Shown here piece by piece: positions 1 to 64,000 of a stretch of DNA of 64,000 nucleotides. Source of the DNA: Glutamicibacter protophormiae (GTDB lineage Bacteria > Actinomycetota > Actinomycetes > Actinomycetales > Micrococcaceae); the NCBI RefSeq assembly GCF_014647495.1, contig NZ_BMPH01000018.1, positions 1 to 64,000 of the forward strand, written 5' to 3'. Position 1 is the stretch's first letter. Each line of letters starts with the position of its first letter. The position numbers were made by a program, and so were the translations under genes. Under the pieces are notes generated by a model. The model saw only the letters and a list, made by a program, of their open reading frames with translations. It was not told the origin of the DNA and ran no database searches.

Positions 1-24
1 CGACCGCACGGACCGCCTTGTTCT

Positions 25-67
25 ATGGGCAGGCCCCACCCCGCACCCAGGGGTGGAGCCTGCCCAT
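25..67. terminator. Hairpin at left edge, probable terminator
   Basis: The arms ATGGGCAGGC (25-34) and GCCTGCCCAT (58-67) are perfect complements, and the C-rich and G-rich inner parts can extend the stem. It may terminate a gene lying off the left edge. No coding region is supported in 1-243; the open frame across 25-444 on the plus strand runs into the antisense of putA. Confidence 0.5.
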
Positions 68-175
68 CACCCACGCCCAAAGACATCGCGGTTGAACAGT
101 CGCTCCCACGGGCGGCGACTCGAAGTGCAGGGTTCCCCGAAGAGATGAACCGCCCAAAAGCGCCATTTAAACCCG

Positions 176-220
176 CAGGCCGCGGTGCGCTCCCATTTCT
201 GGGATGCGCACCGCGGCCTG
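176..220 (-). terminator. Terminator of putA
   Basis: Perfect 15-bp arms (176-190 and 206-220) enclose a further 5-bp TCCCA/TGGGA stem with a TTTC loop. Read on the minus strand it lies about 25 nt past the putA stop and is followed by GGGTTTAAA, a short T/A tract. It fits an intrinsic terminator. Confidence 0.75.
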
Positions 221-243
221 TGCTGGTCAAGCTCCTTGTGGTC

Positions 244-3200
244 TTAGATCAGCGAGTCGCTCAGGTGGTTCGGGGTACCGAAGCGGTGGGCGGTGATGGA
301 TACTGCCTGCTCGTGCAGGAACGGCAGCAGCTCCACACGCCCGGCGCTGGTGACGTTCGAGGCGTAGATCGCCACGTCCGGTTTGCCGTTGGTAGCCTCG
401 GCAACCTCGGACAGCGATCCGCCGATCAGGCGGATGCGGGCTGAGGACTCCGGACCGGTCTTGGCAGCCAGCTTGGCGGCGCGGGCTGCAAAGCCCGCGG
501 CATCTTCGCGCACCACGGTGACCGAGTGCTCGGCCAGCAGGTTGCGTACGCCGCGCGGCAGCTCGACGTCAGCGGAGAACACCACGCGCGAGCCCGCGGT
601 CACGCCGGCGGCCAGCACGCGCAGTGCCTCGGCAATACCGTGGCCGCTGGTCTCGTTCTCATAGCGGACGGTCACGTCCACCGGGCGGTAGCGGAACACG
701 TTGCGCTCGGCCTGCAGACCTGAACGGTCCTTGGCCTGGTTGAACTCGGTGTTCCACCACAGCTTGTCGCTGCCCAGGGCTGCGGACAGCCACTGGGTGT
801 CTGCCTCGTCCAGACCTGCGGTGTTCAGCAGACGGTTGTCGAAGGTGGACAGGGCGGCGGTCTCGGTCACCGGCGCGTCGGTCCACGACCCCATGCCGAC
901 CAGGTAGTTCGGGCCGCCGGCCTTGGTGCCGGCGCCGATGGCCGACTTCTTCCAGCCGCCGAACGGCTGGCGCTGCACGATCGCACCGGTGATGCCGCGG
1001 TTCACGTAGATGTTGCCGGCCTGGATGTTCTCCATCCAGTAGGCCAGTTCGTCCTGGTCCAGCGAGTGCAGGCCCGAGGTCAGTCCGTAGTCGATCTCGT
1101 TGACCATGGCCACCGCTTCTTCAAGGGTTTCGGCGGTCATCACGCCGAGGATCGGGCCGAAGTACTCGGTCAGGTGGTACTCGCTGCCGCGCTTCACGCC
1201 GTAGCGCACACCCGGGGAGTACAGCTTGCCCGAGTCGTCGAGCTGCTGCGGCTTCAGTTCCCAGCGCTCTCCGGCGCCCAGGGTGGTCAGGCCGCGCGCC
1301 AGCTTCTCGCCCGGCTCGCCGATCAACGGGCCCATCTGCGACTCGGGGTTCCATGGGTAGCCGACCTTCAGCGACTTGACCGCGTCGATCAGCTGGCTGT
1401 TGAAGCGGCGGGACTCAGCCACCGAGCCGACCAGCACGACCAGCGAGGAGGCCGAGCACTTCTGCCCGGCATGGCCGAAGGCCGACTGCACAACGTCCTT
1501 GGCCGCCAGGTCCAGGTCCGCATGCGGGGTGACGATGATGGCGTTCTTGCCCGAGGTCTCGGCCAGCAGCGGCAGGTCCTTGCGGAAGGAACGGAACAGC
1601 TGCGCGGTTTCGTAGCCGCCGGTCAGGATCAGGCGGTCGACGCGGGGGTCGGAGACCAGCTGGGTGCCCAGATCGCGTTCGCCGACGAAGACCAGCTGCA
1701 GCACGTCCTTCGGCACGCCGGCGTCCCACAGGGCCTTGACCATGACGGCGCCGATGCGCGCGGCCTGGCTGGCCGGCTTGATGATGACGGCGGAACCCGC
1801 GGCCAGCGCCGACAGCGTGGAACCGGCCGGGATCGCCATCGGGAAGTTCCACGGCGGGGTGACCACGGTCAGCTTGGACGGCACGAAGGTTGCGCCGTCG
1901 ACGTTGTCCAGGTCGCGGCCGCGCTGGGCGTAGTAGTGGGCGAAGTCGATGGCCTCGGAGACTTCCACGTCGCCCTGGTCGATGGTCTTGCCGCATTCGG
2001 AACCCAGCACCTCGAGCATGGTGGCACGGCGCTCTTCGAACAGCTGGCCGGCGCGGTGCAGGATCTCGGCGCGCTGGGCCGAGCCCAGTGCCTGCCAGTC
2101 GGCGGCGGCGTCCACGCCCATGGCGATGGCCTCGTCCAGTTCGGAAGAGGAGTTGATGGTGTGCGAGGAGACCAGGTCCTTGCCCAGCGTCGAGTCCTGC
2201 ATCTTGGCCAGGATCGCGCGGCCCCAGGCGCGGTTCTGGTTCAGGTCCGGATCGGTGTCCGGGGTGTTGAAGAACTCGGTGGTGCCCTCTATCAGGCCCT
2301 GGACCTTGCCGGCCAGCGCCTCGTCCTGAACCTGGCGGTTCTGCACGCGGTGCGGCGGCGGAACCTGCTCGCTCATGGCTTCCAGGGAGGCCAGGAAGCG
2401 GTTCTTCTCGCGCTGGAACAATGCCTCATTCTTCTCCAGCTCGAAGACCGCTGACATGAAGTTCTCCTGGCTGGCGCCCTCTTCGAGGCGGCGGATCAGG
2501 TAGGCGATCGCCACGTCGAATTCCTCGGGGTGGACCACCGGGGTGTAGAGCAGCAGCTCGCCGACTTCGCGGCGCACGGCCTCGGCCTGGCCGGTGGCCA
2601 TGCCCAGCAGCATCTCGAACTCGATGCCGCCGGTGACGCCGCGGGACTTGGCCAGCAACCAGGCCAGGGCGACGTCGAACAGGTTGTGGCCGGCCACGCC
2701 GATCCGCACGTTCTGCACGTGCTCCGGGCGCAGCGCGTAGTCGATGACCATCTTGTAGCTGGTGTCGGAATCCTGCTTGGTGTGCCAAGTGGCCAGCGGC
2801 CAGCCGTGGATGTCGGCTTCCATGGTTTCCATGGGCAGGTTGGCGCCCTTGACCACACGCACCTTGATCGGCGCGCCGCCGTCGGCCACGCGGGCCGCGG
2901 CGAAGTCCTGCAGCTGGATCATGGCGCCCAGTGCGTCCGGCAGGTAGGCCTGCAGCACGATGCCGGCTTCCAGGTTCTTGAACTCGTCCATGGACAGGAT
3001 CCTGGTGAAGACCGCGATGGTCAGCTCCAGGTCCTTGTACTCTTCCATGTCCAGGTTGATGAACTTCTTCTTGGCGCCGCGGTTAGCCAGCTCATAGAGC
3101 GGCTTGAGCTTCTCGATGATGTGCTCGACGGCCTCGTCGAAGGCCCAGTGGTTGTGCGGGGCGACGGTGGCGGAGACCTTGATGGATACGTAGTCCACGT

Positions 3201-3762
3201 CGTCGCGGGCCAGCAGCTTGGTGGTGCCGTCCAGGCGGCGGGCCGCTTCGCCCTCGCCCAGAATGGCCTCGCCGAGCAGGTTGACGTTCAGGTTGACACC
3301 CTCGCGCTTGATCTTGGAGATCGCGCCGCCCAGCTTGGCATCGGAGGCGTCGATGATCAGGTGCCCAACCATCTCGCGCAGCACCTTGCGGGCTGCAGGG
3401 ACCACGATCTGCGGCACGATCGGTGCCATCACGCCGCCCAGGCCCACGGCCTTGCGCATGTACCACGGCAGGAAGCCCGGCACCTTGGGAGCCAGGGCCT
3501 TGAGGTTGGCGGCGGCGACGTTCAGGTCCTCGGGGCGGATCACGCCGTCGACGAATCCGACGGTGAAGTCCAGGCCATTAGGGTCCTTGAGCACTCCGGC
3601 CAGACGGGCGGCGGAGGCGTCGGCCGGGAACTGCGCGGCTTCGGTGAGCCAGCGGCGGACCAGTTGGATGACGTCGTCGGCCAGTTCGGCCGGGGTGGTC
3701 AGGGCGTTGCCGGCGGCGTCAACGGCCGGCGGCACGATGTGCTGGGTGTTGATGGAAGACAC
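244..3762 (-). CDS. putA: Bifunctional proline dehydrogenase / L-glutamate gamma-semialdehyde dehydrogenase (PutA)
   Basis: This protein of 1172 aa oxidises proline to pyrroline-5-carboxylate (FAD) and then, after spontaneous hydrolysis to glutamate semialdehyde, to glutamate (NAD). The N-terminal ~480 residues form the proline dehydrogenase barrel, with VRVVKGANLPMET and a later REVGELLLYTPVVHPEEFDVAIAYLIRR-type C-terminal barrel segment. The next ~500 residues are an aldehyde dehydrogenase with VVTPPWNFPMAIPAGS, the general-base region LAETSGKNAIIV and the catalytic cysteine region GQKCSASS. The last ~170 residues are a C-terminal extension. There is no N-terminal DNA-binding ribbon-helix-helix, so it is not the self-regulating enterobacterial form. 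The start is GTG with AAGGGA six bases upstream. It is divergent from a LysR gene and close to putP. Confidence 0.96.
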   Translation of the reverse strand: MSSINTQHIVPPAVDAAGNALTTPAELADDVIQLVRRWLTEAAQFPADASAARLAGVLKDPNGLDFTVGFVDGVIRPEDLNVAAANLKALAPKVPGFLPWYMRKAVGLGGVMAPIVPQIVVPAARKVLREMVGHLIIDASDAKLGGAISKIKREGVNLNVNLLGEAILGEGEAARRLDGTTKLLARDDVDYVSIKVSATVAPHNHWAFDEAVEHIIEKLKPLYELANRGAKKKFINLDMEEYKDLELTIAVFTRILSMDEFKNLEAGIVLQAYLPDALGAMIQLQDFAAARVADGGAPIKVRVVKGANLPMETMEADIHGWPLATWHTKQDSDTSYKMVIDYALRPEHVQNVRIGVAGHNLFDVALAWLLAKSRGVTGGIEFEMLLGMATGQAEAVRREVGELLLYTPVVHPEEFDVAIAYLIRRLEEGASQENFMSAVFELEKNEALFQREKNRFLASLEAMSEQVPPPHRVQNRQVQDEALAGKVQGLIEGTTEFFNTPDTDPDLNQNRAWGRAILAKMQDSTLGKDLVSSHTINSSSELDEAIAMGVDAAADWQALGSAQRAEILHRAGQLFEERRATMLEVLGSECGKTIDQGDVEVSEAIDFAHYYAQRGRDLDNVDGATFVPSKLTVVTPPWNFPMAIPAGSTLSALAAGSAVIIKPASQAARIGAVMVKALWDAGVPKDVLQLVFVGERDLGTQLVSDPRVDRLILTGGYETAQLFRSFRKDLPLLAETSGKNAIIVTPHADLDLAAKDVVQSAFGHAGQKCSASSLVVLVGSVAESRRFNSQLIDAVKSLKVGYPWNPESQMGPLIGEPGEKLARGLTTLGAGERWELKPQQLDDSGKLYSPGVRYGVKRGSEYHLTEYFGPILGVMTAETLEEAVAMVNEIDYGLTSGLHSLDQDELAYWMENIQAGNIYVNRGITGAIVQRQPFGGWKKSAIGAGTKAGGPNYLVGMGSWTDAPVTETAALSTFDNRLLNTAGLDEADTQWLSAALGSDKLWWNTEFNQAKDRSGLQAERNVFRYRPVDVTVRYENETSGHGIAEALRVLAAGVTAGSRVVFSADVELPRGVRNLLAEHSVTVVREDAAGFAARAAKLAAKTGPESSARIRLIGGSLSEVAEATNGKPDVAIYASNVTSAGRVELLPFLHEQAVSITAHRFGTPNHLSDSLI

Positions 3763-3896
3763 TTGTGGTCCCTTCGATGCGGTTCATACATGGGGGTTCG
3801 GCACCGAACGCTCAGGTCGTTTTGGGCTGTGCTGGCCGCCTGCTCCGGTCCGGAACCACGCGCCACGCGAAGCTGTGTGCAAGATCGAGTATGGAC

Positions 3897-3917
3897 CTTT
3901 TGCGGGTTAAGCAAAAG
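3897..3917. promoter_or_regulatory. Inverted repeat in the putA/lysR divergent promoter region
   Basis: The perfect arms CTTTTGC (3897-3903) and GCAAAAG (3911-3917) are separated by 7 nt. They lie between the divergent putA and LysR starts, where a LysR-type protein would bind. A second, shorter repeat, CCGAA (3927-3931) and TTCGG (3940-3944), follows. Role inferred from position. Confidence 0.45.
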
Positions 3918-3999
3918 TGAACAAAACCGAAGGATTTCATTCGGATTTGCTAATGTTTCCAAAGGGTCTGAAATTCACCGGAAAATGCGGGGGTAAACC

Positions 4000-4956
4000 A
4001 TGCTTGAACTGCGACGATTGCGGCTGCTGCGGGAACTGAGCATCCGCGGCACCATCGCTGAAGTGGCCGACGTGCTCAGCTACTCCCCTTCCTCGGTCTC
4101 GCAGCAGCTCACGCAGCTGGAGGCGGAGGCCGGCGTGGAGCTGCTGCGCCGCACCGGGCGCACCCTGCAACTGACCCCGCAAGCCCAGGTGCTGGTGGCC
4201 CACACCGAGGAGCTGCTGGATTCCATGGAGCGAGCCGAAGCGGCGCTGGCCGCGACTCTCTCCACGGTCACCGGCACCGTACGCCTGGCCGTGTTCCAGA
4301 CCGCCATGCTGGCCTTGATGCCGCCGGTGCTCCGGGAGCTGCGCACTACCCACCCGCAGCTTCGAGTGGAGATGAGCCAGCAGGAACCGGCCGAGGCGCT
4401 GCACGAAACCAACAGCCGCAACTTCGATCTGGTAGTCGCCGAGCAGTACCCGGGGCACGCCGCCCCGCACTATGAAAACCTCGACCGACGAGTGCTAACC
4501 CACGACGCCATCCGGCTGGCCCTGCCGGCCCGGGGCGCGGCGGGCAATACGGAATTCGACCGCGTCACCGCGCTGGAGCATGCCGCGCATCTGCCCTGGG
4601 TCATGGAGCCCGACGGAGCCGCCAGCCGCCACTGGGCCGAGCAGTCCTGCCGGTTGGCCGGCTTCGAGCCGGACGTTCGCTACGAAACCGCGGACCTGCA
4701 GGCCCATCTGCAGCTGGTGGCCTCCGGCAACGCCGTGGCGATGCTGCCCGCGCTGGTCCTGCGCACGGATTCCGGCTCGCTGCGCGCGGTCGAATTGCCC
4801 GGCGCGCCGATGCGCACCATCTTCACCGCAATGCGGCACTCCTCGGCCCAGTCCCCGGCCATGCAGGCGGTGCGCTCACTGCTGCACCGGCAACCCGGAA
4901 TGAGCGACGAACAGGGGTCGGCCGCCCCGCTGCCGCCAAAACCGCGCCTTCGATGA
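4000..4956 (+). CDS. LysR-family transcriptional regulator, probable regulator of proline use
   Basis: A 318-aa LysR-type protein. Residues 1-60 form the winged helix-turn-helix (LELRRLRLLRELSIRGTIAEVADVLSYSPSSVSQQLTQLE), and residues ~85-290 form the periplasmic-binding-like effector domain. The ATG at 4000 gives a standard LysR N terminus. It is divergent from putA (237 bp apart) and is followed 142 bp later by putP, so a role in controlling proline catabolism is likely by position. This is not shown directly: LysR effectors cannot be read from sequence. The protein ends in a basic, proline-rich tail (PPKPRLR). Confidence 0.88.
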   Translation: MLELRRLRLLRELSIRGTIAEVADVLSYSPSSVSQQLTQLEAEAGVELLRRTGRTLQLTPQAQVLVAHTEELLDSMERAEAALAATLSTVTGTVRLAVFQTAMLALMPPVLRELRTTHPQLRVEMSQQEPAEALHETNSRNFDLVVAEQYPGHAAPHYENLDRRVLTHDAIRLALPARGAAGNTEFDRVTALEHAAHLPWVMEPDGAASRHWAEQSCRLAGFEPDVRYETADLQAHLQLVASGNAVAMLPALVLRTDSGSLRAVELPGAPMRTIFTAMRHSSAQSPAMQAVRSLLHRQPGMSDEQGSAAPLPPKPRLR

Positions 4957-5098
4957 GTTGGGTCACATTTAGGTAACAACGCTCCGGAGGGCGCGCGACA
5001 AACCCGCCGATTGGTGCCATAGTGGTGACTCGCACCACAAGACCCCGCGCTCCGTCCCGGTACCTCACTCCGGCGGGCAGAACAGGTTATGAGGAAAC

Positions 5099-6604
5099 AT
5101 GTCCGACCAGACTTTTCAGATGATCGCGATCGCGATCTATATGGCCGCCATGCTTGGCATCGGCTATATCGCGTATCGCCGCACCAACAACATCGATGAC
5201 TACATGCTGGCCGACCGCGGCCTGAAGCCGTGGGTGGCAGCGCTGTCTGCTGGCGCCTCGGACATGTCCGGCTGGCTGCTCATGGGCCTGCCCGGCGCCA
5301 TCTACATCGGCGGCATGCACGAAGCCTGGATCGCCATCGGCCTGCTCATCGGCGCCTGGCTGAACTGGAAGTTCGTGGCTCCTCGCCTGCGTTCCTACAC
5401 CGCCATCGCGCAGAACGCGATCACCATCCCGAGCTTCTTCGAGAAGCGGCTGAAGGACGGCACGCACATGCTGCGGATCGCTTCCTCGATCATCATCCTC
5501 GGCTTCTTCACCTTCTATGTCTCCTCGGGCATGGTCGCCGCCGGCAAGTTCTTCGACTCCACCTTCTCCTGGCCATACCTGAACGGCCTGCTCTTCGTCG
5601 CGGCCATCACCCTGCTGTACACCCTGTTCGGCGGCTTCCTGGGCGCCTCGCTGACCGACATGGTCCAGGGCCTGCTGATGTTCGCGGCGCTGGTCGCGGT
5701 TCCCATCGTCGCGGTGCTGCAGGTCGGCGACATCAACACGCTGGGCCAGCGCATCACCGACGCCAACCCGGTGGCCTTCAACCTGTTCTCCTCCTTCGAT
5801 GGCAACAGCACCTTCCTGGCCGTCGTCGCCATCTTCTCCACCGCCGCCTGGGGCTTCGGCTACTTCGGCCAGCCGCATATCCTGGTGCGCTTCATGGCGC
5901 TGCGCACCCCGGCCGAGGCCAAGAGCGCGCGCCGCATCGGCATCGGCTGGATGTTCCTGACCACGCTCGGAGCGGTGTGCACCGCGCTGATCGGCATCGC
6001 CTACTTCGCCGACAGCCCGCTGGACAAGTCCAGCAGCGAGACCGTGTTCCTGCTGCTCAGCCAGGTCTTCTTCCACCCGCTGATCGCCGGCCTGGTGCTC
6101 GCCGCGGTGCTGGCGGCCATCATGTCCACCATGTCCTCCCAGCTGATCGTCTGCTCTTCCGCGCTGGTGGAGGACCTGTACAACATCGCCGGCCGCAAGG
6201 CCTCCCCCAAGACCCTGGTGAATCTGGGCCGCGCCGGCGTGCTGCTCATCGCGGTCATCGCGGTGCTGCTGGCGCTGAACCCGAACTCCTCGATCCTGGA
6301 CCTGGTGGGCTTCGCCTGGGCCGGCTTCGGCGGCGCCTTCGGCCCGATCGTGCTGCTGAGCCTGTACTGGCGCAAGCTGACCGCCGTCGGCGCCTTCGCC
6401 GGCATGGTCTCTGGCGCCGTGGTCGTCTTCGTCTGGGGCAACATTCCCGATCTTTCGGATGCAATGTACGAAATCGTTCCGGGCTTCGCCATCAACCTGC
6501 TGGTCGCCTGGCTGGTGTCCCTGAAAACCTACCGCCGCAACGAGCAGGTGCAGGAGGAATTCACCGAAATGGAGAACGAGCTCGGCGTCAAGGTCACTGC
6601 CTGA
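5099..6604 (+). CDS. putP: Sodium/proline symporter PutP
   Basis: This 501-aa sodium:solute symporter (SSS family) imports proline with Na+. It has about 13 hydrophobic segments. The first helix is followed by DDYMLADRGLKPWVAALSAGASDMSGWLLMGLPGAIY, which matches the PutP substrate/Na+ site region. Further on are TDMVQGLLMF and the helix-8 region MSTMSSQLIVCSSALVEDLY. The start ATG is preceded by TGAGGAAAC as ribosome site. Together with putA it forms an uptake and oxidation pair for proline as carbon, nitrogen or osmolyte source. A strong hairpin follows the gene. Confidence 0.94.
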   Translation: MSDQTFQMIAIAIYMAAMLGIGYIAYRRTNNIDDYMLADRGLKPWVAALSAGASDMSGWLLMGLPGAIYIGGMHEAWIAIGLLIGAWLNWKFVAPRLRSYTAIAQNAITIPSFFEKRLKDGTHMLRIASSIIILGFFTFYVSSGMVAAGKFFDSTFSWPYLNGLLFVAAITLLYTLFGGFLGASLTDMVQGLLMFAALVAVPIVAVLQVGDINTLGQRITDANPVAFNLFSSFDGNSTFLAVVAIFSTAAWGFGYFGQPHILVRFMALRTPAEAKSARRIGIGWMFLTTLGAVCTALIGIAYFADSPLDKSSSETVFLLLSQVFFHPLIAGLVLAAVLAAIMSTMSSQLIVCSSALVEDLYNIAGRKASPKTLVNLGRAGVLLIAVIAVLLALNPNSSILDLVGFAWAGFGGAFGPIVLLSLYWRKLTAVGAFAGMVSGAVVVFVWGNIPDLSDAMYEIVPGFAINLLVAWLVSLKTYRRNEQVQEEFTEMENELGVKVTA

Positions 6605-6632
6605 GCCTCGTTGGCATTGCCTGCCCTTCATC

Positions 6633-6672
6633 CGGCTCCCGCCGTCCCCGACTTCGGAGACGGCGGGAGCCG
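6633..6672 (+). terminator. Terminator after putP
   Basis: The 14-bp arms CGGCTCCCGCCGTC (6633-6646) and GACGGCGGGAGCCG (6659-6672) are followed by TTGCCTTCTCC. It lies 29 nt past the putP stop. Confidence 0.75.
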
Positions 6673-6799
6673 TTGCCTTCTCCCCGGGCCCTGCATCGCG
6701 TAACAGTCGAAGCACACTTCCCCGCCTTCCCCTCCGAACCGTCTCGCACCAAGTAGCCTTGGGATAAGCCACACGCTCCACGACGCAGGGGGAATCTCG

Positions 6800-8200
6800 A
6801 TGAGCAGCACCAAGAAGTTCACGCACTGGCAGCGCACCGAGTCCCAGTTCCTGGCAGCAGGGGCCGACGCCGTGTACTCGATCGTCGGCAACCTCTCGCA
6901 GACCGGGCACTGGATGAAGCAGCTGGGGTTCACGGTGCACGACGACCAGCGCGGAGTCGGCACCAAGGTGGACCTGCTGCCTCCGGGCAAGGTCTTCGGC
7001 CCGCTGCACCGGGCCACCGCACCGTCCGGCTCCATCACCCGCCGCAACCAGGCCGCGCGCATGGTCGAGTTCACCCAGCCACAGCCGGGCGGCTCCATGG
7101 TGCTGCGCTGGCGGGTCGACGAGCACCAGGGCGGCTGCATGCTGCACTTCACCGTCGAGCTGCACGGCCCGGGAACCACAGCCTTCAAGTTCACCGTGGG
7201 CAGGGAATTATGCGAGGACTTCGCCGTGGCCGCCGCCCGGCTCTACCGGCTGATTGCCCATACCGCGCACATCAAGCTCGACGCCCACGTGGTCATCGCC
7301 GGCGGGCGCGGATTCCTGGGCCGCAACCTGGCAGCCGATCTGGTCTGCCGCGGCGCTTCGGTGGTGGTCCTTTCACGCACCCGAGAGGCGGATTTCCCCA
7401 CCGAACAGTACATCTGGGATGGGCAGCACCAGGGCCCGTGGACCGGCGCCTTCGCCAGCGACCGCCCGGTGCACCTGGTCAACCTGGCCGGCGAACGAGT
7501 GGACAAGCGCAACACCGCGGAGAACATCGCCGCGCTGACCGACTCTCGGGTGCGCACCACCCGCACCCTTGCCGAAGCCACCGCCCAGGGCGCGAAGCTG
7601 GCCACCTGGATCCAGTCGAGCACCACTGCGATCTTCTCCGACGCCGGCGAAACTGAACTCACCGAATCCAGCCCCATCCCGACCGGCGAGCGCGCCCTGC
7701 CCGAGATGACCGGGGTGGCTGTCGCCTGGGAGAAGGCGTTCACGCAGGCCCAGGTCAATGCGGAGCATCGCTATATCCTGCGCACCTCGCTGGTCATGCA
7801 CCCGGATGCCCCGCTGCTCGGCCCGCTGAACCTGCTGGCGAACACCGGGCTGGGAGGCAAGATCGGCCACGGCAAGCAGTGGTTCAGCTGGATCGGGATG
7901 GAGGACTGGCTGCGCGTCATCCGCTGCCTGCTGCGCCTGGAAGCGCCTGCGATCCCGGACGGGATCGTGCATGCCACGGCCCCGAATCCGCTGCGCAACG
8001 AAGAAGTGATGGCGGCCCTGCGCTCGCTGGCCGGCATGCCCGGCCTGCCGACCGGCAGCTTGATTCCCACGGTGGGCGCGGCGGCCATGGGAACCAACGC
8101 CCGGGTGGTCCTGACCGGGCGCAAGGCCACCAGCGAGGTCCTGCAGAAGGCGGGTTTCGTCTTCGAGGAAACCGACTTCGCCGCAACCGTCGGACGCTAG
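6800..8200 (+). CDS. TIGR01777-family epimerase-like protein with N-terminal SRPBCC-like domain
   Basis: A 466-aa protein of two parts. Residues ~1-150 look like an SRPBCC/START-type ligand-binding fold (polyketide-cyclase-like: ...GADAVYSIVGNLSQTGHWMKQLGF... and ...GGSMVLRWRVDEHQGGCMLHFTVEL...). Residues ~155-466 are an NAD(P)-binding extended SDR of the TIGR01777/SDR39U1 type, with VVIAGGRGFLGRNLAADL as the nucleotide-binding glycine motif and HLVNLAGERVDKR and SSTTAIFSDAGETELTE as family hallmarks. The family is widespread but its substrate is unknown. The start ATG follows AGGGGGAATCTCG. It is a single-gene unit ending in a hairpin. Confidence 0.85.
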   Translation: MSSTKKFTHWQRTESQFLAAGADAVYSIVGNLSQTGHWMKQLGFTVHDDQRGVGTKVDLLPPGKVFGPLHRATAPSGSITRRNQAARMVEFTQPQPGGSMVLRWRVDEHQGGCMLHFTVELHGPGTTAFKFTVGRELCEDFAVAAARLYRLIAHTAHIKLDAHVVIAGGRGFLGRNLAADLVCRGASVVVLSRTREADFPTEQYIWDGQHQGPWTGAFASDRPVHLVNLAGERVDKRNTAENIAALTDSRVRTTRTLAEATAQGAKLATWIQSSTTAIFSDAGETELTESSPIPTGERALPEMTGVAVAWEKAFTQAQVNAEHRYILRTSLVMHPDAPLLGPLNLLANTGLGGKIGHGKQWFSWIGMEDWLRVIRCLLRLEAPAIPDGIVHATAPNPLRNEEVMAALRSLAGMPGLPTGSLIPTVGAAAMGTNARVVLTGRKATSEVLQKAGFVFEETDFAATVGR

Positions 8201-8212
8201 CCGGACCGCGAT

Positions 8213-8243
8213 GGCCGGTGGATCCCTTGCGGATCCGCCGGCC
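8213..8243 (+). terminator. Terminator hairpin
   Basis: GGCCGGTGGATCC pairs with GGATCCGCCGGCC around a CTTGC loop, with one G-T pair, just past the epimerase-like gene. There is no long T-run after it. Confidence 0.55.
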
Positions 8244-8462
8244 TTCGCCATGTCATCTTCGGTCACACCGGCTCCCAGCCGGGCCGTCCCCGCAGCTTCG
8301 CGCCATGTCAGAGGGAGGCGGCGGCAGACGCCGGCCAATGTTCATCGGCCGTTCACCGCGCGGTGTTCCTGTGCTCACCGCAAGCGCTGAGCATGAAACT
8401 GTCACACCCCGTGCGCGCAGTGCCCTGCCTATTGACCGTTTGAGAAGGACCCGACTACCGAC

Positions 8463-10085
8463 ATGGCCAATATTCTCGAAGCTTCGTCCCACATAACACG
8501 TCCCCGAATCCCGAAGCCCAGTGAGCTGTCCAAGCTGCGTCATCAGCTCCAGGCCACCGACGGCCTGACCGCAAACGCCGCCATGGATGCCGCCTACAAC
8601 AACGAGCCCCACCCCGAAGCGGCCCCGCGGGTGCTGCCCTTCGGACGGCAGCTGAAGAACATGAGCGAGGTGCGCCATTTCTTCCGCACCAATCAGACGC
8701 CGATCTATTTCATCGGGGCGACACCGGTCAACCTGTTGGGTCTGGACCGATGGGTGAGGAAGTTCAGCTACATCACCTATTACGACGGGTGGGACGGACA
8801 GCATCCGCGCGTCTTCACCCCCAGCGAGAAACACTATATGGAATTCGACAGCGCCGAGGAGATCAACAACTGGCTGCTGGAGAACTCGGAGGTCCGCGAA
8901 TTCATCGACTCCCAGCGCACCGTCGGCGGACCAAAACCCAAGGTTGCCATGGTGTTCTTCGACGAAGAGACCGAATCCATCTGCGAGGAGCTGGGTTACG
9001 ACCTGATCCTTCCCCCGGCTTCCCTGCGCACCGAACTTGATTCAAAAATCGTCACCACCAAGCTGGGCAACGCCGCCGGGGCTCCTTCGGTGCCCAACAT
9101 GCTGGGCACCGCTTCCAGCTACCACGAGTTACTGGCCCTGGCCCGCAAGGGCAAGCTCGGAGACGACTTGGTGGTGCAAACCCCCTACGGGGATTCGGGC
9201 AAAACAACATTCTTCATCGCCAACGAAGAGAACTGGAACCAGTATTCGAAGTACATTCTCGGCGAAGACCTCAAGGTCATGAAGCGCATCAACAACCAAC
9301 CGGTCGCGGTCGAGGCGGTCCTGACCCGCTGCGGCACCGTGGTGGGGCCGATCCTCACCGAACTGGCCGGCTACAAGGAGCTCACCCCCTACAAGGGAGG
9401 GTGGTGCGGCAATGAGATGCACCCCGACATCCTCACGGACTCGCAGCGAGCGCGGGCCATCGAGCTGGTACGGAATGTCGGCAGCGGCCTGCAGAAGACC
9501 GGGTACCGCGGCTTCTTCGAGGTCGACGTGCTGGTGGACACCGACACCGACGAGGTGTACCTCGGCGAGCTGAATCCGCGCATTTCCGGGGCCAGCGCGA
9601 TCACCAACGTCACCGCCGGCGCCTATGCGGACGTTCCGCTGTTCCTCTTCCACCTGTTGGAGTACTTGGACGTGGACTTCATGCTGGATGTGGACGAGAT
9701 CAACGAACGCTGGCAGGAGATGTCAGGGGCTGATGTGTGGAGCCACATGATCATCAAGGAAACCGACGACATCCTCCAATACCTGACCCATGCGCCCCGC
9801 ACGGGCAACTACTACCTCGATTCCCGGGGCAAACTGCAATTCTCACGCTCCGCCCTGGACTGGCACCAGCTGCAGAACCACAAGGAAGCGTTCTTCCTGC
9901 GCATCTACGGGGAGCACGACTACCGCTGGAAGGGAGCCGATCTTGGGGTCCTGGTCACCAAGGCCAAGCTGCAGTACGAAGGCAAGAAAAAAACCAAGCT
10001 CACCATCGATGCCAAGCATTTCATTTCCTCCATCCGCTCCCAGTACAAGGGCATCGACGTACCTCCCAATGAGAATGGAAACTGA
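8463..10085 (+). CDS. ATP-grasp domain protein (putative carboxylate-amine/peptide ligase)
   Basis: A 540-aa protein with an ATP-grasp catalytic core. Its N-terminal ~170 residues resemble a preATP-grasp region (FIGATPVNLLGLDRWVRKFSYITYYDGWDGQHPRVF). The central part holds the nucleotide-binding loop VVQTPYGDSGKTTFFIA and, further on, FEVDVLVDTD and LGELNPRISGAS. The acidic and asparagine residues of ELNPR are the expected Mg-ATP ligands. Members of this superfamily join a carboxylate to an amine, thiol or imidazole through an acyl phosphate; biotin carboxylase is one relative. No biotin carrier or carboxyltransferase is nearby, so a biotin carboxylase label would be unsafe. The next gene overlaps its 3' end, so the two are probably co-translated. 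Substrate unknown. Confidence 0.75.
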   Translation: MANILEASSHITRPRIPKPSELSKLRHQLQATDGLTANAAMDAAYNNEPHPEAAPRVLPFGRQLKNMSEVRHFFRTNQTPIYFIGATPVNLLGLDRWVRKFSYITYYDGWDGQHPRVFTPSEKHYMEFDSAEEINNWLLENSEVREFIDSQRTVGGPKPKVAMVFFDEETESICEELGYDLILPPASLRTELDSKIVTTKLGNAAGAPSVPNMLGTASSYHELLALARKGKLGDDLVVQTPYGDSGKTTFFIANEENWNQYSKYILGEDLKVMKRINNQPVAVEAVLTRCGTVVGPILTELAGYKELTPYKGGWCGNEMHPDILTDSQRARAIELVRNVGSGLQKTGYRGFFEVDVLVDTDTDEVYLGELNPRISGASAITNVTAGAYADVPLFLFHLLEYLDVDFMLDVDEINERWQEMSGADVWSHMIIKETDDILQYLTHAPRTGNYYLDSRGKLQFSRSALDWHQLQNHKEAFFLRIYGEHDYRWKGADLGVLVTKAKLQYEGKKKTKLTIDAKHFISSIRSQYKGIDVPPNENGN

Positions 10086-11307
10086 TTCGGCAGGCCCGCC
10101 AGGCGACGGCGTCCTTCCCGCTCGGCCGGAGCCGCAAGGCGCCCTGTCCATCGCGGGCTGGCAGGCCCCGCAGAACGTCAAACGCTCGTTCCAGAACATC
10201 GCGCGCATCCACCCGACCGTACGGGTCTCACGCGGCGACGGGCCGATCGTCAAGCTGCCGCTGGCCGAGGAGAAGCTCGGCAAGCTGGAGGTCGCCAAAT
10301 CCAGCTTCACCGATCCGGCCTTGACGGTGCGCGGGGTCATCCATGCGACGAACACCGACGCGGTGCTCGTCATCCACAACGGGCGGATCCTGTGGGAGAA
10401 GTACTACAACACGATGACGGCGCAGAGCGACCATCTGCTGATGTCGGTGAGCAAAACGCTGGTGGGCACCCTGGCCGGAGCACTCATCGACGCCGGGCTG
10501 CTGGATGCTTCCCGGCAGGTCTGCAGCTATGTTCCCTCGCTGGCGCGCAGCGGCTACGCCGGGGCGAGCGTGCGCGACCTCCTGGATATGCGTTCGGGCA
10601 TCCAGTTCTCGGAGGAGTACCTGGATCCCAACGCCGAGGTGCGCCTGCTGGAAGAGGCCATTGGCTGGGCGCCGGAGCGCGGGTCGATCGGCCCGATCGG
10701 GATGTACGACTTCCTGCTGACGCTCAAGGCGAAGGGGCCCCATGGCGGAGCATTCGAGTACCGCTCCTGCGAAACGGACGTGCTGGGCTGGGTCTGCGAG
10801 GCCTCCGGTTCAGCGCCGCTGCAGCAGCTGCTGTCAGAATATGTATGGTCGAAGCTCGGCGCCCAGCAGGACCTGCTGATGGGTGTGGACCAATACGGAA
10901 CCGGCATGTTCGACGGCGGCTTCAACACCACGCTGCGGGATCTGGCCCGCTTCGGGCACGTCTACGTCAACGGCGGCCGCGCGCTGACCGGCAAGCAGGT
11001 TGTCTCCCCGGCCTGGATCGAGGACAGCTTCCGGCAAAGCGATGAGCTTTTCCAGGCGTTCGCGCAGTCTCCGGGAGAGAACCTGATGCCCGGGGGCCGG
11101 TACCGCAACCAGATCTGGTTCCCCAATCCCACCACGAACGCGGCGGTGGCGCTGGGCATCCACGGGCAGATGATCTACATGGACCCCGCGGTGAAGCTGG
11201 TGGCGGTCAAGCTCTCCAGCTGGCCGCTGCCCCAGGACGCGTCCAAGCTCTTCCCCACCCTACGGGCCTTCGAAGCAGTGGCTCGGCATCTGGGAAGCTC
11301 GGCCTGA
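10069..11307 (+). CDS. Serine hydrolase, class C beta-lactamase / DD-peptidase fold
   Basis: A ~412-aa serine hydrolase of the penicillin-recognising fold. The catalytic motif SVSK is at residues 126-129 (Ser126, Lys129). YRSCETDVLGW supplies the second, Tyr-containing motif and GIHGQM the third (H-x-G type) motif. There is no signal peptide, so it is probably cytoplasmic, unlike true beta-lactamases. It more likely resembles 6-aminohexanoate-dimer hydrolase or EstB-type amidases/esterases. The longer open frame starts at 9790, but that part is antisense-like low-complexity sequence inside the upstream gene. ATG 10069 or ATG 10075 gives a start overlapping the ATP-grasp gene by 17 or 11 bases, typical of translational coupling. 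A ligase paired with a hydrolase suggests a shared substrate, unknown here. Confidence 0.8.
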   Translation: MRMETDSAGPPGDGVLPARPEPQGALSIAGWQAPQNVKRSFQNIARIHPTVRVSRGDGPIVKLPLAEEKLGKLEVAKSSFTDPALTVRGVIHATNTDAVLVIHNGRILWEKYYNTMTAQSDHLLMSVSKTLVGTLAGALIDAGLLDASRQVCSYVPSLARSGYAGASVRDLLDMRSGIQFSEEYLDPNAEVRLLEEAIGWAPERGSIGPIGMYDFLLTLKAKGPHGGAFEYRSCETDVLGWVCEASGSAPLQQLLSEYVWSKLGAQQDLLMGVDQYGTGMFDGGFNTTLRDLARFGHVYVNGGRALTGKQVVSPAWIEDSFRQSDELFQAFAQSPGENLMPGGRYRNQIWFPNPTTNAAVALGIHGQMIYMDPAVKLVAVKLSSWPLPQDASKLFPTLRAFEAVARHLGSSA

Positions 11308-11325
11308 AGCGGAGACCACGGCGCA

Positions 11326-11360
11326 ACGCCCCGGATACAGCCTGGCGGCATCCGGGGCGT
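11326..11360. terminator. Bidirectional terminator between convergent genes
   Basis: ACGCCCCGGAT (11326-11336) pairs with ATCCGGGGCGT (11350-11360). It lies between the serine hydrolase stop and the stop of the decarboxylase on the other strand. Confidence 0.7.
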
Positions 11361-11377
11361 CCTGGTGCGCTTCGCCG

Positions 11378-14119
11378 CTAGCTGTCCTCGGCGAATTCGC
11401 GCAGCGCGCGGTTCGTGAAGACCTGGTAACCCAGGTCCGGATGGTACCCGTGGATCTCCCTGGTATCGAGCACATCCATGTAGCGCATGATGTCCATGGT
11501 GACGACCTGCCCCGGCACCAGCACCGGGAAACCCGGCGGGTAGGGCGTGACGAATACCGCTGACACGACGCGTTGCCCGGCGCCGATGCGCTCCTTGATC
11601 TGGGCCGAGGACAGGAACTCCGTGGCCGGGTCCTTGTAGGTCAGGTAATAGGCGGCGCGCATGTTGCCGCTGCCGCCACCGCCGTCGAACTCCGGGGCGA
11701 ACGAGCTGAAATCGGGCAGCGGGATCTTTCCCGGTCCTTCCACGGTGCCCATCGCCAGCACCCGGCCGTCGATCCGGCTCTGGCGTTCCAGGCTCTCGGC
11801 GATCTTCACCAGCACCTCGATCAGGTGCGCCGCGGCCGAACGGGTGGTGCCGATGTTCGTCATCAGCAGCACCGAGCTGCGGCTGGTCTTGTTGACCTGG
11901 ATCGAATGACCATCCATCAGGTAGGTGTGCTTGAACGTGTCCCCGTCCACCCCGGTCCGGCTGATGTCCAGCGTCAACCGCGACGGATCCACCACAAGCT
12001 CGTCCTGCTGCCAGGATTCGTCCCAGACCGCCAACCCGTCCCGCACCGGATTCGCCGTGCGCGTGGCACGGTATTCCTCCGGGATCAGGTCCGCGGTGTT
12101 CAGGATGCGGAAGTACTTGTTCAGCAGCTTGTTCCGGCTCACCGCCCGGGCGATGGACTGAGCCAGGTCCACCTGGCGCTGGACCAGCGCGTAGCCTTCA
12201 AGCTCCGCCTGCCGACGCCCGATGTCCAGCGAAGCGAGGATCTGGTAGTTCGGCGAGGTCGAGGTATGCGTCATATAGGCTTCGCGGAAGGTATTCAGGT
12301 TCCTGGCAGCGAAATCCTGGTCGTAGATGTGGATCATCGACCCCTGGCGCAGGGAGGTCAGGGTCTTGTGGGTCGATTGGGTGGAATACACCCGCAAGCG
12401 CACGGTTTCGGGATCCGGGATCAGCCGGGTGCGCAGCCAGAGCCCGTCATTGGACGGATCCGAGGACGTGCCGGGCTCGGGCAGCGCCGCAGCCTGGGCC
12501 GCGTAGCGTTCGCGGTACTCGTCGGTCTCCATGCGCTTTTCCATGCGCGCCGCGGCGGTCATGCCGGTGCGCTGGCGGTAGATCGGATGGAAACCGGCGA
12601 AGGCGAACCAGGCCTCGTCCCAGAGGAACACCAGGTCGGGCTTGATGGCCAGGCACTCCTCCATGACCTTGCGCGGGTCGTAGATGATCCCGTCGAAGGT
12701 GCAGTTGGTCAGGGTGAGCATCTTGACCTTGTGCAGCAGCCCCTCGCGGCGCAGCTGCAGCAGCCGGCCCTTGATCTCTTCCAGCGGCACCGCGCCGTAC
12801 ATGGAGTGCTCGTTGAGCGGGTAGGCCTCCAGGTAGCTCACGTTCGCCCCGGCCAGCACCAGGGAATAGTGGTGCGACTTGTGGCAGTTGCGGTCCACCA
12901 GCACGATGTCCCCCGGGGCGAGGATCGACTGGTGCACGATCTTGTTCGCGGTCGAGGTGCCGTTGGTGACGAAGTAGGTGCGGTGGCTCTGGAAAGCCCG
13001 GGCGGCCAGCTCGTGCGCCTTCTTGATGGAGCTCTGCGGGTCCAGCAGCGAGTCCAGCCCGCCGGAGGTCGCCGAGGTTTCGGCCAGCAGCAGGTTCTTG
13101 CCGTAGAAGTCCACCAGGTCCCGGGCCCACGGCGAGTTCTTCACCGAGGCCGCGCGGGAAATCGGCAGCGCGTGGAAGACCCCGCCGGGGCGCTTGGCGT
13201 ACTTCTGCAGCGCGGCGAAGAACGGGGTGTCGTAGCGGTCGGTGATTTCGGCGAGGATCGACAGGTGCAGGTCCATGCGGTCGTTGCGCGAGAAGATGCG
13301 TCGGAAGCGCCCGGTGATCTCGTGGGCGATGGATTCCAGCGCCACCCCGGCGATCAGGTACACCGGCAGCTCGGGGCGCAGCTTTTCAAGGATCTGTTCC
13401 AGATCGAGCAGCCCCTGGATCTGGCGCCGGGAGGTGAAGTACCCGTTCATCCGCCCGGCGATGAAGTTCTGCAGCGTGGAGCTGAGCCGACGGCTGGATT
13501 CCAGCGAATACCTGGCCGAGAGCACCACCGACTGGATGGAGGGGTTGATGACGATCGCCGCCAGCGCGTCCTCGACGCTGGGCACCACCACGAAGTTGTA
13601 GTGGAACGGATCGGTGCGCTGGCGCTGCTCGAGGATTTCCTCCGTGAAGCGCTCGATCTCCTCGGCCGGGCCGTTGTCCACCAGCAGGATCTCCACCTGG
13701 GGAACCGCGCGGGCGCTGTCCTGGCGGGAGGCTCCGTTGGCGGTGCCGTGTTCTGCGGACTCGGGCGCGGCGTTGTCGTGGCCCTCGGCGTCGAAGTACT
13801 GGGTCTGGGTCCGGAAGGTCTGGTTGGCCTGATAGACCAGGCGCATGGCGTCCTCGTAGTGCCCGTCGGACATCAGGGCGGCCACGTGGTTGAAGAACTC
13901 CAGTCCCGGATTGGCCCAGTAGGGTTCGATCGAGGACAGCAGCCCGAGCAGCCGCCCCGCTTCCTGCTCGTTCTCTCGCCGGCCGGCGTCGTCCACCGGG
14001 GTGGAGGAGATCTCGCTGAGTACATAGCCCAGGTGTTCCCACGCGTCCTTGCGTTTTCTCCACGCGCTCTCCGGCGTCGCGATTGCCTGGTAGTTGCTCT
14101 TGGCTAACCTCGTTGTCAC
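11378..14119 (-). CDS. Orn/Lys/Arg family basic amino acid decarboxylase
   Basis: A large PLP enzyme of about 913 aa in fold-type I. The N-terminal ~300 residues form the wing/response-regulator-like domain (PQVEILLVDNGPAEEIERFTEEIL...). The aminotransferase-like core follows, with FVTNGTSTANKIVHQSILAPGDIVLVDRNCHKSHHYS, LVFLWDEAWFAFAGFHPIYR and the PLP-lysine segment STQSTHKTLTSLRQGSMIH. The C-terminal domain ends near FAEDS. It should decarboxylate ornithine, lysine or arginine to putrescine, cadaverine or agmatine; the substrate cannot be fixed from sequence. The open frame extends to 14245, but GTG 14119 is the better start: it has AGAGG upstream and opens TTRLAKSNYQAIATPESAW. The family is usually ~710-760 aa, so this is a long form with an extended N terminus. 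Confidence 0.88.
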   Translation of the reverse strand: MTTRLAKSNYQAIATPESAWRKRKDAWEHLGYVLSEISSTPVDDAGRRENEQEAGRLLGLLSSIEPYWANPGLEFFNHVAALMSDGHYEDAMRLVYQANQTFRTQTQYFDAEGHDNAAPESAEHGTANGASRQDSARAVPQVEILLVDNGPAEEIERFTEEILEQRQRTDPFHYNFVVVPSVEDALAAIVINPSIQSVVLSARYSLESSRRLSSTLQNFIAGRMNGYFTSRRQIQGLLDLEQILEKLRPELPVYLIAGVALESIAHEITGRFRRIFSRNDRMDLHLSILAEITDRYDTPFFAALQKYAKRPGGVFHALPISRAASVKNSPWARDLVDFYGKNLLLAETSATSGGLDSLLDPQSSIKKAHELAARAFQSHRTYFVTNGTSTANKIVHQSILAPGDIVLVDRNCHKSHHYSLVLAGANVSYLEAYPLNEHSMYGAVPLEEIKGRLLQLRREGLLHKVKMLTLTNCTFDGIIYDPRKVMEECLAIKPDLVFLWDEAWFAFAGFHPIYRQRTGMTAAARMEKRMETDEYRERYAAQAAALPEPGTSSDPSNDGLWLRTRLIPDPETVRLRVYSTQSTHKTLTSLRQGSMIHIYDQDFAARNLNTFREAYMTHTSTSPNYQILASLDIGRRQAELEGYALVQRQVDLAQSIARAVSRNKLLNKYFRILNTADLIPEEYRATRTANPVRDGLAVWDESWQQDELVVDPSRLTLDISRTGVDGDTFKHTYLMDGHSIQVNKTSRSSVLLMTNIGTTRSAAAHLIEVLVKIAESLERQSRIDGRVLAMGTVEGPGKIPLPDFSSFAPEFDGGGGSGNMRAAYYLTYKDPATEFLSSAQIKERIGAGQRVVSAVFVTPYPPGFPVLVPGQVVTMDIMRYMDVLDTREIHGYHPDLGYQVFTNRALREFAEDS

Positions 14120-14420
14120 GGTTGCCGTTGTCCTCTCAGCTCTGCAGCACGAACCGATACTTGATCGGTGACGGAAGCGTCCTGCGCTGCCTTCTAATCG
14201 AGACAATAGGCGAAATTGGCCGCAGATTGATGAGCAGAAGCACATATGACGGATTATGATCGGCTATCAGCCAAGAATTTTCCTGTTGTTTACCCGGGGC
14301 GCGGCTGCGGTCCCCGCGCGACGGCACGACGCGGCAAAACTCCCGGATTACCGCGCTGGATGCGGCACTGGATGCGCCTGTTCCCCGCTGGGGCCTCGGC
14401 GGCGCAGGCCCTTCGCGCTG
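14120..14420 (-). other. Intergenic region upstream of the decarboxylase
   Basis: No gene is supported here. It lies between the AsnC stop and the decarboxylase start and must hold the decarboxylase promoter. The part around 14160-14290 is visibly AT-richer than its surroundings. I could not single out a convincing -35/-10 pair. Confidence 0.5.
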
Positions 14421-15386
14421 CTATCGGGCGGTTGTCGGAGTGGTCAGCCGTCCTCCGCGCTTTCGGGCCCCGAGCACCAGCGAGGTGCGGATCTGCACCA
14501 GCTGGCCCCAGTCGGTCTGCGCGATGAACCGGTACAAGTCCTGCTGCGACGGCACCGTGACGTCCACCAGCAGCTGCGCGTCCCCGGCGATGGCCGCCAG
14601 GTAGCGGACCTGGGGCAGCGCGCGCAGGCGCTGGCCGAGGTCGTCGATGTGCTCCGGCGAGACCTGGACCCACAGCAGCGCTTCGACGGGAAGTCCCAGC
14701 AGGGCCGGTTCGACCAGGGTGCGGATGCTGATGTGCTCGCCGCGCAGCAACGCCTCCACCCGGCGAGCTACCGAGGATTCGCCGAGTTTCACCTGTCGCG
14801 AGATCGCCTCGATGCTCGCCCGGCCGTCCCGGCGCAGCGCTTCGATGATCGTCAGGTCTGTTGCGTCCAGTTCCCCGGCCGGTTGCCAGGCAGTACGTTC
14901 GCCGCCGAATTCGGGCTCCAGCATCCGCAGCTGAGCCGGTGACAGGTTCCCGGCCTGCCAGCCCCTGATGGTCTTGAAGAACTTCAGGATCGGGTACACC
15001 TGGATCTGGCTCAGCCCGGGAGTGGCCGGAAGCTGGAGGGTGAGGATTTCGTCCAGTCCCCCGTCGTAGTGCAGTTCGCTGACCACGTCGCTCTGGCCGG
15101 TCACCATGTAGGTGAAGCTCGTGTCCGCCCGGGCGGACAGCGCCTCGCTGGCCACCGGGACCGTGCCCGGAACGCAGTTCAGGGCCGCGATCACCGCTCC
15201 GGCCCGGTGGCGGATGGCGGCGATGTTCACCATGCCCTCCTCCAGCAGCGCAGCCCCGTGGCGGGCCACCGTGCGTTCGGGCTCGTCCAGCACCTTGGCA
15301 ATCTTGCGCCAGGTGGCCCGGCCGTCGACTTGGAGGGCCATGACAATGCGCTGCTCGAGTTCGCCCAACACCTGAAGATCAACCAT
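14421..15386 (-). CDS. Lrp/AsnC-family regulator with two tandem AsnC units
   Basis: A 321-aa regulator built from two Lrp/AsnC repeats. The first helix-turn-helix is near residues 5-45 (LGELEQRIVMALQVDGRATWRKIAKVLDEPERTVARHGAALLEEG), followed by a RAM-type sensory domain. The second starts near residue 165 (LDATDLTIIEALRRDGRASIEAISRQVKLGESSVARRVEALLRG) with its own RAM domain. Such double proteins are common in Actinobacteria and usually sense amino acids or related molecules. The ATG at 15386 (MVDLQVLGELEQR) fits the family better than the longer frame from 15467. It is divergent from the DUF5058 operon and upstream of the decarboxylase, so either could be its target. Confidence 0.87.
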   Translation of the reverse strand: MVDLQVLGELEQRIVMALQVDGRATWRKIAKVLDEPERTVARHGAALLEEGMVNIAAIRHRAGAVIAALNCVPGTVPVASEALSARADTSFTYMVTGQSDVVSELHYDGGLDEILTLQLPATPGLSQIQVYPILKFFKTIRGWQAGNLSPAQLRMLEPEFGGERTAWQPAGELDATDLTIIEALRRDGRASIEAISRQVKLGESSVARRVEALLRGEHISIRTLVEPALLGLPVEALLWVQVSPEHIDDLGQRLRALPQVRYLAAIAGDAQLLVDVTVPSQQDLYRFIAQTDWGQLVQIRTSLVLGARKRGGRLTTPTTAR

Positions 15387-15625
15387 GACTTCAACTGTCG
15401 GGCTATTTCGCCGGCAACGCAACATCTGTCGGCCGGGCCGCGGACAGATGGCGATTTCAGCTGCCAATTGCCCTCACAAACGGCTCCGGATTCCTTGAAA
15501 CGGGGGAAATCGACAGAAAATTGGCGAGAATCCCCAATTCTTGCCAATAGGGGCCGGGAAGGGCGACCGTTAAAGCAACGAGATCCACCTCACACTCCGC
15601 ATCGACCTCCCTGCAAGGAACCACC

Positions 15626-16372
15626 ATGCAAACGCCTTTCGCCGTGGCAGCCGCCGACCCGAGCTCGACGAACATCTGGGCCATCGCCAATACGCCGATC
15701 CTCTGGATCTGCATCCTGGGCGTTTTCGCCGTCATTTTCGTCCAGACGGTGCTCTACGCCAAGGCCGCCAAGGCCGCCGCTCCGCACATCGAGATGCCGG
15801 CCCGGGAGTTGAAAGAGGCATTCCGCGCCGGCGCGGTGGCCTCGATCGGCCCCTCGCTGGCCGTGGTGCTGGTCGCCATCGCGTTGCTGGCGTTGTTCGG
15901 CACCCCGGCGGTGCTGGTGCGCATCGGCCTGATCGGCTCGGCCGCCGCCGAAACCGCCTCGGCCAGCATCGCCGCCGGCACCATGGGCGCGTCGCTGGGC
16001 GGGGACAGCTATACCCAGCAGGTCTTCGCCGTCGCGTTCATGGCCATGAGCCTGTCCGGGGCGATGTGGATGCTGTGCACGCTGATCATGACCCCGCTGC
16101 TGAAGAAGGGCGGCAAGTCGCTGGCCAAGCGCAACCCGGCGGTCATGGCGCTGATCCCCACCGCCGCGCTGCTGGGCGCCTTCTCCGCGCTGACCATCGC
16201 CGAACTGCCGAAGTCCAACGTGCACCTGATCCTCGTCGGGATTTCCGCCGCGTCCATGGGCCTGTGCCTGTACCTGGCCAAGGCCCTGAACCAGAAATGG
16301 CTCAAGGAATGGGCGCTGGGCATCTCCATCGTCATCGCCCTCGTCTCCGCCTACTTCCTGCACACCGCCTAA
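15626..16372 (+). CDS. DUF5058-family integral membrane protein, putative transporter subunit
   Basis: A 248-aa polytopic membrane protein with about 7 hydrophobic segments. Segment content (IWAIANTPILWICILGVFAVIFVQTVLYAKAAKAA, then a conserved GAVASIGPSLAVV stretch and SASIAAGTMGASLGGD) fits the DUF5058 family, recognised by memory of the family rather than a search. Function is unknown. It is the first gene of a tight three-gene run, 9 bp before the next membrane protein, ending with an M20 amidohydrolase. The pair of membrane proteins next to a peptidase/aminoacylase suggests an importer for an acylated or peptide-like substrate; this is inference. The ATG at 15626 follows CAAGGAACCACC. 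Confidence 0.72.
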   Translation: MQTPFAVAAADPSSTNIWAIANTPILWICILGVFAVIFVQTVLYAKAAKAAAPHIEMPARELKEAFRAGAVASIGPSLAVVLVAIALLALFGTPAVLVRIGLIGSAAAETASASIAAGTMGASLGGDSYTQQVFAVAFMAMSLSGAMWMLCTLIMTPLLKKGGKSLAKRNPAVMALIPTAALLGAFSALTIAELPKSNVHLILVGISAASMGLCLYLAKALNQKWLKEWALGISIVIALVSAYFLHTA

Positions 16373-16381
16373 GGACCGATC

Positions 16382-17101
16382 ATGAGCTCAACCTCGCTTT
16401 CCTCCAGCGCCGCTGCTTCCATGGAGCGCTTCGACCGGCAGACCAGCCGCTACGGGTCCATCACCATGACCCTGGGGCTGATCCTCTCGCTGGCCGGCCC
16501 GATCTACATCGCCTTCTTCAGCGGCATGGAAGTGACCGCCAGCATGGTCTGGGTCGCGCTGCTGGCCGTGGCCGCCACCTTCGGGGTGCTGTGGGTGGTC
16601 GAACCGCTGACCTACTTCCCGATCCTCGGCTCCGCCGCCATGTACCAGGCGTTCATGATCGGCAACATCTCCAACAAGCTGCTGCCGGCGGCCATCGTGG
16701 CCCAGTCGGCCATCAACGCCAAACCCGGCACCAAGCGCGGCGACCTGGCCGCGGTGATGGCCATCTGCGGGGCGGCCACCGTGCACCTGACCAGCCTGCT
16801 GCTGTTCGTGGGCGTGCTGGGCACCTGGCTGGTGCACAACATCCCGGTCGAGGTCATCGAGGTCGCCCGCCTGTACATCCTGCCGGCGCTGATGGGCGCG
16901 GTGCTGGTGCAGTGCATCGTCTCCATGAAGGCGCTGCGCCCGACCATCATCGCGGTGGCCGCGGCCCTGCTGGTGAACTTCGCGGTCATCCCGCTGGTCC
17001 CGGCCGTCGGCCCCTTCGCCACCGCCCTGGTCGTCGCCGCCTCCATCGTCTTCTCCTGGGTGCTGCGCCAGCGCACCGCCCAGGCCGCCACCGAGAACTA
17101 G
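16382..17101 (+). CDS. Integral membrane protein, partner of the DUF5058 protein
   Basis: A 239-aa protein with about 6-7 hydrophobic segments. I do not recognise a named family with certainty. Its gene follows the DUF5058 gene by 9 bp and precedes the M20 gene by 10 bp, so the three are almost certainly one transcript. A conserved-looking central loop (SAAMYQAFMIGNISNKLLPAAIVAQSAINAKPGTKRGDL) separates two groups of helices. Two small membrane proteins of similar size, both without a nucleotide-binding partner, would fit a heteromeric secondary transporter or channel. Confidence 0.7.
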   Translation: MSSTSLSSSAAASMERFDRQTSRYGSITMTLGLILSLAGPIYIAFFSGMEVTASMVWVALLAVAATFGVLWVVEPLTYFPILGSAAMYQAFMIGNISNKLLPAAIVAQSAINAKPGTKRGDLAAVMAICGAATVHLTSLLLFVGVLGTWLVHNIPVEVIEVARLYILPALMGAVLVQCIVSMKALRPTIIAVAAALLVNFAVIPLVPAVGPFATALVVAASIVFSWVLRQRTAQAATEN

Positions 17102-17111
17102 GAAAACCGCC

Positions 17112-18320
17112 ATGAGCCACACCCTCGAACCGACCTCCGACATCCAGGCAGCAGTCCGCGCGGACTACCTGCACCTGCATGCGAATCCCGAGCTGTCCAT
17201 GCAGGAGCACCAGACGGCCGCCTACATCGAATCCCGGCTGGCCGAGCTGGGCATCGAGCACTTCCGCTGCGGCGGCACCGGCGTGGTCGGCGTGCTGCGC
17301 AACGGCCCCGGCCCGGTCATCGCCTTCCGCGCCGACTCCGACGGGCTGCCGATCAAGGAAGCCACCGGCGCGGACTACGCCTCCACCGCGGTGGGACAGC
17401 TGGCGGACGGCACCGAGGTGCCGCTGATGCACGGCTGCGGGCACGACACCCACGTGGCCAGCGCGCTGGGCGCGGCCGCGGTGCTGGCGCGGGGCGCCGC
17501 AGGCTGGTCCGGCACCGTGGTCTTCATCTTCCAGCCCGGCGAGGAGACCGGCGCCGGGGCGGCGGCCATGCTGGCCGACGGGCTGTGGGACAAGGCCCCG
17601 CGGCCCGAGGCGGTACTGGGCCAGCACGTCTTCCCCTTCGCCGCCGGCAGCATCCGGCTGACACCGGAATCCGCCATGGCGCTGGCGGATTCGCTGGAGG
17701 TCACGCTGCACGGCACCCAGGCCCACGGCTCCCAGCCGCAGGACTCGATCGACCCGATCGTGCTCGGCGCCCACATCATCACCCGGCTGCAGACCATCAC
17801 CTCGCGCGAGCTGGACCCTCGGGACGCCGCGGTGGTCACCTGCGGTTCCTTTCACGCGGGCCTGAAGGAGAACATCATCCCGGACCGGGCGGTGTTCACC
17901 CTGAACATCCGCACGCTCACCGAGCCGGTGCGCGAGAAGGTGCTGGCCGCGGTGCACCGCATCATTACCGCGGAGGCGGCCGCTTCCGCCGCCCCGCAGC
18001 CCCGGATCACCACCCTGTACCGGTTCCCGCGGCTGTACAACGACCCGGAGCAGACCGGCAACATCGCCGCCGCGCTGGCGGCGGAATTCGGCCCGGAGCA
18101 GGTGGACCTGGCGGCCCCGCTGATGGGGTCCGAGGACTTCGGCGCGCTGGGCGACGCCATCGGGGTGCCCAACGTGTTCTGGATGTTCGGCGGCGCGGAT
18201 CCGACGGACCCGTCCCCGGCAGGCAACCACTCCCCGTTCTTCCTGCCCGAGTACCGCGGCGCCCTGGACACCGGCGTGCGCGCGGCGCTGGCCGGCATCC
18301 GCCACTACGTGGGCCGCTAG
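17112..18320 (+). CDS. M20-family amidohydrolase / N-acyl-amino-acid hydrolase
   Basis: A 402-aa metallopeptidase-like amidohydrolase of the M20D (aminoacylase/carboxypeptidase) type. The dinuclear metal site appears as MHGCGHDTHVASALG, the EE pair in FQPGEETGAGAAAML, and the C-terminal MGSEDFGALG segment. The inserted dimerisation domain carries HGTQAHGSQPQDSIDPI. It should release an amino acid from an N-acyl or peptide-like precursor, with no signal peptide and therefore cytosolic action on an imported substrate. It is the last gene of the DUF5058 operon and ends one base before the stop of the convergent HAD gene. Confidence 0.87.
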   Translation: MSHTLEPTSDIQAAVRADYLHLHANPELSMQEHQTAAYIESRLAELGIEHFRCGGTGVVGVLRNGPGPVIAFRADSDGLPIKEATGADYASTAVGQLADGTEVPLMHGCGHDTHVASALGAAAVLARGAAGWSGTVVFIFQPGEETGAGAAAMLADGLWDKAPRPEAVLGQHVFPFAAGSIRLTPESAMALADSLEVTLHGTQAHGSQPQDSIDPIVLGAHIITRLQTITSRELDPRDAAVVTCGSFHAGLKENIIPDRAVFTLNIRTLTEPVREKVLAAVHRIITAEAAASAAPQPRITTLYRFPRLYNDPEQTGNIAAALAAEFGPEQVDLAAPLMGSEDFGALGDAIGVPNVFWMFGGADPTDPSPAGNHSPFFLPEYRGALDTGVRAALAGIRHYVGR

Positions 18321-19136
18321 CTACAGGCTGCTGCGCCCCTCCAGGTAGGCGCGCAGCACCTGCAGCACCCCGTGCTCGGTATTGGCCGGGGCCGTGAAGT
18401 TCGCGGCCTGCGCCACCAGCGGGTGCGCGTTGGCCATGGCGAAGGAATACCGCGCCTGGCCCATCATTTCCAGGTCGTTCGGGTAGTCGCCGAAGACCGC
18501 GGTCTGCTCCGCGGTGACCTGCAGCGACTCCCGCAGCCGGCCCAGGGCCAGGCCCTTGTGCACGCCGCGGTTCATCGCGTCGACCCAATGGCTTCCGGAG
18601 ACCACCACCTGCAGCGGGACATCCAGCGCAGCGGCCATCTGCGCCACCTTGCCGGTGCCCACGTTCACGGCCATCTTGATGATCTCGTCGCCCACCTGGT
18701 GCAGGTCCTGGACCACTTCCACCGCGCGGTAGTACGGGGCGATGGACCGGGCGAAGGCCTCGTCGCTGCGCTCCACGTAGGCGGTGCGCCGCCCGCACAG
18801 CACCAGCCCGGCATCCAGCGCCTGCTGGCCGCGCACCGCGTCGACGACGGCGGCCACGGGCTGCGGGTCGATGATGTTCGAGTACACCTCGGTATCCCCG
18901 CGCATCACCACGGTGCCGTTCTCCGCGATGATCGGGATGTCGCCGAGCCGGGAGAACTGCTGCTTGAGGGTCGCGTACTGGCGGCCCGAGGCCGGCACGA
19001 AATGCACCCCGCGCTCCTGCAGGTCGGCGATGACCTGCCAGGCCTCGTCCGGGATCAGCCCGGCCCCGTCCAGGAAGGTGCCGTCCATGTCGACGGCGAC
19101 GAGCTTGATGGAGGCGGCGGGGTCAATGGTATGCAT
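18321..19136 (-). CDS. Cof-type HAD-IIB sugar-phosphatase
   Basis: A 271-aa HAD hydrolase with motif I VAVDMDGTFLD, a type IIB cap, the lysine near HKGLALGRLRE, and motif IV FGDYPNDLEMM. Such enzymes dephosphorylate sugar phosphates or similar small phosphoesters. The start ATG at 19136 (MHTIDPAASIKLVAVDMDG) is preferred to the longer frame because it has AAAGGAACCG upstream. It is the last gene of an operon with a glucokinase, ROK repressor and phosphatase, suggesting a role in sugar-phosphate homeostasis. Confidence 0.86.
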   Translation of the reverse strand: MHTIDPAASIKLVAVDMDGTFLDGAGLIPDEAWQVIADLQERGVHFVPASGRQYATLKQQFSRLGDIPIIAENGTVVMRGDTEVYSNIIDPQPVAAVVDAVRGQQALDAGLVLCGRRTAYVERSDEAFARSIAPYYRAVEVVQDLHQVGDEIIKMAVNVGTGKVAQMAAALDVPLQVVVSGSHWVDAMNRGVHKGLALGRLRESLQVTAEQTAVFGDYPNDLEMMGQARYSFAMANAHPLVAQAANFTAPANTEHGVLQVLRAYLEGRSSL

Positions 19137-19179
19137 CGGTTCCTTTGTTGGTGGCGGGTGCCGGTGGCGGGGCGGATCC

Positions 19180-19974
19180 CTAGTGGTCCATCGCCCGGTG
19201 CGCGGCGCCGAGCACGCCGGCGGCGTTGTTGTACTGCGCCGGCACGATGCGCGCGCGCAGCTGAAGCCGCGGCATGAATTTCTCGTGGTCCTCGGAGACC
19301 GCCCCACCGATCACGATCAAATCGGGACTGCACAGGAATTCCACGTGGGACAGGTAGCGCTGCAGGCGCTGGATGTACTGCTCCCAGCTCAGGTTCTCCT
19401 CGCGGATCACCCGGGCGGCGGCGCGGGATTCGGCGTCCACCCCGTCGATTTCCAGGTGGCCGAATTCGACGTTCGGGAACAGCAGGCCGTCGCGGAAGAA
19501 CGCCGAGCCGATGCCAGTGCCCAGGGTCAGCACCAGCGTGCTGCCGGCGCGGGGTTTCCCGTCGAGGCTGCCGGCGCCGGCGAAGACCTCGGCCATGCCG
19601 GCGGCATCCGCGTCGTTCAGCACGCTCACCTTCCGGCCCAGCACGCCGCCGAGCAGGGCGACCGCGTCCAGCCCGATCCAGGCCTTGTCGATGTTCGCCG
19701 CGGAGTGCACCACCCCGTCGATCACGATGCCCGGCACCGTGACGCCCACCGGCACGCCGGCCAGCTCGCTGCCGGTTGTCCGCCGCAGGTCGGCGACGAT
19801 CTGCGCCATCGCCTGCGCGACGGCGTCCGGATGCGCGCCGGCGGGGGTGGGCGCATGGCTGAAGGTGCTCTCGACGAGCTTCCCTTCGGAGTCCACCATG
19901 CCGTACTTGATGGACGAACCGCCCATATCCAAGCCGATGGCTGCATAGGGCGAGGCCGTGGCGACAGCTGACAT
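19180..19974 (-). CDS. ppgK: ROK-family polyphosphate-type glucokinase
   Basis: A 264-aa ROK kinase. Motifs include the phosphate-binding IGLDMGGSSIKYGMVD at the N terminus, VLNDADAAGMAE with the catalytic aspartate, and LTLGTGIGSAFFRDG followed by PNVEFGHLEIDG, which is the pattern of actinobacterial polyphosphate glucokinases rather than of zinc-cysteine ROK kinases (no CxCGxxGC motif). It phosphorylates glucose using polyphosphate and possibly ATP. The ATG at 19974 has GGAG five bases upstream; the frame extends to a TTG at 19989. The gene has a likely operator just upstream of it. Confidence 0.82.
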   Translation of the reverse strand: MSAVATASPYAAIGLDMGGSSIKYGMVDSEGKLVESTFSHAPTPAGAHPDAVAQAMAQIVADLRRTTGSELAGVPVGVTVPGIVIDGVVHSAANIDKAWIGLDAVALLGGVLGRKVSVLNDADAAGMAEVFAGAGSLDGKPRAGSTLVLTLGTGIGSAFFRDGLLFPNVEFGHLEIDGVDAESRAAARVIREENLSWEQYIQRLQRYLSHVEFLCSPDLIVIGGAVSEDHEKFMPRLQLRARIVPAQYNNAAGVLGAAHRAMDH

Positions 19975-19994
19975 GTGAACTCCATTCAAAATAT

Positions 19995-20007
19995 TAAGGA
20001 CTCTTTA
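19995..20007. promoter_or_regulatory. Candidate ROK-repressor operator upstream of ppgK
   Basis: TAAGGACTCTTTA is a near-palindrome (TAAGGA/TCTTTA, one mismatch) inside a short AT-rich stretch between the ROK regulator stop and ppgK. The AGGA-n-TCxTT pattern resembles operators reported for some actinobacterial ROK repressors. Assignment is by position and resemblance only. Confidence 0.35.
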
Positions 20008-20031
20008 CAGTATCTAGCGCCCGGCGTGCGG

Positions 20032-21123
20032 TCAATGGCAGGGCCTGCCGGGCTGCCACTGGCGGTAGGCGTTCCACACCTCGGCCAGGGCGTAGCGGCG
20101 CGCCCCGGCCAGGGCCCCGTCCAGCGCCCCGGCGCCGCCCTGCGGCGAATATCCGATGTCCGGGCCCGCCAGCGGCACCAGGCCGACCAGCCGGTCCGCC
20201 AGCTTCTGCGTGAGCGCGGCGCTGGCCCCGGGGCCGGTGACCACCAGCGCGTCGGGATCAAGGTAGCCCAGCAGGTTGCCCAGCACCTGCCCCAGCGGCT
20301 CGATCAGCGCCGGCCACAGCTGCGGGTCGCTCAGCTTCTCGAACAGGACCCGGGTGTCCACCAGTCCCCCGGCATCCAGGTGCTCCAGCAGGGTGCGGCC
20401 CTGCAGCCGCTGGGTTTCCAGCTCGCCGACCAGCCCGTGGCGACCGCGGTAGAGCCGTCCCTCGATCACCAGCGCGGAGCCGATGCCCGCACCGAGGTAC
20501 AGCAGCAGCATGGAGCCGGCCCGTCCGGCGTATTCCGCCACCGCCATCCAGTTCACGTCGTTGTCCAGCAGCGTGCTGCGCGCATCGAACAGCCCGGCCA
20601 GGTCCGCGCCGGAGGCCGCGAAGATCGGGGTGGGCACCACGCGGGCGGCCCCGTTTCCGGCGTGCAGCACCGGGGCCGCCTGGCTGATGCCAGTGGCCAG
20701 CCGCCGCGTGCCCAGCTCGGCCTGCAGCTCGTCGCGCAGCGCCCGGGCGGTATCCAGCAGCTGCTCGGCGCCGGTGGAGGTCTCCACGGGGCTGGAGCGC
20801 TCGGCCAGCACGGTGCCGGCCAGGTCGCTGGCGCGCAGGGCCAGCCGCTCGGCGCTCAGGTCCACCCCCAGCACATGCCCGTAGGCGGTGCGCAGGGCGT
20901 AGCGTTCGGGGATGCGCCCGCGCTTTCCCTCCGCGCTGGAACGCCCCTCGGAGACCAGCCCGAACTCCTGCAGGCGCAGGATCGACTGGGAGGCGGTGGG
21001 CTTGGAGATCCCCAGCTGGGCGGAGATCTCGGTGCGGGTGGCCGGGTCCCGGGCCAGCAGGCCGAAAACCCGCTCGTCGGTCAGCGCCGCCAGGGCGCGC
21101 GGGCCCGCGCTCTCGGTGCTCAA
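20032..21123 (-). CDS. ROK-family transcriptional repressor
   Basis: A 363-aa ROK regulator: N-terminal winged helix (residues ~12-60, RVFGLLARDPATRTEISAQLGISKPTASQSILRLQEFGLV) followed by a sugar-kinase-like sensory domain with LGVDLSAERLAL, DNDVNWMAVAEY and LLYLGAGIGSALVIEGRLYRGRHGLVGEL. It probably senses a sugar and controls the glucokinase operon. The start is TTG and overlaps the phosphatase stop as TTGA, so the two are translationally coupled. The zinc-binding cysteine cluster of ROK kinases is degenerate here. Confidence 0.88.
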   Translation of the reverse strand: MSTESAGPRALAALTDERVFGLLARDPATRTEISAQLGISKPTASQSILRLQEFGLVSEGRSSAEGKRGRIPERYALRTAYGHVLGVDLSAERLALRASDLAGTVLAERSSPVETSTGAEQLLDTARALRDELQAELGTRRLATGISQAAPVLHAGNGAARVVPTPIFAASGADLAGLFDARSTLLDNDVNWMAVAEYAGRAGSMLLLYLGAGIGSALVIEGRLYRGRHGLVGELETQRLQGRTLLEHLDAGGLVDTRVLFEKLSDPQLWPALIEPLGQVLGNLLGYLDPDALVVTGPGASAALTQKLADRLVGLVPLAGPDIGYSPQGGAGALDGALAGARRYALAEVWNAYRQWQPGRPCH

Positions 21124-21815
21124 CTGACCACCAGCTTCTCGCCCAGGGCTTCGAGCTGCGCGCGGCCCAGCCCGTGGGAAAGCAGGTAGTCGGCAATCGA
21201 CCCGGTGCGGCGGGCGGCGTCCAGCGCCTTGTCCAGCCCTTCCACCGAGGTCCCGACCAGCAGCGTGCGCATCTGCTCGGTCATCACCACCCCGTGCTCG
21301 CCCATGCGCCGGGTCATGGCCGCCAGCCAGTCGCCGGACAGCGCCGCGGTGGAGGCCGCGTAGTCCTCCATGACCGCGTCCCGGTCAGCGCCCACGGCCA
21401 TCAGCACCATGGCCACGCCCACGCCGGTGCGGTCCTTGCCGGCGGTGCAGTGCACCAGGGTGGCGCGGGATTCGGCGATGCCCGCGGCCAGCGTGGCCCA
21501 GGTCGGGCCGTGCGCCGTGACCAGCGGCTCGTAGATGTCATCCAGCGTGGCCAGGTGCCCCACGGCGCCTTCCAGCAGCGGCAGGTGGGTGCGCGTGGTG
21601 CCGGCGAAGCTGTCCGGGAAGCCGGGCAGGTAGCCGGTCTCCTGGGTGCTGCGCAGGTCGAAGATGCGCTCGATGCGCTGCTGCGCCACCCAGTCGGCCA
21701 GCGGCTGGTCGACCAGGTGCGGGGCGGCGGAGCGGAAGAGCACCCCGGAGGCGATGCGCCCGCCCGCTGCAGGCATCCCTCCTGCTTCACGGAGGTTGGA
21801 AAGGAACATGCTCAC
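21120..21815 (-). CDS. Tyrosine-phosphatase-like protein (Y_phosphatase3 type)
   Basis: A 231-aa protein of the bacterial tyrosine/dual-specificity phosphatase family (PTEN/Y_phosphatase3 relatives). The signature loop HCTAGKDRTGVGVAMVL carries the catalytic Cys and Arg, and FDLRSTQETGY is the conserved early motif. It could act on phosphotyrosine proteins or on phosphoinositide-like small molecules. It is the first gene of a minus-strand operon with a ROK repressor, glucokinase and HAD phosphatase, so a role linked to sugar metabolism is possible. Confidence 0.86.
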   Translation of the reverse strand: MSMFLSNLREAGGMPAAGGRIASGVLFRSAAPHLVDQPLADWVAQQRIERIFDLRSTQETGYLPGFPDSFAGTTRTHLPLLEGAVGHLATLDDIYEPLVTAHGPTWATLAAGIAESRATLVHCTAGKDRTGVGVAMVLMAVGADRDAVMEDYAASTAALSGDWLAAMTRRMGEHGVVMTEQMRTLLVGTSVEGLDKALDAARRTGSIADYLLSHGLGRAQLEALGEKLVVS

Positions 21816-21859
21816 ATCCTAGGCTTGAACCAGCAACCCATGCCAACGCAAGGAGCATC

Positions 21860-22891
21860 ATGCGCGCCACCTATCTGCTCGGAGACTACACGGTTGAACT
21901 GCGCGAGGTACCGGACCCGGCGCTGGTGGAGCCGACCGACGCCCTGGTCGACATCGCCGCGAGCTGCATCTGCGGCTCGGACCTGCACCCCTACCACGGC
22001 CCGGCAGTCACGCCCCGCCCGATCGGCCACGAGTTCGTCGGCCGGGTCACCGAGGTCGGCTCCGCGGTGTCCACGGTGAAACCCGGCGACTTCGTGATCG
22101 CCCCCTTCACCATCAACTGCGGCAGCTGCGAATTCTGCCGGCAGGGGCTGACCACTTCCTGCCTGCACGCCGGGTCCTGGGGCCGCACCAATTCGCGCAC
22201 CTCCGCCTGCCAGGCAGAGGCCATCCGCGTCCCGCTGGCCGACGGCACGCTGTTCAAGGTCGACGCCGCCGTCGACGAGGCGCTGCTGCCCGGCCTGCTG
22301 GCGCTGTCCGACGTCTACGGCACCGGCTACCACGCCGCGCGCAGCGCCGGGGTGTCCCCGGGCGACACCGTCGCGGTCATCGGCGACGGCGCGGTGGGGC
22401 TGCTGGCGGTGCTCTCGGCCAAGCAGCTGGGCGCCGAGCGCATCATCCTGATGGGCCGGCATGCGGACCGCACGGAGCTGGGCCGCGAGTTCGGCGCCAC
22501 CGACGTGGTCTCCGAGCGCGGCGCGGAGGGCATCGCCGCGGTGCGCGAGATGACCGGCCACGGCGCGGGGAAGGTGCTGGAGGCCGTGGGGCGGCTGCCG
22601 GCCTTCGAGCAGGCCATCGGCATCGTCCGCCCCGGCGGGACCATCTCCCGGGTGGGCGTGCCGCAGTACGCCACCGGACCGGTGGGCCGCGAGTTCTTCG
22701 GCCCCAATGTGACCCTGACCGGCGGGGTGGCCCCGGTGCGCAGCTATATCGGCGAACTGCTGCCCGGGGTGCTCCAGGGAAGCGTCGAGCCAGGCAAGGT
22801 CTTCGACTCGGTGCTGCCGCTAGCGCAGGTGGCCGCGGGCTACGCGGCCATGGAGGCGCGCGAATCGCTCAAGGTCATGCTGCGTGGCTAG
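21860..22891 (+). CDS. Zinc-dependent alcohol dehydrogenase (MDR family)
   Basis: A 343-aa medium-chain dehydrogenase. The catalytic zinc residues lie in CICGSDLHPYHG and PIGHEFVGRV, and the structural zinc set in NCGSCEFCRQGLTTSC. The Rossmann motif is VAVIGDGAVGLLAVLSAKQLGA. The substrate is unknown; relatives include threonine/sorbitol-type and glutathione-independent dehydrogenases. The start ATG follows AAGGAGCATC. A short zinc-finger gene overlaps its 3' end by 8 bases. Confidence 0.88.
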   Translation: MRATYLLGDYTVELREVPDPALVEPTDALVDIAASCICGSDLHPYHGPAVTPRPIGHEFVGRVTEVGSAVSTVKPGDFVIAPFTINCGSCEFCRQGLTTSCLHAGSWGRTNSRTSACQAEAIRVPLADGTLFKVDAAVDEALLPGLLALSDVYGTGYHAARSAGVSPGDTVAVIGDGAVGLLAVLSAKQLGAERIILMGRHADRTELGREFGATDVVSERGAEGIAAVREMTGHGAGKVLEAVGRLPAFEQAIGIVRPGGTISRVGVPQYATGPVGREFFGPNVTLTGGVAPVRSYIGELLPGVLQGSVEPGKVFDSVLPLAQVAAGYAAMEARESLKVMLRG

Positions 22892-23222
22892 CGGACCGCT
22901 GCCGCTGCGCGGGGTGGGCATGGATTCGCAGACCCGCTGCGCGCACTACCGCCAGCTCATCGACGTGATCGCGCTGCGCCATGCCTGCTGCGAGACCTGG
23001 TATCCCTGCCACCTGTGCCACCGGGAACTGGCGGACCACCCGGCGGTGCCGTGGCCGGCGGCGCGGGGCGCCGAACCGGCGGTGCTGTGCGGGGTGTGCG
23101 CGCACCGGATGACCGCGTCCGAGTACCTGGGCGCCGGATCCTGCCCGGCCTGCCAGGCCCTGTTCAACCCCGGGTGCAAGGCGCACGCCCCGCTGTACTT
23201 CGAGCTGCCGCAGCGGCCCTAG
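22884..23222 (+). CDS. CHY-type zinc-finger protein
   Basis: A 112-aa protein matching the bacterial CHY zinc-finger family: RGVGMDSQTRCAHYRQLIDVIALRHACCETWYPCHLCH, then LCGVCAHRMTASEYL and CPACQALFNPGCKAH. Nine or more Cys/His residues are placed to bind several zinc ions. The GTG at 22884 is preferred over the internal ATG at 22920 because the conserved RGV segment lies upstream of the latter. Function unknown in bacteria. It overlaps the alcohol dehydrogenase gene, which also needs zinc. Confidence 0.82.
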   Translation: MASGPLPLRGVGMDSQTRCAHYRQLIDVIALRHACCETWYPCHLCHRELADHPAVPWPAARGAEPAVLCGVCAHRMTASEYLGAGSCPACQALFNPGCKAHAPLYFELPQRP

Positions 23223-24583
23223 AGCCGCCCGGATTCCGGGACGTCAAGCCCCAGCAGCGCGTTCTCCGCGACCTCCATGAGCGCCGGGTGGATCCAGTAC
23301 TGCCCGCGCGCCAGGGTGTGCGCATCGATGCCCAGGTTCATCGCGGTGATCAGCGGCTGGATCAGGTTCGCCGCTTCGTAGCCGAGCACGTGGGCGCCCA
23401 GGATGCGCCCGTCGCGCTGATCCGCGACGACCTTGAACAGGCCCTGGTCGTCCTCCATGGCCCAGCCGTAGGCGGTGTCCGCGTATTTCTGGGTCTTGAC
23501 CGTGATGTGCTCGCCGATCTCGGCGCGGGCCTGGGCCTCGGTCAGCCCGATATGCGCGATTTCAGGGTGGGTGAAGACCGCCGCGGGAATGGCCGCTTCG
23601 GAGACTTCGCGCAGGTCGTCCGGGTGTTCCAGGTTGTGGGCGACCACGCGCGCCTGGTGGTTGGCCGCGTGCTTCAGCTGCTGCTCGCCGCTGATGTCCC
23701 CCAGCGCGTAGAGGCCCGCCACCGGTTCCCCGCCGCGCAGCACCCGCTGGAACTGATCCACCTGCAGCCGTCCGTCCGGATGCAGGTCCAGTCCGGCCGG
23801 GGCGGTGAATTCGGTGTTCGGGCGGCGGCCGGTGGCCACCAGCACGGCGTCCGCGGTGAAGGTCCCCGCTCCGGTGCGCACGCTCAGGCCCTCGGGCCCG
23901 GCGGCAATTGACTGCGGCTCGGCGTGCAGCTGCACATCCCAGTCAACCTGGGAGTTGAAGGCCTCGCAGATCTCGTCGTCGAGGTATTTGAGCAGCTTCT
24001 CCCCGCGCACCAGCTGGGTCACCTCGGTGCCCAGGCCGGCGAAGATCGAGGCGAATTCGCAGGCGATGAAGCCGGCGCCGATGACCAGCAGCTTTTCTGG
24101 CTGCTCGATGCGCATGATGGTGTCCGAGGTGTGCACCCCGGGAAGGTCGATGCCCTCGATGTCAGGCAGCGCCGGACGCGAGCCGGCCGCCAGCACGATC
24201 TGCTCGGCCTGGATTTCGGTGCCGTCCGCGGTGCGCAGCGTGCGCTCGTCGAGCAGCTGCACCTCGCCGAGCACCGTGACGTTCCCTGCCTGCTGGCGGT
24301 ACTCCAGCCCGCCGGCGGAAATCGGGTCGATGCGCGCGAAGATGCGGTCGCGGATCGCGGCGAAGTCCGCGCGCCCGGGCGGCAGCTGCACACCCAGCTT
24401 TTCGGCTTCCTGCCAGGTGCGCGCCAGCTGGGCGGGCCTGACGAACATCTTGGTGGGGATGCATCCCACGTTCAGGCAGGTGCCGCCGAAGACGCCGGAT
24501 TCGGCGATCGCGACCTGCTTGCCGTCCCAGAACGGCGTGAGCAGCGAGTTGCCCGAGCCGGAGCCCACGATCGCCAAATCCAT
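23219..24583 (-). CDS. mtr: Mycothione reductase
   Basis: A 454-aa flavoprotein disulfide reductase that keeps mycothiol, the actinobacterial thiol, reduced using NADPH. The redox pair is Cys36/Cys41 in GGTCLNVGCIPTK. The FAD motif AIVGSGSGN is at the N terminus, an NADPH-binding VIGAGFIACEFASIFAGLG lies mid-protein, and the C-terminal HPALMEVAENALLGL carries the His-Glu catalytic dyad. It is the last gene of a four-gene minus-strand run, 3 bp after a universal stress protein. Its stop is 4 bases inside the convergent zinc-finger gene. Confidence 0.92.
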   Translation of the reverse strand: MDLAIVGSGSGNSLLTPFWDGKQVAIAESGVFGGTCLNVGCIPTKMFVRPAQLARTWQEAEKLGVQLPPGRADFAAIRDRIFARIDPISAGGLEYRQQAGNVTVLGEVQLLDERTLRTADGTEIQAEQIVLAAGSRPALPDIEGIDLPGVHTSDTIMRIEQPEKLLVIGAGFIACEFASIFAGLGTEVTQLVRGEKLLKYLDDEICEAFNSQVDWDVQLHAEPQSIAAGPEGLSVRTGAGTFTADAVLVATGRRPNTEFTAPAGLDLHPDGRLQVDQFQRVLRGGEPVAGLYALGDISGEQQLKHAANHQARVVAHNLEHPDDLREVSEAAIPAAVFTHPEIAHIGLTEAQARAEIGEHITVKTQKYADTAYGWAMEDDQGLFKVVADQRDGRILGAHVLGYEAANLIQPLITAMNLGIDAHTLARGQYWIHPALMEVAENALLGLDVPESGRL

Positions 24584-24586
24584 GGC

Positions 24587-25030
24587 CTAGGCCTCCGGCA
24601 GTTCGATGATCTGCTGCGGCACGACCAGCACCGGGCGGGTCTGCTTCTGCGCCAGCGCCACCGCGATCGAGCCGTCGATGAACTGGGCCAGCTTGTTGCG
24701 CAGGCCCGGGCGGCGGGTGCCGATCACGATCATGCGCGCGTCGACCTCCTCGGCCACCGCCATCAGCACCTTGGCGGGATCGCCGGGCACGTTGTGCAGT
24801 TCGTAGTCCACGCCGGACAGGTGCTCCGCGACCAGCTCGGCCAGCTCGGCCGGGAAGTCGGCCTCGGCGGTACCCAGCACGTTGTGCTCCGGGAGGCGTT
24901 CGGTGACGTACCGGCCCGAATCCGCGTAGATCACCTGGACCGTGGCCTTCAGGTCCGCGGCGAGCGACGCCGCGGTGGCCAGGACGGATGGGGCTTGGCC
25001 GGGCTCGATGCCGACTACAACAGTGCTCAT
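24587..25030 (-). CDS. Universal stress protein, UspA family
   Basis: A 147-aa single UspA domain. It begins VVGIEPGQAPSVLATAASLAADLKATVQVIYAD, and the ATP-binding motif is present as IVIGTRRPGLRNKLAQFIDGSIAVALAQ (G-2x-G-9x-G-(S/T) pattern modified). The function is stress-linked but unspecific. It sits between a P1 peptidase and mycothione reductase on one transcript. Confidence 0.85.
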   Translation of the reverse strand: MSTVVVGIEPGQAPSVLATAASLAADLKATVQVIYADSGRYVTERLPEHNVLGTAEADFPAELAELVAEHLSGVDYELHNVPGDPAKVLMAVAEEVDARMIVIGTRRPGLRNKLAQFIDGSIAVALAQKQTRPVLVVPQQIIELPEA

Positions 25031-25075
25031 GGGCGCTCCTTCGTTCTGACTACCAAATTACCCTGTTCCAGGAGC

Positions 25076-25981
25076 TCAGGCATCTTTGCGCGCCGCGCAG
25101 GCGATGGCGCGGGCGGTGGCCGTCATCGCCAGCAGGCGCACCGTGTCCACGTCCGCCTCCACGCGGCCGGTGGCGGCGGCGATGAACGCGTCCCCATCCA
25201 GCCGGGTGTGCGGCGGCTGCAGCGCCCGGGCCAGTCCGTCGTGGGCGCCCTGGGCGATAATGCGGCATCCGGTTTTGTCCAGCCGCGCATTGGTGAACAC
25301 CACCCCGATGGTGGTGTTGGTCCGCGGGGGCGCCGTCCCCGCGTCGCCTTCGGCCGCGGCCAGCGCAGCGAACGCCGCCGCGGAGTCCAGGCTCGGCGCT
25401 TCGCCGGGGGCCAGCACGTCGCCGAAGGCATTGACCGCGCACAACGCGCCGACCACCAGCTCGCCCAGGCGCTGCTCGGCGTAGACCAGCCCGCCCGGGT
25501 AGGACTCCTCCCGGCGCCAGCGTCCGGCGCGGGCCCCGGTTCCGGCGCCCAGCAGCCCGACCTCAACCCGGTGCGCCCCCTCGGGCCGCGCGGCCGCCGC
25601 CGCGGCCCGGTAGCCGGACTCGGCGTCCGGTCGGGCGGTGCCCTCGGCCAGGTCGAACAGGCCCAGGGCCGGCACGATCGGCACCCTCCCGGCGGGGGTC
25701 TGCACCCCGCGCCCCTGCTCGGCCAGGAAGCGCATGACCCCGTCGGCGCTGGCCAGCCCGAAGGCCGAACCGCCGGTGAGCAGGGCGGCGTCGACCTGCT
25801 GCACGGTCATCAGCGGGTCCAGCACATCCAGCTCGCGGGAGGCCGGGGCCCCGCCGCGCACCTCCGCCGAGGCGACGGCGCCTTCCGCGAAAAGCACCAC
25901 GGTGCACCCGGTGCCCTCGGTGCTCCAGTGCCCGATGCCCACCCCGGGCACGCTCACCTCCAGTGCCCGGAAGGCCGCCAT
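25076..25981 (-). CDS. P1-family (DmpA-like) aminopeptidase
   Basis: A 301-aa N-terminal-nucleophile hydrolase of the P1/S58 family, which cleaves itself to expose a Ser or Thr nucleophile. The conserved GHWSTEGTGCTVVLF, TGGSAFGLASADGVMRFL and VPIVPALGLFDL segments are present. TNTTIGVVFTNARL marks the cleavage region, apparently with Thr rather than Ser as nucleophile. Relatives act as D-aminopeptidases, beta-aminopeptidases or proteins of unknown substrate. The gene starts 2 bp after the stop of the reductase gene upstream. Confidence 0.83.
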   Translation of the reverse strand: MAAFRALEVSVPGVGIGHWSTEGTGCTVVLFAEGAVASAEVRGGAPASRELDVLDPLMTVQQVDAALLTGGSAFGLASADGVMRFLAEQGRGVQTPAGRVPIVPALGLFDLAEGTARPDAESGYRAAAAAARPEGAHRVEVGLLGAGTGARAGRWRREESYPGGLVYAEQRLGELVVGALCAVNAFGDVLAPGEAPSLDSAAAFAALAAAEGDAGTAPPRTNTTIGVVFTNARLDKTGCRIIAQGAHDGLARALQPPHTRLDGDAFIAAATGRVEADVDTVRLLAMTATARAIACAARKDA

Positions 25982-25983
25982 GC

Positions 25984-27192
25984 CTACAGGTCCCCCAGCT
26001 CGATCGAGGTGTCCGCCAGCCGTGCCGGGTCGATGGTCCGGCCCACCAGCTCGCGCAGCGTGTCGTTCACGTCCCAGATGTTCACGTTGGCGGCGGCGGT
26101 GATCCGGCCCTCGCGCAGCCAGAAGATGATGAACTCGTCCTGGGAGCCGCGCAGCACGCTCTCGTCCCCGGGCGCTGCGTCCCCGACGTATTCCAGGCCC
26201 AGGTCGTACTGGTCGGTGAAGAAATAGGGCAGCCAGTCGTAGGACTGCTCCGCCCCGGTGAGCGTGGCGGCCGCGAGCTTGCCCTGGCGGATCGCGTTGT
26301 CCCAGTGCTCCACCTGCAGCTGGCGGCGCAGCCTGGTGTTGAATCCCTGGGCGACGTCCCCGATGGCCAGGATCCTGGAGTCGCTGCTGCGCAGCGAGGC
26401 ATCCACGACCACCCCGCGGTCCACCTCCAGTCCGGCGGTTTCGGCCAGTTCCACGTTGGGCACCGCGCCGATGGCCAGCAGCACCACGTCGGCGCGGCTG
26501 CTGCCGATGTCGGAGATGACCTGCAGATGCCCGTCCACCAGCTCGATGCCCTGCACCCGGGTGCCGGTGCGCACATCCACCCCGTGGCCCTGGTGCAGTT
26601 CCAGCAGATGGTGGCCGAAGCGTTCGCCGAAGACCCTGGACAGCGGCACCTCGTCCGGGGAGTAGACGGTCACCCGCGCCCCGAGCGCGCGGGCGCTGGC
26701 CGCCGCTTCCATCCCGATCCAGCCCGACCCGACCACCGCGACCTGCTTGCCCTGGGTGATCGCGGATTTCAGCGCGTCGGCGTCCGCCAGGCTGCGCAGC
26801 ACGTGCACCCCGGGCAGGTCGTGCCCGGCCATCGGCTCGTCCCCGCCCAGCCGCGGGCGCGCTCCGGTGGCCAGCACCAGCGCGTCGTAGTCGACGGTGG
26901 TGCCGTCGGCCAGCACCACATGCTGGTGCTTGCGGTCGATGCTGATGGCGCGGGTATCCAAGCGCAGATCAACATGGTTTTCCGCGTACCAGGCGGCGGT
27001 GTTCACGGTGAAGTCCGCCACCGCGTCGTTGCCCTGCAGGTACCCCTTGGACAGCGGCGGGCGTTCATAGGGCAGCGAGGCTTCGTCCCCGATCAGCCGC
27101 AGCACCCCGTCGTACCCGCGGGAGCGCAGCTCGGAGACCAGGGTGGCCGCGGCCAGCCCTGCGCCAATGACAACAATCGTTTCCGGATTCAT
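25984..27192 (-). CDS. FAD-dependent ferredoxin/rubredoxin-type reductase
   Basis: A 402-aa NAD(P)H:FAD oxidoreductase of the BphA4/ThcD type. Motifs are VVIGAGLAAATLVSELR, LPYERPPLSKGYL (conserved in ferredoxin reductases of mono-/dioxygenases), an NAD-binding VAVVGSGWIGMEAAASARALGA, and ILAIGDVAQGFN for FAD. The ATG at 27192 gives the canonical N terminus. No ferredoxin or P450 gene is nearby, so the electron acceptor is unknown. It heads the operon that ends with mycothione reductase. Confidence 0.88.
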   Translation of the reverse strand: MNPETIVVIGAGLAAATLVSELRSRGYDGVLRLIGDEASLPYERPPLSKGYLQGNDAVADFTVNTAAWYAENHVDLRLDTRAISIDRKHQHVVLADGTTVDYDALVLATGARPRLGGDEPMAGHDLPGVHVLRSLADADALKSAITQGKQVAVVGSGWIGMEAAASARALGARVTVYSPDEVPLSRVFGERFGHHLLELHQGHGVDVRTGTRVQGIELVDGHLQVISDIGSSRADVVLLAIGAVPNVELAETAGLEVDRGVVVDASLRSSDSRILAIGDVAQGFNTRLRRQLQVEHWDNAIRQGKLAAATLTGAEQSYDWLPYFFTDQYDLGLEYVGDAAPGDESVLRGSQDEFIIFWLREGRITAAANVNIWDVNDTLRELVGRTIDPARLADTSIELGDL

Positions 27193-27413
27193 CGATCGCC
27201 TTTCACGCGTAGGTGTCCTTTGATCCTCACATGTCAACGCACCGCTGGCAATGACTGCGGCGGGTTCGCGCAGGACCTTTGCAGGTTCCGGGCCCTGCCG
27301 CCTCGGAAGCTGTACGCGTGTTTCAGCCGGCGGGAGCCGCTAATGGGGCTCCGCCCCTTTATCTGTCGGAACGCTGGGGCTACAGTGCTAAGTACCAGAG
27401 CGAGGAGTGCGTC

Positions 27414-28598
27414 ATGATTACCCCAGAAAGCCAACCCACCGCGGAAGTTTCCGGCCGCTACGTACTGATTTTCGATTCGCCGACATCAGCCCACCCATCG
27501 ACCCTTGGCATGGCAGCCCTTGAGGACAAGGTGCCCAATGTGCTGACTGCCGCGGGCTACCAGACAACGGAGTACTTCCCGCGGCTGGGCATCGCCGTGG
27601 TGGATTCCCCACCGGATCAGCTTGACGAGTTCACGGCCCGCATGGCCGGCGAGCGCCTGCCGGCCCGCGTGGTTCCGGAAAGGACCTACCACATCCTCAC
27701 CGAAGCCGACGACGAACCCACCAGCTATGCGGACAACGACGAGTTCACCTGGGGCCTGCAGGCGGTCCAGGCCGCGAATTCGCAGTACACCGGCGCGGGC
27801 ATCAAGGTTGCAGTACTGGATACCGGGTTCGACGCGCAGCACCCCGATTTCGCCGGGCGCAGCGTCACCACCAAGTCCTTCGCGGCCGGCGAGGACGCCG
27901 CGGACGGCCATGGCCACGGAACGCACTGCATCGGCACCTCCTGCGGGCCGCGCACGGTCGAGTCGGGCCGCGGCTACGGGGTCGCCTCCGGTGCGGAGAT
28001 CTTCGCCGGCAAGGTGCTGGGCAACAACGGGTCAGGCACCGACTCCATGATCCTGGCCGGCATCGACTGGGCGCTGCAGAACGAATGCCACGTCATCTCC
28101 ATGTCCTTGGGCGCCGATGTCCGCGAGGTCCACCCTCCCTATGTCACCGCCGGACGCCGGGCGCTGGAGCAGGGAACCCTGATCATCGCCGCGGCGGGCA
28201 ACAACGCCAAGCGCGCTTCCAACGATCCGGGATTCGTGGGAGCACCGGCGAACAGCCCCTACATCATGGCGGTCGGCGCGCTGGACTCCGGCTTGCAGGT
28301 GGCGCCGTTCTCCGCACGGACCCTTCCGGGCCGCGGCGGGCAGGTGGACATCTCGGGTCCCGGCGTCAAGGTCTACTCGTCCTGGCCGGGCGCACAGCGC
28401 TACAACACGATCAGCGGCACCTCCATGGCCACCCCGCACGTGGCCGGCGTGGCTGCGCTGCTGGCCGAGGCCACCGGGTACCGTGCCCGCGAGTTGTGGG
28501 CCGAGCTGGTGCAGCAGGCCAGGCGCTTGGAGCAGTTCTCCGTCGACGTGGGAGCCGGCCTGACCAGGTCGCCGGAACCAGCGCAGGAGCAGGCGTAG
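27414..28598 (+). CDS. S8 (subtilisin-family) serine peptidase with N-terminal I9-like region
   Basis: A 394-aa subtilase. The catalytic triad is Asp136 (VAVLDTGFD), His171 (GHGHGTHCIGT) and Ser337 (GTSMATPHVAG), with Asn263 (AAAGNN) as oxyanion residue. Residues ~14-80 resemble an I9 propeptide (RYVLIFDS... VLTAAGYQTTEYFPRLGIAVVD). No signal peptide is present, so it looks intracellular or exported by another route. ATG 27414, with GAGGAG upstream, is chosen over the longer frame from 27279. It is followed 4 bp later by a small I9-like protein gene. Confidence 0.9.
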   Translation: MITPESQPTAEVSGRYVLIFDSPTSAHPSTLGMAALEDKVPNVLTAAGYQTTEYFPRLGIAVVDSPPDQLDEFTARMAGERLPARVVPERTYHILTEADDEPTSYADNDEFTWGLQAVQAANSQYTGAGIKVAVLDTGFDAQHPDFAGRSVTTKSFAAGEDAADGHGHGTHCIGTSCGPRTVESGRGYGVASGAEIFAGKVLGNNGSGTDSMILAGIDWALQNECHVISMSLGADVREVHPPYVTAGRRALEQGTLIIAAAGNNAKRASNDPGFVGAPANSPYIMAVGALDSGLQVAPFSARTLPGRGGQVDISGPGVKVYSSWPGAQRYNTISGTSMATPHVAGVAALLAEATGYRARELWAELVQQARRLEQFSVDVGAGLTRSPEPAQEQA

Positions 28599-28602
28599 GG
28601 CC

Positions 28603-28824
28603 ATGGCTTCCCACCGCACGTTCATCGTGACGATTTCCGAGACCTACACCAGCAACATGCCCGCTGCGGTCACCCAGCTGGAGTCCCACGGGCTGGAAGT
28701 CCAGCAGGTGCTGGGCATGCTCGGGCAAGTCATCGGCCAAGCGCCCGATGAACGGGTCAAGGAGCTCAAGAACCTCGACTGCGTCAAATCCGTCGATTCC
28801 GAACGCCGGTACAAGGCGCTCTAG
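28603..28824 (+). CDS. Small I9-propeptide-like protein, putative cognate subtilase inhibitor
   Basis: A 73-aa protein, HRTFIVTISETYTSNM followed by a leucine/valine-patterned helix and a closing LKNLDCVKSVDSERRYKAL. The beta-alpha-beta-beta-alpha-beta pattern and the final V-x-S-V-x-x-(E/D) resemble the inhibitor I9 fold (as in stand-alone fungal inhibitors POIA1 and yeast Ib2). The gene is 4 bp past the S8 peptidase stop, so the two are co-transcribed. An inhibitor or chaperone of the peptidase is the obvious reading, but this is inferred from fold resemblance and position. Confidence 0.68.
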   Translation: MASHRTFIVTISETYTSNMPAAVTQLESHGLEVQQVLGMLGQVIGQAPDERVKELKNLDCVKSVDSERRYKAL

Positions 28825-28830
28825 GAGCTG

Positions 28831-28871
28831 GCATGGCCGGGGGCGGCATCGCATGCCGCCGCCGGCCATGC
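28831..28871. terminator. Bidirectional terminator hairpin
   Basis: GCATGGCCGG at 28831 and CCGGCCATGC at 28862-28871 anchor a long, nearly perfect stem with inner GGCGGCAT/ATGCCGCC pairs around a CGC loop. It separates the inhibitor-like gene from the convergent Crp/Fnr gene. Confidence 0.65.
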
Positions 28872-28903
28872 GGTGCGAGCGCGGCTTGGTTCGCGATTGG
28901 CGG

Positions 28904-29587
28904 CTATTCTTCCAGCAGCGCCTCTTCCAAGGCCTCGACGTCCAGGATGTTGATTTCCCGACGTCCGGCCAGCTCGATGCTTCCGTCCTGTGCGAAGGCG
29001 GCCAGCCGGCGGCTGAGGGTTTCGGGGGTAGTGCCCAGATAGGCGGCGATGTCCTTCTTCGCCATGGGAAGAGTGATGCGTGCAATGCCGTTGGCGAATT
29101 TCGCCGGCTGGTCGAGCAGGTAGGCGGCAACCCGGGCGGAGACGTCGCTGGAGGTGATGGCGGCAAGCAGCCTCTCGGTGGACGCCAAGCGGTCCGAAAG
29201 AGTGCGCAGCATACGCTGGCTGATGTCCGGGTATTCGCCGAGCAGCCGTGCCAGATCCCGGTGCTCGAAGACGCACATCTGGCTGTCCTCCAGCGCGGTG
29301 ACCGAATCAGTGGACAACTGCCCGGTGATGAACGCGCGTTCCCCAACGACATCCCCGACCGTGGCCGTGCGCAGCACCTGCTCCTGCCCGCCGGCCGTAC
29401 CGTGGCTGATTTTGAGTTTTCCGGTGTGCAGCACCAGCAAACGGGATTGCTGCTGCCCCGGGGAGGCCACGATGGTCCCCCGCTCCACATGCAGGGGCGT
29501 GGCGAATTCGGCCACGTGTTCCTGTTGGCTGCGATCCAAGCCCTGGAAAATCGGCACTCGCGCCACACACAAGTCATTGCTGGACAT
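28904..29587 (-). CDS. Crp/Fnr-family regulator with two-cysteine (FLP-like) arrangement
   Basis: A 227-aa protein: an N-terminal cyclic-nucleotide-binding-type barrel (residues ~10-125), a long dimer helix, and a C-terminal winged helix with MAKKDIAAYLGTTPETLSRRLAAF as the recognition region. Only Cys7 and Cys105 are present; the four-cysteine iron-sulfur set of enterobacterial FNR is absent. The spacing of 98 residues closely matches the Cys5/Cys102 pair that forms a disulfide redox switch in Lactobacillus FLP (known from that family; here inferred). Divergent from the HMA/ATPase genes, whose promoter carries an FNR-type box. Probably a redox regulator of metal export. Confidence 0.85.
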   Translation of the reverse strand: MSSNDLCVARVPIFQGLDRSQQEHVAEFATPLHVERGTIVASPGQQQSRLLVLHTGKLKISHGTAGGQEQVLRTATVGDVVGERAFITGQLSTDSVTALEDSQMCVFEHRDLARLLGEYPDISQRMLRTLSDRLASTERLLAAITSSDVSARVAAYLLDQPAKFANGIARITLPMAKKDIAAYLGTTPETLSRRLAAFAQDGSIELAGRREINILDVEALEEALLEE

Positions 29588-29613
29588 GCCCCCAGCTTAG
29601 CGGCGCGGACGAC

Positions 29614-29627
29614 TTGACCTACGTCAA
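29614..29627 (+). promoter_or_regulatory. FNR-like box TTGAC-N4-GTCAA
   Basis: TTGACCTACGTCAA is a perfect inverted repeat (TTGAC/GTCAA) matching the FNR/CRP-superfamily half-site pattern. It lies between the divergent Crp/Fnr gene and the HMA gene. Its centre is about 41 bp upstream of the predicted start near 29661, the usual class II activator position. Confidence 0.65.
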
Positions 29628-29649
29628 GGCATCCTCGATCCCGGATGGC

Positions 29650-29655
29650 TAACGT
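29650..29655 (+). promoter_or_regulatory. Candidate -10 element of the HMA/ATPase promoter
   Basis: TAACGT lies 22 bp past the end of the FNR-like box. No good -35 hexamer is present; the box occupies that place, which fits an activator-dependent promoter. Confidence 0.4.
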
Positions 29656-29700
29656 AGCTGGTACAAGGAACGGAACAATCCGTACCCGACCGAGAAAAGG

Positions 29701-29940
29701 ATGAATGCCATGTCTGCCACCCAAACCCATACGGTCCTTCGCGCCGAAGGCTTTTCCTGCCCTTCGTGCGTCGCCAAGATCGAGAAGCAGGTGGGGCGCC
29801 TTGACGGCGTGGACCGGGTCAAGGTGCATTTTGCGTCCTCGCGCATTGAGGTAGACCACGACAGCGCGAAGGTCTCCGCACAGGACCTCGTCGACGCGGT
29901 AGGCAAGGCCGGGTACACCTCGGCCGTCTCCGCGTTCTAG
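29701..29940 (+). CDS. HMA-domain metal chaperone (CopZ-like)
   Basis: A 79-aa heavy-metal-associated domain. The metal site is SCPSC (CxxC), inside a ferredoxin-like fold ending DLVDAVGKAGYTSAV. It would bind Cu(I) or Zn(II) and hand it to the P1B ATPase encoded 38 bp downstream, which itself lacks an N-terminal metal-binding domain. The start could be ATG 29701 or the next in-frame ATG at 29710 (MSATQTH). The leader holds an FNR-like box. Confidence 0.86.
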   Translation: MNAMSATQTHTVLRAEGFSCPSCVAKIEKQVGRLDGVDRVKVHFASSRIEVDHDSAKVSAQDLVDAVGKAGYTSAVSAF

Positions 29941-29978
29941 CCGCAGGCCCCAACAACACGCAGCAAGGGAGCAGTACA

Positions 29979-31895
29979 GTGAATAGGCTCGCACGGTGGA
30001 AGGTGCCGATCATCTCCGGCGCACTGATTCTCGTGTCTTTCGCAATGAATGCCAATGGCGTCTTGCCGTTCGGCCAATGGTGGATGGGCGATGCAAGCTT
30101 CGCGCTGGGCGACCTGTTCATGATCGCGGCGGCCGCGGTGGCAGGATACAAGATCCTGGCCAATGCCATCCGGGCGCTGGGTGCCAAGGTCATCGGCATC
30201 GATCTTCTGGTTTCCATCGCCGCCCTGGGCGCGCTGGCTATCGGAAATTTCTGGGAGGCCGCGGCCGTCACCTTCCTGTTTTCCGTGGGCCACGCGCTGG
30301 AAACCGCGACCCTGAACAAAACCCGTTCGGCCCTGGCCGAGCTGGTGGCGGTTGCCCCGGACACCGCGCTGGTGCTGCGGGATGGAAGCCAGCAGGAGGT
30401 TCCGGCTGCATCGGTTCGCAGCGGGGAGACCGTGCTGGTGGCCCATGGGGCCAAGGTTCCGGTGGACGGACTGGTCATCTCGGGCACCGCGGCGCTGGAT
30501 GAGGCATCCATCACCGGAGAATCGATTCCAGTGGACAAGTCAGCTGGAGATTCCGTGTTCGCCGGCACCATCTCCCGCGGCGGTTTCATCCAGGTGAAGG
30601 CAACCGGCATCGGCGCCGACACCACGCTGGCCCGCATCATCCACCGCGTGGAAGAGGCCCAGGACGCCAAGGCCCGCACCCAGGCGTTCTTTGACCGCTT
30701 CTCCCGCTGGTACACCCCGGGCATCATCCTGCTTGCGGCCGTCGCCGGCGTGCTGACGCAGGATCTGGTGCTGGCGCTGACGCTGCTGGTCATCGGCTGT
30801 CCCGGCGCCCTGGTGATCTCCATCCCCGTGGCCATCGTGGCGGGCATCGGCCGCGCCGCGCGCAACGGCATCCTGATCAAGGGCGGAGAGTTCCTGGAAA
30901 CCTCGGCGAAGATCACCGCCGTGGCCGTGGACAAGACCGGCACCCTGACCGAGGGGCACCCGCAGCTGACCGACGTGGTGGTGCTGGATCCTTCGCTGAA
31001 GCGGCAGGAAGTGCTCGACTGGGCCGCGGCGGCCGAGGCAGGGTCCCAGCACCCGCTGGCCAAGCCGATCATCGAGGCCGGCCGTGCCCCACTGGGCATC
31101 CCGCAGATCACCACGGTTCCCGGCATGGGCCTGGAGGCGCAGCTCGACGGTCGACGGATCCTGGTGGGCAACCTGCCGCTGCTGGACGAATACGGCGTCC
31201 AGACCCGCCGCGGCGAAGCCCGGGCCGCCGCGGAAACTCTGGCGGCGGATGGAAAGACGCCGATGGTCATCGCCTTGGACGGCGCCGCGATCGGAGTCCT
31301 GGCGGTGGCCGACGCGTTGCGCGAGGATGCCGCGGCGATGGTCCAGCAGCTGCATTCCGCCGGAGTGAAGGTGCTCATGCTCACCGGCGATACGCCGCTC
31401 GTGGCCCAGGCCATCGGACGCAGGGTCGGGATCGACGAGGTGCATGCCTCGCTGCTGCCGGAGGACAAGCTGCAGGCGGTCGCAGCGATGCAGCGCGCGG
31501 GCCACACCGTGGCCATGGTGGGCGACGGCATCAACGACGCCCCCGCACTGGCGACGGCGGACATCGGCGTAGCCATGGGCGCCGCCGGTTCGGGCGTCGC
31601 GGTGGAGACCGCGGACATCGCGCTGATGGGCGACAACCTGTTGCGCCTGCCGCAGGCGATCACCCTCGCCAAACGGACCGTGTCCATCATGCGGCAGAAC
31701 ATCGTCATCGCCCTGGCCACCGTGGCGCTGCTGCTCGCCGGGGTGTTCGCCGGAGGAGTCACCATGGCTATCGGCATGCTGGTGCACGAGCTGTCGGTGC
31801 TGGTGGTCATCGCCAACGCGATGCGGCTGCTGCGCGACACCGGCTCGCGCCGCGCACCCGCCGCAGCGAAGCAGCCGGTGGCGCTGGCCGGCTGA
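29979..31895 (+). CDS. P1B-type heavy-metal-transporting ATPase with CPG motif
   Basis: A 638-aa P-type ATPase. The actuator motif SITGESIPVDKSAGD is near residue 178, and the phosphorylation site Asp318 lies in VDKTGTLTEGH. An HPLAKPI motif typical of metal ATPases and VGDGINDAPALATADIGVAMG follow. The membrane metal motif is Cys-Pro-Gly (residues 274-276, IGCPGALVISIP) instead of the usual Cys-Pro-Cys. There is no N-terminal HMA domain; a separate HMA gene precedes it. Start GTG at 29979, with CAAGGGAGC upstream. Metal specificity is therefore uncertain. Probably an exporter, co-transcribed with the chaperone. Confidence 0.88.
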   Translation: MNRLARWKVPIISGALILVSFAMNANGVLPFGQWWMGDASFALGDLFMIAAAAVAGYKILANAIRALGAKVIGIDLLVSIAALGALAIGNFWEAAAVTFLFSVGHALETATLNKTRSALAELVAVAPDTALVLRDGSQQEVPAASVRSGETVLVAHGAKVPVDGLVISGTAALDEASITGESIPVDKSAGDSVFAGTISRGGFIQVKATGIGADTTLARIIHRVEEAQDAKARTQAFFDRFSRWYTPGIILLAAVAGVLTQDLVLALTLLVIGCPGALVISIPVAIVAGIGRAARNGILIKGGEFLETSAKITAVAVDKTGTLTEGHPQLTDVVVLDPSLKRQEVLDWAAAAEAGSQHPLAKPIIEAGRAPLGIPQITTVPGMGLEAQLDGRRILVGNLPLLDEYGVQTRRGEARAAAETLAADGKTPMVIALDGAAIGVLAVADALREDAAAMVQQLHSAGVKVLMLTGDTPLVAQAIGRRVGIDEVHASLLPEDKLQAVAAMQRAGHTVAMVGDGINDAPALATADIGVAMGAAGSGVAVETADIALMGDNLLRLPQAITLAKRTVSIMRQNIVIALATVALLLAGVFAGGVTMAIGMLVHELSVLVVIANAMRLLRDTGSRRAPAAAKQPVALAG

Positions 31896-31905
31896 CCGGA
31901 ACGCG

Positions 31906-31941
31906 CAACGGCCAGCGACATGATCATGTCGCGGGCCGTTG
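31906..31941. terminator. Bidirectional terminator
   Basis: CAACGGCC...GGCCGTTG enclose a palindromic GCGACATGATCATGTCGC core. It lies between the convergent ATPase and idonate dehydrogenase genes. Confidence 0.65.
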
Positions 31942-31952
31942 CCTTGCGGCGA

Positions 31953-32972
31953 CTACTGGAAGTCCAGCAGCACCTTGCCGGAGACGGAGGCATCCTTGGC
32001 GGTTTCGAAGGCGGCCAAGGCCTCGGCAGCGGGGAATTCGTGGGTGACGGCGGCGCCGATCTGCAGCGATCCATCGGCCAGCGCCTGCAGCACCTCGTCG
32101 ATTTCTCCGTTGAAACGGAAGGAACCGACCAGTTCCAGTTCCCGGGTAATGGCCAGTGAAATCAGCGCAGGCTGTTCACCGGAAGGCAGCAACCCGACCA
32201 TGACCACGCGTCCTCCGCGGACCGCGCCGCGCACGGCCGAGGCCAGCCCGCGGTAGTTGCCGGTGGCTTCGATGACCACGTCCGCATGGATTCCAGCGAC
32301 CTCCTCGACTTCCGGGGCACGCAGTGCGCGGGTTGCTCCCAGCTGGACGGCGATGTCCAGCGGCGCCTCGAACATGTCCACCGCAATGATTTCGGCGGCC
32401 CCGGCGCGTTTGAGCACCGCAACGGCCAAGGCGCCGATGGGGCCGGCCCCGATCACCAAGACGCGTTTGCCGGCCACCTCACCTGCCCGGGAGACCGCAT
32501 GCCAGGCCACCGCGGCCGGTTCCGCCAGTGCCGCATCACGCAGGGAGAGTCCCGCAGGAAGTTCGCGCAGCATGCGGGCGGGCAGATTCACTTCGGTGGC
32601 GAAAGCGCCTTCGGTATGCGGGTAGCGCGCGGCCGACCCGAGGTAGGTGCATCCCGGCGAGAGGTTCGGCCGGTCAGCCGGATAGGGTTCCCCGGTCTCT
32701 GCTGGAGTCGCTGGATGCACGGCAACCCGAGCGCCGGCGGCCGGGCCGGTGCCGTCGGCCGCGGCCTGCACGATGGTGCCGACGATTTCGTGGCCCAGCA
32801 CCATGGGTGACTTCAGAATCGATTCGCCGGCCGCACCGTGGCTCCAGTAGTGCAGGTCCGAGCCGCAAATGCCGCCATAGGCGATAGCCACGCGTGCCTG
32901 GTCTGCGGCGGGTGCAGGAAGGCTGACCTGCTCGACGCGGAGGTCTCCGGCGGCGTGGGCCACCACTGCCAT
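31953..32972 (-). CDS. idnD: L-idonate 5-dehydrogenase-like zinc alcohol dehydrogenase
   Basis: A ~339-aa zinc-dependent MDR dehydrogenase. GGICGSDLHYWSHGAAGESILKSPMVLGHEIVG is characteristic of L-idonate 5-dehydrogenases (catalytic Cys, His and Glu visible), and VLVIGAGPIGALAVAVLKRAGA is the coenzyme motif. It should oxidise L-idonate to 5-keto-gluconate. The adjacent SDR, overlapping its upstream end, would reduce 5-keto-gluconate to gluconate. The frame extends to a TTG at 32999, overlapping the SDR stop; ATG 32972 is an equally possible start. Confidence 0.82.
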   Translation of the reverse strand: MAVVAHAAGDLRVEQVSLPAPAADQARVAIAYGGICGSDLHYWSHGAAGESILKSPMVLGHEIVGTIVQAAADGTGPAAGARVAVHPATPAETGEPYPADRPNLSPGCTYLGSAARYPHTEGAFATEVNLPARMLRELPAGLSLRDAALAEPAAVAWHAVSRAGEVAGKRVLVIGAGPIGALAVAVLKRAGAAEIIAVDMFEAPLDIAVQLGATRALRAPEVEEVAGIHADVVIEATGNYRGLASAVRGAVRGGRVVMVGLLPSGEQPALISLAITRELELVGSFRFNGEIDEVLQALADGSLQIGAAVTHEFPAAEALAAFETAKDASVSGKVLLDFQ

Positions 32973-32988
32973 GGTCTGTTCATTCAGG

Positions 32989-33759
32989 TTAGACGACAAC
33001 GCTCATGCCTCCATCAATGAAAATAGTCTGTCCGTTGACGAAGTTCGACCCCTCGGAAGCCAGCCAAACGGCAGGACCAGCCAGGTCGCCAACGGTCCCC
33101 CAGCGTCCGGCAGGGGTACGTCCCAGAATCCAGGAATTGAATTGTTCGTCGTCCACCAGGTTCTGGGTCATTTCGGTGTGGATGTAGCCCGGTGCAATGC
33201 CGTTGATCTGCAGGCCGGAGCCGGCCCACTCCGCGGTCATGGCGCGGGTGAGATTGCGCAGGCCGCCCTTGGCCGCGGTGTAGGCGGCGATGGTCGGTCG
33301 CGCCAGGTCGGTCTGGACGGAGCAGATGTTGATGATCTTGCCTGCCCCGCGCTGCACCATGCCGCGGGCCACAGCCCGCCCGACCAGGAAGGCGCTAGTC
33401 AGGTTGGTGTCGAGAACACGCTGCCAGTCCTGGACCGCGAGGTCCAGCAGTGGCACGCGGTGCTGGATTCCGGCGTTGTTCACCAGGATGTCCAGGGCCC
33501 CGATGGCTTCCTCGATCTTCCCGATGTTGGTGCGGACCGCTTGGTCATCGGTGACGTCGAAGCAAGCGGAGTGGATGCGCTGCGGCCCGTAGACCTCGGA
33601 GAATTCCTTGGCTGTTGCAGCCAGCCGGTCGGCATCGCGCCCGTGCAGCACGATGCTGGCCCCGGCATCCGCCAGGCCGCGGGCGAGCTCCTTGCCGATG
33701 CCCCGTGATGATCCGGTGACCAAGGCCAGTTTGCCCGTGAGGTCGAATAGATTGCTCAT
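32989..33759 (-). CDS. idnO: SDR oxidoreductase, probable gluconate 5-dehydrogenase
   Basis: A 256-aa classical short-chain dehydrogenase: TGSSRGIGKELARGLADAGA (coenzyme), NNAGIQHR, the catalytic Ser in NICSVQTDLARPTIAAYTAAKGG with Tyr and Lys of YxxxK, and GIAPGYIHTEMTQ. The sequence and the partner IdnD-like gene point to gluconate 5-dehydrogenase. It is the first gene of the two-gene operon; the upstream region is AT-rich and holds an inverted repeat. Confidence 0.83.
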   Translation of the reverse strand: MSNLFDLTGKLALVTGSSRGIGKELARGLADAGASIVLHGRDADRLAATAKEFSEVYGPQRIHSACFDVTDDQAVRTNIGKIEEAIGALDILVNNAGIQHRVPLLDLAVQDWQRVLDTNLTSAFLVGRAVARGMVQRGAGKIINICSVQTDLARPTIAAYTAAKGGLRNLTRAMTAEWAGSGLQINGIAPGYIHTEMTQNLVDDEQFNSWILGRTPAGRWGTVGDLAGPAVWLASEGSNFVNGQTIFIDGGMSVVV

Positions 33760-33899
33760 GCTTGCCAGCTTCCCCGTTCCGATGACAGCGTGCTGCCATC
33801 ACATGTCAGTTGTCGGCGACGGATGTTCCCGCTGACCAGCAGGCAGCTGAAATCTTGTTGGGGCCTCGTCGCCACGCCAAATATAACAGACTTAACATG

Positions 33900-33919
33900 A
33901 GATTTTTGATAATAAATCT
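33900..33919. promoter_or_regulatory. Inverted repeat upstream of idnO
   Basis: AGATTT (33900-33905) and AAATCT (33914-33919) are perfect complements separated by 8 nt in an AT-rich stretch about 140 bp upstream of idnO. Possible operator of a sugar-acid regulator; no regulator gene is adjacent. Confidence 0.3.
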
Positions 33920-34323
33920 GGTTTTAACGGCCCGTCGAAGCGTTCACGAACCGACACCCCACCCAGCATCCCGGGAATCACGTCACCGACCGCGCGGTCG
34001 CATTGCCGCCCACCCCGGCATCCCGCCCCGGCCTGCCCTGCAGCAGCGTCGACAGGCATGGGCAACCGTGCGCGACAGCGCTGGACGGCAGGCCCCGCTT
34101 GGAGGGCAACACGGGCGACAGCATCACGGGAGGCCACCCCCGATTCAGACCCCATTTACTCGTCATTTTCGACGATAATTCAACACTAAATTCTCGCTGA
34201 ATCAAGAGCCGAAATCTCGGGTTTTTCGGGAGCAAATGCCCCAGGACATGAAGATGGCGGATAGCCTGCCACCTAAGGGTCGGATATCGCGCTGAGCTTG
34301 TCATCTTAACTCACTACAATGAA

Positions 34324-34329
34324 TATAAT
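34324..34329 (+). promoter_or_regulatory. Candidate -10 (TATAAT) for the tmm transcript
   Basis: A perfect TATAAT, with TTGTCA at 34298-34303 as the nearest -35-like hexamer. The spacer is 20 bp, longer than ideal, so confidence is low. If used, the transcript would have a leader of roughly 240 nt. Confidence 0.3.
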
Positions 34330-34403
34330 CGACCAAAAACATCTGTTGATTTGGGCTTTTATGGTCGTCCAATCTCAAGATCTGCTAGACTTGATCCATC
34401 ACA

Positions 34404-34419
34404 CTCGTTTCTGAACGAG
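34404..34419. promoter_or_regulatory. Inverted repeat in the tmm leader
   Basis: CTCGTT and AACGAG are perfect complements around TCTG. It could be an operator or a small hairpin in the leader of the monooxygenase transcript. Confidence 0.35.
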
Positions 34420-34573
34420 ATTTACGCCCGGCGCGTGGGAGCTATTTCAGCGTGACCCGTCGGGTTTCGACTGGTGCTTATTTGAGGTTCCGCGTGGCGC
34501 AGCCCAGTTGAATTTGAACATTTTTCGCCGCGCAAGGAGTAACTTATTAGGCTGAAATGCCGGAGAGGTACGC

Positions 34574-35980
34574 TTGTCACAACGCGTTGCAATCATCGGA
34601 GCAGGACCCAGCGGAATGGCTCAGCTGCGAGCCTTCGAATCGGCTCGCAAGGCCGGTCGCTCGGTCCCGGAAATCGTCTGCTACGAAAAGCAGGATGACT
34701 GGGGTGGCCAGTGGAATTTCAGCTGGCGCACCGGCATCGACAAGTACGGCGAAGCAGTCCACTCGAGCATGTACCGCAACCTGTGGTCCAACGGTCCCAA
34801 GGAGGCCTTGGAATTCGCCGAATACACCTTTGACGAGCATTTCGGCCGCCCGATTTCCTCGTATCCGCCGCGTGCTGTGCTGTGGGACTACATCAACGGC
34901 CGCGCCGAGAAGTCGGACGTCAAGAAGTACGTCCGGTTCTCGACAGTGGTTCGCTGGGTTCAGTTCGACGAAAGCACCCAGAAGTTCACCGTCACTGTTG
35001 AAGACCTGGCTAGCGGCATCACCGAAAGCAACGAATTCGACTATGTCATCATCGGCTCCGGACACTTCAGCTTCCCCAACGTCCCGGACTTCGACGGTAT
35101 TGAAACCTTCCCAGGCACGCTGATCCACGCACACGACTTCCGTGGCGCCGAACGCCTCGCCGGCCGCAACGTCCTGTTGATCGGAGCCAGCTACTCTGCC
35201 GAGGACATCGGAATCCAGGCCTTCAAGATGGGTGCAAGCTCGGTGACCATGAGCTACCGAACCGCCCCGATGGGATACGAGTGGCCTGAAGGCATCCAGG
35301 AGCGCCCTCTGGTCACCCGCTTCGAGGGGAACACCGCCCACTTCGCGGACGGCACCGAAGGCCAGTTCGACGCGGTCATTCTGTGCACCGGCTACCTGCA
35401 CCACTATCCGTTCCTGCCCTCGGATCTGGCCCTGTCCTCCCCCAACAACCTGTATCCCAAGTCGCTGTACCGTGGCGTGGTCAGCGAGGCAAACAACCAG
35501 TTGTTCTACCTCGGTGCACAAGACCAATGGTTTACCTTCAACATGTTCGATGCGCAGGCTTGGTATGTTCGCGATGTCATTCTAGGCGACGCGCAGCTTC
35601 CCTCGCGGTCCGACCAAAAGCAAGACATGGATCAGTGGGCGCAGCGCCTTGAGAATCTCAGCAGCGCGGCCGACGAAGTCCATTTCCAGGCCGACTATAT
35701 CCGCGACCTCATCGAACAGACGGATTATCCGATGTTCGACCTGGATGAGGTCGCCCGCATATTCCTGGCCTGGAAGAACGACAAGCAGCACAACATCTTG
35801 AACTACCGAGATCAGGTCTATCCTTCGGTCATGACCGGAACCATGGCCTGCGAACACCACACGCCGTGGCTTCGGGAACTGGATGACTCCTTGGAACGCT
35901 ACCTGTCCTACCCGGAAGAGGACGAACTGGAACGCATCGTCCGCGGCAAAGACAGCTCTACAACCACTGCTTCGAAATAA
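34574..35980 (+). CDS. tmm: Trimethylamine monooxygenase, bacterial FMO (Tmm)
   Basis: A 468-aa flavin-containing monooxygenase that should oxidise trimethylamine to its N-oxide with NADPH and O2. FAD motif GAGPSG is at residues 9-14, the FMO signature FxGxxxHxxxF at 179-189 (FPGTLIHAHDF), and the NADPH motif GASYSAED at 204-211. Long stretches such as VHSSMYRNLWSNGPKEALEFAEY and CTGYLHHYPFLPSDL match my memory of marine Tmm. Close relatives also oxidise other tertiary amines and indole. Start TTG 34574 with GGAGAGG five bases upstream. No Tdm or amine transporter is nearby. The gene appears less GC-rich than its neighbours. Confidence 0.85.
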   Translation: MSQRVAIIGAGPSGMAQLRAFESARKAGRSVPEIVCYEKQDDWGGQWNFSWRTGIDKYGEAVHSSMYRNLWSNGPKEALEFAEYTFDEHFGRPISSYPPRAVLWDYINGRAEKSDVKKYVRFSTVVRWVQFDESTQKFTVTVEDLASGITESNEFDYVIIGSGHFSFPNVPDFDGIETFPGTLIHAHDFRGAERLAGRNVLLIGASYSAEDIGIQAFKMGASSVTMSYRTAPMGYEWPEGIQERPLVTRFEGNTAHFADGTEGQFDAVILCTGYLHHYPFLPSDLALSSPNNLYPKSLYRGVVSEANNQLFYLGAQDQWFTFNMFDAQAWYVRDVILGDAQLPSRSDQKQDMDQWAQRLENLSSAADEVHFQADYIRDLIEQTDYPMFDLDEVARIFLAWKNDKQHNILNYRDQVYPSVMTGTMACEHHTPWLRELDDSLERYLSYPEEDELERIVRGKDSSTTTASK

Positions 35981-36088
35981 TTCGGCAGAGCACAACAACT
36001 GAATTGCTCCAGGCCGGGTCGGAACGCGCATCGCGCGTGCCGACCCGGCCATTGGGTATCCAGCAAGCACTGAACCGCTGGCAAAAAG

Positions 36089-36120
36089 AAATCCCGGAAG
36101 TCCTAAGACTTCCGGGATTT
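36089..36120. terminator. Terminator between tmm and tRNA-Ala
   Basis: A perfect 14-bp stem (36089-36102 with 36107-36120) and a CTAA loop. On the minus strand it follows the tRNA gene and ends in TTTCTTTTTG, a good T-tract; on the plus strand CCCTTTT follows. It probably works for both. Confidence 0.8.
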
Positions 36121-36129
36121 CCCTTTTGG

Positions 36130-36202
36130 TGGAGGTAAGGGGATTCGAACCCCTGACCTTCTGCATGCCATGCAGACGCGCTACCAACTGCGCCATACCC
36201 CC
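36130..36202 (-). tRNA. tRNA-Ala (anticodon GGC)
   Basis: The reverse strand folds as a complete 73-nt cloverleaf: acceptor GGGGGTA/TACCTCC with one G-U pair, D arm GCGC AGTTGGTA GCGC, anticodon arm TCTGC-ATGGCAT-GCAGA with anticodon GGC, and T arm AGGGG-TTCGAAT-CCCCT. The discriminator base is A. CCA is followed as CCACC in the flank, so the first CCA-like bases may be encoded. Confidence 0.96.
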
Positions 36203-36394
36203 AAAAGAAGGTGGTTTTTCCGGTTTTCATCACCTTCGAACCGAGATAAAACTCTACCGGAGATGCTTCAGAAACACCAAATCCACCGTCAGAGACGCTG
36301 GTCACAGGACGCTATTCACTTTGTCGGTTGCGGGTGGCAGAATCTTCCCCGAGGGCCGATCGGTCCCCCTACCTAATTCGAAAGGCGCGCTCCC

Positions 36395-36820
36395 ATGAGC
36401 ATTGGACTGACCCCTTACCTGCGCTTCGCTGGTGACGCACGCGCAGCGATGGAGTTCTACAACTCGGTATTCGGCGGAGAACTGTCGCTAATGACTTTCA
36501 AAGAAGGAATGAATGATGATCGCCCGGCAACAACCGACCAGATCATGCATTCGTCCCTCTTCGTGGACCGCGGTGTTCACCTCATGGCTTCGGATACCCC
36601 GCCGGAAATGAATCTCATGCCCAACGGCACCGTTTCCTTCAGCAGCGACGGCACGGACGAAGCAGACTCGGCCCCACTGCAGAAATGGTGGGACGGTTTG
36701 TCGGACGGGGCGCGGATCGACGTCCCACTGGCCACCGCTCCTTGGGGCGACTCTTTCGGCCAGCTGACCGACAAGTTCGGCGTCACCTGGATGTTCAATA
36801 TTTCCGCGGTGCGCTCGTAA
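36395..36820 (+). CDS. VOC-superfamily (PhnB-like glyoxalase fold) protein
   Basis: A 141-aa protein of the PhnB-like vicinal oxygen chelate family: LTPYLRFAGDARAAMEFYNSVFGGELSLMTF at the N terminus, HSSLFVDRGVHLMASD mid-protein, and WGDSFGQLTDKFGVTWMFNI at the C terminus. Despite the name, family members are not shown to act on phosphonates and usually have no known substrate. Single gene, convergent with an MFS pump gene (stops adjacent). Confidence 0.86.
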   Translation: MSIGLTPYLRFAGDARAAMEFYNSVFGGELSLMTFKEGMNDDRPATTDQIMHSSLFVDRGVHLMASDTPPEMNLMPNGTVSFSSDGTDEADSAPLQKWWDGLSDGARIDVPLATAPWGDSFGQLTDKFGVTWMFNISAVRS

Positions 36821-38062
36821 TTACTTGGAATCGGCCTGTTCGCGGGCGGCGACGGCTTCGCTGCCCACGAGCAGGCCGATCTTCTTCGCCCTGATTTGGG
36901 TTGCCCAGGCAAGCAAAAAGCCAAGTACAGCCAGTCCCGCACCGACTATGGACGGCGCTCGATAGCCGAAGCCAGCGGAAATCACCGCAGCACCTAGTGC
37001 CGCACCCAAGGCGTTGGCGACGTTGAGCGCCGAATGGTTCAATGAAGCGGCCAACGACTGGGCATGGGGAGCCGAGTCCATCAGCAGGGTCTGCAGGCTG
37101 GGAATCAAAAGCGAGCCCACCGCGCCCAGAACGAAGACCATGATGAGCGTGGGGACAATCCAGCTGGTCACGGCCGCGAAGACCAGCATGGCTGCGACCA
37201 TGATCAGGTTGGTCAGCTTGATGGACCCGAAAATCGACCAGTCGGCTAGGCGCCCTCCGGCCAGCGAGCCGACGACCATGCCCAATCCGTAGAGCGCAAG
37301 GGCCCATGGAACAAGATTGATATCCAGCCCTGCTTCTTCGGTCAGCGTCGGCGAGATGTAGGAGTACACGGCGAAGAAGCCGCCGAACCCCACGATGCCA
37401 GTTCCCATGGCCATCCATACTTGGACGTTCTTCAACGCCGAGAGTTCGCGGCGCATGCTTGCGCCAGCTTCCGCCTTGTGCCAAGGAACGAACGCAGCGA
37501 TCATCAGCATGGTGATCAAACCGACCACGGCGACAACAACAAACATCGCCCGCCATCCGGTCAGCTGCCCCAACCGGGTGACCAGCGGGACTCCGGCAAC
37601 ATTGGCCACCGAGAGCCCAAGCATCACCCAGGCAATGGCACGCCCCCGCATGCTGCCGGGCACCAGCGAACCGGCCAGGACTCCGGCCAAACCGAAGTAG
37701 GCGCCGTGCGGCAGGCCGGCCAGGAACCGGGTGACCAGCATAGTTCCGTAATCAGGGGCAAAGGCCGACGAAAGGTTCGCGATCGTGAAGAAGAGCATTA
37801 ACAGCAGGACTGCGCGCTTGCGCGGAATCTTGGCGGCCAGCGCGGTCAGCACCGGGGCGCCGATAACAACGCCAATGGCGTAGGCACTGATCATCAGGCC
37901 CATCTGTGAATTGCTCACGGACAGGTCGGCGGCGCCTTCCTGGAGCAGGCCCATGAGCGAAAATTCGGTGACGCCGATACCGAACCCGCCCATGGACAAG
38001 GCAAGAATGGCCAGCAACAGCCGGCCACCGAATAAGTATTTGCTGGGCGCAGAAGTAGTCAC
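36821..38062 (-). CDS. MFS transporter, AraJ/DHA1-type efflux protein
   Basis: A 413-aa 12-helix major facilitator protein. GAPVLTALAAKIPRKRAVLLLM is the motif-A loop, followed by VTRFLAGLPHGAYFGLAGVLAGSLVPGSMRGRAIAWVMLGLSVANVAGVPL, a stretch typical of the AraJ/arabinose-efflux and chloramphenicol-resistance-like subgroup. Substrate unknown. GTG 38062 is chosen because AAGGA lies 7 bases upstream and the longer frame adds only unlikely residues. Divergent from an EEP-family gene 123 bp away. Confidence 0.86.
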   Translation of the reverse strand: MTTSAPSKYLFGGRLLLAILALSMGGFGIGVTEFSLMGLLQEGAADLSVSNSQMGLMISAYAIGVVIGAPVLTALAAKIPRKRAVLLLMLFFTIANLSSAFAPDYGTMLVTRFLAGLPHGAYFGLAGVLAGSLVPGSMRGRAIAWVMLGLSVANVAGVPLVTRLGQLTGWRAMFVVVAVVGLITMLMIAAFVPWHKAEAGASMRRELSALKNVQVWMAMGTGIVGFGGFFAVYSYISPTLTEEAGLDINLVPWALALYGLGMVVGSLAGGRLADWSIFGSIKLTNLIMVAAMLVFAAVTSWIVPTLIMVFVLGAVGSLLIPSLQTLLMDSAPHAQSLAASLNHSALNVANALGAALGAAVISAGFGYRAPSIVGAGLAVLGFLLAWATQIRAKKIGLLVGSEAVAAREQADSK

Positions 38063-38185
38063 GTTTGAATCCTTGGGAGTTTTGGGATGGCACGGCTTCA
38101 TCGACGCCTGACTTCCATCGTAGTTGCAGGCAACGCTGAGGAAAATTTCGATTCCCGCCGTTTTCTGTGGCACTGTGGAAGTCCA

Positions 38186-39127
38186 ATGTCCAAAGCATCA
38201 CGCCGCCGGTTGTCGGCATTACGAATTCTGGCACGACTCACGGTTATCCTCCTGTGCCTCGGCCTTGCTGCGCTCCTGGCTTTCCACCAGCAGATACCCG
38301 ACGTCGCGGGTCTGGGACTCATCCTTGACAACCTGGCCCCATGGCTCGGGCTTGGCATTCTTGTTCTGCTGCTCATGACCATCGCCGTGGGCGGGCGCGG
38401 AACCTACGTTGCCCTGCTTGTGCCAACCGTTGTCTGGGGCGTGCTTTTCGGCCCCGAGTCCCTGCCCTCCGCAGCTGTCGATGGCAAGGACACCCTGGTT
38501 GTCGCCTCGCAAAACGTCCATCAGGATGCGGTGACTTCTGCCCGCGCATTGGCCGGCTCGGGAGCCGAGGTCATTACGCTCCAAGAGCTGGGCGAGGGGC
38601 AGATCGATCTGGTCACGGACGAGCTGAAGCCAAGTCATCCGTACTACTACTCGGTGAGCACCGTCGGCCTGTGGAGCAGCTACCCGCTGTCCAACCCCGA
38701 ACCGCTGGACTTGGGTTTGGGCTGGGACCGTGCACTGCGGGCCGACGTAGAAACGGGTTCCGGGCCGGTAAGGGTGTATGCGGTCCATGCAGCCTCGGCG
38801 CGTCCGACTGGCCATGACGAGCGGGACACCATGCTCGCATCCTTGGCTGACTATGTGGAAAAGGATCCTTCGTCCAAAGTCATTGCAGCCGGCGACTTCA
38901 ATGCCACCTCAACTGACCGCCACTTCGCGCCGGTCGCGGAACAGTTGGACGACGTGCACTACAGCGCGTGGGGACCGGCGATGACCTGGCCTCGTTCCCC
39001 CTTTGCGATGCTCGGCATCGACCACGTCATGGTCCGCGGCATCGCCGGCACCTCGCTTGAACGCATTCCGGCCGGAGACTCGGACCACTATGCCCTGCGC
39101 GCTTCAGTGGACCTGGCTGACGACTAG
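38186..39127 (+). CDS. Endonuclease/exonuclease/phosphatase (EEP) family membrane protein
   Basis: A 313-aa protein with about three N-terminal transmembrane helices (residues ~10-95) and an EEP domain outside or inside the membrane. The domain carries LVVASQNVHQDAV, VITLQELGEG, AAGDFNATSTDRHF, IDHVMVRG and DSDHYALRA, covering the metal and catalytic residues (Glu, Asp-Asn, Asp-His). Similar anchored proteins are annotated as vancomycin-resistance VanJ-like or phosphatases; the substrate is not clear. ATG 38186 is chosen over the longer frame. Confidence 0.82.
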   Translation: MSKASRRRLSALRILARLTVILLCLGLAALLAFHQQIPDVAGLGLILDNLAPWLGLGILVLLLMTIAVGGRGTYVALLVPTVVWGVLFGPESLPSAAVDGKDTLVVASQNVHQDAVTSARALAGSGAEVITLQELGEGQIDLVTDELKPSHPYYYSVSTVGLWSSYPLSNPEPLDLGLGWDRALRADVETGSGPVRVYAVHAASARPTGHDERDTMLASLADYVEKDPSSKVIAAGDFNATSTDRHFAPVAEQLDDVHYSAWGPAMTWPRSPFAMLGIDHVMVRGIAGTSLERIPAGDSDHYALRASVDLADD

Positions 39128-39792
39128 GAGAGGCCGGTCTGCCGCAAGGTGATATTGATGCGCCCGCTGCCCAGCCCGCATCCTTGCGGCGCAGTTCCAG
39201 GGTGGATCCGCGTCACCCCGTGATAGGCGAAGCGCGCCGGTCCGTCGAAGACGAACAGGTCTCCCGAGGCAAGACGCACCTCCTGCCAGGGCCTGTTGCG
39301 ATGTTCGGTATTTCCCATCCGAAAGGTCGACGAATCGCCCAGCGACAGCGAGACCACCGGGGCATTGATGCGCTCTTCAGCATCCTGGTGCATGCCCATC
39401 GTGGCGTTCACGTCGTAGTAGTTGACGATGGCTGCGTCGGGCCGATAGGACTGCGCCTTAACCGGGTCCCCCGTCGCGTCGCGCACTGCCCGCCGGCCAA
39501 GCTCCACCAGCCACGGTTCCATCGGCGCTACCGGAGCCCCATTGATGTCGTCGGCAGTGCGTGAATAGCTGCTGGGGCTCCAGTGCCAGCCTAGGCACAG
39601 GCTCTGCACGCTCATCGGGTGGCCGTTGAACAGTGTCTGGTGCGGCGGGACCGGGCCATTGCCCCATTCGAAGAACCTTTTGATGATCCAGGACTGCATT
39701 TCCGGCGCAAGCCAGCCGGGCACATGCCATGCTCCGGGGCGCAGCTGCCGGGGCTCGCGTGGCAGCGCGCTGTCATCGAAGAGAAAGTCCAC
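39124..39792 (-). CDS. alkB: AlkB-like alpha-ketoglutarate-dependent dioxygenase
   Basis: A ~222-aa Fe(II)/2-oxoglutarate oxygenase that repairs alkylated bases. The iron ligands appear as His-x-Asp in GMHQDAEE and the distal His in YHGVTRIHPG; RINITLRQTG holds the arginines that bind 2-oxoglutarate. NYYDVNATMGMHQD and SLSLGDSSTFRMG are family stretches. The open frame starts at 39954, but GTG 39792, with AGGAG about 11 bases upstream, gives the usual AlkB length. It overlaps the 3' end of the EEP gene by 4 bases. Confidence 0.84.
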   Translation of the reverse strand: MDFLFDDSALPREPRQLRPGAWHVPGWLAPEMQSWIIKRFFEWGNGPVPPHQTLFNGHPMSVQSLCLGWHWSPSSYSRTADDINGAPVAPMEPWLVELGRRAVRDATGDPVKAQSYRPDAAIVNYYDVNATMGMHQDAEERINAPVVSLSLGDSSTFRMGNTEHRNRPWQEVRLASGDLFVFDGPARFAYHGVTRIHPGTAPQGCGLGSGRINITLRQTGLS

Positions 39793-39974
39793 CAGTTGCC
39801 CGTCTCCTGTCTGCGGAAGGTCCGTTCCGCTGCGGGTTTCGCATCGCCACCGACTGTAGCACCAGGACCCCGCGGGCCGAGAGAAGCCGGTAAATATGTG
39901 CTCTGGACAACCTTCTCCCACGCCAAGGCAGGGGGAAGGGGACTTTCGAAGCATCCGTACGTAGGATCATTGGC

Positions 39975-40883
39975 ATGGCATCAATACAGGTTGCAGGCGA
40001 AGCGTTGGTCGACATCGTCAATGGGCTGGCATATCCGGGCGGTTCTCCACTCAACGTGGCCGTCGGGCTGGGACGTTTGGGGCATGAAGTGACCCTCCAG
40101 ACCGGAATCGGTGGCGACGAACACGGCCGCGCCATCATCGAACACCTCCACGCATCAGACGTCCGGCTTGCCGCAGATTCGGTCACCGAAGCGGCCACCA
40201 GCACCGCCACCGTGACACTGGATCCCAGCGGACAGGCGGCCTACGACTTCAAGCTCGATTGGAAGCTGGAGTCAGTTGTCCCCACCGATGCGCAAGTTCT
40301 CCACACCGGATCCATCGCCGCCTTTACGGAACCTGGCTTCTCGCAGATCCATGAGGTTTTTGCGAACTCTCCGGCGCATCAGCTGCGCAGCTACGACCCG
40401 AACCTCCGTCCCGCGCTGGTGGACAAGCGCCGCGCCGCGCTGACCCGCATAGAGGCGTTGTGCGCCCTGAGCCATGTGGTCAAGCTCAGCGATGAAGACG
40501 CGCTGTGGCTCTACCCCGGCTGGGATACCGCAAGGGTGCTGGGGCATATCCTGGCCCGCGGCGCCAAACTCGCTGTCATGACTTTCGGCGTGCGCGGCTG
40601 CGAAGCACGCACCGACCAGCTCGAAGTCTCCTTGCCATCGCTGCAGGTCAGCGTCGCCGACACCGTGGGCGCCGGAGACGCATTCATGTCCGGACTGCTG
40701 CATGCAATCGGCAACGGCCCATTGCTGCAGGCCCTGGTGTCCAACGAAAAACTGGACGAAGACGACGTGGAGTCGGCGTTGCGCACCGCTTCCCTGTCCG
40801 CCGCGCTGACCGTCCAGAAAATCGGCGCCAATCCCCCGACCCTGCTCGAGCTTGAAAGCTGCTTGTCCTCGGTGGTGTTCTAA
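39975..40883 (+). CDS. PfkB-family carbohydrate kinase (fructokinase-like)
   Basis: A 302-aa ribokinase-fold kinase. N-terminal GGSPLNVAVGLGRLGHEVTLQTGIGGDEHG is the first PfkB signature and DTVGAGDAFMSGLLHAIG the second, with the catalytic Asp. Ligand is most like fructose or another keto-sugar but not fixed by sequence. It lies 97 bp before an IclR regulator in the same direction. The start ATG at 39975 follows GTAGGATCATTGGC. Confidence 0.85.
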   Translation: MASIQVAGEALVDIVNGLAYPGGSPLNVAVGLGRLGHEVTLQTGIGGDEHGRAIIEHLHASDVRLAADSVTEAATSTATVTLDPSGQAAYDFKLDWKLESVVPTDAQVLHTGSIAAFTEPGFSQIHEVFANSPAHQLRSYDPNLRPALVDKRRAALTRIEALCALSHVVKLSDEDALWLYPGWDTARVLGHILARGAKLAVMTFGVRGCEARTDQLEVSLPSLQVSVADTVGAGDAFMSGLLHAIGNGPLLQALVSNEKLDEDDVESALRTASLSAALTVQKIGANPPTLLELESCLSSVVF

Positions 40884-40980
40884 TTGCAGGCACTGCGCCT
40901 TCGTCCGGTGGGGTGATCCCGGCTGGGGTTGCTAGAGTTCGGATGCAGGCGTTTCGCATCATTCGACCATGGAGGCAGTA

Positions 40981-41754
40981 GTGGGCAGCAAGGTCCCGGC
41001 AGCAGACAATACCCTGAGGATTTTGAGTTTGCTGGCGTCCCGCAAGGCCCCGACCCCCGCGGCGATGATCGCAAGGTTGTTGGATCTGCCGCGATCCAGC
41101 GTCTACCAGCTGCTGACGGTCATGCACGAGCACGGCTTCATAGCGCACTACCCGGAAGACAAGTCCTACGGCTTGGGAGTTGCGGCCTTCGAATTATCCA
41201 GCGCCTACACCCGCCAGGAACCGTTGGCCCGGCTGGGTGCGCCGCTGGTGGCCCAGCTGGTGGACAAGGTCGGTGAAAGCGCCCACTTGGCCGTGCTGCA
41301 CGGCGCGGACGTGCTGTATATCGTGGAGGAACGCGCCAAGGGCCGCCCGTCGCTGGTCACCGATGTAGGAGTGCGCCTGCCTTCCCACCTGGTCGCCTCC
41401 GGCCGCGCCATTCTGTCGGCCCTGCCCAAGTCCCAGGTTCGGGCGCTGTATCCAACCCCTGCAAGTTTCGCAGGGCGCGAATCCCAGAGCACGATATCCA
41501 GTTACGCCCAGCTGCGGCGCGAATTGGATCAAAGCGCGCAACGCGGCTACGCGGTAGAGCGCGGGGACCTCACGGCCGACTTCAATTCGCTCGGGGTAGA
41601 GATCCGCGATGCTAGCGGCTGGCCGGTGGCGGCGGTCGCGGTGACGTTCTTGGCCGACCGGATACCTGAAGACCAGTGGGGGAATCTGCTGGAGCCCATC
41701 CGCGCAACCGCAGCGCAACTGACGGCCCGGCTGCACGGGCACCGCCAGCAGTAG
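40981..41754 (+). CDS. IclR-family transcriptional regulator
   Basis: A 257-aa IclR protein: N-terminal winged helix (ADNTLRILSLLASRKAPTPAAMIARLLDLPRSSVYQLLTVMHEHG), linker helix, and a C-terminal effector domain with SGRAILSALP and a typical closing segment. GTG 40981 is preferred over ATG 40969 because GGAGG lies exactly five bases before it (the upstream ATG overlaps that ribosome site). Target unknown; the PfkB kinase upstream is a candidate. Confidence 0.88.
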   Translation: MGSKVPAADNTLRILSLLASRKAPTPAAMIARLLDLPRSSVYQLLTVMHEHGFIAHYPEDKSYGLGVAAFELSSAYTRQEPLARLGAPLVAQLVDKVGESAHLAVLHGADVLYIVEERAKGRPSLVTDVGVRLPSHLVASGRAILSALPKSQVRALYPTPASFAGRESQSTISSYAQLRRELDQSAQRGYAVERGDLTADFNSLGVEIRDASGWPVAAVAVTFLADRIPEDQWGNLLEPIRATAAQLTARLHGHRQQ

Positions 41755-41786
41755 CAAGACAGTACCAGCGGCCCGGCTCAGAGCAA

Positions 41787-41822
41787 CGGGCCAGCCGGAT
41801 ACCACACGATTCGGCTGGCCCG
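41787..41822. terminator. Bidirectional terminator
   Basis: CGGGCCAGCCG (41787-41797) pairs with CGGCTGGCCCG (41812-41822), between the convergent IclR and Dps genes. Confidence 0.7.
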
Positions 41823-41863
41823 CTGGCCCGGTTGCCCGGCCTATCCCGCCGGGGTTCTACACC

Positions 41864-42373
41864 TTAGGGACGGCGCGTTTCAGCACTCAGGAACCATGCC
41901 TGCTGCTCCAGCTCCGCGATGTACTGATGCAGGATATCCGCAGTGGTCGGATCGTCCTCATCCACCGGATCATGGACCTCGCGCATGACATCCACGGTGG
42001 CTTGGACGGCCTTGACCATGATGTCCACGCCATCGGTGGTCAGCACCTCGGTGTTGACCGGCTGCTCGATGCGCGTGTACTTGGCAATGGTGGATGCCAG
42101 GCCGTCCGGAGTGGCATGCAATGCGCGCATGCGTTCGGCGATTTCGTCCGAACCTCGGCGGGCAATGGCGACCACTTCATCAATATTCAGGTGCAAGTCG
42201 CGGAAATTCGGTCCCACGACGTTCCAGTGGATTTGCTTGCCGACCAGTTGCAGGTCCAGCATGTTCACCAGAACCAGCTGCAGCGAATCACGCAGCACCT
42301 CCGTGGCTACGAATCCATGTTCCGCATTTTCCAGCGAAGTCTTGCGTGCGGGCGTACTTTGCTTGCTCGACAT
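41864..42373 (-). CDS. dps: Dps-family DNA-protecting ferritin-like protein
   Basis: A 169-aa Dps protein that stores iron and shields DNA under oxidative stress or starvation. Ferroxidase-site residues are visible in QLVGKQIHWNVVGPNFRDLHLNIDEVVAIARRGSDEIAERM (His, His/Asp and Glu of the shared site). A short basic N-terminal tail (SSKQSTPARKT) could bind DNA. ATG 42373 has AAAGGAGATGACGT upstream. Confidence 0.92.
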   Translation of the reverse strand: MSSKQSTPARKTSLENAEHGFVATEVLRDSLQLVLVNMLDLQLVGKQIHWNVVGPNFRDLHLNIDEVVAIARRGSDEIAERMRALHATPDGLASTIAKYTRIEQPVNTEVLTTDGVDIMVKAVQATVDVMREVHDPVDEDDPTTADILHQYIAELEQQAWFLSAETRRP

Positions 42374-42507
42374 ACGTCATCTCCTTTGCAGACCTGGGGG
42401 TCATTCCTGCCGGGTTGTCCCGGCTTACCTTTCGCACGCTACCTTCATTGCCGGCGGCACTGAACCCTGAGCTCAAAGCACACGGGAGACGTTCAGGATT
42501 CATGGAG

Positions 42508-42537
42508 GAAGGGTGGCAGATTGCTCCGCCACCCTTC
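42508..42537. terminator. Hairpin between dps and a small membrane protein gene
   Basis: GAAGGGTGGC (42508-42517) pairs with GCCACCCTTC (42528-42537). It is downstream of the small membrane protein gene on the minus strand and upstream of the dps promoter. The T-tract (ATTTTGTTG) is on the plus-strand side only. Confidence 0.55.
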
Positions 42538-42590
42538 ATTTTGTTGTAGTGGGCGTCCCAGTTAGACGCGCCGCGCTTCGTGCTCCGAGC

Positions 42591-42821
42591 CTAGGAGCCC
42601 GCATCGGTTCCGCCGTGAAGATGGTCGAGCTTGCTGGGTCCGGCAACAAGCCGGAAAATTCCCCAGAGCATGGTCAACATCGCCCAGATCGCTCCGAGCC
42701 AAAGGGGTGCGGCATCCGCGGGGGATCCGTGGGGCACCACGTAGATAAATGAGAGGAAAAGTGCGGCCACCAGCGCTCCGCCGACGACCAGCCCGATTCC
42801 CAGATGCTTCTTGTGCGGCAT
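42591..42821 (-). CDS. Small two-helix membrane protein
   Basis: A 76-aa hypothetical protein with two hydrophobic segments (residues ~8-29 and ~39-62) and a charged end (KLDHLHGGTDAGS). AAGGAGAAGCC lies right before the ATG, a strong ribosome site, which supports a real gene. I do not recognise the family. Confidence 0.65.
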   Translation of the reverse strand: MPHKKHLGIGLVVGGALVAALFLSFIYVVPHGSPADAAPLWLGAIWAMLTMLWGIFRLVAGPSKLDHLHGGTDAGS

Positions 42822-43163
42822 GGCTTCTCCTTAGTTGGTGCTGCCCGCCGTACGTGGGCAGATTCAGTGAGCGGTGAATGGGTACCTGTCCAAATGTCCT
42901 CCCATGCATTGCTGCGTTCGGCCACGGGTTTCACCATGGTGCAAATAGCATAGTCCCTTGTCTCCCGAATGTCCCGGGTGCGAATGAAACTCTGGGTCTG
43001 TGCCTAGGATTCGGAGCCGCACGGCCTGACGATTCCCCTTGGCAAGACTAATGTGCCTCCATTCAACCAGCGGCTGGAAGCTTGTGTGCGCAGTTGAACA
43101 GGAAATCGGCCGGCGGATCGGCCAAGATAGAAGCAGCTATCAACCGACCGCAAGAGGACTACC
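42822..43163. other. Intergenic region, 342 bp
   Basis: Divergent spacer between the small membrane protein gene and the DUF3060 lipoprotein gene. I see no coding region, RNA gene or clear repeat in it. The DUF3060 ribosome site AAGAGGA lies near its right end. Confidence 0.5.
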
Positions 43164-43736
43164 ATGGCAGCGCCACAGAATAAACGCACAGTTTCAACCC
43201 TCGCCGCGGTATTCCTGGCGATACCGCTGGCAGGTTGCGTGAGCATCCAGTCGCCGGAAGAGACAGCGAGGCCGAGCGCGTCGGCGATACCTACCGCGAC
43301 AGCGTCCATCCAGGGCACAGTGACGCCGTTGCCCAAGGATCCCACCAGCACCGAAGGCAGCCTCGGCTCCGTGCCCAAAAAGACCAACGGCGACAGCTTC
43401 CAGCTTGGATTCGAGAAGATCCTGGAGCACGCGCAGAAGAAGAAGTGCTCGCAGGATACGGAGATTTCCGAGGACGGCCAGATCCTGCTGCTGGTCGGAA
43501 ACTGCAAGGAGATCTCCATCAGCGGCACCGGCAACATGATCGTTGCGGATAATGCCCGCTCCGTCGAGATCAGCGGGGCGGGGAACATCGTGGCGGTCAA
43601 GAGCGTGCGCCAGGTGGACGTCAGCGGCATCGGCAACGTGGTGGCATGGCGCAGCAGCGACACGCGGAGCACGGACAGCGGCCAGAGCAACTCTCTGGGC
43701 CGCCACGCGCTGGACGGGGTGGAGTTGGCCTTCTAG
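43164..43736 (+). CDS. DUF3060-type lipoprotein
   Basis: A 190-aa predicted lipoprotein: signal sequence with lipobox LAGC (Cys25), then a Pro/Thr/Ser-rich linker, then a repeated beta-type domain KEISISGTGNMIVADNARSVEISGAGNIVAVKSVRQVDVSGIGNVVAW, the three SG-x-G-N-x-(I/V)-V repeats typical of DUF3060. Function unknown; probably exposed outside the membrane. ATG 43164 is preceded by AGAGGACTACC. Confidence 0.84.
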   Translation: MAAPQNKRTVSTLAAVFLAIPLAGCVSIQSPEETARPSASAIPTATASIQGTVTPLPKDPTSTEGSLGSVPKKTNGDSFQLGFEKILEHAQKKKCSQDTEISEDGQILLLVGNCKEISISGTGNMIVADNARSVEISGAGNIVAVKSVRQVDVSGIGNVVAWRSSDTRSTDSGQSNSLGRHALDGVELAF

Positions 43737-43844
43737 CCGACCCTGTCCGGCATTTCAGACACTACGCGCGCATTCACGGCCTGCGCCGGTGGGAACTGTC
43801 GAACAATGGGATTACAGATCATTCCTCCCACTGATTGGAATCCC

Positions 43845-45395
43845 ATGACCGTGAAGCTCTCGACGGATGTCACCCTGCAGCGCTTCGGCGTGACCGCCGC
43901 TGATGTCATCGCCGTGGCCCGCCACGATGCCCGTATCGAGATCTCCCCCGAGGTCCTCGAACAGCTGATCTCGGTCCGCGCCCACATCGATGCGCTGGCC
44001 TCCTCGGACACCCCGGTCTACGGGATCTCCACCGGCTTCGGTGCCTTGGCCACCCGCCACATCGCGCCCGAGGACCGCGCCAAGCTGCAGAGGTCGCTGA
44101 TCCGTTCGCACGCCGCAGGCATGGGAGCACCGGTGGAGCGCGAGGTCGTGCGCGCGCTGATGTTCCTGCGCGCCAAGACCTTGGCCTCGGGACGCACCGG
44201 CGTGCGCCCGGTCGTGCTGCAGACGATGGTCGACCTGCTTAATGCCGGCATCACCCCGGTCGTGCGGGAATACGGCTCGCTGGGTTGCTCGGGCGACCTG
44301 GCTCCGCTGTCCCACTGCGCCCTGGTCCTCATGGGCGAGGGCGAAGCCACCGATGCCGACGGCAACCTGCGCCCGGTCCCCGAGCTGCTCGCAGAATCCG
44401 GCATCGCCCCGGTCCAGCTGGCCGAGAAGGAAGGCCTTGCCTTGGTCAACGGCACCGACGGAATGCTCGGGCAGCTGCTCATGGCGCTCGCCGACCTGGA
44501 CGAACTGGCGGACATTGCCGATGCCACCGCGGCCATGAGCGTCGAGGCCCAGATGGGCACCGACCAGGTCTTCCGCCCCGAGCTGCACGAGCCGTTGCGC
44601 CCGCATCCGGGCCAGGCCCGCAGCGCCGCCAACATGTTCGGTTTCCTGTCCGGCTCCCCCGTGGTCGCTTCGCACAAGGAAGGCGACGGTCGGGTGCAGG
44701 ATGCCTACTCGCTGCGCTGCTCCCCGCAGGTCACCGGCGCGGTGCGCGACACGATTGCCCATGCCCGAATGGTCGCCACCCGCGAACTGGCCGCAGCCAT
44801 CGACAACCCGGTGGTGCTGCCCAGCGGCGAGGTGACCTCCAACGGCAACTTCCACGGCGCCCCGGTGGCCTATGTGCTGGACTTCCTGGCCATTGCTGTG
44901 GCGGATCTGGGCTCGATTGCCGAGCGCCGCACCGACCGAATGCTGGATCCCGCCCGTTCGCGGGACCTGCCGGCGTTCCTGGCCGATGACCCCGGGGTTG
45001 ATTCGGGCATGATGATCGCCCAGTACACCCAGGCCGGCCTAGTCGCCGAGAACAAGCGTCTGGCCGTACCGGCCAGCGTCGACTCGATTCCTTCCTCGGC
45101 CATGCAGGAGGACCACGTGTCCCTGGGCTGGCATGCGGCCCGCAAGCTGCGCACCGCGGTAGCGAACCTGCGACGCATCCTGGCCGTGGAGATGCTCATT
45201 GCTGGCCGCGCACTGGACCTGCGCGCTCCGCTGCTGCCGGGCCCGGCCACCGGCGCGGTACTGGATCTGCTGCGCACCAAGGTCGCCGGCCCCGGCGAGG
45301 ACCGCTTCCTTTCGGCCGAGTTGGAAGCCGCCTGCGAGCTGCTGGAATCCGGAGCAGTGCACGAAGTGCTGCAGCCTTATCTTTCGCGGGGATAG
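43845..45395 (+). CDS. hutH: Histidine ammonia-lyase
   Basis: A 516-aa enzyme that removes ammonia from histidine to give urocanate. VYGISTGFGALA holds the catalytic Tyr59. The MIO-forming triad is Cys148-Ser149-Gly150 (YGSLGCSGDLAPLSH) instead of the textbook Ala-Ser-Gly; I recall that actinobacterial HutH proteins also have Cys here. Later motifs (KEGDGRVQDAYSLRCSPQVTG, NGNFHGAPVAYVLDF) fit HutH. The ATG at 43845 is chosen over 43806. No hutU/hutI gene is adjacent. Confidence 0.92.
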   Translation: MTVKLSTDVTLQRFGVTAADVIAVARHDARIEISPEVLEQLISVRAHIDALASSDTPVYGISTGFGALATRHIAPEDRAKLQRSLIRSHAAGMGAPVEREVVRALMFLRAKTLASGRTGVRPVVLQTMVDLLNAGITPVVREYGSLGCSGDLAPLSHCALVLMGEGEATDADGNLRPVPELLAESGIAPVQLAEKEGLALVNGTDGMLGQLLMALADLDELADIADATAAMSVEAQMGTDQVFRPELHEPLRPHPGQARSAANMFGFLSGSPVVASHKEGDGRVQDAYSLRCSPQVTGAVRDTIAHARMVATRELAAAIDNPVVLPSGEVTSNGNFHGAPVAYVLDFLAIAVADLGSIAERRTDRMLDPARSRDLPAFLADDPGVDSGMMIAQYTQAGLVAENKRLAVPASVDSIPSSAMQEDHVSLGWHAARKLRTAVANLRRILAVEMLIAGRALDLRAPLLPGPATGAVLDLLRTKVAGPGEDRFLSAELEAACELLESGAVHEVLQPYLSRG

Positions 45396-45495
45396 TCGAA
45401 GCTGTTGATTTCCCGACATTTCTGACCGAATGGCCCTGAATGAGCGTAAGCTTGGTTGTCGGGAAACGGCATCCAAACCACGAAAGAAACATCGT

Positions 45496-45918
45496 ATGCA
45501 ACGGACCATGTTCAAATCCAAGATTCACCGGGCCACGGTCACCCAGGCGGACCTGCACTACGTCGGGTCGGTCACGGTAGATTCCGAGCTGCTTGCAGCC
45601 TCGGACATCCTCCCGGGCGAACTGGTCAGCATCGTGGACATCACCAACGGCGCGCGGCTGGAAACCTACACCATCGCCGGCGAGCCGGGCAGCGGCGTCA
45701 TCGGCATCAACGGCGCGGCGGCGCATCTGGTCCACCCGGGCGATCTGGTCATCTTGATCAGCTACGCGCAGATGGAGGACGCGGAAGCCCGCAGCTACGT
45801 ACCCAGCGTGGTTCACGTGGACGCCGACAACAAGATCATCCATCTGGGCGACGACCCCGCGGTAGCCGTGGGCGAGAACGTCCAAACGCCACCGTTCGCG
45901 CTGGTCACCGGGAACTAA
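45496..45918 (+). CDS. panD: Aspartate 1-decarboxylase, pyruvoyl type
   Basis: A 140-aa proenzyme that makes beta-alanine for pantothenate. It begins [29 protein letters not shown]; self-cleavage between Gly24 and Ser25 produces the pyruvoyl group. [16 protein letters not shown] and [18 protein letters not shown] are conserved. Start ATG 45496 is chosen from family alignment; the frame extends upstream. Panel of pan genes is not adjacent. Confidence 0.94.
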
Positions 45919-45944
45919 CTTCCGGACATCGCATTGGGCATCAA

Positions 45945-45974
45945 GCAGGCCGCCGGCATCACCCGGCGGCCTGC
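45945..45974. terminator. Bidirectional terminator
   Basis: GCAGGCCGCCGG and CCGGCGGCCTGC form a perfect 12-bp stem around a 6-nt loop, between convergent panD and a hypothetical gene. Confidence 0.7.
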
Positions 45975-45989
45975 CGCGCATCCTCGATG

Positions 45990-46385
45990 CTACAAGGCCT
46001 CGCAGTCGAACTCGGGGCAGCCCTGCCAGCGCTTGGAGAAGTAGCCGATGATATCCAGTGCGCTGACCATGGGATACCGCCTGGCATGCCGGCCGTAGAC
46101 GCGGTCAATGGCATCATCGACCGCCATCTTGAAGAAGCTGCACACCTCGTCGTAGCGCCAGACTTCCATGGCCAATTCAAAGAGCTCCGCGTAGCCAAGA
46201 TCGCGTCGGCGCTCCAGCCCCAACTCGCGCGAGAAGCCCCAGATGATCTCGCGGTTGAGCTCATGCCCCTCGCCGCATTCGCACCAGCTCATACCGGTAG
46301 ACGGCATGGCCCACACCCACGAGGAATCGCCGGGCGGCCCGCCTCCTACATCATTGAATCCGGTCTCATTGCCTGCTGCGCTCAT
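45990..46385 (-). CDS. Hypothetical protein
   Basis: A 131-aa protein I do not recognise. It opens with a Gly-rich start and WCECGEGHELNREIIWGFSRELG, and has two aromatic-rich helical stretches (AELFELAMEVWRYDEVCSFFKMAVDDAID and SALDIIGYFSKRWQGC). It looks soluble. ATG 46385 has GGGAGCTGAGAG upstream. It ends 15 bp beyond a strong terminator shared with panD, which supports its being a real gene. Confidence 0.6.
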   Translation of the reverse strand: MSAAGNETGFNDVGGGPPGDSSWVWAMPSTGMSWCECGEGHELNREIIWGFSRELGLERRRDLGYAELFELAMEVWRYDEVCSFFKMAVDDAIDRVYGRHARRYPMVSALDIIGYFSKRWQGCPEFDCEAL

Positions 46386-46694
46386 GAGGCTCTCAGCTCC
46401 CTTCGGCTCTGGTCAGTCCCAAGCCCGGTGGCTTCCGCGGCTTGGCGGGCCTTTTCATCAGGCCATCCGCACCGAATCCCTTCCCGCTGCACCCCGTGAA
46501 GTAATTCGATCATAGATAGACTCTACTCTGCTTATTAGTACATATGTACTAATAGTCGAAACTTCTTCCCCCACGCAACATGAGGGGAATTCGAGCTCTT
46601 TGTCGCAGATCCTGCCGGGGCGCCCCCGGCTGAGTAGAATCAAACGCCAAGCGGCCGATTAAAACTTACTTGAGTACGCCGGATAGGAGAAGCA
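46386..46694. other. Intergenic region, 309 bp
   Basis: Divergent spacer between the hypothetical gene and the DUF6328-like gene. It is AT-rich around 46500-46560 and contains the perfect palindrome listed separately. No coding region or RNA gene seen. Confidence 0.55.
46534..46553. promoter_or_regulatory. Perfect 20-bp palindrome, candidate operator
   Basis: ATTAGTACATATGTACTAAT is a perfect palindrome in an AT-rich patch, about 150 bp from the start of each divergent gene. Such symmetry usually marks an operator of a dimeric repressor (GntR, PadR or TetR type). No regulator gene is adjacent. Confidence 0.55.
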
Positions 46695-47186
46695 ATGTCC
46701 AAGAACGTCCAACCGGATGACTCACCGGAGGCTCCGCATCGCCAATGGAATGAAATCCTCCAGGAAACCCGAGTCATGCAGACCGGGGTCCAGATTCTGG
46801 CGGCATTCCTGATCATCCTGCCCTTCCAGGCGCGGTTCGTCATGCTCACCGACGTGGAGGAAATCCTCTATGTCATTTTGCTCGTGTTTTCGGCGTTGCT
46901 GATCGTCCTCATGCTGGTGCCCGTATTGGTCCACCGTTATCTTTTCGGGCAGCGCCTGAAGGCCACGACGGTGCTGCTGGGCCACCGCGTGGTCAAGGTC
47001 GCGGGCATTTGTGCCGGATTGCTGGTGGCAGGCAGTGTTTGGTTTGTTATCCACGTTCTGGTGGGATGGCCGCTCTCACTGTATATCGGAGGAGGATTGA
47101 TGGTCGCAACACTATTCCTGCTGTTGCTCTTGCCACGGCTGCTGACCCCACGCGGCACGATGCCGGAATCCTACGACGAGGGCTGA
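46695..47186 (+). CDS. DUF6328-like membrane protein
   Basis: A 163-aa protein: an N-terminal cytoplasmic segment WNEILQETRVMQTGVQILAAFLIILPFQARF, then about four hydrophobic segments. This N-terminal pattern matches the DUF6328 family (from memory). Function unknown. ATG 46695 follows AGGAGAAGCA. Its stop overlaps the convergent MpaB-like gene by 16 bases. Confidence 0.75.
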   Translation: MSKNVQPDDSPEAPHRQWNEILQETRVMQTGVQILAAFLIILPFQARFVMLTDVEEILYVILLVFSALLIVLMLVPVLVHRYLFGQRLKATTVLLGHRVVKVAGICAGLLVAGSVWFVIHVLVGWPLSLYIGGGLMVATLFLLLLLPRLLTPRGTMPESYDEG

Positions 47187-48016
47187 GCCGGACTCTTCGC
47201 GCCGGACGCCATGCCGTCCACGTGGCGCAGCATCAGTTTCATGGGCAGGTGCCGGATGGCCTTCGGGAAGATCCGAGAGGCAGCCCAGGCCGCTCGCACC
47301 GTCACGCGGTTGCGCAGCTCGACCCTTCGGGTCAGCTCGTATCCGAACTGCTCGCGGATCCGGGGCGGCAGCTGTGCGATGGTCACATCGCGCATCAGCG
47401 GCAGCGCCACCCTGATCCACCACGGTGCGCGGGAGCCGGTGAACAGCTCGTCGGCCAGCTTGCGGATCTGGTCGGTGACGTGGAGGTTGGCCGTGACCCC
47501 GGCGAAGTAGTCATTGAACCCGGCTTCGGTCTCCGGCCAGAAATGCGTAGGCATCTGCAGCGCGTCACCCAGCCGCGCATACTGCCGGTACAGCTCCTCG
47601 CTGGCGTGGTGGTCCCATGCGGGCAGGACCTGCGAGCCGATCACCCGGGCCGAGTCGAACAGCGTAGCGGCGACCCACTGCTGCAGCCGGGGATCCAGCG
47701 CCGAGTAGGCCGGCGCGCCGGTAGCCTTGTCCCGCGCACCGCGCACTGGACGGTGGGCGGCATCCACGTAGTCGATGATGGTGCGCTGCTGCTCGGCGGT
47801 GCCGTTGCTCAGGGCATAGATGTAGCCCAGGGTATGCAGCAGGCGGGAGAGCGGGTTGGCGGCGAAGTCCGAATGCTCCGCGATGGCCCGCCCAATCTGC
47901 GGATGCGCCAGCTGGAGCAGGATTGCCCGCCCGGCGCCCAGCAGCAGCGCGGACTCGGGGGCGGCCTTGGCCAGCTGGTCGCGGGGGAACGGCTGCGGCT
48001 CGGGCTGGGGATTCAC
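47171..48016 (-). CDS. Oxygenase MpaB family protein (DUF2236)
   Basis: A 281-aa DUF2236/MpaB-like protein: LLLGAGRAILLQLAHPQIGRAIAEHSDFAANPLSRLLHTLGYIYAL with conserved heme-ligand histidine region, and DYVDAAHRPVRG mid-protein. Family members include heme oxygenases acting on polymers such as latex (Lcp). The substrate here is unknown. Start is GTG 48016. The gene lies 36 bp downstream of the ribose operon on the same strand. Confidence 0.8.
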   Translation of the reverse strand: MNPQPEPQPFPRDQLAKAAPESALLLGAGRAILLQLAHPQIGRAIAEHSDFAANPLSRLLHTLGYIYALSNGTAEQQRTIIDYVDAAHRPVRGARDKATGAPAYSALDPRLQQWVAATLFDSARVIGSQVLPAWDHHASEELYRQYARLGDALQMPTHFWPETEAGFNDYFAGVTANLHVTDQIRKLADELFTGSRAPWWIRVALPLMRDVTIAQLPPRIREQFGYELTRRVELRNRVTVRAAWAASRIFPKAIRHLPMKLMLRHVDGMASGAKSPAQPSS

Positions 48017-48052
48017 CCCTCGAGTCTAAACCGCGCGGCTGTCAGCTCCCTG

Positions 48053-48436
48053 TTAGAAGGGCACCCCGCAGGAGAGCACGACGTTCGCATAGGCCGTGGC
48101 CTCTCCGGTGCGGATGACGAGTTTGGCGTGCGGCAGCGCGGCTTTCAGTTCCTCATGGGAGATGTACCCGGGAACAAGCCCCTGGGCGGTGCACCATTCT
48201 TCAACCACGCTGCCCCGCGCCTCGCTGGCCAGGGTGCTGGACTCGATGACCAGGTTGCGGGCCAGCACCTCCATTGCCTGCGCGAATCCCAGCTGTCCGG
48301 CCACGAAGGCCAGATCCACCACGGGGGTTTGCCTGGGGATCGGCAGCCCGAAGTCGGCGACCACGACGGTGTCGGTGTGCCCCAGCTTGGCCAGTTCGGC
48401 CAGCAACGGCGCGTTGAGGATCTCTGATTTCAGCAC
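48053..48436 (-). CDS. rbsD: D-ribose pyranase
   Basis: A 127-aa RbsD protein converting beta-pyranose to beta-furanose ribose so the kinase can use it. It starts LKSEILNAPLLAELAKLGHTDTVVVADFGLPIP, with the catalytic His and Asp, and ends EATAYANVVLSCGVPF. GTG 48436 is chosen because the family starts there; the open frame extends back into rbsK out of register. It is the last gene of the ribose operon, 16 bp after rbsK. Confidence 0.92.
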   Translation of the reverse strand: MLKSEILNAPLLAELAKLGHTDTVVVADFGLPIPRQTPVVDLAFVAGQLGFAQAMEVLARNLVIESSTLASEARGSVVEEWCTAQGLVPGYISHEELKAALPHAKLVIRTGEATAYANVVLSCGVPF

Positions 48437-48452
48437 GAGTGGGGTCTTTCGC

Positions 48453-49355
48453 TTAGATATCTGCCAGGTGGCGCGGGTAGGAGGACTGCGCACCGTGGCC
48501 CTGGACGGTGAGCGCGGCGAAGCGTCCGGCAAAGCCAGCGGCCTGGGCCAGGGAATCGCCGTGGGCCAGCCGGGCGGCCAGCGCCCCGGTGAAGGCATCG
48601 CCGGCGCCGGTGGTGTCCACCGCCTTGACCTTGATGGCCGGCAGCTGCTGGATCGGCGCGCCCCGCTCGGCGACCAGGCAGCCATTGGCGCCGAGGGTAA
48701 TCACGACGCTGGCCAGGCCGTGCTCCAGCAAACGCTGGGCGATCACCGGTTCCGCGTCGTTGGTCGGCGCGTCGCTGGCATCGAGCTGCTGCAGGATCAG
48801 CGCCGCCTCATGCTCGTTGACCACCAGCGGGTTGGCGGCCAGCAGGTGCGCTCGGTCCAGTTCGATGACCGGCGCAAGGTTCAGTACCACGCGTCCGGTG
48901 GCGGCGTCCATGGCAGCGGTGATGCCGGAGGCCGGGATTTCCCCCTGCAGCACCACGATGCCGTGCAGCTGCCCGGCTTCGGCGACCGCGTCCGAATCTA
49001 CCGTGGCGTTGGCCCCGGAGACCACGGCGATGGAGTTTTCCGCGGCGGAATCCACCTGGATGATGGCAACACCCGTGGGTTTCGCCGACCGCGCGACGCG
49101 ATCGAGCACCACCTGCGCATCCTTCAGCTGGCCCAGGGCGATGTCGGCGTGGGAGTCGTTGCCCACGGCCCCGATGAATTCGGTGGCGGCGCCGGCCAGC
49201 TGCGCGGCCAGCGCCTGGTTGGCCCCCTTGCCGCCGGGAGAAAGCTGGTAGGAATCGGCCAGCACGGTCTCGCCCGGGCCGGGCAGCCGGCGCATCAGCG
49301 CGGTGATGTCCACGTTGCTGGAGCCCACGATGGTGACCTGGATGTCCTGCTGCAT
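48453..49355 (-). CDS. rbsK: Ribokinase
   Basis: A 300-aa PfkB-type kinase that phosphorylates ribose to ribose 5-phosphate. GSSNVDITALMRRLPGPGETVLADSYQLSPGGKGANQALAAQLAG is the ribokinase N terminus with the GGKGAN substrate loop, and DTTGAGDAFTGAL carries the catalytic Asp. Flanked by rbsB and rbsD. Start ATG 49355. An 80-bp spacer to rbsB holds a short tandem repeat. Confidence 0.93.
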   Translation of the reverse strand: MQQDIQVTIVGSSNVDITALMRRLPGPGETVLADSYQLSPGGKGANQALAAQLAGAATEFIGAVGNDSHADIALGQLKDAQVVLDRVARSAKPTGVAIIQVDSAAENSIAVVSGANATVDSDAVAEAGQLHGIVVLQGEIPASGITAAMDAATGRVVLNLAPVIELDRAHLLAANPLVVNEHEAALILQQLDASDAPTNDAEPVIAQRLLEHGLASVVITLGANGCLVAERGAPIQQLPAIKVKAVDTTGAGDAFTGALAARLAHGDSLAQAAGFAGRFAALTVQGHGAQSSYPRHLADI

Positions 49356-49400
49356 AGTTTTTCCTCTGCTTCTCTCTCCCGGCGGCCGATGGGCCTGCGG

Positions 49401-49427
49401 GTACTGCTGGTACTGCTGGTACTGCTG
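49401..49427. repeat. Three 9-bp tandem repeats
   Basis: GTACTGCTG is repeated three times in a row, in the rbsB-rbsK spacer, just past the rbsB stop. Possibly polymorphic in length; no function is visible. Confidence 0.7.
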
Positions 49428-49435
49428 GGTGAAGG

Positions 49436-50374
49436 CTACTTGCCCGCGTACTGCGCGACGTTGTCCGAATCGACGGTGTCCACGGCGACCTGTACGTTGG
49501 CCTCGACCTCTTCGCCCTTCATGGCCTTGGCCAGAATCTGCACCGACTGCTTGCCCAGCTCGGCCGGGTTCTGCGCGATGGTGGCGACCATGGTGCCCGC
49601 TTCCACGGCCTTGAAGCCGTCATCGGTGCCGTCGAAGCCGACGACCTTGACGTCCTTGCCGGCCTTGTCCCCCAGCGCCTGGATGGCGCCCAGGGCCATC
49701 TCGTCGTTCATCGCCAGCACGCCCACGGCATCCGGGTTTGACTGCACCAGGTTGGTGACCACGTCCAGCGCTTCGGCGCGGTCGAAGTTGGCGGTCTGCG
49801 AGGAAACGACGTCGATGTCCGCGTACCCGGCCAGGCCCTTGTCGAAGCCTTCGCCGCGCTCATTGGTGGCCGAGGCTCCCGGCACGCCTTCGAGCACGAT
49901 GATCTTGCCCTTGCCGCCCAGCGATTCGGCCAGCGCCTTGGCCGCCTGCTCGCCGCCGGCGACGTTGTCGCTGGCCACGAAGGAAGCGATCTTGGTGTCG
50001 CCCACCGCGCGGTCCACTGCCACGATCGGCAGCTCGGCGGAGACGACCGGAGCCAGGCCGGCCTCGGCGGTTTCGGTGTCCACGGCGTTGATGATCACGC
50101 CGGCCGAGCCGTTGGTGCCGGCCGTCGCCAGCTGGTTGGCCTGGGTGGCGGAGTCGTTCTGCGCGTCGACCACGGACAGTTCCAGTCCCAGCGCCTCGGC
50201 TTCGGCCTGGGCGCCGTCGCGCAGGTCCACGAAGAACGGGTTGTTCAGGGTGGAGACCGCAAGGGTGGCCGAGCCGCCCTCGGCGGCGCTTTCGCCGCGG
50301 TTGCAGGCGGCGGTGCCCAGCACCAGGGCCAGGCCTACGGTGACGGCGGCGGAGGTGCGCAGGATCTTCTTCAT
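49436..50374 (-). CDS. rbsB: Ribose ABC transporter, substrate-binding lipoprotein
   Basis: A 312-aa periplasmic-type binding protein of the sugar (LacI-like) family: lipoprotein signal with Cys near residue 24 (LGTAAC), then VSTLNNPFFVDLRDGAQAEAEALGLELSVVDAQND, VAVDRAVGDTKIASFVASDN and GFDGTDDGFKAVEAG. It delivers ribose to RbsA/RbsC. Order on the minus strand is rbsC-rbsB-rbsK. Confidence 0.93.
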   Translation of the reverse strand: MKKILRTSAAVTVGLALVLGTAACNRGESAAEGGSATLAVSTLNNPFFVDLRDGAQAEAEALGLELSVVDAQNDSATQANQLATAGTNGSAGVIINAVDTETAEAGLAPVVSAELPIVAVDRAVGDTKIASFVASDNVAGGEQAAKALAESLGGKGKIIVLEGVPGASATNERGEGFDKGLAGYADIDVVSSQTANFDRAEALDVVTNLVQSNPDAVGVLAMNDEMALGAIQALGDKAGKDVKVVGFDGTDDGFKAVEAGTMVATIAQNPAELGKQSVQILAKAMKGEEVEANVQVAVDTVDSDNVAQYAGK

Positions 50375-50428
50375 GGGGTTCTCCTTTGAACTTGGATTGG
50401 CGAATTCAGTGGTGGTAAGGCGGAAAAT

Positions 50429-51396
50429 CTAGTGCTTGACGTTCTTGCGGCGCAGCACGTCGAAGCCGACGGCGATCGCGATCACCGCGCCGATCACGAC
50501 CTGCTGCCAGAAGGCGGACACCGAGAGCAGGTTCAGGCCGTTGCGGATCACCGCGAGGACCAGGGCGCCGATCAGGGTGCCGGAGATGCGTCCGACGCCG
50601 CCGGACAGCGAGGCGCCGCCGATCACCACCGCGGCGATGGCATCCAGCTCGTAGCCCGAGGCCAGGGTCGGCTGCGCCGAGTCCAGGCGCCCGGCCAGGA
50701 TCATGCCGGACAGCGCGGCGAAAACGCCGGAGATCACGAACACGGTGACCAGCACGCGCTTGACCGGGATGCCGGAGAGGCGCGCGGCTTCGGTGTTGCC
50801 GCCCACGGCGAAGGCATTCTTGCCGGTCACGGTGCGGTTGAGCACGAACGCGGCGACCAGGCCAGAGAGCACCAGGATGATGATCGGCATCGGGATCGGG
50901 CCCAGGTCGTCGCCCAGCCAGGACACCGAGGCGCTGGTGGAGATCGGCCGGCCGTCGGAGATGACCAGGGTCAGGCCGCGCACCACGGTGAGCATCGCCA
51001 GCGAGGCGATGAACGTGGGCAGCTTGCCGTAGGCGCTCATCGCGCCGGTGACCCAGCCGCACAGCGCGCCCACGGCCAGGCCGATCGGGATGGACAGCCC
51101 GTCGGGCAGCCCCGCGGTGGTCACCGCGTAGGAGGAGCCCATGGCGGAGAGCGCCGCCACCGAGCCGACGGACAGGTCGATGCCGGCGGCGACGATCACG
51201 AAGGTCATGCCGAAGGCCATCACCGCGATGGTGGAAACCTGGATGCCGATGTTCAGCAGGTTCGGGCCGGTCAGGAAGCGCGGGGTGGCGATGAACAGGG
51301 CCAGGCAGAGGATGACCAGCCCGACCAGCGCACCGTTGTTGGCAAGGAATGCCTTGAAGTCGAAGCCCTTCTTCGGGGCAGTAGTTGTGCTGCTCA

Positions 51397-51397
<1 letters not shown>
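50429..51397 (-). CDS. rbsC: Ribose ABC transporter permease
   Basis: A 322-aa permease with about 8-10 hydrophobic segments. FVIVAAGIDLSVGSVAALSAMG and LDAIAAVVIGGASLSGGVGRISGTLIGALVLAVIRNGLNLLSVSAFWQQVVIGAVIAIAV are the RbsC/AraH-family core motifs. It begins ATGAGCAGCACAAC and shares one base with the rbsA stop, so the two are tightly coupled. Confidence 0.93.
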
Positions 51398-52903
<1,506 letters not shown>

Positions 52904-52911
<8 letters not shown>

Positions 52912-53965
52912 GGGTGGGCATTCCTTCCATCATCGCCCCGGGGCTGGCAGCCGCCGGACCGAGGGATTCGCGCTGGGTGAAGTGGCTGGAGAATTCCCGG
53001 CGTTCCGGGTTTTGCCCGGCCATCACGGCCTGCAGGGCCGCGACCGCGGCGCGTCCCATCAGGGTGAGGTCGTGGCTGATCGTGGCGATCGGAGGGTCGT
53101 GCATGAGCATCGCGTCGACCTCGTCGAAGGTGATCACCGACAGGTCCCTGGAGATCTTCAGACCGGCCTCGCGCCACACCGTCAGCGCGCCGATGGCCAT
53201 GGGCGCGTCCGCGATGACGACAGCGGTCGGCGCGGCCGGATGGGCCAGCAGCCACCGTGCGCCCTGCGCGCCGGAGCCGGCCTTGAAGTCGCCGGCGAAA
53301 TGCAGCGCGGGATCGCTGGGCAGGCCATTGGCGGCCAGCGCCGCGTCGAAGGCAAGGTGGCGTTCACGGGCGGTGGAGGCGTGGTCGGGGCCGCCGATGA
53401 AGGCGATGCGCCGGTGGCCCAGCGATGTCAGCGCGGCGATGGCGGCTTCCAGCGCATGGGCGCTGGACGCGGTGAGGGAGGGAATCTCGATGCCCCGCAG
53501 GGTGCGGTCCACGAAGACCATCGGGGTGCCGGAAGCAACGATGCGGCTCATCATCTCGCTCGGGCGCTGCGCCGCCTGGTCCAGTCCCTGCGGGACCACG
53601 ATCAGTCCGTCGACCCGGCGCGAGAGCATGGCGGCCAGGAACTGGTCCTGCTGCGCCGAATCCTCGTTGGCGTTGCCGATGAAGGTCATCAGCCCGGCCT
53701 CGTGGGCGCTCTGCTCGATGGCATGGGCCAGGACGGAAAAGTAGGGGTTGCGCACGTCGGAGATCAACAGCGCAATAGTGTCGGTCTTGGTGGAGCGCAG
53801 CGAGCGCGCCTGGGCGTTGGGGACGAAGCCCAGCTCGCGGGCGACGGCCTCGACCTTTTCGCGGGAAGCGGCCGAGGTGGAGGGATGCCCCGAGAGCACG
53901 CGGGAAGCGGTCGCGGAGGATACTCCTGCAGCCTGCGCCACGTCCTTGATGGTGACCGCATTCAT
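52904..53965 (-). CDS. rbsR: LacI-family ribose operon repressor
   Basis: A 353-aa LacI-type repressor: helix-turn-helix VTIKDVAQAAGVSSATASRVLSGHPSTSAASREKV at residues 4-38, with the hinge helix and a sugar-binding domain similar to RbsB. It heads the ribose operon and lies about 25 bp from a 28-bp palindrome that is the obvious operator, so it probably represses itself and the operon in the absence of ribose. Confidence 0.92.
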
Positions 53966-53988
53966 TGCGATAAGCCCCTTTGCTTACG

Positions 53989-54016
53989 TGTAATCGATTC
54001 CATGGAATCGATTACA
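53989..54016. promoter_or_regulatory. 28-bp perfect palindrome, RbsR operator
   Basis: A perfect 28-bp inverted repeat centred on CCATGG, with outer half TGTAATCGATTC (53989-54000) and its complement GAATCGATTACA (54005-54016). Each arm contains the sub-palindrome AATCGATT. It lies 24 bp upstream of the rbsR start, an ordinary place for a LacI-family operator. Confidence 0.8.
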
Positions 54017-54245
54017 CAGTTTTCCGCAAACGCGCGGCAAAGTCAACGGGATCCGGAGCGGACACCGCCAACCTCCCCGGAGAATACTTTCGTTTGGGCA
54101 TCCGCGCTGGGGGTTTTATAGCTATCGAATTGACCCCTCGAAATATGTCTGCTTTATTCGCAGGGGTAGATCCGGCGCCGCGGAGTTCCCCGAAGGCCTT
54201 GCCGGAGCAGCGGGACCCGGCCCGATCCACCGGGAATTGACTATC

Positions 54246-54932
54246 ATGGGAAGCGTGTCGGTAAATCAGCTTTCGGACAGCGCGCAGAACTATCTCAAGA
54301 TCATCTATGGACTCACCGAGTGGTCGGACGAGCCGGTGACCGCCAGCATCATTGCCGGCAAGGCCGGCATGAAGCTCTCGACCGTCTCCGGCGCCCTGTC
54401 CAAGCTCCGCCAGCAAGGGCTGCTGGACCATGCCCCCTACGGCGCGGTGAACCTCACCAGCCTGGGCCGCGACTACGCGGTGACCATGGTGCGCAGGCAC
54501 CGTCTGATCGAGACCTTCCTGGTGCAGATGCTCGGTTACCGATGGGACCAGGTCCACGACGAGGCCGAACAGCTGGAGCATGCGGTCTCGGATTTCATGA
54601 TCGCGCGGATCGACGAGCTGCTCGGGCACCCCTCCCGCGACCCCCACGGCGACCCCATCCCCACCGCGGAAGGCCAGATCAGCATCCCGCAGGCGGTATC
54701 GCTCACGGAAATCACCGACAGTTCGCAGGTCCGGGTCGAGCGGATCTCGGATGACGATTCGGAACTGCTGCAGTACTTCTCCGACCACGGGATCATCGTC
54801 GGCGCCCGGCTGGGCATCCGCCCCGGCGACGCCTTCTCAGACACCCTGGAGGTCGCCTCCCCGAAGACCGGTGCCGCGCTGCGCCTGGGCCAGCGGGCCG
54901 CCGGTGCCGTGTGGGTCTCCGTGATCGATTGA
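54246..54932 (+). CDS. mntR: DtxR/MntR-family metal-dependent repressor
   Basis: A ~228-aa metalloregulator. N-terminal winged helix is VNQLSDSAQNYLKIIYGLTEWSDEPVTASIIAGKAGMKLSTVSGALSKLRQQGLL. Metal-binding and dimer region includes RRHRLIETFLVQMLGYRWDQVHDEAEQLEHAVSDFM, with the His and Glu ligands of the family. Residues ~150-228 form a FeoA/SH3-like third domain. Probably manganese-responsive, given the mntABC-type importer 6-9 kb away. ATG 54246 or GTG 54255 is the likely start; the frame begins at 54237. Confidence 0.88.
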   Translation: MGSVSVNQLSDSAQNYLKIIYGLTEWSDEPVTASIIAGKAGMKLSTVSGALSKLRQQGLLDHAPYGAVNLTSLGRDYAVTMVRRHRLIETFLVQMLGYRWDQVHDEAEQLEHAVSDFMIARIDELLGHPSRDPHGDPIPTAEGQISIPQAVSLTEITDSSQVRVERISDDDSELLQYFSDHGIIVGARLGIRPGDAFSDTLEVASPKTGAALRLGQRAAGAVWVSVID

Positions 54933-54944
54933 GGCTTAACGGCG

Positions 54945-54982
54945 CAGCGGCCGGGGAACCATGAGAGGTTCCCCGGCCGCTG
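54945..54982. terminator. Bidirectional terminator
   Basis: Perfect 16-bp arms, CAGCGGCCGGGGAACC and GGTTCCCCGGCCGCTG, around a 6-nt loop, between convergent mntR and the phosphonatase-like gene. Confidence 0.8.
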
Positions 54983-55000
54983 CGTTCCTGCCGGCGAAAA

Positions 55001-55690
55001 CTAGGCCTTGGCCTCAAGGTGGGAAATGAACTCCGGAAGCTGCGCCACCCCGTCCAGGATCACGTCGTGCTCGTGGATCTCCAGGTCGCCGCGGCCCAGC
55101 TCGCCGGTCAGCACGCCCACCGCGATGACTCCGGCGTTCTTGGCGGCCTGCAGGTCGTTGACGGTGTCGCCGGCGGCGATCACCTTGCGCACGTCGCGGA
55201 TTCCGGTCAGCTCCATCACGCGGTGGATCATGTACGGAGCGGGGCGGCCGGCGGCCACCTCGTCGGCGGTGACCACGGCGTCCAGCAGTTCGCCTTCGCC
55301 CACGGCCCAGCCCAGCTGAGGCAGGATCACCGATGCGACATCGCGGGAGAACCCCGTGGTCAGCGCAATCTTGATGCCCTGCGCAGCGAGCTTTTGAAAG
55401 GCTTCGACAACGCCTGGCAATGCTACCGGAGGATTCTGCTCGTAGTAGGAGAACAGCAGTTCGCGGAAACGCTCGAAGGTGCCGTCAACCAGCCGCGTTT
55501 CGGGAACGCCTCCGCCCAGCGCGATCAATGCGGTGATGGCCTCGCGCTTCTCGGCTCCCATCCAGGCCTGCAGGTTCTGCGCGGTGACCTCGGCACCGGT
55601 TTCGCGCACGCTGTTCTCCAGCGCGCGGTAGACGTCGGCATGCTCATCGACGGTGGTTCCGGCCATGTCGCAAACGATCAGTTCAATCAT
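55001..55690 (-). CDS. Phosphonatase-like HAD hydrolase (phosphonoacetaldehyde hydrolase candidate)
   Basis: A 229-aa HAD protein of the phosphonatase-like group (TIGR03351 from memory). Nucleophile motif is Asp8-Met-Ala10 (CDMAGTTVDE); in ordinary HAD phosphatases position +2 is Asp, and Ala there is a mark of phosphonatases. The cap carries MGAEK with Lys48, matching the MGxxK Schiff-base lysine of phosphonoacetaldehyde hydrolase. Motif III/IV are present as GRPAPYMIHRVMELTG and AAGDTVNDLQAAKNAG. Predicted reaction: phosphonoacetaldehyde to phosphate and acetaldehyde. Same strand as, and 21 bp after, the GntR gene. Confidence 0.84.
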   Translation of the reverse strand: MIELIVCDMAGTTVDEHADVYRALENSVRETGAEVTAQNLQAWMGAEKREAITALIALGGGVPETRLVDGTFERFRELLFSYYEQNPPVALPGVVEAFQKLAAQGIKIALTTGFSRDVASVILPQLGWAVGEGELLDAVVTADEVAAGRPAPYMIHRVMELTGIRDVRKVIAAGDTVNDLQAAKNAGVIAVGVLTGELGRGDLEIHEHDVILDGVAQLPEFISHLEAKA

Positions 55691-55711
55691 GGTGTTTCTC
55701 CTTGGGTATGG

Positions 55712-56497
55712 TTAAAAGCTTTGCAGTGCCAAGCTCGGCGCGCGGGTGAATGCCGCGCGTTCCTCGATGGTGTTTTCAATGGTGAAATTGGCAAGGTGGG
55801 GCAGGTAGCGGTCATCGGAATATTCCTTGACCTCGCCGGTGCTGGATGAGGTGATGCGCCGTTCGCGCAGCAGCGGCATGCCGGCGGGCACCTGGAGCAG
55901 CGTGCTGTCTTCGCCGTCCGCGGCCACCGCGTCGATGATGTGCTTGCCGCGGCTCAGATCCACGCCCTGTTCGCGCAGGTAGTTGAAGATCGACCCGGAA
56001 TCGGTGTCGAAGTCGAAGAGCAGGCGTCCTGCGTCCGGCGCGAAACTGGTGCGTTCGATCATGGCCGGGGTGTCATCCAGCAGGCGAAGGCGCAGCACCT
56101 GGACGATCATTGTTCCGGGCTCCAGCTCCAGCTGCCCGGCGGCCTCCTCCGTGGCCGGGCGGCGCGCGAGTTCCAGCGTGCGCTGCCCCGGAGTCCGCCC
56201 GACGGAATGCGCCCACTCGGTGAAGGACATGAAAGTGCTGAAGGACTGCGAGCGCACCGCATGCGCAACAACCGGGGGCTTTCCCTGGCCGCCTGCGATC
56301 AAGCCTTCGGAACGCAGCGTAGCCAGGGCATGGCGCACGGTTCCCCGAGAAGCGTTCGCCTGGGCGCACAGCTCCGTCTCGCTGGGAATCGGTTCCCCCT
56401 CCAGCCATTGGCCGGACGCGATCCGCTCGCGCAGGTCCGCGGCCAGCAACTGGTGCTTGGGTTGGTTCTTATTCTGAATCACCACTTGATCATACAA
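55712..56497 (-). CDS. GntR-family (HutC/PhnF-type) transcriptional regulator
   Basis: About 261 aa. Winged helix LLAADLRERIASGQWLEGEPIPSETELCAQANASRGTVRHALATLRSEGLI, then a UTRA effector domain (MIVQVLRLRLLDDTPAMIERTSF, RERRITSSSTGEVKEYSDDRYLP). TTG 56497 is favoured by AAGGGA seven bases upstream; GTG 56485 or 56482 are alternatives. A palindrome overlaps the start. Divergent from the FAD oxidoreductase and upstream of the phosphonatase-like gene, so it probably controls both sides of the phosphonate cluster. Confidence 0.82.
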   Translation of the reverse strand: MYDQVVIQNKNQPKHQLLAADLRERIASGQWLEGEPIPSETELCAQANASRGTVRHALATLRSEGLIAGGQGKPPVVAHAVRSQSFSTFMSFTEWAHSVGRTPGQRTLELARRPATEEAAGQLELEPGTMIVQVLRLRLLDDTPAMIERTSFAPDAGRLLFDFDTDSGSIFNYLREQGVDLSRGKHIIDAVAADGEDSTLLQVPAGMPLLRERRITSSSTGEVKEYSDDRYLPHLANFTIENTIEERAAFTRAPSLALQSF

Positions 56498-56501
56498 GTG
56501 G
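56482..56501. promoter_or_regulatory. GntR operator candidate 1
   Basis: CCACTTG (56482-56488) and CAAGTGG (56495-56501) are perfect complements around 6 nt, overlapping the GntR start codon. The core ACTTG-N6-CAAGT recurs at 56584-56599. Confidence 0.6.
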
Positions 56502-56583
56502 AAATCCCTTGAAATCAGTGGTTTTTCCGGCTTCCAAATGAAGCTTAGGTTAACGAAAATTAACCAAGTTGAACACTGGGCAA

Positions 56584-56599
56584 ACTTGTTTGAACAAGT
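56584..56599. promoter_or_regulatory. GntR operator candidate 2
   Basis: ACTTGTTTGAACAAGT: the same ACTTG-N6-CAAGT core as site 1, located 37 bp before the FAD oxidoreductase start. Two sites on either side of the divergent promoters suggest cooperative control. Confidence 0.6.
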
Positions 56600-56635
56600 G
56601 CCGATCTGGCTTGAAATCGCTAGGTCAGGGCGCGG

Positions 56636-57847
56636 ATGATCAATTCCGTGATGAACGAAAACACTTCCCTCCCCACCGCTTCCCAGCCGCTGCAGACCGA
56701 TGTCCTGGTGGTTGGCGCAGGCATCATCGGCCTGGCCCACGCAGCCCGCGCACTGGATGCCGGCTACACCGTCACCGTCATCGACCGCGACCACCGCGCC
56801 GTGGGCGCCTCGGTACGCAATTTCGGCCACGCCTGCATCACCGCGCAGTCCGGAGAACTCTACGACATCGCCCAGGCAGGCCGCCCGTTATGGCTTGAGT
56901 ACGCCCAGCGCGCAGGTTTCTGGGCCGCCGAGGCCGGGGCCATGGTGGTCGCCGCGACCGCAACCGAACTGCAGGTGCTCAGCGAGCTGGCTGCGGTCCG
57001 CGAGTCCGGACAGATCACCCTGCTCAGCGCCGATGAAGTGGCCGGCGTGCTGGGACGCAGCACCACCGAGGGAATCGCCGGTGGCGCCCGGCTGCGCGAC
57101 GACCTGCGCGTCGACCCGCGCACCACCGTGGCAAAGCTGGCCGCCTGGCTGGATGCGCAGGAGCATGGATCGGTGCGCTGGAATACCGCGGCGCTGGGCT
57201 TCGGCGCCGGGGCCATCCGCCGCGCCCGCGTCGAGACCAGCCGCGGCCCCATCGAGGCGGACCAGGTGTTCGTCTGCGTCGGCCATGACGTCGACTACCT
57301 CTTCCCGCAGCTCGCCGAGGATCACAAGGTCCGCCGCTGCGCGCTGCAGATGGCCCGCACCGCCGAGAACCAGCCGCTTCAGCTGGGCCCGGCAGTGCTG
57401 ACCGCCACCTCGATGCTGCGCTACGAGGCGTTCACGGAGGTGCCCTCCGCCGCCAAGCTGCGCGCCGAAGTCCGCGAGCACCAGCCCCAGCTGCTGGACA
57501 TCGAAGCCAACGTCATGTTCACCCAGCGCCCGGACGGCTCGCTGCTGCTCGGCGATTCGCACACCTATGACCTGACCCAGCCCCCGTTCCTGAAGGAGAA
57601 AACCTCCGCTTCCCTGCTGCAGAGCATCGAGAAGATCCTCGGCACACCGCTGGAAATCGAAGAACGCTGGCAGGGCGTCTACGCCTCCAGCGAGGTCGGC
57701 CCGCTGCTGATCGCCGACATCTGCCCGGCAGTCACCGTGGTCTCGGTGACCGCAGGCGTGGGCATGACCCTGTCATTCGGCTTGGCAGACCGCAACGTCA
57801 CCGACCGCCTCACCCTCCGCCGGCCGCTGGCCGCGCTGGCCCGCTAA
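56636..57847 (+). CDS. FAD-dependent oxidoreductase of phosphonate clusters (TIGR03364-like)
   Basis: A 403-aa flavoprotein of the DadA/glycine-oxidase fold: FAD motif DVLVVGAGIIGLAHAARALDAGYTVTVIDRD near residues 22-50, VRNFGHACITAQSGE as a family mark, and a C-terminal VTVVSVTAGVGMTLSFGLADR. It resembles the FAD enzymes that recur beside phosphonate genes; published relatives oxidise 2-aminoethylphosphonate or its N-methyl form to phosphonoacetaldehyde (general recollection, not checked). It would feed the HAD protein. Start ATG 56636 or 56651. It begins a run with the PhnDCE-type genes. Confidence 0.82.
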   Translation: MINSVMNENTSLPTASQPLQTDVLVVGAGIIGLAHAARALDAGYTVTVIDRDHRAVGASVRNFGHACITAQSGELYDIAQAGRPLWLEYAQRAGFWAAEAGAMVVAATATELQVLSELAAVRESGQITLLSADEVAGVLGRSTTEGIAGGARLRDDLRVDPRTTVAKLAAWLDAQEHGSVRWNTAALGFGAGAIRRARVETSRGPIEADQVFVCVGHDVDYLFPQLAEDHKVRRCALQMARTAENQPLQLGPAVLTATSMLRYEAFTEVPSAAKLRAEVREHQPQLLDIEANVMFTQRPDGSLLLGDSHTYDLTQPPFLKEKTSASLLQSIEKILGTPLEIEERWQGVYASSEVGPLLIADICPAVTVVSVTAGVGMTLSFGLADRNVTDRLTLRRPLAALAR

Positions 57848-57896
57848 GCACCTCCACCCACTCGCAACAGACTTTTTCTCACACAGGAGCATCCCC

Positions 57897-58826
57897 ATGA
57901 AGCTTTCCCGCGCACTTCCCCTGGCCGCCGTGGCCGTCGGCCTGCTGGCCACCACCGCCTGCGGAGCCACCGAGGCCAGCGGCAGCACCTCTGCCGAGGC
58001 CTCCGGCGCCCCGGCCTACTGCGCCGACGGGCCGATCAAGTTCGGCATCGAACCATTCGAGGATCCTGCCAAGCTGGAGCCCGCCTATGGCGTGCTGGCC
58101 GATGCCATGGAGCACGAACTGGGCTGCGAGGTCGAGGTCCAGGTGGTGGAGGACTACTCTGCCGAGGTCCTGGCCATGCGCAACGGCAAGCTGGACCTGG
58201 GCCAGTTCGGCCCGGTCGGCTACGTCTTCGCCAGCGAGCAGGCCGGTGCCGAGCCGATGGTCTCCTTCGGCACCGCCGACGGCAAGCTGAGCACCTACAC
58301 CGCCGGCATCTGGGTCCCGAAGGACTCCGACATCAAGGCCGTGGACGACCTGCGCGGCAAGGACCTGGCCCTGGGCGGCGTCGGTTCCACCTCCGGCGAC
58401 GTGCTCCCGCGCTACGCGCTGAAGACCGCGGGCATCCCGGAAGACGAACTGAACATCAACTATGCCGGCGGCCACCCGGAGGCGCTGCTGGCCCTGGTCA
58501 ACGGCACCGTGGACGCGGCGCAGATCAATACCCAGACGCTGGCCACCGCCAAGGCCGAAGGCACCTTCAACCCGGAGGACTTCCGCCAGGTCTGGACCTC
58601 CGAGCCGATCCCGAACGATCCGATCACCGTGCGCCCGGATGCCGATCCGGAGCTGAAGAAGGCCGTCAAGGACGCGCTGCTGAACCTGCCGAAGGAAGAC
58701 ATCGAGCAGGTCGGCAAGTTCCTGGACGTGGACCCTGCCGGCCCGCTGCTGGAAGTCACCAAGGAAACCTACAAGCCGCTGTTCGACCTGGCCTCCGAAA
58801 TGGGCCTGACCGAGAAGGACATCTAA
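57897..58826 (+). CDS. phnD: Phosphonate ABC transporter substrate-binding lipoprotein (PhnD-like)
   Basis: A 309-aa binding protein with a lipoprotein-type signal (LLATTACG). The PhnD-family pattern includes LKFGIEPFED-type start, EVLAMRNGKLDLGQFGPVGYVFA, and GGVGSTSGDVLPRYAL, the Ser-Thr-Ser loop that grips the phosphonate group. It should bind an alkyl- or aminoalkyl-phosphonate. ATG 57897 follows CAGGAGCATCCCC. First of three transporter genes. Confidence 0.86.
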   Translation: MKLSRALPLAAVAVGLLATTACGATEASGSTSAEASGAPAYCADGPIKFGIEPFEDPAKLEPAYGVLADAMEHELGCEVEVQVVEDYSAEVLAMRNGKLDLGQFGPVGYVFASEQAGAEPMVSFGTADGKLSTYTAGIWVPKDSDIKAVDDLRGKDLALGGVGSTSGDVLPRYALKTAGIPEDELNINYAGGHPEALLALVNGTVDAAQINTQTLATAKAEGTFNPEDFRQVWTSEPIPNDPITVRPDADPELKKAVKDALLNLPKEDIEQVGKFLDVDPAGPLLEVTKETYKPLFDLASEMGLTEKDI

Positions 58827-58827
58827 A

Positions 58828-59589
58828 TTGGAGCAGGCAGCCCTCAAGGTACAGTCACTGGCCAAGTCCTTCAACGGCCGCCGTGTCCTGGACGACGTGG
58901 ACTTCGAGGTCAAGCGCGGCGAGCTGGTCGCCTTCCTCGGCGCCAACGGTTCGGGCAAGTCCACCACCCTGAAATGCGTGGCCGGGCTGACCGAACCGGA
59001 TGCCGGGCGCATCGAGCTGGACGGCGCCCAGCTCTCGCAGCTCGGCGGACGCCAGTTGCAACTGGCCCGCAGCAAGGCCGCCATGGTCTTCCAGAAGATC
59101 CACCTGGTCCCGCGCCGCACCGCCCTGGACAACGTCTGCGCCGGGGCACTGGCCAGGGTCAGCTCGCTGGCCTCGGTCTCCCCGCTGTTCTTCTCCCGCG
59201 AACTGCGCGAAGAAGCCATGGGATGCCTGGAACGCGTGGGCATGGCCGACCGCGCGCTGGACCGCGTGGGACGCCTCTCCGGCGGACAGCAGCAGCGTGT
59301 GGCCGTGGCCCGCGCCCTGTGCCAGCGCGCCAGCGTGCTGCTGGCCGACGAACCGGTGTCCGCGCTGGACCCGAACGCCGCCGAACACGTCATGGAATTG
59401 CTCGCCGAGCTGGCCCACAACGAGAACCTGGCAGTCGCCGCGGTGCTGCACCAGCCCGATCTGGCGCTGCGCCACGCTGACCGCGCGATCGGCCTGATGC
59501 ACGGCCGCATCACCTTCGACGGCCCGGTCGCCTCCCTGAACCAGAGTGTGCTCGACACCCTCTACTCCCCCGAAAGGAACGCGGCATGA
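58828..59589 (+). CDS. phnC: Phosphonate ABC transporter ATPase (PhnC-like)
   Basis: A 253-aa ABC ATPase: Walker A GANGSGKSTT, Q-loop MVFQKIHLVPRRTALDNVCAG, signature LSGGQQQRVAVARAL, Walker B VLLADEPVSALD and switch His region VLHQPDLALRHADR. Start is TTG 58828, one base past the phnD stop, with AAGGA eight bases upstream. It overlaps phnE by 4 bases. Confidence 0.88.
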   Translation: MEQAALKVQSLAKSFNGRRVLDDVDFEVKRGELVAFLGANGSGKSTTLKCVAGLTEPDAGRIELDGAQLSQLGGRQLQLARSKAAMVFQKIHLVPRRTALDNVCAGALARVSSLASVSPLFFSRELREEAMGCLERVGMADRALDRVGRLSGGQQQRVAVARALCQRASVLLADEPVSALDPNAAEHVMELLAELAHNENLAVAAVLHQPDLALRHADRAIGLMHGRITFDGPVASLNQSVLDTLYSPERNAA

Positions 59590-60461
59590 GCCTCCAGACT
59601 CCTCCCCGACCGATGGACACCGCCCTGGAGTCCGCATCCGTCCGCACGCCGGCCCCGGCCAAGCTGCCCGTTCCCGCCGACCCGCACCGCGGGCGCAAGG
59701 CCATGCTGTGGGGTACGGCCACCGCCGTGATCGTGATGCTGCACCTGCTCGCGGTGGCCGGCACCGACTTCGACCCGACGCTGCTGGTCGACGGCTGGCA
59801 GGGCATGGCCCGCTTCATCTCCGACGCCTTCCCGCCGAACCTGGACTGGGAGGAAGTCATCAAGCCGGGCCTTGAAGCCACGCTGGTGACATTGTGGATC
59901 GGCCTGCTGGGCACCACGCTGTCCATCCCGAGTGCCCTGCTGCTCGCGGTGCTGGCCTCGCGCACGACCTCCCCGCACCCGGTGGCCTACCAGGTCTCCC
60001 GCGCCATCCTGTCCTTCTTCCGCGCGGTGCCGGACATCGTCTTCGCGCTGATCTTCGTGACCGCCGTGGGCCTGGGCCCGTTCGCCGGCGTGCTGGCGCT
60101 GATCTGCCACAACACCGGCGTGATGGGCAAGCTCTGGGCCGAGTCCATGGAGGAAACCGACCAGGGCCCGCAGGAAGCGCTGTCCACCGCCGGGGCCTCC
60201 CGCCTGCAGCAGATCGCCCACGGCTCGCTGCCGCTGGTCATCCCGCAGTTCGTCGGATTGCTGCTGTACCGCTTCGACGTCAACGTCCGTTCCTCGCTGG
60301 TCCTGGGCCTCGTCGGCGCCGGCGGCATCGGCCTGTTGATCAACCAGGCCATCAAGTCCTTCCAGTTCGACACCATGCTGACCCACATCATCATCGTGCT
60401 GATCCTGATCATCGTGGTGGACCAGGCCTCCGGCTTCGTCCGCCGCAAGCTGGCCGTCTAG
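59586..60461 (+). CDS. phnE: Phosphonate ABC transporter permease (PhnE-like)
   Basis: A 291-aa permease with about six helices. The EAA loop is MEETDQGPQEALSTAGASRLQQIAHGSLPLVIPQF, followed by RFDVNVRSSLVLGLVGAGGIGLLINQAI, typical of PhnE/PtxC. ATG 59586 overlaps phnC as ATGA and has AAGGAACGCGGC upstream. It ends the phosphonate transcript; an 18-bp hairpin follows. Confidence 0.88.
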   Translation: MSLQTPPRPMDTALESASVRTPAPAKLPVPADPHRGRKAMLWGTATAVIVMLHLLAVAGTDFDPTLLVDGWQGMARFISDAFPPNLDWEEVIKPGLEATLVTLWIGLLGTTLSIPSALLLAVLASRTTSPHPVAYQVSRAILSFFRAVPDIVFALIFVTAVGLGPFAGVLALICHNTGVMGKLWAESMEETDQGPQEALSTAGASRLQQIAHGSLPLVIPQFVGLLLYRFDVNVRSSLVLGLVGAGGIGLLINQAIKSFQFDTMLTHIIIVLILIIVVDQASGFVRRKLAV

Positions 60462-60487
60462 CCGGCGGCACCGGTCGAGACAACAAG

Positions 60488-60525
60488 ACACCGCCCCCGA
60501 ACTGGTTCCAGTTCGGGGGCGGTGT
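60488..60525. terminator. Bidirectional terminator
   Basis: An 18-bp perfect stem (60488-60505 with 60508-60525) separated by TT, effectively a slightly shorter stem with a small loop, between phnE and the convergent metal permease gene. Confidence 0.8.
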
Positions 60526-60566
60526 TCCGTTGTTCGGGCAGGCAAGCCCGCGGTGCGTTCCCGGTC

Positions 60567-61442
60567 CTAGCCGGCCGTCGACAGCGCCCTGCGCCGGCGC
60601 AGGGTCGCCAGCCGCGAGGCGACCAGGCCCTGGCGCGGGCTGAAGAGGTAGACCGCCACGAAGATCAGCCCCTGCGCCAGCACCACCATACCGCCGGTGG
60701 AGGCGTCCAGGTAGTAGCTCACGTAGACGCCGAGCACCCCGCCGGACGCGGCCAGCACGGGAGCGATCACCAGCATGGTGCCGAAGCGGTCGGTGAGCAG
60801 GTACGCGGTGGCACCCGGGATGATGAGCATGGCGACCACCAGGATCACCCCGACTGCCTGCAGCGCCACCACCGAGGTCATGGCCAGCAGGCCCAGCAGC
60901 ACCGCGCCCATGAGCTTCGGGTTCATGCCCAGAGCGTGCGCATGGGTGGGGTCGAACGCATAGAGGGTGAAGTCCTTGCGCTTGAGGAGCAGGATCATGA
61001 AGGTGATGGCACCGATAATCAGCACCTGCCACAGGTCCGCAGCTGAAACGCCCAGCAGGTTGCCGAAGATGATGTGGTTCAGATCCACTTGGCTCGGCGT
61101 CACGGAGATCAGCACCAGGCCGAAGGAGAACAGCGTGGTGAACACGATGCCGATGGCGGCGTCCTCCTTGAGCCTGGAGGTATCGCGCACTCCCCCGATC
61201 AGGGCGACGGCGAGGAAGCCGAACACCAGGGCGCCCAGCGCGAAGGGAGCCCCGACAATGTAGGCCAACACGACGCCAGGGAGCACCGCATGGGAGACGG
61301 CGTCGCCCATCAGCGACCAGCCGATGAGCACCAGCCAGCAGGACAGGATGGCGCACAGCACCGCGGCGATGATCGTGACGGCCAGCGCGCGGAGCATGAA
61401 GGTGTAGGTCAGCGGTTCGACCAGCAGTTCAATCAGGTTCAC
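60567..61442 (-). CDS. mntC: Mn/Zn-type ABC transporter permease
   Basis: A 291-aa permease of the ABC-3 family (MntB/ZnuB/TroC type) with about 8-9 helices: WSLMGDAVSHAVLPGVVLAYI (the classic start of the cytoplasmic-loop helix region), GIVFTTLFSFGLVL and AVGVILVVAMLIIPGATAYLLT. Its start overlaps the ATPase stop by 4 bases. Letters B/C vary between species for this subunit. Confidence 0.88.
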   Translation of the reverse strand: MNLIELLVEPLTYTFMLRALAVTIIAAVLCAILSCWLVLIGWSLMGDAVSHAVLPGVVLAYIVGAPFALGALVFGFLAVALIGGVRDTSRLKEDAAIGIVFTTLFSFGLVLISVTPSQVDLNHIIFGNLLGVSAADLWQVLIIGAITFMILLLKRKDFTLYAFDPTHAHALGMNPKLMGAVLLGLLAMTSVVALQAVGVILVVAMLIIPGATAYLLTDRFGTMLVIAPVLAASGGVLGVYVSYYLDASTGGMVVLAQGLIFVAVYLFSPRQGLVASRLATLRRRRALSTAG

Positions 61443-62194
61443 TGTCCGCCTCGTTTCATCGGGTCCAGGCCGAAGGCCATGGCCAGGTTTTCGGGTTGCA
61501 GCACGCGGGTGGGGTCCCCGTGCATGAGCACCCTGCGCATCAGCAGGATGGCTTCGTCGGCCAGCTGGGGCAGCGCGTGCAGGTCATGGGTGGAGACCAG
61601 CACCGTTCCGCCGTCGTCCGCGACTTCCCGCAGCAGCTTGGTGATGGTCGCCTCGCTGCGCTTGTCCACTCCGGCGAACGGCTCGTCAAGCAGCATGATG
61701 CTGGCTTCCTGGGCGATGCCGCGGGCCACGAACGCGCGTTTCTTCTGCCCGCCGGAGAGCTGGCCGATCTGCCGTCCGGCATAGGCGCTCAGCTCGACGC
61801 GTTCCAGCGCTTCGTCGACCGCCCGCTGGTCGGCCTTGCGCGGACGGCGGGTGAAGCCCATGTGCCCGTAGCGGCCGGTCATCACCACCTCCCGCACGGA
61901 GATGGGAAAGTCCCAGTCCACCGCCTCGTTCTGCGGGACGTAGCCGATCATGCCCTTTTTCCGCGCCTGCTGCGGATCCTGTCCATTGATCTGGACGCTG
62001 CCGGTATCCGGCTTGATCTGGCCCATGATCGTCTTGAAAAGGGTGGACTTGCCGGAGCCGTTCATGCCCACCAGCCCGCAGACCATGCCCCTTCCCAGCT
62101 GCACGGTGGCGTGGTCGAGCGCTTGGACGGGGCCGTAGTGGACGGTGGCGTTCTGGACGTCGATGGCCCATGGATGCTGTGCTTGGCTGCTCAT
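61439..62194 (-). CDS. mntB: Mn/Zn-type ABC transporter ATPase
   Basis: A 251-aa ATPase: Walker A GMNGSGKSTLFKTIMG, signature LSGGQKKRAFVARGIAQ, Walker B IMLLDEPFAGVD and switch STHDLHALPQLADEA. MIGYVPQNEAVDWDFPISVREVVMTGRYGHMG is typical of manganese-type importers. ATG 62194 overlaps the binding-protein stop by 4 bases. The longer upstream frame is antisense-like and ignored. Confidence 0.9.
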   Translation of the reverse strand: MSSQAQHPWAIDVQNATVHYGPVQALDHATVQLGRGMVCGLVGMNGSGKSTLFKTIMGQIKPDTGSVQINGQDPQQARKKGMIGYVPQNEAVDWDFPISVREVVMTGRYGHMGFTRRPRKADQRAVDEALERVELSAYAGRQIGQLSGGQKKRAFVARGIAQEASIMLLDEPFAGVDKRSEATITKLLREVADDGGTVLVSTHDLHALPQLADEAILLMRRVLMHGDPTRVLQPENLAMAFGLDPMKRGGQ

Positions 62195-63153
62195 GGCAAC
62201 TCTCCCTTCAATGCGCGGGCGATGGTACGGGTGTCGTGGGTGATCAGGTCGAGGTAGGTCGGCACGGGCCCGTCGGCGGCCGACAGCGAGTCGACGTAGA
62301 GCGTCCCGCCGTAGACCGCGTCGGTGGACTCCACCACCCGCTGCATGGCGGCGTCCGACACCGTGGATTCGCAGAACACCGCCGGCACCTGCTGTTCGCG
62401 CACGGCGTCGATGGCCGCGGCCACCTTGCGCGGAGTGGCCTGCGATTCCGCATTGACGGCCCACAGGTACTTCTCCGTCAGCCCGACATCGCGGGCCAGA
62501 TAGCTGAAGGCGCCTTCGCAGGTCACCAGGGTCCGGTGGGATTCGGGGATCTGCGTGAGCGAGGCCGCCAGCTCGTCATGCACAGCCTGGAGCTTGCTCT
62601 GGTACTGCGCGGCGTTGGCGCGGTAGTCAGAGGCGTGTTCCGGGTCCAGCTCGCTGAACGCCTCGGCAATGCGCCCGGCGTACTTCTGCACGTTCAGCGG
62701 ACTCATCCAGGCATGCGGGTTCGGTTTCCCCGAGCCTTCCTCGTCCGCGATGTCGATGACCTCGACGCCGTCACTGACCGTGACGTGCGGGGCGGGGTTG
62801 TCGGCCACGAATTGCGCGAACCACGCTTCGAGGTTCAGCCCGTTGTCAAGAATCAGGTCAGCGCGCGAGGCCCGGCGCAGGTCGTCCGGGGTCGGTTCGT
62901 AGCCGTGGATCTCGGCGCCCAGCCGGGTCACCGATTCCACCCGCAGATGCTCCCCTGCCACGTTCTGCGCGATATCTGCCAGCACCGTGAACGTCGTCAA
63001 GACCACCGGTCGGTCATCGGGCTCCACTGGCTGCGGTTCGGCGGCGGTGCCGCCGGAGCAGCCCGCGAGAAACAGCAGCATCAGCGGCACAATCCCGAGG
63101 CGCAGCAGCAGGCCCTGGCCCCGCCGCCGGCGCGAGTGAGTTTTCACCAACAA
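62191..63153 (-). CDS. mntA: Manganese-type ABC transporter substrate-binding lipoprotein
   Basis: A 320-aa cluster A-I binding protein: lipobox LAGC (Cys32), then VLTTFTVLADIAQNVAGEHLRVESVTRLGAEIHGYEPTPDDLRRASRADLILDNGLNLEAWFAQF, closest to Mn-type MntA/SitA/PsaA (IHGYEPTP). PNPHAWMSPLN gives a second His. The metal could also be zinc. The start is TTG 63153 or GTG 63147. A palindromic operator sits 80 bp upstream. Confidence 0.88.
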   Translation of the reverse strand: MLVKTHSRRRRGQGLLLRLGIVPLMLLFLAGCSGGTAAEPQPVEPDDRPVVLTTFTVLADIAQNVAGEHLRVESVTRLGAEIHGYEPTPDDLRRASRADLILDNGLNLEAWFAQFVADNPAPHVTVSDGVEVIDIADEEGSGKPNPHAWMSPLNVQKYAGRIAEAFSELDPEHASDYRANAAQYQSKLQAVHDELAASLTQIPESHRTLVTCEGAFSYLARDVGLTEKYLWAVNAESQATPRKVAAAIDAVREQQVPAVFCESTVSDAAMQRVVESTDAVYGGTLYVDSLSAADGPVPTYLDLITHDTRTIARALKGELP

Positions 63154-63232
63154 CCCTCGAATCCTTTTCCCTGCGCTCGCACGGCCTCGTTGCCGCGAAA
63201 GCGGGGCTCACATTCGGCCCCCTCATAGGATA

Positions 63233-63252
63233 ATGTTTGAGGGGTCAAACAT
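63233..63252 (-). promoter_or_regulatory. Palindromic operator in the mntA promoter, candidate MntR site
   Basis: ATGTTTGA and TCAAACAT are perfect complements around GGGG. Read on the minus strand it occupies the spacer between TTGGAT (-35-like) and TATCCT (-10-like), 18 bp apart, so a bound repressor would block polymerase. The MntR gene is in the same window. Confidence 0.65.
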
Positions 63253-63395
63253 CCAACCGGGATCGATCACCTCCCCTCTTCGCGACGTGGTTCTCCGTTT
63301 CGGGTGCGAGGGCAGACATCCGTCCTGGCCTATGGTCCCGAAACCGAGAAGGAACTCTCGGTGGTTGATTCCGCATTGAACACGGAGGGCACATC

Positions 63396-64000
63396 ATGAG
63401 CGACTGGGGAGAGGACGAATACACCGAAAACGCGGGGCAGCCCTCCGCCGCCACAGATACACCCCGCTCGCCTGGGCGGGTGTTTGGGCTCGACATTGGC
63501 GGGCTTGCCGGTGAATACGTTGATGCGGCGGTCAAGGCCTCGGTCCGCAAGCAGGTCAATAACGTGGCCACGGCCGCGGTCGACGAAGCCCTGACCGAGG
63601 AGCTGCTGGAATCCCTCAGGCAGCGAGCTGGCCAGGCGGCCGTGGCCGCCGTGACCGAACAGGTCGAGGCCAACGAGGCAGCCGACGAAGCCCAGGACGA
63701 CGAGGGCGAGGCGGAACCGGAGGAAACCCTCTACTACGGTTCCGTCGATGAGTTTGTCCGTGAGTACCTGCGCAATGTCTATCGACGGGCGATCAACGGC
63801 CGCTCGCGGGTCTGGGCTGCCCGGTGGTGGGAATACGACGAGGCAGTGATCCGGCTGGAAGCGCTCTGGCGTTCCTGGGAACACTTGCGCATGGACCCCA
63901 GCACCGGCATGAGCGCGTGGTGGCGCGACCACGCGGACCACCATATGGCGGTCTTACTGGACCCGGACGGGCCGTTTTCCTCGGCAGCGGACGCCGACGA
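63396..64000 (+). CDS. DUF4913-family protein, partial (runs off the right edge)
   Basis: An open frame from ATG 63396, with GGAGG seven bases upstream, runs to the end of the window without a stop (201 complete codons). The N-terminal ~100 residues are a charged, partly helical region (AVKASVRKQVNNVATAAVDEALTEELLESLRQRAGQ). Residues ~110-195 match the DUF4913 pattern as I recall it: YYGSVDEFVREYLRNVYRR, WAARWWEYDEAVIRLEALWRSWEHLRMD, then STGMSAWWRDHADHHMAVLLDPDGPF. Function unknown. The family is often carried by actinobacterial plasmids and integrative elements. Confidence 0.8.
   Translation, partial: MSDWGEDEYTENAGQPSAATDTPRSPGRVFGLDIGGLAGEYVDAAVKASVRKQVNNVATAAVDEALTEELLESLRQRAGQAAVAAVTEQVEANEAADEAQDDEGEAEPEETLYYGSVDEFVREYLRNVYRRAINGRSRVWAARWWEYDEAVIRLEALWRSWEHLRMDPSTGMSAWWRDHADHHMAVLLDPDGPFSSAADAD

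Follow-up and report, generated by a model that had tools for sequence, protein, structure and literature searches.

The 64,000-nucleotide stretch of Glutamicibacter protophormiae DNA analyzed here (the window) encodes a Crp/Fnr-family regulator with only two cysteines, divergently arranged to an operon that encodes a metal chaperone together with an ATPase of the P1B type. Judged from its sequence, the protein most aptly counts as a new two-cysteine regulator of the FLP type. We propose, with about even confidence, that it is a class II activator of the neighboring metal-efflux operon gated by its thiol pair, most likely through a disulfide between Cys7 and Cys105.

The regulator gene (positions 28904–29587, reverse strand) encodes a protein of 227 residues comprising the Pfam domains cNMP_binding and HTH_Crp_2, with a recognition helix reading PETLSRR. 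A sequence-only reading of the same DNA had claimed that the protein has just two cysteines, at positions 7 and 105 and 98 residues apart, with a metal chaperone encoded next to it. Translation of 28904–29587 bears out the cysteines and their spacing, and Pfam matches together with the translations confirm the neighborhood as a divergent HMA gene followed by a P1B-type ATPase gene. Counted from the gene start at 29587, the Cys7 codon lies at 29567–29569 and the codons of Met104-Cys105-Val106 at 29270–29278, both on the reverse strand. An AlphaFold2 model of the regulator showed the Crp/Fnr fold (mean pLDDT 85.9), in which Cys7 opens a predicted helix (residues 7–10) and Cys105 is found within a predicted strand (residues 102–108). 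Fold searches with the model matched GlxR, mycobacterial CRP, FNR and Cmr, among others.

Relatives were gathered by several routes: a peptide-pattern scan of genome contigs using six peptides, one of them containing C105, which gave 72 loci; searches with the whole protein against 18 genus genomes and 396 genomes of the order; a whole-protein search of 295 genomes belonging to the same order as an Enterococcus genome, from the matches of which 40 regions (L190–L229) were picked by hand; and named plasmids, with 18 records opened among 991 + 738 plasmid records. One of the 72 peptide-scan loci (L074, 26 bits) was excluded from the tallies. The final set comprised 174 loci, 60 from Actinobacteria or Chloroflexi and 114 from Firmicutes, and choosing the best member per locus and removing duplicates left 136 distinct members. 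In the alignment of these, C7 was kept in 134, C105 in 135 and both in 133, and no other cysteine column exceeded 7% over all 179 aligned rows; on the strength of this alignment, the cysteine pair is not a product of chance. As one of the fetch peptides contains C105, the retrieval was redone by whole-protein search of the 396 order genomes (E ≤ 1e-40), and here too the non-self matches kept C105 (20/20) and C7 (19/20). A 27-row alignment, with members sharing 30–67% identity with the window protein, had 28 invariant columns, and C7 and C105 were the sole cysteines among them. Departures from the pattern were rare: leucine replaces C7 at L134, tryptophan replaces C105 at L218, where a cysteine is found three residues earlier, and the regulator reading frame is broken at L031. 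A distant paralogue (28% identity) present in 18 of 18 genus genomes, which we take to be of the GlxR type, has neither cysteine.

The sequence-only reading had likened the pair to that of Lactobacillus FLP, in which Cys5 and Cys102, 97 residues apart, reportedly form a redox-sensing disulfide. The spacing in the window protein is 98 as against 97 in FLP, and the latter spacing was itself found in eight lactic-acid-bacterial members (L097, L103, L216, L221, L222, L224, L226 and L229) of a collection holding at most two members per locus, each scoring at least 100 bits. The resemblance is thus upheld by the two cysteines, by the recognition helix and box of FNR type, and by the existence of lactic-acid-bacterial relatives with the 97-residue spacing. 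Common ancestry with the lactic-acid-bacterial FLP-like proteins seems likely, although in a tree of 58 hand-chosen rows the single change that parts the nine outgroup rows from the two-cysteine rows has low support (48/83). Within the tree, a clade of 16 Actinobacteria/Chloroflexi rows (97/86) leaves L135 outside.

The placement of the two cysteines was compared to that of the cluster ligands of E. coli FNR. In FNR, the cluster cysteines are C20, C23, C29 and C122, with C122 and the N-terminal ones holding one cluster. Two alignments of the regulator with the FNR sequence of strain K-12 were made, and C105 was aligned with C122 in both, whereas C7 was placed beside C23 in one and on the non-ligand cysteine C16 in the other, so that the N-terminal register is unsure. 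A further comparison was provided by a search from the ATPase side, covering 396 genomes of the phylum (E ≤ 1e-150), in which 11 genomes had a match, the host's own included. An HMA gene was found at all 11 non-self ATPase-side loci and a Crp/Fnr gene of another subfamily at 10 of them, and the same second subfamily occurs within the genus at L094 (loci L094 and L179–L189). Like the window regulator, these proteins are encoded next to ATPases of the CPG type. All 11 aligned regulators of this subfamily (the 10 and L094) carry a cysteine pair 104 residues apart. When aligned with the window protein, their strand cysteine sits two residues before C105 and thus faces the same side of the strand, while the distance from their N-terminal cysteine to the VP motif that follows exceeds that of C7 by 8 residues. 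Since both positions of the pair differ jointly, the comparison points to a contact between the two residues once the protein is folded, and the differently placed pair is the best evidence at sequence level for such a contact, although the members form one subfamily and count as one event rather than eleven. The nearness of Cys7 and Cys105 is argued for in addition by the FNR precedent, where C122 and the N-terminal cysteines share a cluster.

The intergenic region between the regulator and HMA genes contains an FNR-type box, TTGACCTACGTCAA (29614–29627), which is the only strict TTGAY-N4-RTCAA match in the window (0.05 expected by chance). It is followed after 22 nt by TAACGT (29650–29655, forward strand), the -10 element of the HMA promoter, from which the transcript of the HMA operon is predicted to start at about 29662, with the box centered at approximately -41.5. 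FNR and CRP activate class II promoters from about this position. The box is widely conserved, being present in 21/21 actinobacterial intergenic regions inspected and at 15 of the 20 non-self loci from the order search (1.5 kb flanks). In the 1.2 Mb of the 174 loci, overlapping loci included, 338 strict boxes were found vs 2 matches to a backward-pattern control, with 52 vs 0 in the Actinobacteria/Chloroflexi part, likewise including overlapping loci. Its distance to the -10 element also recurs sharply: when strand-oriented distinct sites were counted, each palindrome being entered once per strand, TAnnnT was found exactly 22 nt past the box at 37 of the 81 sites from Actinobacteria, whereas no other spacer length between 12 and 33 accounted for more than one site. 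The corresponding count in the Firmicutes set was 117 of 260 sites, with lesser peaks at spacers of 27 (43) and 17 (29) in these A+T-rich sequences. At L075, the nearest relative within the genus, the box has one mismatch and the spacing is unchanged. On the protein side, the recognition-helix residues E189, S192 and R193 are invariant in the 27 rows and match those of FNR. The conserved, class II-positioned box and the invariant FNR-like recognition helix together make it very probable that the regulator activates the HMA-ATPase operon. The earlier suggestion that the divergent HMA and ATPase genes are its target is therefore well supported, as a conserved class II operator fronts the operon.

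On the regulator side, a putative -10 element (TAAGCT, 29594–29599, reverse strand), read by eye, lies 6 nt before the ATG and suggests a leaderless transcript. The box itself is only 26 nt from this ATG, and the regulator possibly also affects its own, potentially leaderless, transcript. In the host genome, 10 strict boxes were found vs 8 control matches, and TAnnnT followed at 22 nt only for the box in the window, for which reason the regulator is probably dedicated and local. A regulon extending beyond the module in the host was considered and rejected on these same numbers. FLP-like CTGA-N4-6-TCAG sites, searched for in 33 loci, gave single scattered matches, none of them common to the promoters, and the one match shared by the five Firmicutes loci among them falls inside the regulator's own ORF. 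The second subfamily probably uses another operator, since the strict box is absent from all 11 ATPase-side loci; TTG-N8-CAA palindromes, searched for at six second-subfamily loci, gave two matches, both at L179 and without consistent position.

The divergent operon encodes an HMA metal chaperone of 79 residues with a CPSC site (29701–29940, forward strand) and a P1B-type ATPase of 638 residues (29979–31895, forward strand), which has CPG in TM4 and HELS in TM6. The only cysteine of the ATPase, Cys274, is that of the CPG motif, and the enzyme has neither the SPC motif of P1B-4 nor the CPC motif of P1B-2 ATPases in TM4. A copper-type or zinc-type assignment by motif was rejected, as the combination of CPG in TM4 and HE in TM6 is at odds with the CPC classes, and this combination fits no P1B class known to us. 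The nearest solved relative by sequence is the P1B-4 ATPase sCoaT (7qbz, E 5.6e-109). The metal site proposed for sCoaT is made up of the SPC motif of M4 and the HEGxT motif of M6, and E120 is placed on the exit path (PMC8880997); the same source credits P1B-4 pumps with the broadest range of cargoes. Compared to sCoaT, the window ATPase has CPG in place of SPC and LVHELS in place of LVHEGS in TM6, its chaperone is encoded separately, and its Glu93 aligns with the exit-path glutamate at 7qbz chain position 120. These features were followed in a 58-row alignment of the window ATPase and 57 relatives; the relatives were ORFs of more than 550 residues chosen for containing CPGA, so the presence of CPG in the window enzyme and all 57 relatives is uninformative on its frequency. 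The histidine of the TM6 motif is found in 57 rows and the glutamate in 58, followed by glycine (29), alanine (27), leucine (1) or isoleucine (1) at the third position and serine (58) at the fourth, and Glu93 is kept in 58/58. The predicted cargo site thus resembles that of P1B-4 with the cysteine moved. Iron(II) is the weakly favored candidate cargo because many Firmicutes versions of the module also encode Dps, whereas the CPSC site of the chaperone speaks for a softer metal.

Among loci of at least 5.5 kb, overlaps counted, a CPG-ATPase was found near the regulator in 30 of 34 from Actinobacteria/Chloroflexi and 61 of 85 from Firmicutes, leaving 4 and 24 longer loci, respectively, without one. 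An HMA gene was nearby in 28/34 and 67/85 of these loci. A Dps gene accompanied 50 of the 85 longer Firmicutes loci and was found at 0/60 Actinobacteria/Chloroflexi loci (0/34 of those of at least 5.5 kb). In the order search, a P1B ATPase ORF was present at 16 of 20 non-self loci (1.5 kb flanks), and a single Chloroflexi contig (L034) carries the regulator, the box and a short HMA ORF, with no ATPase found on its 4.8 kb. The module is accessory: a regulator of this kind occurs in 3 of the 18 genus genomes and, at E ≤ 1e-40, in 21 of the 396 genomes from the order. Genes for regulator, chaperone and ATPase also occur together on plasmids of Enterococcus, Lactococcus, Listeria, Staphylococcus equorum, Lactiplantibacillus, Ligilactobacillus, Latilactobacillus and Microbacterium; on a Leuconostoc lactis plasmid the ATPase is split over separate frames, and two named plasmid loci have a related Crp gene with no HMA-ATPase nearby. 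On plasmid pLIS19 of Listeria innocua (L098), Dps lies between the module's Crp gene and the gene for the iron-export permease FetB, which ends approximately 1.6 kb ahead of the Crp gene. One contig of Desemzia sp. RIT 804 carries the regulator locus three times (L043, L045 and L046), at intervals of exactly 73,123 bases, which represents either a tandem amplification or an assembly artefact. A gene table for Listeria pLM58 lists Dps, Crp/Fnr, copper chaperone and ATPase genes near each other, undiscussed in the portion of the source available (PMC5663981). The literature covered, to which subscription papers mostly did not belong, yielded no paper on a two-cysteine Crp/Fnr protein with an HMA-ATPase, which is weak evidence of absence.

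Several other genes of the window deserve mention. A mycothione reductase gene (23219–24583), about 4.3 kb from the regulator, scored above the cut-off of NF005884 and below that of TIGR03452, and the gene beside it had a weak match to universal stress protein. The region 27279–28824 comprises a subtilase gene followed by an ORF of 73 residues without a Pfam or NCBIfam match at E 0.001, which may encode a protease inhibitor. A trimethylamine monooxygenase gene (34574–35980; NF058570, above cut-off) is located in a stretch of lower G+C content (0.57–0.58).

In the mechanism that we propose, the regulator would bind the box at 29614–29627 near -41.5, standing in for a -35 element as in class II activation, while Cys7 and Cys105, situated in the region that binds the cluster in FNR, would act as a thiol pair setting DNA binding. 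Under oxidative or electrophile stress, a reversible intramolecular Cys7-Cys105 disulfide would most likely form, and activation would raise the levels of chaperone and pump, exporting a metal that is harmful in the oxidized or electrophile-stressed state. With the differently placed pair of the second subfamily as indirect support and Cmr of Mycobacterium tuberculosis as a precedent, such a disulfide switch is plausible, and we consider it somewhat likelier than a metal-bridged dithiolate, with both fitting the same data. The bond does not seem indispensable in every relative, as L134, which lacks C7, keeps two strict boxes as well as an ORF for the ATPase, and a stretch coding for CPSC can be made out there by eye. 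Arguing in the same direction, against a disulfide in every member, expression of arc is described as unchanged in the C129S variant of Streptococcus suis FlpS (PMC5039431).

The neighbors of the regulator are all metal proteins, which would suit direct metal sensing equally well. The cysteines would then form a two-thiolate site for an ion such as Cu(I), Zn(II), Cd(II) or Fe(II), joined in some lineages by nearby histidines or carboxylates, and metal binding itself would drive activation of the pump operon. The conservation of these neighbors speaks for it, as do a histidine no more than four positions ahead of C7 in 77 of the 85 Firmicutes members with a readable motif, the several histidines in the N-terminus of L134 where C7 is missing, and the listing of FlpA among lactic-acid-bacterial metal-homeostasis regulons (PMC3616900). 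Yet a histidine precedes C7 in just 3 of 48 actinobacterial members, and beyond the pair Glu83 is the only invariant possible ligand of the sensor domain in the 27-row alignment; on balance we regard a metal sensor as a possible but somewhat doubtful reading. That an iron-sulfur cluster is held by the two cysteines together with non-cysteine ligands, as a reduced FNR form sensing O2 or NO, draws on the alignment of C105 with a cluster ligand of FNR and on the cluster with non-cysteinyl N-terminal ligands reported for L. lactis FlpA, as cited in PMC5039431. This we consider very improbable, given at most two cysteines vs four in FNR and a second subfamily which likewise conserves a mere pair. 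The cysteines could also be structural or evolutionary remnants in a regulator that is constitutive or answers another ligand, as might be read from L134 and L218, each of which is down one cysteine, but the joint retention of both residues in nearly all distinct members, set against the scarcity of other cysteine columns, and the second subfamily's own invariant and differently placed pair make this an improbable explanation.

Returning to the thiol-gated activator, we tentatively extend it to a mobile module of Actinobacteria and Firmicutes that would combine a two-thiol activator, an unrecognized CPG/HE class of pump, a chaperone and often Dps, and in which a Fenton-active metal would be exported in response to the oxidation of thiols; two Crp/Fnr subfamilies would work in this way, with cysteine pairs at jointly shifted positions. 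To our knowledge, FLP proteins have so far been a small topic within lactic acid bacteria. If the proposal is true, the two-cysteine switch would be a widespread, horizontally moving control of metal pumps in at least two phyla, it would show how cells link the export of metals to their thiol or metal status, and CPG-type pumps would gain a regulator and a route to their cargo. The defined operator makes the switch directly testable, and the different pair of the second subfamily offers a natural comparison for thiol sensing by the Crp/Fnr fold.

Among known systems, the Lactobacillus casei FLP and the Lactococcus lactis FlpA and FlpB proteins, with two conserved cysteines and an FNR-type recognition helix, share these features with the window regulator. 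The actinobacterial copies differ from the lactic-acid-bacterial loci in that no Dps was found near them and that the operon is mostly divergent. Plasmids of L. lactis and Latilactobacillus curvatus show the order ATPase, small metal-binding protein, a protein annotated as DNA-binding or ferritin-like, and Crp, and the third gene of that order matches Dps at L097. The flp operons of L. lactis are written orfX-orfY-flp, and the gene order seen on these plasmids could correspond to this operon, in which case the lactic-acid-bacterial part of the module would be partly known. A role in zinc homeostasis has been described for L. lactis flpB (PMC9964109), and in strain MG1363 a different motif precedes flpA and flpB, the site proposed for FlpA being missing before flpB (PMC3547956).

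The M. tuberculosis regulator Cmr (Rv1675c) is likewise an actinobacterial Crp/Fnr protein with only two cysteines, 36 and 131, which are 95 residues apart. These form an intramolecular disulfide, and the oxidized form binds DNA less (PMC5499769), by which example the polarity of the switch proposed here could be reversed. The Cmr structure (5w5b) and the regulator model superimposed with Z 17.7 and an rmsd of 4.0 over 204 aligned residues, starting at model position 10 and chain position 40; the operator and targets of Cmr (the DosR regulon) differ from those of the window regulator. E. coli FNR shares the ETxSR recognition motif and the box type, but it has four cluster cysteines where the regulator has two cysteines in all, with no secure counterpart of C20, C23 and C29, and cluster-based oxygen sensing is not expected. 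In Desulfitobacterium CprK, a Crp/Fnr protein with a Cys11-Cys200 redox disulfide (PMC2610375), the bond differs in being intermolecular, linking the mobile N-terminus to the DNA-binding domain, and the ligand is a chlorophenol. Set beside these systems, the distinguishing features are the divergent actinobacterial layout, an operator at a fixed class II position, a pump of the CPG type, and a second subfamily whose cysteine pair is placed differently.
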